A stretch of DNA of 8,280 bases, from NCBI GenBank assembly GCA_036562265.1, contig DATCKS010000299.1, forward strand, positions 1 to 8,280. The letters are read 5' to 3'. Source of the stretch: DASVDK01 sp036562265 [NCBI: Thermodesulfobacteriota bacterium] (lineage in GTDB: Bacteria > DASVDK01). Positions 1 to 8,280 of this stretch are shown in pieces. Made by a program: the position numbers and the translations under genes. Every line of letters starts with the position of its first letter. Position 1 is the first letter of the stretch. A model generated the notes under the pieces. That model did not search any database. It was given only the letters and a program-made list of their open reading frames with translations, and had not been told where the DNA came from.

Positions 1-1590
1 CCAGGCCTCCACGGTGGCGCGGAAGGCGGACACCATGATCCAGACCGAGACGAGCATGGCGAGGCTGACCGCCAGGGCCGCCACGGTGGCCGCGTTGCGG
101 CGAAGCCCCTGGACGAAGTGATCGGCCGCCAGGCGCGCCGCCGGCCCCCCGAGGCGGCCGACCAGCGGCCGCGCCGCGCGCCCGACCGCGAGGACGAGGA
201 TCGGCGCCACGAGGAGCGCCGCCACGATGACGACGAGGGCCGCGCCGTAGCCGCCGAGCGGCCGGCCGTGCCAGGGAGGAAGCGCCGCGAGCAGGCCGGC
301 GAGCGCGAGGATCGCGAGACCGGCCAGGGCGAGCCGCCGGGCGCGTTGCCGCCCGGCCCGACCGGCGTCGCCCGGGGCCGCGCCGAGCGCGATCGGCTCC
401 CTCGGCGGCACGCCGGCCGCGGCGCGCGCCGGCGCAAGCGCCGCCGCCGCCGACACGAGGACGCCGACGGCGACCCCGAGGAGGAGGTCTCCCGCGCCGA
501 CCCGCAACCGCTCGACCGGCGCGTGGAGGTAGAGGACCGACACGGTCCTCGCCATGGCGCCGAGCGTCCCCTTCGCGAGGGCGAGGCCGAGGAGGACGCC
601 GAGGAGCCCGCCGGCCGCGCCGTAGACGACCCCCTCGGCCAGGAAGGCCGCCTCGACGCCGCGCCGCGAGACGCCGATGGCCCGGAGGATCCCGATCTCC
701 CGGCGGCGCTGCACCACGGAGAAGGTGAGCGTGTTGTACACGAGGAGGACGCCGACCAGGAGCGCGATGAGGGAGAGGATCGTCAGGTTGAGCTGGAAGG
801 CGTCGAGCATCTGGTCGACCTGACCGCTCCGCTCGATGGGCCGGTCGACGACCACGCCGTCGGGCAGCGCCGCGGCGAGGCGCGCGCGCACGGCATCGGC
901 GTCCGCCCCCTCGCGGAGGGTGAGCGCCACGGCGTCGAGGCGTCCCACGCGGTCCAGGAGCGGCTGGGCCGCCGCGAGGTCCATGACCGCCACCGTCCGC
1001 TCGAGGAAGCCCGACGCGCTGCCGCCCCGCTCGCCCTCCGCCTCGGCCGGCACGAGGAGGCCCCGGATGCGCAGCGACACGCGCCGCGAGCCGGCGAGGA
1101 CCTCGAGGCGATCGCCGACGCGCAGCCCGCGCCCCTCCGCGAAGCGCTGCGTGACGAGGAGGGCGTCGTCCTCGCCGAGGAAGCCCCCGTCCTCGCCGTC
1201 GCCGCCCGCCGCGTCGATCGACGCGGTCGTCGGGCGCGAACTGAGGACGTCGATGCCGTAGACGAGGAGGATCTCCCGCGCCGCGTCGGCGGTGACGACG
1301 GTCCCCACCACCTGCGGCTCGGCGCGGGCGACCGCCGGGTCGGCCTCGATGCGCGGCAGGAGGGTCTCGTCGAGGCCGAAGCCGGGTCGCGAGACGGTCA
1401 ACTGGGCGCTCCCGGCGAAGAGGTCGAGGCTCGTGGCGAACGCCTCGGTGATGCTCACGTTGGCGAGCCGCACCGCGAGGAACACGCCGACGCCGATGGC
1501 GATGCCGGCCAGGGTGAGGAGGCTTCGCCCCTTGTGCGCCGCCAAGGACGGCCAGGTGACGCGACGGACCAGCGCCGGAAGCCCCTTCAT
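1..1590 (-). CDS. FtsX-like ABC transporter permease (MacB/LolC/LolE type), C-terminus cut by window edge
   Basis: Inner-membrane permease of an ABC transporter of the MacB/LolCDE superfamily. These typically work by mechanotransmission, moving lipoproteins, lipids or drugs out of the inner membrane; the substrate here cannot be read. I translated the reverse strand by hand: 530 codons are open with no stop down to base 1. TM1 is at about residues 23-42, followed by a periplasmic MacB-type domain (about 45-265). Three more helices follow (about 267-289, 316-340, 366-388) with the FtsX motif RRREIGILRAIG at 295-306. Two further helices lie at about 420-470, and the start of a second FtsX unit at about 500-524 (LRRNAATVAAL). 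This points to a duplicated, roughly 800-residue 10-helix permease of which the end is missing. The ATG overlaps the TGA of the ATPase gene (ATGA, 1587-1590), so translation is probably coupled. No good Shine-Dalgarno is visible. Confidence 0.93.
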   Translation of the reverse strand, partial: MKGLPALVRRVTWPSLAAHKGRSLLTLAGIAIGVGVFLAVRLANVSITEAFATSLDLFAGSAQLTVSRPGFGLDETLLPRIEADPAVARAEPQVVGTVVTADAAREILLVYGIDVLSSRPTTASIDAAGGDGEDGGFLGEDDALLVTQRFAEGRGLRVGDRLEVLAGSRRVSLRIRGLLVPAEAEGERGGSASGFLERTVAVMDLAAAQPLLDRVGRLDAVALTLREGADADAVRARLAAALPDGVVVDRPIERSGQVDQMLDAFQLNLTILSLIALLVGVLLVYNTLTFSVVQRRREIGILRAIGVSRRGVEAAFLAEGVVYGAAGGLLGVLLGLALAKGTLGAMARTVSVLYLHAPVERLRVGAGDLLLGVAVGVLVSAAAALAPARAAAGVPPREPIALGAAPGDAGRAGRQRARRLALAGLAILALAGLLAALPPWHGRPLGGYGAALVVIVAALLVAPILVLAVGRAARPLVGRLGGPAARLAADHFVQGLRRNAATVAALAVSLAMLVSVWIMVSAFRATVEAW

Positions 1591-2288
1591 CGCGCGACGG
1601 CCGCCGCGTCCTCGACGACCTCGCCGTCGCGCATGCGGACCACCCGGTCGGCCGCGGCCGCCACCTCGGGGCTGTGGGTCGCGAGGATGACCGTGCGCCG
1701 CCCGTCGCGCGCCAGTCCGGCGAAGAGCGCCGTCAGGGCCTGCGAGGCGCGGGTGTCGAGGTTCCCGGTCGGCTCGTCGCCGAGGAGGAGCGGCGGGTCG
1801 TTCGCCAGGGCGCGCGCGACCGCCACCCGCTGCTGCTCGCCCCCCGAAAGCTGCGCCGGCCGGTGTCCCGCCCGGTGGGCGAGGCCGACCTCCTCGAGGA
1901 GGCGAGCGACGCGCTCGCGCACGGCGGCGGCCGGCCGGCCGTCGATCTGCATCGGAAGCGCGACGTTCTCCGCGACCGTCAGGCTCGGCAGGAGGTTGAA
2001 GAACTGGAACACGAAGCCGACCGTCCGCCGGCGGTAGCGGGTCAGCGCGTCGTCGTCGAGCGCGCCGAGCGAGACGCCGCCCACGACGATCTCGCCGCGG
2101 GTCGGCCGATCGAGGGCGCCGATGAGGTTGAGGAGGGTCGACTTGCCGCAGCCCGACGGCCCCACGAGCGCGAGGAACGTCCCCGGCGCGACGTCGAGGC
2201 TCACGCCGCGTACCGCCTCCACCCTGAGATCCCCCGACAGGTACACCTTGCTGACGTCGCGGACGGAGACGGCGGGCTCGAGCGGCAC
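1587..2288 (-). CDS. ABC transporter ATP-binding protein (MacB/LolD family)
   Basis: Cytoplasmic ATPase that powers the permease encoded immediately downstream. The 233-residue length is normal for LolD/MacB nucleotide-binding subunits. Visible motifs: Walker A GPSGCGKST at 43-51, Q-loop Q95 in FVFQFFNLLP, signature LSGGEQQ at 147-153, Walker B LLLGDEP at 167-173 with catalytic E172, D-loop at about 176-178, and switch H205 in ATHS. The QFFNLLPSLTVAENV stretch is typical of this subfamily. The frame stays open far upstream, but family homology begins right after a GTG at 2288 (MPLEPAVSVRDVSKVY), so I chose that start. No Shine-Dalgarno precedes it; instead a TACACT box ends 6 bases before the GTG, suggesting a leaderless mRNA. 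The gene is divergent from the sulfite oxidase unit. The substrate is unknown. Confidence 0.95.
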   Translation of the reverse strand: MPLEPAVSVRDVSKVYLSGDLRVEAVRGVSLDVAPGTFLALVGPSGCGKSTLLNLIGALDRPTRGEIVVGGVSLGALDDDALTRYRRRTVGFVFQFFNLLPSLTVAENVALPMQIDGRPAAAVRERVARLLEEVGLAHRAGHRPAQLSGGEQQRVAVARALANDPPLLLGDEPTGNLDTRASQALTALFAGLARDGRRTVILATHSPEVAAAADRVVRMRDGEVVEDAAAVAR

Positions 2289-2294
2289 GCGGGA

Positions 2295-2300
2295 AGTGTA
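2295..2300 (-). promoter_or_regulatory. Candidate -10 box (TACACT) for the ABC operon, leaderless geometry
   Basis: Read on the minus strand, TACACT (preceded by C) ends 6 bases before the GTG start at 2288. A start site about 7 bases downstream of the box falls on the GTG itself. I see no good -35 hexamer at 16-18 bases; the nearest TTGCCA is 24 bases upstream. The same box, spacing and lack of a Shine-Dalgarno recur before queF and the DUF72 gene, which is the main support. Confidence 0.5.
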
Positions 2301-2337
2301 GCAGGGCCGCCTCGTGCCGGCGGTTGGCAAACGCTGG

Positions 2338-2343
2338 TATACT
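2338..2343 (+). promoter_or_regulatory. Candidate -10 box (TATACT) for the sulfite oxidase-cupredoxin unit
   Basis: TATACT matches 5 of 6 bases of the sigma-70 -10 consensus and lies 32 bases before the ATG at 2376. The predicted start site, near 2350, gives a leader of about 26 bases that contains the GGGAGGA ribosome binding site at 2363-2369. No convincing -35 is seen at normal spacing; the TTGGCA at 2324-2329 is only 8 bases upstream, too close to pair with it. Confidence 0.45.
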
Positions 2344-2359
2344 GGTCTTCGAGACCAGT
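2341..2359. repeat. Perfect 8-bp inverted repeat at predicted start of transcription
   Basis: Arms ACTGGTCT (2341-2348) and AGACCAGT (2352-2359) are exact reverse complements around a 3-base TCG centre. The dyad overlaps the end of the TATACT box and the predicted start site of the sulfite oxidase unit, and lies between the two divergent operons. That is where a repressor operator would sit. It could instead form a 5' hairpin in the mRNA; there is no T-run, so it is not a terminator. Confidence 0.45.
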
Positions 2360-2375
2360 CGTGGGAGGACGCGTC

Positions 2376-3617
2376 ATGCCGCACCGGCTCGAGCGAGACC
2401 TCGTCGACCCGCAAACGTACCGCCTGGTCCGCACCGACGAATACCTCTGGCGCGAAGCCCGCGCCCTCGGGGTGTCGCGCCGCCGCCTGCTCGGCCTCGC
2501 AGCCGCCTCGGCCGGTCTGGCCGCAGGGCTGGGGCTTCGGCCCTCCCGCGCGGCGGCGGGCGAGGCGGCGAGCCCGGTCGTCAAGGCCGCGCCGCCGGAA
2601 CTCTTCAACCGGTACGGCAGCAACCTCGAGATGCGCTGGGAGCAGATGTACGGCCGCGGCTACGTGGTGCCGAACGGGCTCTTCTTCGTTCGCAACCACA
2701 CGAAGACGCCGCAGATCGAGGCCGGTACCTGGACGCTGACCGTCGACGGCAGCGGCGTCTCGAAGCCGCTCACCCTGACCTACAACGACCTCCTCAAGCT
2801 CCCCTCGGTCTCGGTCGTGCGCTACGTCGAGTGCGCCGGCAACGGCCGCAGCTTCTTCGAGCAGGCGTACGGCAAGCGGGCGCAGGGGACGCAGTGGAAG
2901 CTCGGCGCCGTCGGGGTCGCCGAGTGGACGGGCGTGCGCCTTTCCGAGATCCTCGATCGTGCCGGCGTGAAGCCGACCGCGCGCGACGTGATGCCGGCCG
3001 GCCTCGACGACCTCAAGGTGCGCCGCCCGATGCCGATCGCCAAGGCGATGGCCGACGACACGCTCGTCGTCTACGCCATGAACGGCGAGACCCTCCCGCC
3101 CGACCACGGCTTCCCGGCCCGGCTCCTCGCGCCCGGCTGGATCGGCGTCCAGAACGTGAAGTGGCTCGGCCGCATCGAGGTGTCGGACGAGCCGCTCTTC
3201 TCGCCCTGGAACACCGACAGCTACGTCCTGATCGGCCCCGACTACCAGGCGCAGCCGCCGTCCAAGGGGCCGGTGCTCACGTCGCAGAACGTCAAGAGCG
3301 CCCTCGAGTTCGCCTGGGACGCGCGCGTGCCGGCGGGCCGCTACGTGCTGACGGGGCGAGCCTGGGCGCCCGCGAGGATCGCGAAGGTGGAGGTGAGCGT
3401 CGACGGCGGGCCGTGGCAGATCGCCTCGCTCGGCGAGCCGAACATCGCCGGCGCCTGGGTGCGGTTCCGGTTCGACTGGGACGCGCGCCCCGGCCGGCAC
3501 GCCATTCGCCTGCGCGCCACCGACGAGGCCGGCAACACGCAGCCCGAACGGGTGCCGTGGAACGACCAGGGCTACCTCTACAACGGCGTGGTCGAGCACC
3601 CGATCACGGTCACCTAG
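2376..3617 (+). CDS. Tat-exported sulfite oxidase-family molybdopterin oxidoreductase
   Basis: Periplasmic or extracytoplasmic molybdenum enzyme, probably a sulfite dehydrogenase (sulfite to sulfate, two electrons passed on), 413 residues. A 33-residue N-terminal stretch precedes the twin-arginine motif SRRRLLG (34-40) and a hydrophobic alanine-rich segment to about 62, as expected for folded export by Tat. The Mo-cofactor domain shows VRNH at 105-108, the cysteine that coordinates Mo (C153 in YVECAGNGR), HGFPARLLAPGW at 244-255 and VKWLGRI at 261-267. The C-terminal dimerisation domain spans about 305-413 (SVDGGPWQ, ATDEAGNTQP). No haem domain is present, so electrons must leave to a separate partner, plausibly the cupredoxin encoded next. 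The ATG at 2376 has GGGAGGA 6 bases upstream; homology and the Tat motif begin after it. The exact substrate is inferred from family only; SoxC-like or related activities are possible. Confidence 0.93.
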   Translation: MPHRLERDLVDPQTYRLVRTDEYLWREARALGVSRRRLLGLAAASAGLAAGLGLRPSRAAAGEAASPVVKAAPPELFNRYGSNLEMRWEQMYGRGYVVPNGLFFVRNHTKTPQIEAGTWTLTVDGSGVSKPLTLTYNDLLKLPSVSVVRYVECAGNGRSFFEQAYGKRAQGTQWKLGAVGVAEWTGVRLSEILDRAGVKPTARDVMPAGLDDLKVRRPMPIAKAMADDTLVVYAMNGETLPPDHGFPARLLAPGWIGVQNVKWLGRIEVSDEPLFSPWNTDSYVLIGPDYQAQPPSKGPVLTSQNVKSALEFAWDARVPAGRYVLTGRAWAPARIAKVEVSVDGGPWQIASLGEPNIAGAWVRFRFDWDARPGRHAIRLRATDEAGNTQPERVPWNDQGYLYNGVVEHPITVT

Positions 3618-3622
3618 GCCGG

Positions 3623-3991
3623 ATGCGCCGTTCGCTCCGCCTGGCGGCGGCGCTCGCCGCCGTCGTGCTCCTCCTTGCCGCCGCCCCCGGCCGCGCGGCC
3701 GCGGCCGGGGGCGTCACCGTAACGGTGAAGGCGGGAGACCTCTTCTTCGATCCGAAGGCGCTCGAGGTCCCGGCCGGCGACGTGACGTTCACCGTCGTGA
3801 ACGAAGGGGCGATCGAGCACAACTTCGTCGTCCGGGACGCCAGCGGGGCCACCGTGGCCGAGATCCCGGTCATCGCCCCCGGCGCCACCGAGCGGGTCAC
3901 GGCGCGGCTCGCGGCCGGCGCCTACCGCATCGTCTGCACCTTTCCGGGCCACACCGAGGCCGGGATGACCGGGACGCTCACGGTCGAGTAG
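3623..3991 (+). CDS. Secreted cupredoxin (plastocyanin/azurin-like type 1 copper protein)
   Basis: Small blue copper protein of 122 residues, a soluble electron carrier outside the cytoplasmic membrane. A Sec signal peptide covers about 1-28 (MRRSLRL, a leucine/alanine core, then AAAAGG). The mature single-domain beta-sandwich has all four type 1 copper ligands: H66 (in EGAIEHNF), C105 (YRIVCTF), H110 (PGH) and M115. The spacing C-x4-H-x4-M is as in plastocyanin-like proteins. The gene starts 5 bases after the stop of the sulfite oxidase gene with no clear Shine-Dalgarno, so it is probably translated by coupling from the same mRNA. By analogy with sulfite dehydrogenases that donate to cytochrome c or pseudoazurin encoded beside them (e.g. 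SorT loci), it is the likely acceptor; this pairing is inference from context. Confidence 0.9.
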   Translation: MRRSLRLAAALAAVVLLLAAAPGRAAAAGGVTVTVKAGDLFFDPKALEVPAGDVTFTVVNEGAIEHNFVVRDASGATVAEIPVIAPGATERVTARLAAGAYRIVCTFPGHTEAGMTGTLTVE

Positions 3992-4070
3992 CAACGTCCG
4001 TCTCACCCCGGCCGCCGGCGTCTCACGGCGTCCGCGGTCGCCTGTCCCCTTGACACGGCCTCGACGCGCC

Positions 4071-4166
4071 TGCGAGATCTACGCCGTCGATCCCGACGGC
4101 GGCCCCGCCGTGAAGGTCACGAGCACCCCCAGGGCCCAGGAGTCTCTCACCGGCATCGTCTCCTAG
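4071..4166 (+). pseudogene. Possible remnant of a TolB/PD40-type beta-propeller protein
   Basis: One frame reads [18 protein letters not shown] and continues for 13 more residues to a TAG at 4164-4166. EIY-x-V/M-D-x-DGG followed by x-VTS-x-P is the pattern of a single TolB/PD40 propeller blade (family pattern EIYVMNADG..RLT..P). No ATG, no upstream propeller sequence and no ribosome binding site are present; the frame upstream is arginine/proline-rich and unlike a propeller. It looks like the tail of a decayed or deleted gene. Thirty-one residues are too few for certainty, and chance resemblance is possible. Confidence 0.3.
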
Positions 4167-4173
4167 CCGAAGG

Positions 4174-4203
4174 CGCGGCGCCGGTCGTCCGGCCGGCGCC
4201 GCG
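4174..4203. terminator. Strong GC hairpin, possible terminator or spacer element
   Basis: Arms CGCGGCGCCGG (4174-4184) and CCGGCGCCGCG (4193-4203) are perfect 11-bp reverse complements around an 8-base loop. It lies between the cupredoxin unit and remnant on the left and the aldo/keto reductase on the right. No T-run follows on either strand, so it is not a classical intrinsic terminator; GC-rich genomes often use such U-less hairpins. Confidence 0.45.
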
Positions 4204-4231
4204 GACGCCCTCCTCCCGGTCTCCCGCCTGC

Positions 4232-4237
4232 TACCAT
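4232..4237 (+). promoter_or_regulatory. Candidate -10 box (TACCAT) for the aldo/keto reductase
   Basis: GCTACCAT at 4230-4237 is the same sequence as the box before queF. The predicted start site near 4244 would leave a leader of about 33 bases carrying GAGGAG at 4266-4271, 5 bases before the ATG at 4277. It also argues against the in-frame GTG at 4241 as the start, since that would lie upstream of transcription. No -35 hexamer is evident. Confidence 0.4.
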
Positions 4238-4276
4238 GGGGTGCCGGCGAACCCCACGGCAATTCGAGGAGCGGAG

Positions 4277-5119
4277 ATGACCGCAAGTCGAGCGGGCACC
4301 CTGACCCTGGGCGGCGACCTCGTCGTGAACCGCATGGGATTCGGCGCCATGCGCCTCACCGGGCCTGGCGTCTTCGGCCCGCCGGCCGACCGCGACGAGG
4401 CGAAGCGCGTCCTGCGCCGTGCGCTGGACCTCGGCGTGACCTTCGTCGACACGGCCGACTCGTACGGTCCCGCCGTGTCCGAGGAGCTGATCGCCGAGGC
4501 GCTCCACCCCTATCCGCCCGGGCTCGTCATCGCCACCAAGGGGGGGCTCGAGCGGCCGGGCCCCAACCGCTGGACGCCGAACGGCCGGCCCGAGCACCTG
4601 CGCCGCGCGCTCGAGGGCAGCCTGCGGCGCCTCAAGGTCGATCGGATCGACCTCTGGCAACTCCACCGCATCGATTCGAAGGTGCCGGCCGACGAGCAGT
4701 TCGGCCTGCTGGCCGAGTTCGTGCGCGAGGGGAAGGTGCGGCACGTCGGCCTGTCGGAGGTCGGTGTCGCGGAGATCGAGCAGGCGCGCCGGGTGGTCCC
4801 GATCGCGTCGGTGCAGAACCGCTACAACGTCTTCGACCGGCAGTGGGAGGACGTGGTCGCCTTCTGCGAGCGCGAGCGGATCGCCTTCATCCCCTGGTAC
4901 CCCCTCGGCGCCGGCTCGCTCGAGACGGCGCGGCTCGAGGCGGTGGCGCGCCGGCGCGGCGCCACGCCGATGCAGGTGGCGCTGGCCTGGCTCCTCGCCC
5001 GCTCGCCGGTCATGCTGCCCATCCCGGGGACCTCGAGCGTCGCGCACCTCGAGGAGAACGTCGCCGCCGCCGCGATCGCGCTCGGCGAGGACGACCTGCG
5101 GGAGCTCGCCGGCACGTAA
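4277..5119 (+). CDS. Aldo/keto reductase family oxidoreductase
   Basis: Cytoplasmic NADPH-dependent carbonyl reductase with a TIM-barrel fold, 280 residues, typical for bacterial members. The catalytic tetrad is visible: D58 and Y63 in FVDTADSYG (56-64), K88 in ATKGG, and H130 in DLWQLHRID. Also present are GFGAMRLTG near the N-terminus, GLSEV at 158-162, SVQNRYN at 178-184 (nicotinamide stacking region), and PIPGTSS at 248-254, the C-terminal cofactor phosphate-binding loop. The pattern resembles the YajO/PdxI-like and YdbC groups; the physiological substrate is not readable. The ATG at 4277 has GAGGAG 5 bases upstream; an in-frame GTG at 4241 would add 12 residues unlike the family. The gene stands alone: a hairpin precedes it and the genes downstream are convergent. 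Confidence 0.93.
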
Positions 5120-5148
5120 CGGCGCTTCGCCCCGCCGGGCGGGCCCCA

Positions 5149-5182
5149 GGGTCGGGAGCGGACGCTCCGCGACACGCGACCC
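5149..5182. terminator. Nested hairpin between convergent genes, possible bidirectional terminator
   Basis: Outer arms GGGTCG (5149-5154) and CGACCC (5177-5182) enclose an inner stem GGAGC (5155-5159) / GCTCC (5164-5168), with an 8-base bulge on the 3' side. A further GC-rich stem, CCCGC/GCGGG, sits just before it at 5131-5143. The position between the aldo/keto reductase stop and the cysteine hydrolase stop fits a shared terminator. No T-run is present, so this rests on structure and location only. Confidence 0.35.
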
Positions 5183-5212
5183 GTGGCTCGGGTACCTGCC
5201 CGGGAAGGGCGT

Positions 5213-5887
5213 CTACGCCGGCCTCGCCGCCCGCTGCCGCTCCGCGTAGCCTGCGAACGCCCGCCCGGCCAGCACGTCCGCCGTGGACACGATGCGCACG
5301 CCCCGCTCGCGCCAGGCCTCGAGCAGGCGCGCCCCCTCGTCGGCGCGGATCGGCGCCACGGCGTCCTCGACCACGGCGATGGCGAGGCCGCCCCGGGCGA
5401 GCAGCCCCTCGACCGCGTACCGGTCGCAGACGTCGAGCGCCACGCCGTAGACGACCACCGCCTCGGGCGCGAGCGTGTCGAGCACGACGCCAACGTTCGG
5501 GTTCGTGAAGACGTCGAACTCCTCCTTGAGGAGCACGATCTCGCCCGTGTGCCGACGCACCGACTCGGCCAGCTCGTCCGGCGGGTATGGCCGGCTCTCG
5601 ATCACGAGCGGGTTGCGGGGCGCCGTGGCCGGGACCTTCTCGGCGCCCGGCGTGCCGCGCAGGCAGTGGGGCGGGAAGGTCGAGCGGAAGTCCGGCGGCG
5701 GGGTCAGCTCCCGGTGGTGCAACTCGTGCGCGTCCGCCGACGCCACGATCCGGACCCCCTCCCGCCGGGCGTACTCCGTGAGCGCGGCGAGGTTCGACAG
5801 GAGCCGCTCCGCACCCGGCACGTAGAGCTTCCCGTCCGGCATCATGAAGTCGACCTGGGTGTCGACGTCCCAGAAGATCGTCCGCAT
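5213..5887 (-). CDS. Isochorismatase-fold cysteine hydrolase, nicotinamidase-like
   Basis: Cytoplasmic amidohydrolase of the isochorismatase-like superfamily, 224 residues. The D-K-C catalytic triad is visible: D9 in DVDTQVDF, K121 in VLLKEEFDVF and C154 in GVALDVCDRYAV. The stretch SADAHELHH (50-58) with FPPHCLRGTPGAE (71-83) matches the metal site and PPHC-GTPGA loop of nicotinamidases: D52, H54, H57 or H58, and H74. This makes nicotinamide to nicotinate (NAD salvage) the best guess, though the family also includes ureidoacrylate and other amidases. The ATG at 5887 has a strong GGAGGAGA (5892-5899) just upstream. It is the last gene of the minus-strand cluster, 13 bases after the AlaX gene, so it is probably cotranscribed. 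Substrate assignment is inference. Confidence 0.9.
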   Translation of the reverse strand: MRTIFWDVDTQVDFMMPDGKLYVPGAERLLSNLAALTEYARREGVRIVASADAHELHHRELTPPPDFRSTFPPHCLRGTPGAEKVPATAPRNPLVIESRPYPPDELAESVRRHTGEIVLLKEEFDVFTNPNVGVVLDTLAPEAVVVYGVALDVCDRYAVEGLLARGGLAIAVVEDAVAPIRADEGARLLEAWRERGVRIVSTADVLAGRAFAGYAERQRAARPA

Positions 5888-5900
5888 CGCGTCTCCTCCG

Positions 5901-6626
5901 CTACGCCGGGGGCTCGACCGGGTCGAGCCCGATCCGGAGTCGCTTGTTGATCCTGCCCTTGCTCTCGTGGCCGATCACCCGCACGTTTCCCACCTCGCGC
6001 GTCGAGCGGACGTGCGTGCCGCCGTCGGCCTGAAGGTCGAGGCCGGCGATCTCCACCACGCGCACCTGCGTGATCCCCTCGGGCAGCAGGTTCACCTTCG
6101 TGCGGATCAGGTCCGGGATCGCGAAGGCCTCCTCGCGCGGCAGGATCCGCACGGAGATGGGGCGATCGGCCGCCACTTCGGCGCGGAGCTTGGCGTCGAT
6201 CTCCTCCTTGAAGGAGGCGCTCATCGATTCCAGCTCGAAGTCCATCCGCGCCTCGAGCGGCTTCATGTTCCCGCCCGTCACGCGGGCCCCGTAGTCGCGG
6301 AAGATGACGGCCGCGAGCATGTGGAGCGCCGTGTGCGTGCGCATGAGGGCGTAGCGCCGGGCCCAGTCGATCTCGCCGCGCACGCGGCTGCCGACCGGCG
6401 GCAGGCCGCCCGCGAGACGGTGGAGGTACCGGCCGTCCCGCTTCACCACCTCGACCACCTTCGCCTCGCCGCCGTCCCAGGTGAGCGTCCCCTCGTCGTG
6501 CGGCTGCCCGCCCGCCGTGGCGTAGAAGACCGTGCGGTCGAGGACCACGGCGTCGCCGACGACCTCGACCACGGAGGCGTCCATCGTGCGCGCGTAGCTG
6601 TCGGTCTGATGGATGAGCTCGGTCAT
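5901..6626 (-). CDS. alaX: AlaX-type alanyl-tRNA editing protein
   Basis: Free-standing trans-editing hydrolase related to the editing domain of alanyl-tRNA synthetase; it removes serine or glycine wrongly attached to tRNA-Ala in the cytoplasm. At 241 residues it matches the medium-length AlaX class: an N-terminal beta domain with FYATAGGQP (34-42), then the editing domain. Zinc-site motif one is RTHTALH (H98, H102). Motif two, usually CGGTH, reads QADGGTHV (199-206), so the usual cysteine is D201, with H205 kept. RSTREVGNVRV follows as in AlaRS. The ATG at 6626 has GGAGGAGGAGG upstream, so it is efficiently translated within the operon. It lies 18 bases after the DUF72 gene and 13 before the hydrolase. 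It lacks the aminoacylation and anticodon domains, so it is not a truncated AlaRS. Confidence 0.92.
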   Translation of the reverse strand: MTELIHQTDSYARTMDASVVEVVGDAVVLDRTVFYATAGGQPHDEGTLTWDGGEAKVVEVVKRDGRYLHRLAGGLPPVGSRVRGEIDWARRYALMRTHTALHMLAAVIFRDYGARVTGGNMKPLEARMDFELESMSASFKEEIDAKLRAEVAADRPISVRILPREEAFAIPDLIRTKVNLLPEGITQVRVVEIAGLDLQADGGTHVRSTREVGNVRVIGHESKGRINKRLRIGLDPVEPPA

Positions 6627-6644
6627 CGCCCTCCTCCTCCGCCG

Positions 6645-7571
6645 TCACAGGAGCCGCCCCTGGCCCTTCGGCCCCGCCAGAGGCACCCGGCCCTCGAGGA
6701 CCGGGTAGTGCTCGACCAGGGTCGGCTCGCAGGCGGCGCGGAGCGGCTGGCCGAGCTTCGGCTTCATCATCAGCGCGTTGGCCACCGACGCGCCGCGGAA
6801 GTGATTGTTGAAGTAGACGTAGACCCGTTCGGCCCGGTCCGAGGCGCCGAGGATCGCGTCGACGAACGAGTCGAGCTCGTCGTCCGAGTACAGGTAGTGG
6901 TAGCGCTCCGGCCCGGCGTCCTTCTTCCACCAGGCCTCGGCGTTGCGGCCGTGGAACCGGAAGTAGCCGATACCCCCGCGCACCGCCAGCGGTTGCCGCA
7001 CCGAGGTTGCGAACTTCGGCTCGTCGATCTGCGCCCACCCGGCCCGGTGCCGCAGGAGCAGCTCCTCCGTCGCCTCCTCCGCGTCGCTCCAGGAGCGGTG
7101 GCGCAACTCGACCGTCACCGGGAAGTCCGCGAGCGCCGTGAGGAGGCCGTCCAGCATCCGCTCCGACTCGGGCGTCCGCTTGAAGGACGCGGGGAACTGC
7201 GCGAGCACGCTCCCCAGCTTGCCCGCCTCGGCCAGGGGGGACACGGAGCGCTTGAAGGCGTCGAGATCGTCGCGCACGACGGCGGCCGGCTTTCCGGTGG
7301 CCGCCTCGTACATCTTCGGGTGCGTGAACTTCTGGTAGAGCTTGACCGAGAAGTCGAAGCGGTCGGGCGTCCTCGCCGCCCAGGCCTGCGTCGTCTCGGG
7401 CGGCACCTGCCGGTAGAAGGTGACGTTCACCTCCACCGTGTCGAAGCGCTCGGCGTAGTACGCCAGCTCGTCCTTCGTGCCGCGGGGATAGAACACCCCG
7501 GTCCAGCGGTCGTCGCCGCGTGGGTAGTGCCAGCCGGAGGTGCCGACGCGGATCCGCTCGGGGCGAGGCAT
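6645..7571 (-). CDS. DUF72 family protein (YecE-like TIM barrel)
   Basis: A DUF72/YecE family member of 308 residues. The family has a TIM-barrel fold and its biochemical role is not established. Family hallmarks in order: VGTSGWHYP (9-17), FYPRG (27-31), FDTVEVNVTFYR (43-54), FDFSVKLYQKFTH (72-84), AQFPASF (124-130, usually GQFPPSF), VELRHRSW (154-161), YFRFHGRN (203-210) and YVYFNNHFRGASVANA (251-266). The last motif, with its asparagines and histidine, forms the conserved C-terminal end of the barrel in relatives. The ATG at 7571 agrees with the family start. It has no good Shine-Dalgarno, but TACAAT ends 6 bases upstream, so the gene may be transcribed on its own as a leaderless mRNA as well as with queF, whose stop is 25 bases upstream. 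The AlaX gene follows after 18 bases. Confidence 0.93.
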   Translation of the reverse strand: MPRPERIRVGTSGWHYPRGDDRWTGVFYPRGTKDELAYYAERFDTVEVNVTFYRQVPPETTQAWAARTPDRFDFSVKLYQKFTHPKMYEAATGKPAAVVRDDLDAFKRSVSPLAEAGKLGSVLAQFPASFKRTPESERMLDGLLTALADFPVTVELRHRSWSDAEEATEELLLRHRAGWAQIDEPKFATSVRQPLAVRGGIGYFRFHGRNAEAWWKKDAGPERYHYLYSDDELDSFVDAILGASDRAERVYVYFNNHFRGASVANALMMKPKLGQPLRAACEPTLVEHYPVLEGRVPLAGPKGQGRLL

Positions 7572-7577
7572 GCCCTG

Positions 7578-7583
7578 ATTGTA
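7578..7583 (-). promoter_or_regulatory. Candidate -10 box (TACAAT) for the DUF72-AlaX-hydrolase genes, leaderless geometry
   Basis: Read on the minus strand, CTACAAT matches 5 of 6 bases of the -10 consensus and ends 6 bases before the ATG at 7571. It sits in the 25-base gap after queF, so it would be an internal operon promoter. The position of a -35 at normal spacing falls in the end of queF and reads GGAGGG, so no -35 is supported. Confidence 0.5.
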
Positions 7584-7596
7584 GTCCGCGGCGCGC

Positions 7597-7956
7597 CTAC
7601 CCCTCCTTGCGGTAGGTGGCGGTCACGACCGTGTGGATGCCGCCCCGGACGTTGAAGTCCCCGATGACGGTCATCTCGCGCGGCTGGACGGCCGCCACCA
7701 GGTCGTCGAGGATCCGGTTGGTCACCGCCTCGTGGAACGCCCCCTCGTCGCGGAACGACCAGAGGTAGAGCTTCAGGCTCTTCAGCTCGACGCAGGTCCG
7801 GTCCGGGACGTAGCGGATCCGGATCGTGGCGAAGTCGGGCTGCCCGGTCATCGGGCAGACGCAGGTGAACTCCGGGCACTCGAAGCTGATCTCGTAGGGC
7901 CGCTCCGGCTTCGGGTTCGGAAAGGTCTGAAGCTCCTTGCTGGGACGGGTCGGCAT
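7597..7956 (-). CDS. queF: NADPH-dependent 7-cyano-7-deazaguanine reductase (preQ0 to preQ1)
   Basis: Cytoplasmic nitrile reductase of the T-fold superfamily that converts preQ0 to preQ1, the free base inserted into tRNA on the way to queuosine. Its 119 residues match the short unimodular QueF class. The catalytic region [12 protein letters not shown] (34-45) gives nucleophile C34 and proton donor D41. The QueF NADPH motif ELKSLKLYL is at 57-65. FHEAV (74-78) supplies the substrate-binding H75-E76 pair. The frame stays open far upstream, but homology starts just after the ATG at 7956 ([15 protein letters not shown]), so I chose that one. A TACCAT box ends 6 bases before it and there is no Shine-Dalgarno. 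No other queuosine genes (queC, queD, queE, tgt) are in the window. It is the first gene of the minus-strand tRNA-related cluster. Confidence 0.96.
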
Positions 7957-7962
7957 GGCGAG

Positions 7963-7968
7963 ATGGTA
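7963..7968 (-). promoter_or_regulatory. Candidate -10 box (TACCAT) for queF, leaderless geometry
   Basis: On the minus strand GCTACCAT ends 6 bases before the queF ATG, placing the predicted start site on the A of ATG. Only a weak TTTCGA about 14 bases upstream resembles a -35. If the mRNA is leaderless, no preQ1 riboswitch can precede queF. Confidence 0.5.
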
Positions 7969-8037
7969 GCGCACCGCCGGCGTCGAAACGTGCGGTGCAG
8001 CGCGCGGCCGATCGATCTCGCGCATGACGGAAAGGCG

Positions 8038-8066
8038 TTGACGTGCCGAGAGCGTCCGCATAGATT
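8038..8066 (+). promoter_or_regulatory. Sigma-70-type promoter driving the right-end fragment
   Basis: TTGACG (8038-8043) is followed after exactly 17 bases by TAGATT (8061-8066): five of six matches at -35 and four of six at -10, at ideal spacing. The predicted start is near 8073. This is the only place in the window with a full -35/-10 pair. It is divergent from queF. Confidence 0.5.
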
Positions 8067-8084
8067 GCGCGTCGCCGGAACGGT

Positions 8085-8104
8085 CCCTGCTCATCCGAGC
8101 AGGG
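8085..8104. other. Perfect 8-bp hairpin in the leader of the TRL-like fragment
   Basis: CCCTGCTC (8085-8092) and GAGCAGGG (8097-8104) pair perfectly around an ATCC tetraloop. It starts about 12 bases after the predicted transcription start and ends 3 bases before a GTG at 8108. The 3' arm includes AGCAGGG, the only Shine-Dalgarno-like sequence for that GTG, so the hairpin could hide it. No T-run follows. Confidence 0.45.
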
Positions 8105-8107
8105 TCG

Positions 8108-8280
8108 GTGTCTCCCGGTCGCTCACAACAGTCCTTCTTCGCCCTCATCGCCACCGGTGATGCGAGCATCGCCGCGGCCAAGGCCAACGGCGGCATCACC
8201 GAGGTGTCGGCCGTCGATCACACGGCCAGGAACATCCTCGGCATCTACGGGGAGTTCTGCACGATCGTGAAGGGGCGTTA
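8108..8280 (+). pseudogene. C-terminal fragment of a TRL-family protein, N-terminus missing
   Basis: The frame reads [16 protein letters not shown], then [19 protein letters not shown] and IYGEFCTIVKGR, ending with TA at the window edge, which would be a stop if the next base is A or G. This strongly resembles the C-terminal half of the TRL (tRNA-associated locus) family of small secreted or lipoprotein-like proteins, whose function is unknown. Family members are about 100 residues with a signal peptide. Here the frame is closed by TGA at 8039-8041 and has no ATG between it and the homology. The only reasonable start is the GTG at 8108, giving about 57 residues with no signal peptide. It is most likely a truncated gene; a short expressed protein is possible because a promoter lies just upstream. 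No tRNA gene is visible beside it. Confidence 0.55.

What the first reader, a model, noticed from the sequence alone, without database searches (positions are those of the whole stretch)
7578..7968. Recurrent CTACNNT-N6-start codon: leaderless promoter architecture
Three minus-strand genes share one layout: TACACT before the ABC ATPase (2295-2300, start 2288), TACAAT before DUF72 (7578-7583, start 7571) and TACCAT before queF (7963-7968, start 7956). Each box is preceded by C, ends exactly 6 bases before the start codon, and the gene lacks a Shine-Dalgarno. With usual initiation about 7 bases after a -10, the mRNA would begin at the start codon. Genes with a leader or inside an operon (sulfite oxidase, aldo/keto reductase, AlaX, hydrolase) have strong Shine-Dalgarno sequences. 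Identical spacing in three of three is hard to credit to chance and suggests two translation-initiation modes divided by operon position. Similar -10-to-start layouts are known in Deinococcus and actinobacteria.
Basis: partly seen in the sequence, partly recalled or inferred. Interest (0 to 1): 0.65.

Follow-up and report, generated by a model that had tools for sequence, protein, structure and literature searches.

The report
Leaderless promoters abutting three start codons
Three genes in this GC-rich bacterial fragment have their promoter box exactly six bases before the start codon, so their mRNAs probably begin at the start codon with no leader; this is a real signal but an already known way of starting genes, here seen in one more, unidentified bacterium.

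Summary
CTACNNT-N6-RTG occurs three times in the window, each time at a gene start (ABC ATPase, DUF72, queF); shuffles expect 0.04. No other TANNNT lies within 55 bases upstream of these starts. The window's own genome is not held, so I tested the layout in stretches of seven genomes chosen through QueF similarity (74-87%). Among 998 predicted starts, TANNNT is absent at a 5-base gap, found at 29 starts at a 6-base gap, then 12, 15, 12 and 8. Internal in-frame ATG/GTG codons show no peak, nor do E. coli and one Chloroflexota-draw genome. Of 56 queF loci, 25 carry a box 6-10 bases before a plausible start.

Leaderless transcription is the best reading, by inference. Three side claims weaken: the preceding C is not enriched; missing Shine-Dalgarno is mostly forced by the box's position; operon position is a bias, not a rule (DUF72 starts 25 nt after queF). 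The mode is in print, including for Acidobacteria (PMC3160421) and with the 6-7 bp spacing in Deinococcus (PMC12340547). New member of a known kind.

The parts
2295..2300 (-). TACACT, -10-like box, gap 6 to the GTG start of the ABC ATPase; preceded by TGC (extended -10 like)
1587..2288 (-). ABC transporter ATPase (PF00005), predicted leaderless, GTG start
1..1590 (-). MacB/FtsX-like ABC permease (cut by the window edge); start overlaps the ATPase stop; no Shine-Dalgarno at the usual distance
7578..7583 (-). TACAAT, -10-like box, gap 6 to the ATG of DUF72; 13 nt beyond the queF stop codon
6645..7571 (-). DUF72 (PF01904), predicted leaderless
7963..7968 (-). TACCAT, -10-like box, gap 6 to the ATG of queF
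7597..7956 (-). QueF-like (PF14489), predicted leaderless; box near a plausible start in 25 of 56 queF loci of other genomes
5901..6626 (-). AlaX-like alanyl-tRNA editing protein (PF01411, PF07973), third gene of the queF-DUF72-AlaX-hydrolase run; AGGAGG Shine-Dalgarno
5213..5887 (-). isochorismatase-like hydrolase (PF00857), Shine-Dalgarno GGAGGAG
2338..2343 (+). TATACT, TANNNT 32 bases before the sulfite oxidase ATG: contrast case with leader and Shine-Dalgarno
2376..3617 (+). sulfite-oxidase-like molybdopterin oxidoreductase (PF00174, PF03404), Shine-Dalgarno GGAGGA
3623..3991 (+). cupredoxin (PF13473, PF00127), starts 5 nt after the sulfite oxidase stop, no Shine-Dalgarno found: coupled contrast case
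4232..4237 (+). TACCAT, TANNNT 39 bases before the aldo/keto reductase ATG: contrast case with leader and Shine-Dalgarno
4277..5119 (+). aldo/keto reductase (PF00248), Shine-Dalgarno GAGGAG

Best explanation
The three hexamers are -10 elements of promoters, most likely of the housekeeping sigma factor, placed so that transcription starts on the first base of the start codon. RNA polymerase reads TACNNT, with a weak or absent -35, opens the DNA and starts 7 bases after the box, on the A or G of ATG/GTG. The mRNA has no leader and no Shine-Dalgarno, and the ribosome engages the 5'-terminal start codon directly. Other window genes use a leader with Shine-Dalgarno, or translational coupling. Shown here: the boxes, their spacing, the positional peak in seven other genomes, recurrence at queF. 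Inferred: that RNA starts there, which sigma factor acts, and how the ribosome loads.
For: Window: 3 sites against 0.04 expected; no other TANNNT within 55 nt upstream of these starts. Seven genomes chosen through QueF similarity (74-87%), 998 starts picked without any upstream signal: counts at gaps 0-10 are 3, 1, 0, 1, 3, 0, 29, 12, 15, 12, 8; gaps 6-9 hold 68 against 8.7 expected from flanking gaps, or 20.1 from gaps 20-69. Gap 6: 29.1 per 1000 starts against 0.8 per 1000 internal in-frame ATG/GTG (n = 15,520); TAnnnT is the most over-represented XYnnnZ at gap 6 (29 seen, 4.9 expected); TTG starts 0 of 75 with box against 77 of 923 without, p = 0.003. No peak in E. coli (1 of 79 starts at gaps 6-9) or in G194 (0 of 161; GC 65%). 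queF: boxes at gap 6-10 in 25 of 56 loci. Starts with a box at gaps 19-40 carry Shine-Dalgarno in 77 of 123, starts with no box at gaps 6-10 or 19-40 in 352 of 800.
Against: No transcript data. The window's genome is not held, and DUF72 and sulfite oxidase have no match above 55% identity in what was searched, so the genomes used are distant and the taxon is unresolved. G289, with the closest QueF (87%), has no box before its own queF. None of the three window boxes has a recognisable -35 (2 of 6 matches to TTGACA). The peak is uneven: only 3 of 127 starts in G238 and 4 of 110 in G387 at gaps 6-9. For DUF72 in other genomes the pattern is weak: 16 of 68 loci, with hits at other gaps common. 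The gene finder put 26 of 39 recovered E. coli starts exactly right and missed 6 of 45 genes; wrongly placed starts may be rich in TTG, so the lack of TTG among box genes may partly mean that these starts are better placed. Because of that caveat, found on rechecking, I lowered this confidence from 0.9.
Confidence: 0.82

Rival explanations
1. The boxes are chance TANNNT hexamers and the genes are transcribed from promoters further upstream, translated without Shine-Dalgarno or by coupling.
For: No -35 at any of the three; DUF72 follows queF by 25 nt and could ride on its transcript. Many starts of the seven genomes without a box at gaps 6-10 or 19-40 also lack a Shine-Dalgarno by the 4-mer test (448 of 800).
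Against: About 2e-7 for three of nine starts at one gap; the same gap is the mode in 998 starts of other genomes; no other TANNNT within 55 nt upstream.
Confidence: 0.04
2. The boxes are real promoters, but transcription starts a few bases earlier or later, giving very short leaders or none; initiation is near-leaderless rather than exactly at the start codon.
For: In other genomes gaps 7-10 are also used (47 box positions, against 29 at gap 6).
Against: The onset at gap 6 is abrupt (0 at gap 5, 29 at gap 6), and none of 75 box genes starts with TTG, as expected if the first base of the start codon is often the first base of the RNA. All three window genes sit at gap 6.
Confidence: 0.14
3. A strict two-mode division: operon-first genes leaderless, internal genes Shine-Dalgarno led (the first reader's broader claim; it is an addition to the best explanation, not an alternative).
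For: First-type starts 51 of 555 against 10 of 267 close same-strand starts, p = 0.004; divergent starts 42 of 306.
Against: 10 of 267 close same-strand starts have a box, and same-strand starts after 100 nt or more are no richer (9 of 249); DUF72 is 25 nt behind queF; permease and cupredoxin are internal without Shine-Dalgarno at the usual distance; sulfite oxidase and aldo/keto reductase have leaders with Shine-Dalgarno although nothing precedes them closely on their strand except, for the latter, a cupredoxin gene ending 285 nt earlier.
Confidence: 0.1

Closest known systems
TA-led (leaderless) genes of Zheng et al. 2011 (PMC3160421; passages read)
   Same: TANNNT-like signal about 10 bp upstream of the start in high-GC bacteria; Table 2 gives Acidobacteria 3 of 3 genomes, mean 13.3% leaderless, Chloroflexi 4 of 12 genomes, 4.7%; coupling to operon structure is discussed there.
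   Different: The window's organism is not identified; raw frequency in the seven genomes sampled here is 75 of 998 (gaps 6-10), probably diluted by start errors.
-10 motif adjacent to ORFs in Deinococcus-Thermus (PMC12340547; passages read)
   Same: TANNNT predominantly about 6-7 bp upstream of the ORF; TACACT is its most frequent form and is the ATPase box here; tested there by mutation as a -10 region; too short a distance gives aberrant expression.
   Different: [quoted passage not shown] radiodurans genes, rarer in the genomes sampled here; no experiment exists here.
Leaderless transcriptome of Mycobacterium tuberculosis (PMC3898074; passages read)
   Same: TANNNT -10 without conserved -35; purine at the transcription start in 85% of cases.
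   Different: Another organism; TGN before 7% of TANNNT promoters there, against 20 of 75 near boxes here.

Membership tests
Leaderless genes with a -10-adjacent promoter | -10-like hexamer 6-10 bases before the start codon, more often than chance | tested here: met
Leaderless genes with a -10-adjacent promoter | Start codon with a purine first base (ATG/GTG, not TTG) | tested here: met
   3 of 3 in the window; 0 of 75 TTG among box genes in other genomes
Leaderless genes with a -10-adjacent promoter | No Shine-Dalgarno | tested here: met
   3 of 3, but largely a geometric consequence (masked control)
Leaderless genes with a -10-adjacent promoter | Primary 5' end at or within a few bases of the start codon | not testable with these tools
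   needs RNA 5'-end mapping
Leaderless genes with a -10-adjacent promoter | Positional peak in the organism's own genome | not testable with these tools
   own genome not held; other genomes used instead
Leaderless only at operon-first genes | Box absent from genes close behind a same-strand gene | tested here: not met
   10 of 267; DUF72 in the window
Canonical sigma-70 promoter with -35 | TTGACA-like element 15-19 nt before the box | tested here: not met
   best 2 of 6 matches for each of the three boxes; in other genomes 6 of 75 near boxes have 5 or more of 6, against 14 of 998 at the same offsets over all starts

The most novel reading that the evidence does not exclude
queF is a preferred leaderless gene across distant lineages (25 of 56 loci, against 75 of 998 starts overall; the two counts were made differently and the queF loci are related to one another), and the DUF72 box 13 nt behind the queF stop is a second, nested leaderless start: DUF72 would be made only from its own transcript and poorly from queF read-through, so a tight gene run is uncoupled at the level of translation. 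The gap histogram also hints at an avoided zone (gaps 11-20) between leaderless starts and leaders long enough for Shine-Dalgarno (a second rise at gaps 21-24).
Probability: 0.25. Interest if true: 0.4.

Novelty: new member of a known kind. Interest (0 to 1): 0.22.

Why it matters
It gives positional evidence, in genomes reached largely through metagenome assemblies, that a share of genes starts without a leader, with an abrupt 6-base minimum between box and start codon. That helps start-site annotation (a TANNNT six bases before an ATG/GTG points to the true start) and warns that lack of a Shine-Dalgarno in such genomes is no evidence against a gene. The principle itself is established.

Tried and rejected
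I turned to genomes reached by the search for related loci on DUF72 (78 loci, best segment 55% identity) and by QueF searches in handles and two phylum draws. G289 has the closest QueF (87%), but its family and order hold no other genome in the collection, and its DUF72 and sulfite oxidase matches are only 38% and 39%, so the window's phylum stays open. Rokubacteria/Methylomirabilota was my guess from memory; no handle for it was knowingly reached, so it was not tested. Sulfite oxidase and DUF72 found no relatives in viral contigs.

Rejected: the C before the box as part of the signal; absence of Shine-Dalgarno as independent evidence (masked control); a strict operon rule. An upstream TGTCAA seen in several queF loci reads TTGACA on the other strand and lies at variable distance, so I took it for the -35 of a divergent promoter; not tested.

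Weak points: starts come from my own hexamer gene finder, which found 39 of 45 annotated E. coli genes in one of the two 50-kb stretches and placed 26 of 39 starts exactly (the other stretch was not checked against annotation). Genes cut by stretch ends or starting within 80 nt of one were dropped (G289: 231 predicted, 221 used; not printed for the others). The seven genomes were chosen by QueF identity and convenient contigs, not at random; 100 to 400 kb of each was read, and for G387, G285 and G260 all of it came from one contig. Genomes with similar QueF identity (for example G346, G403, G247) were not sampled. G011 (66 starts, 2 at gaps 6-9) and G194 (161, 0) were run but kept out of the pool as the other phylum draw. 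The queF and DUF72 counts use loci with identity of at least 55% or 44%, alignment starting by residue 15, room of 66 nt upstream and distinct sequence; several candidate codons were allowed per locus (78 for 56 queF loci, 95 for 68 DUF72 loci).

Full report
What is in the window. The window is 8280 bases, 73% G+C. I count nine genes whose starts lie inside: an ABC permease (MacB/FtsX type, cut) and its ATPase on the minus strand, a sulfite-oxidase-like enzyme, a cupredoxin and an aldo/keto reductase on the plus strand, and a minus-strand run queF - DUF72 - AlaX-like - isochorismatase-like hydrolase (Pfam). The hexamer class is rare here (10 on both strands, 20.5 expected).

The nine starts fall into four groups: box at gap 6 and no Shine-Dalgarno (ATPase, DUF72, queF); box at gap 32 or 39 and a good Shine-Dalgarno (sulfite oxidase, aldo/keto reductase); no box and a good Shine-Dalgarno (AlaX, hydrolase); neither at the usual distance (permease, which overlaps the ATPase stop, and cupredoxin, which starts 5 nt after the oxidase stop). 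DUF72 is not clearly operon-first: its start is 25 nt behind the queF stop and its box is 13 nt from that stop, so a -35 at the usual spacing would lie in queF.

Test beyond the window. The window's own genome is not held. DUF72 found 78 loci at up to 55% identity, mostly acidobacterial and chloroflexotal MAGs by their titles. QueF found closer sequences in one phylum draw (87% in G289, then 80% and below). I read samples of seven genomes of that draw (G289, G238, G337, G277, G387, G285, G260; QueF 74-87%), predicted genes with a hexamer model that uses no upstream signal, and counted TANNNT at each distance from 998 starts. Counts at gaps 0 to 11: 3, 1, 0, 1, 3, 0, 29, 12, 15, 12, 8, 4. Gaps 6-9 hold 68 against 8.7 expected from flanking gaps and 20.1 from gaps 20-69. 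The onset is abrupt and the mode is the gap seen three times in the window. Per genome, gaps 6-9 hold 18 of 221, 3 of 127, 15 of 130, 17 of 271, 4 of 110, 7 of 72 and 4 of 67 (same order). Controls: internal in-frame ATG/GTG codons show 0.1-1.4 per 1000 at each gap from 0 to 24, against 29.1 per 1000 starts at gap 6; E. coli 1 of 79 and G194, of the other phylum draw and 65% G+C, 0 of 161 at gaps 6-9; G011, also of that draw, 2 of 66. Among patterns of the form XYnnnZ, TAnnnT is the most over-represented at gap 6 (29 seen, 4.9 expected).

A prediction of the leaderless model is that the first base of the start codon, being the first base of the RNA, should be a purine. None of 75 box genes begins with TTG, against 77 of 923 others (p = 0.003); part of this may be that TTG starts are often finder errors. 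Near boxes have more TGn extensions than boxes at gaps 11-59 (20 of 75 against 29 of 242) and more good -35 matches than starts in general (6 of 75 against 14 of 998 with 5 or more of 6), as promoters should. In the window, the ATPase box has the TGn extension and none of the three has a -35.

Orthologues. Of 56 queF loci from other genomes, 25 have a box 6-10 bases before a plausible start, with counts of 9, 2, 5 and 9 at gaps 6, 7, 8 and 9 and 0 or 1 at each gap from 0 to 5 and 10 to 22. G289, the closest, has none. Two loci of the other phylum draw (L101, L102) have TACACT 9 bases before the start, while three from the same draw (L097-L099) have a similar box farther upstream with AGGAGGA before the start: the same gene seems to use either mode. 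DUF72 loci show the box in 16 of 68, including three with the same TACAATGGCGC and start (L031, L039, L074), but hits at other gaps are common there.

What does not hold. Absence of Shine-Dalgarno in box genes (present in 7 of 75, against 429 of 923 others) shrinks to 4 seen and 7.2 expected once the box positions are masked in controls. C before the box is not enriched: 26 of 75 against 70 of 242. Operon position is a bias: 42 of 306 divergent starts, 9 of 249 same-strand starts after 100 nt or more, 14 of 176 ambiguous, 10 of 267 within 40 nt. Genes missed by my finder may blur these classes.

Known status. Zheng et al. 2011 (PMC3160421, passages) describe TA-led genes with TAnnnT in high-GC bacteria, give 13.3% for three Acidobacteria genomes and discuss operon structure as a driver. 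PMC12340547 (passages) reports the motif about 6-7 bp before the ORF in D. radiodurans, TACACT as its commonest form, and mutational tests of it as a -10 region. PMC3898074 (passages) gives mapped leaderless transcripts with TANNNT in M. tuberculosis. PMC9581028 (passages) says leaderless transcription was predicted in 21.6% of bacterial species of a representative set. Searches for leaderless with Acidobacteria and promoter gave 5 papers, and leaderless with Rokubacteria none (listings only); I found no start-site mapping for Acidobacteria in one further listing (10 of 107 papers shown), which is no proof of absence.

Verdict. It is an established mode seen in one more, unplaced organism.

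Noticed in passing
window 2341-2359: Perfect 8-bp inverted repeat ACTGGTCT/AGACCAGT with a 3-nt loop, overlapping the end of the sulfite oxidase TATACT box and the probable transcription start: an operator or a 5' mRNA hairpin.
   Followed up: no
pooled starts of seven genomes (L160-L179, L192-L251): TANNNT distance to start looks bimodal: a peak at 6-10, few at 11-20, a second rise at 21-24 (10, 8, 12, 9), as if leaders of about 5-14 nt were avoided.
   Followed up: partly
L080-L094 upstream of queF: Several of these queF loci share TGTCAA (TTGACA on the other strand) upstream of the queF box at variable distance, suggesting a divergent promoter.
   Followed up: no
window 5901-7571: DUF72 and an AlaX-like gene are neighbours here, and 15 of the 78 DUF72 loci also hold an AlaX match (33-46% identity; adjacency not checked): a possible recurrent pairing of an unknown protein with an alanyl-tRNA editing protein.
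   Followed up: no
window 4065-4165 and 8100-8280: Short stretches that may be ends or remnants of further plus-strand genes; not analysed.
   Followed up: no
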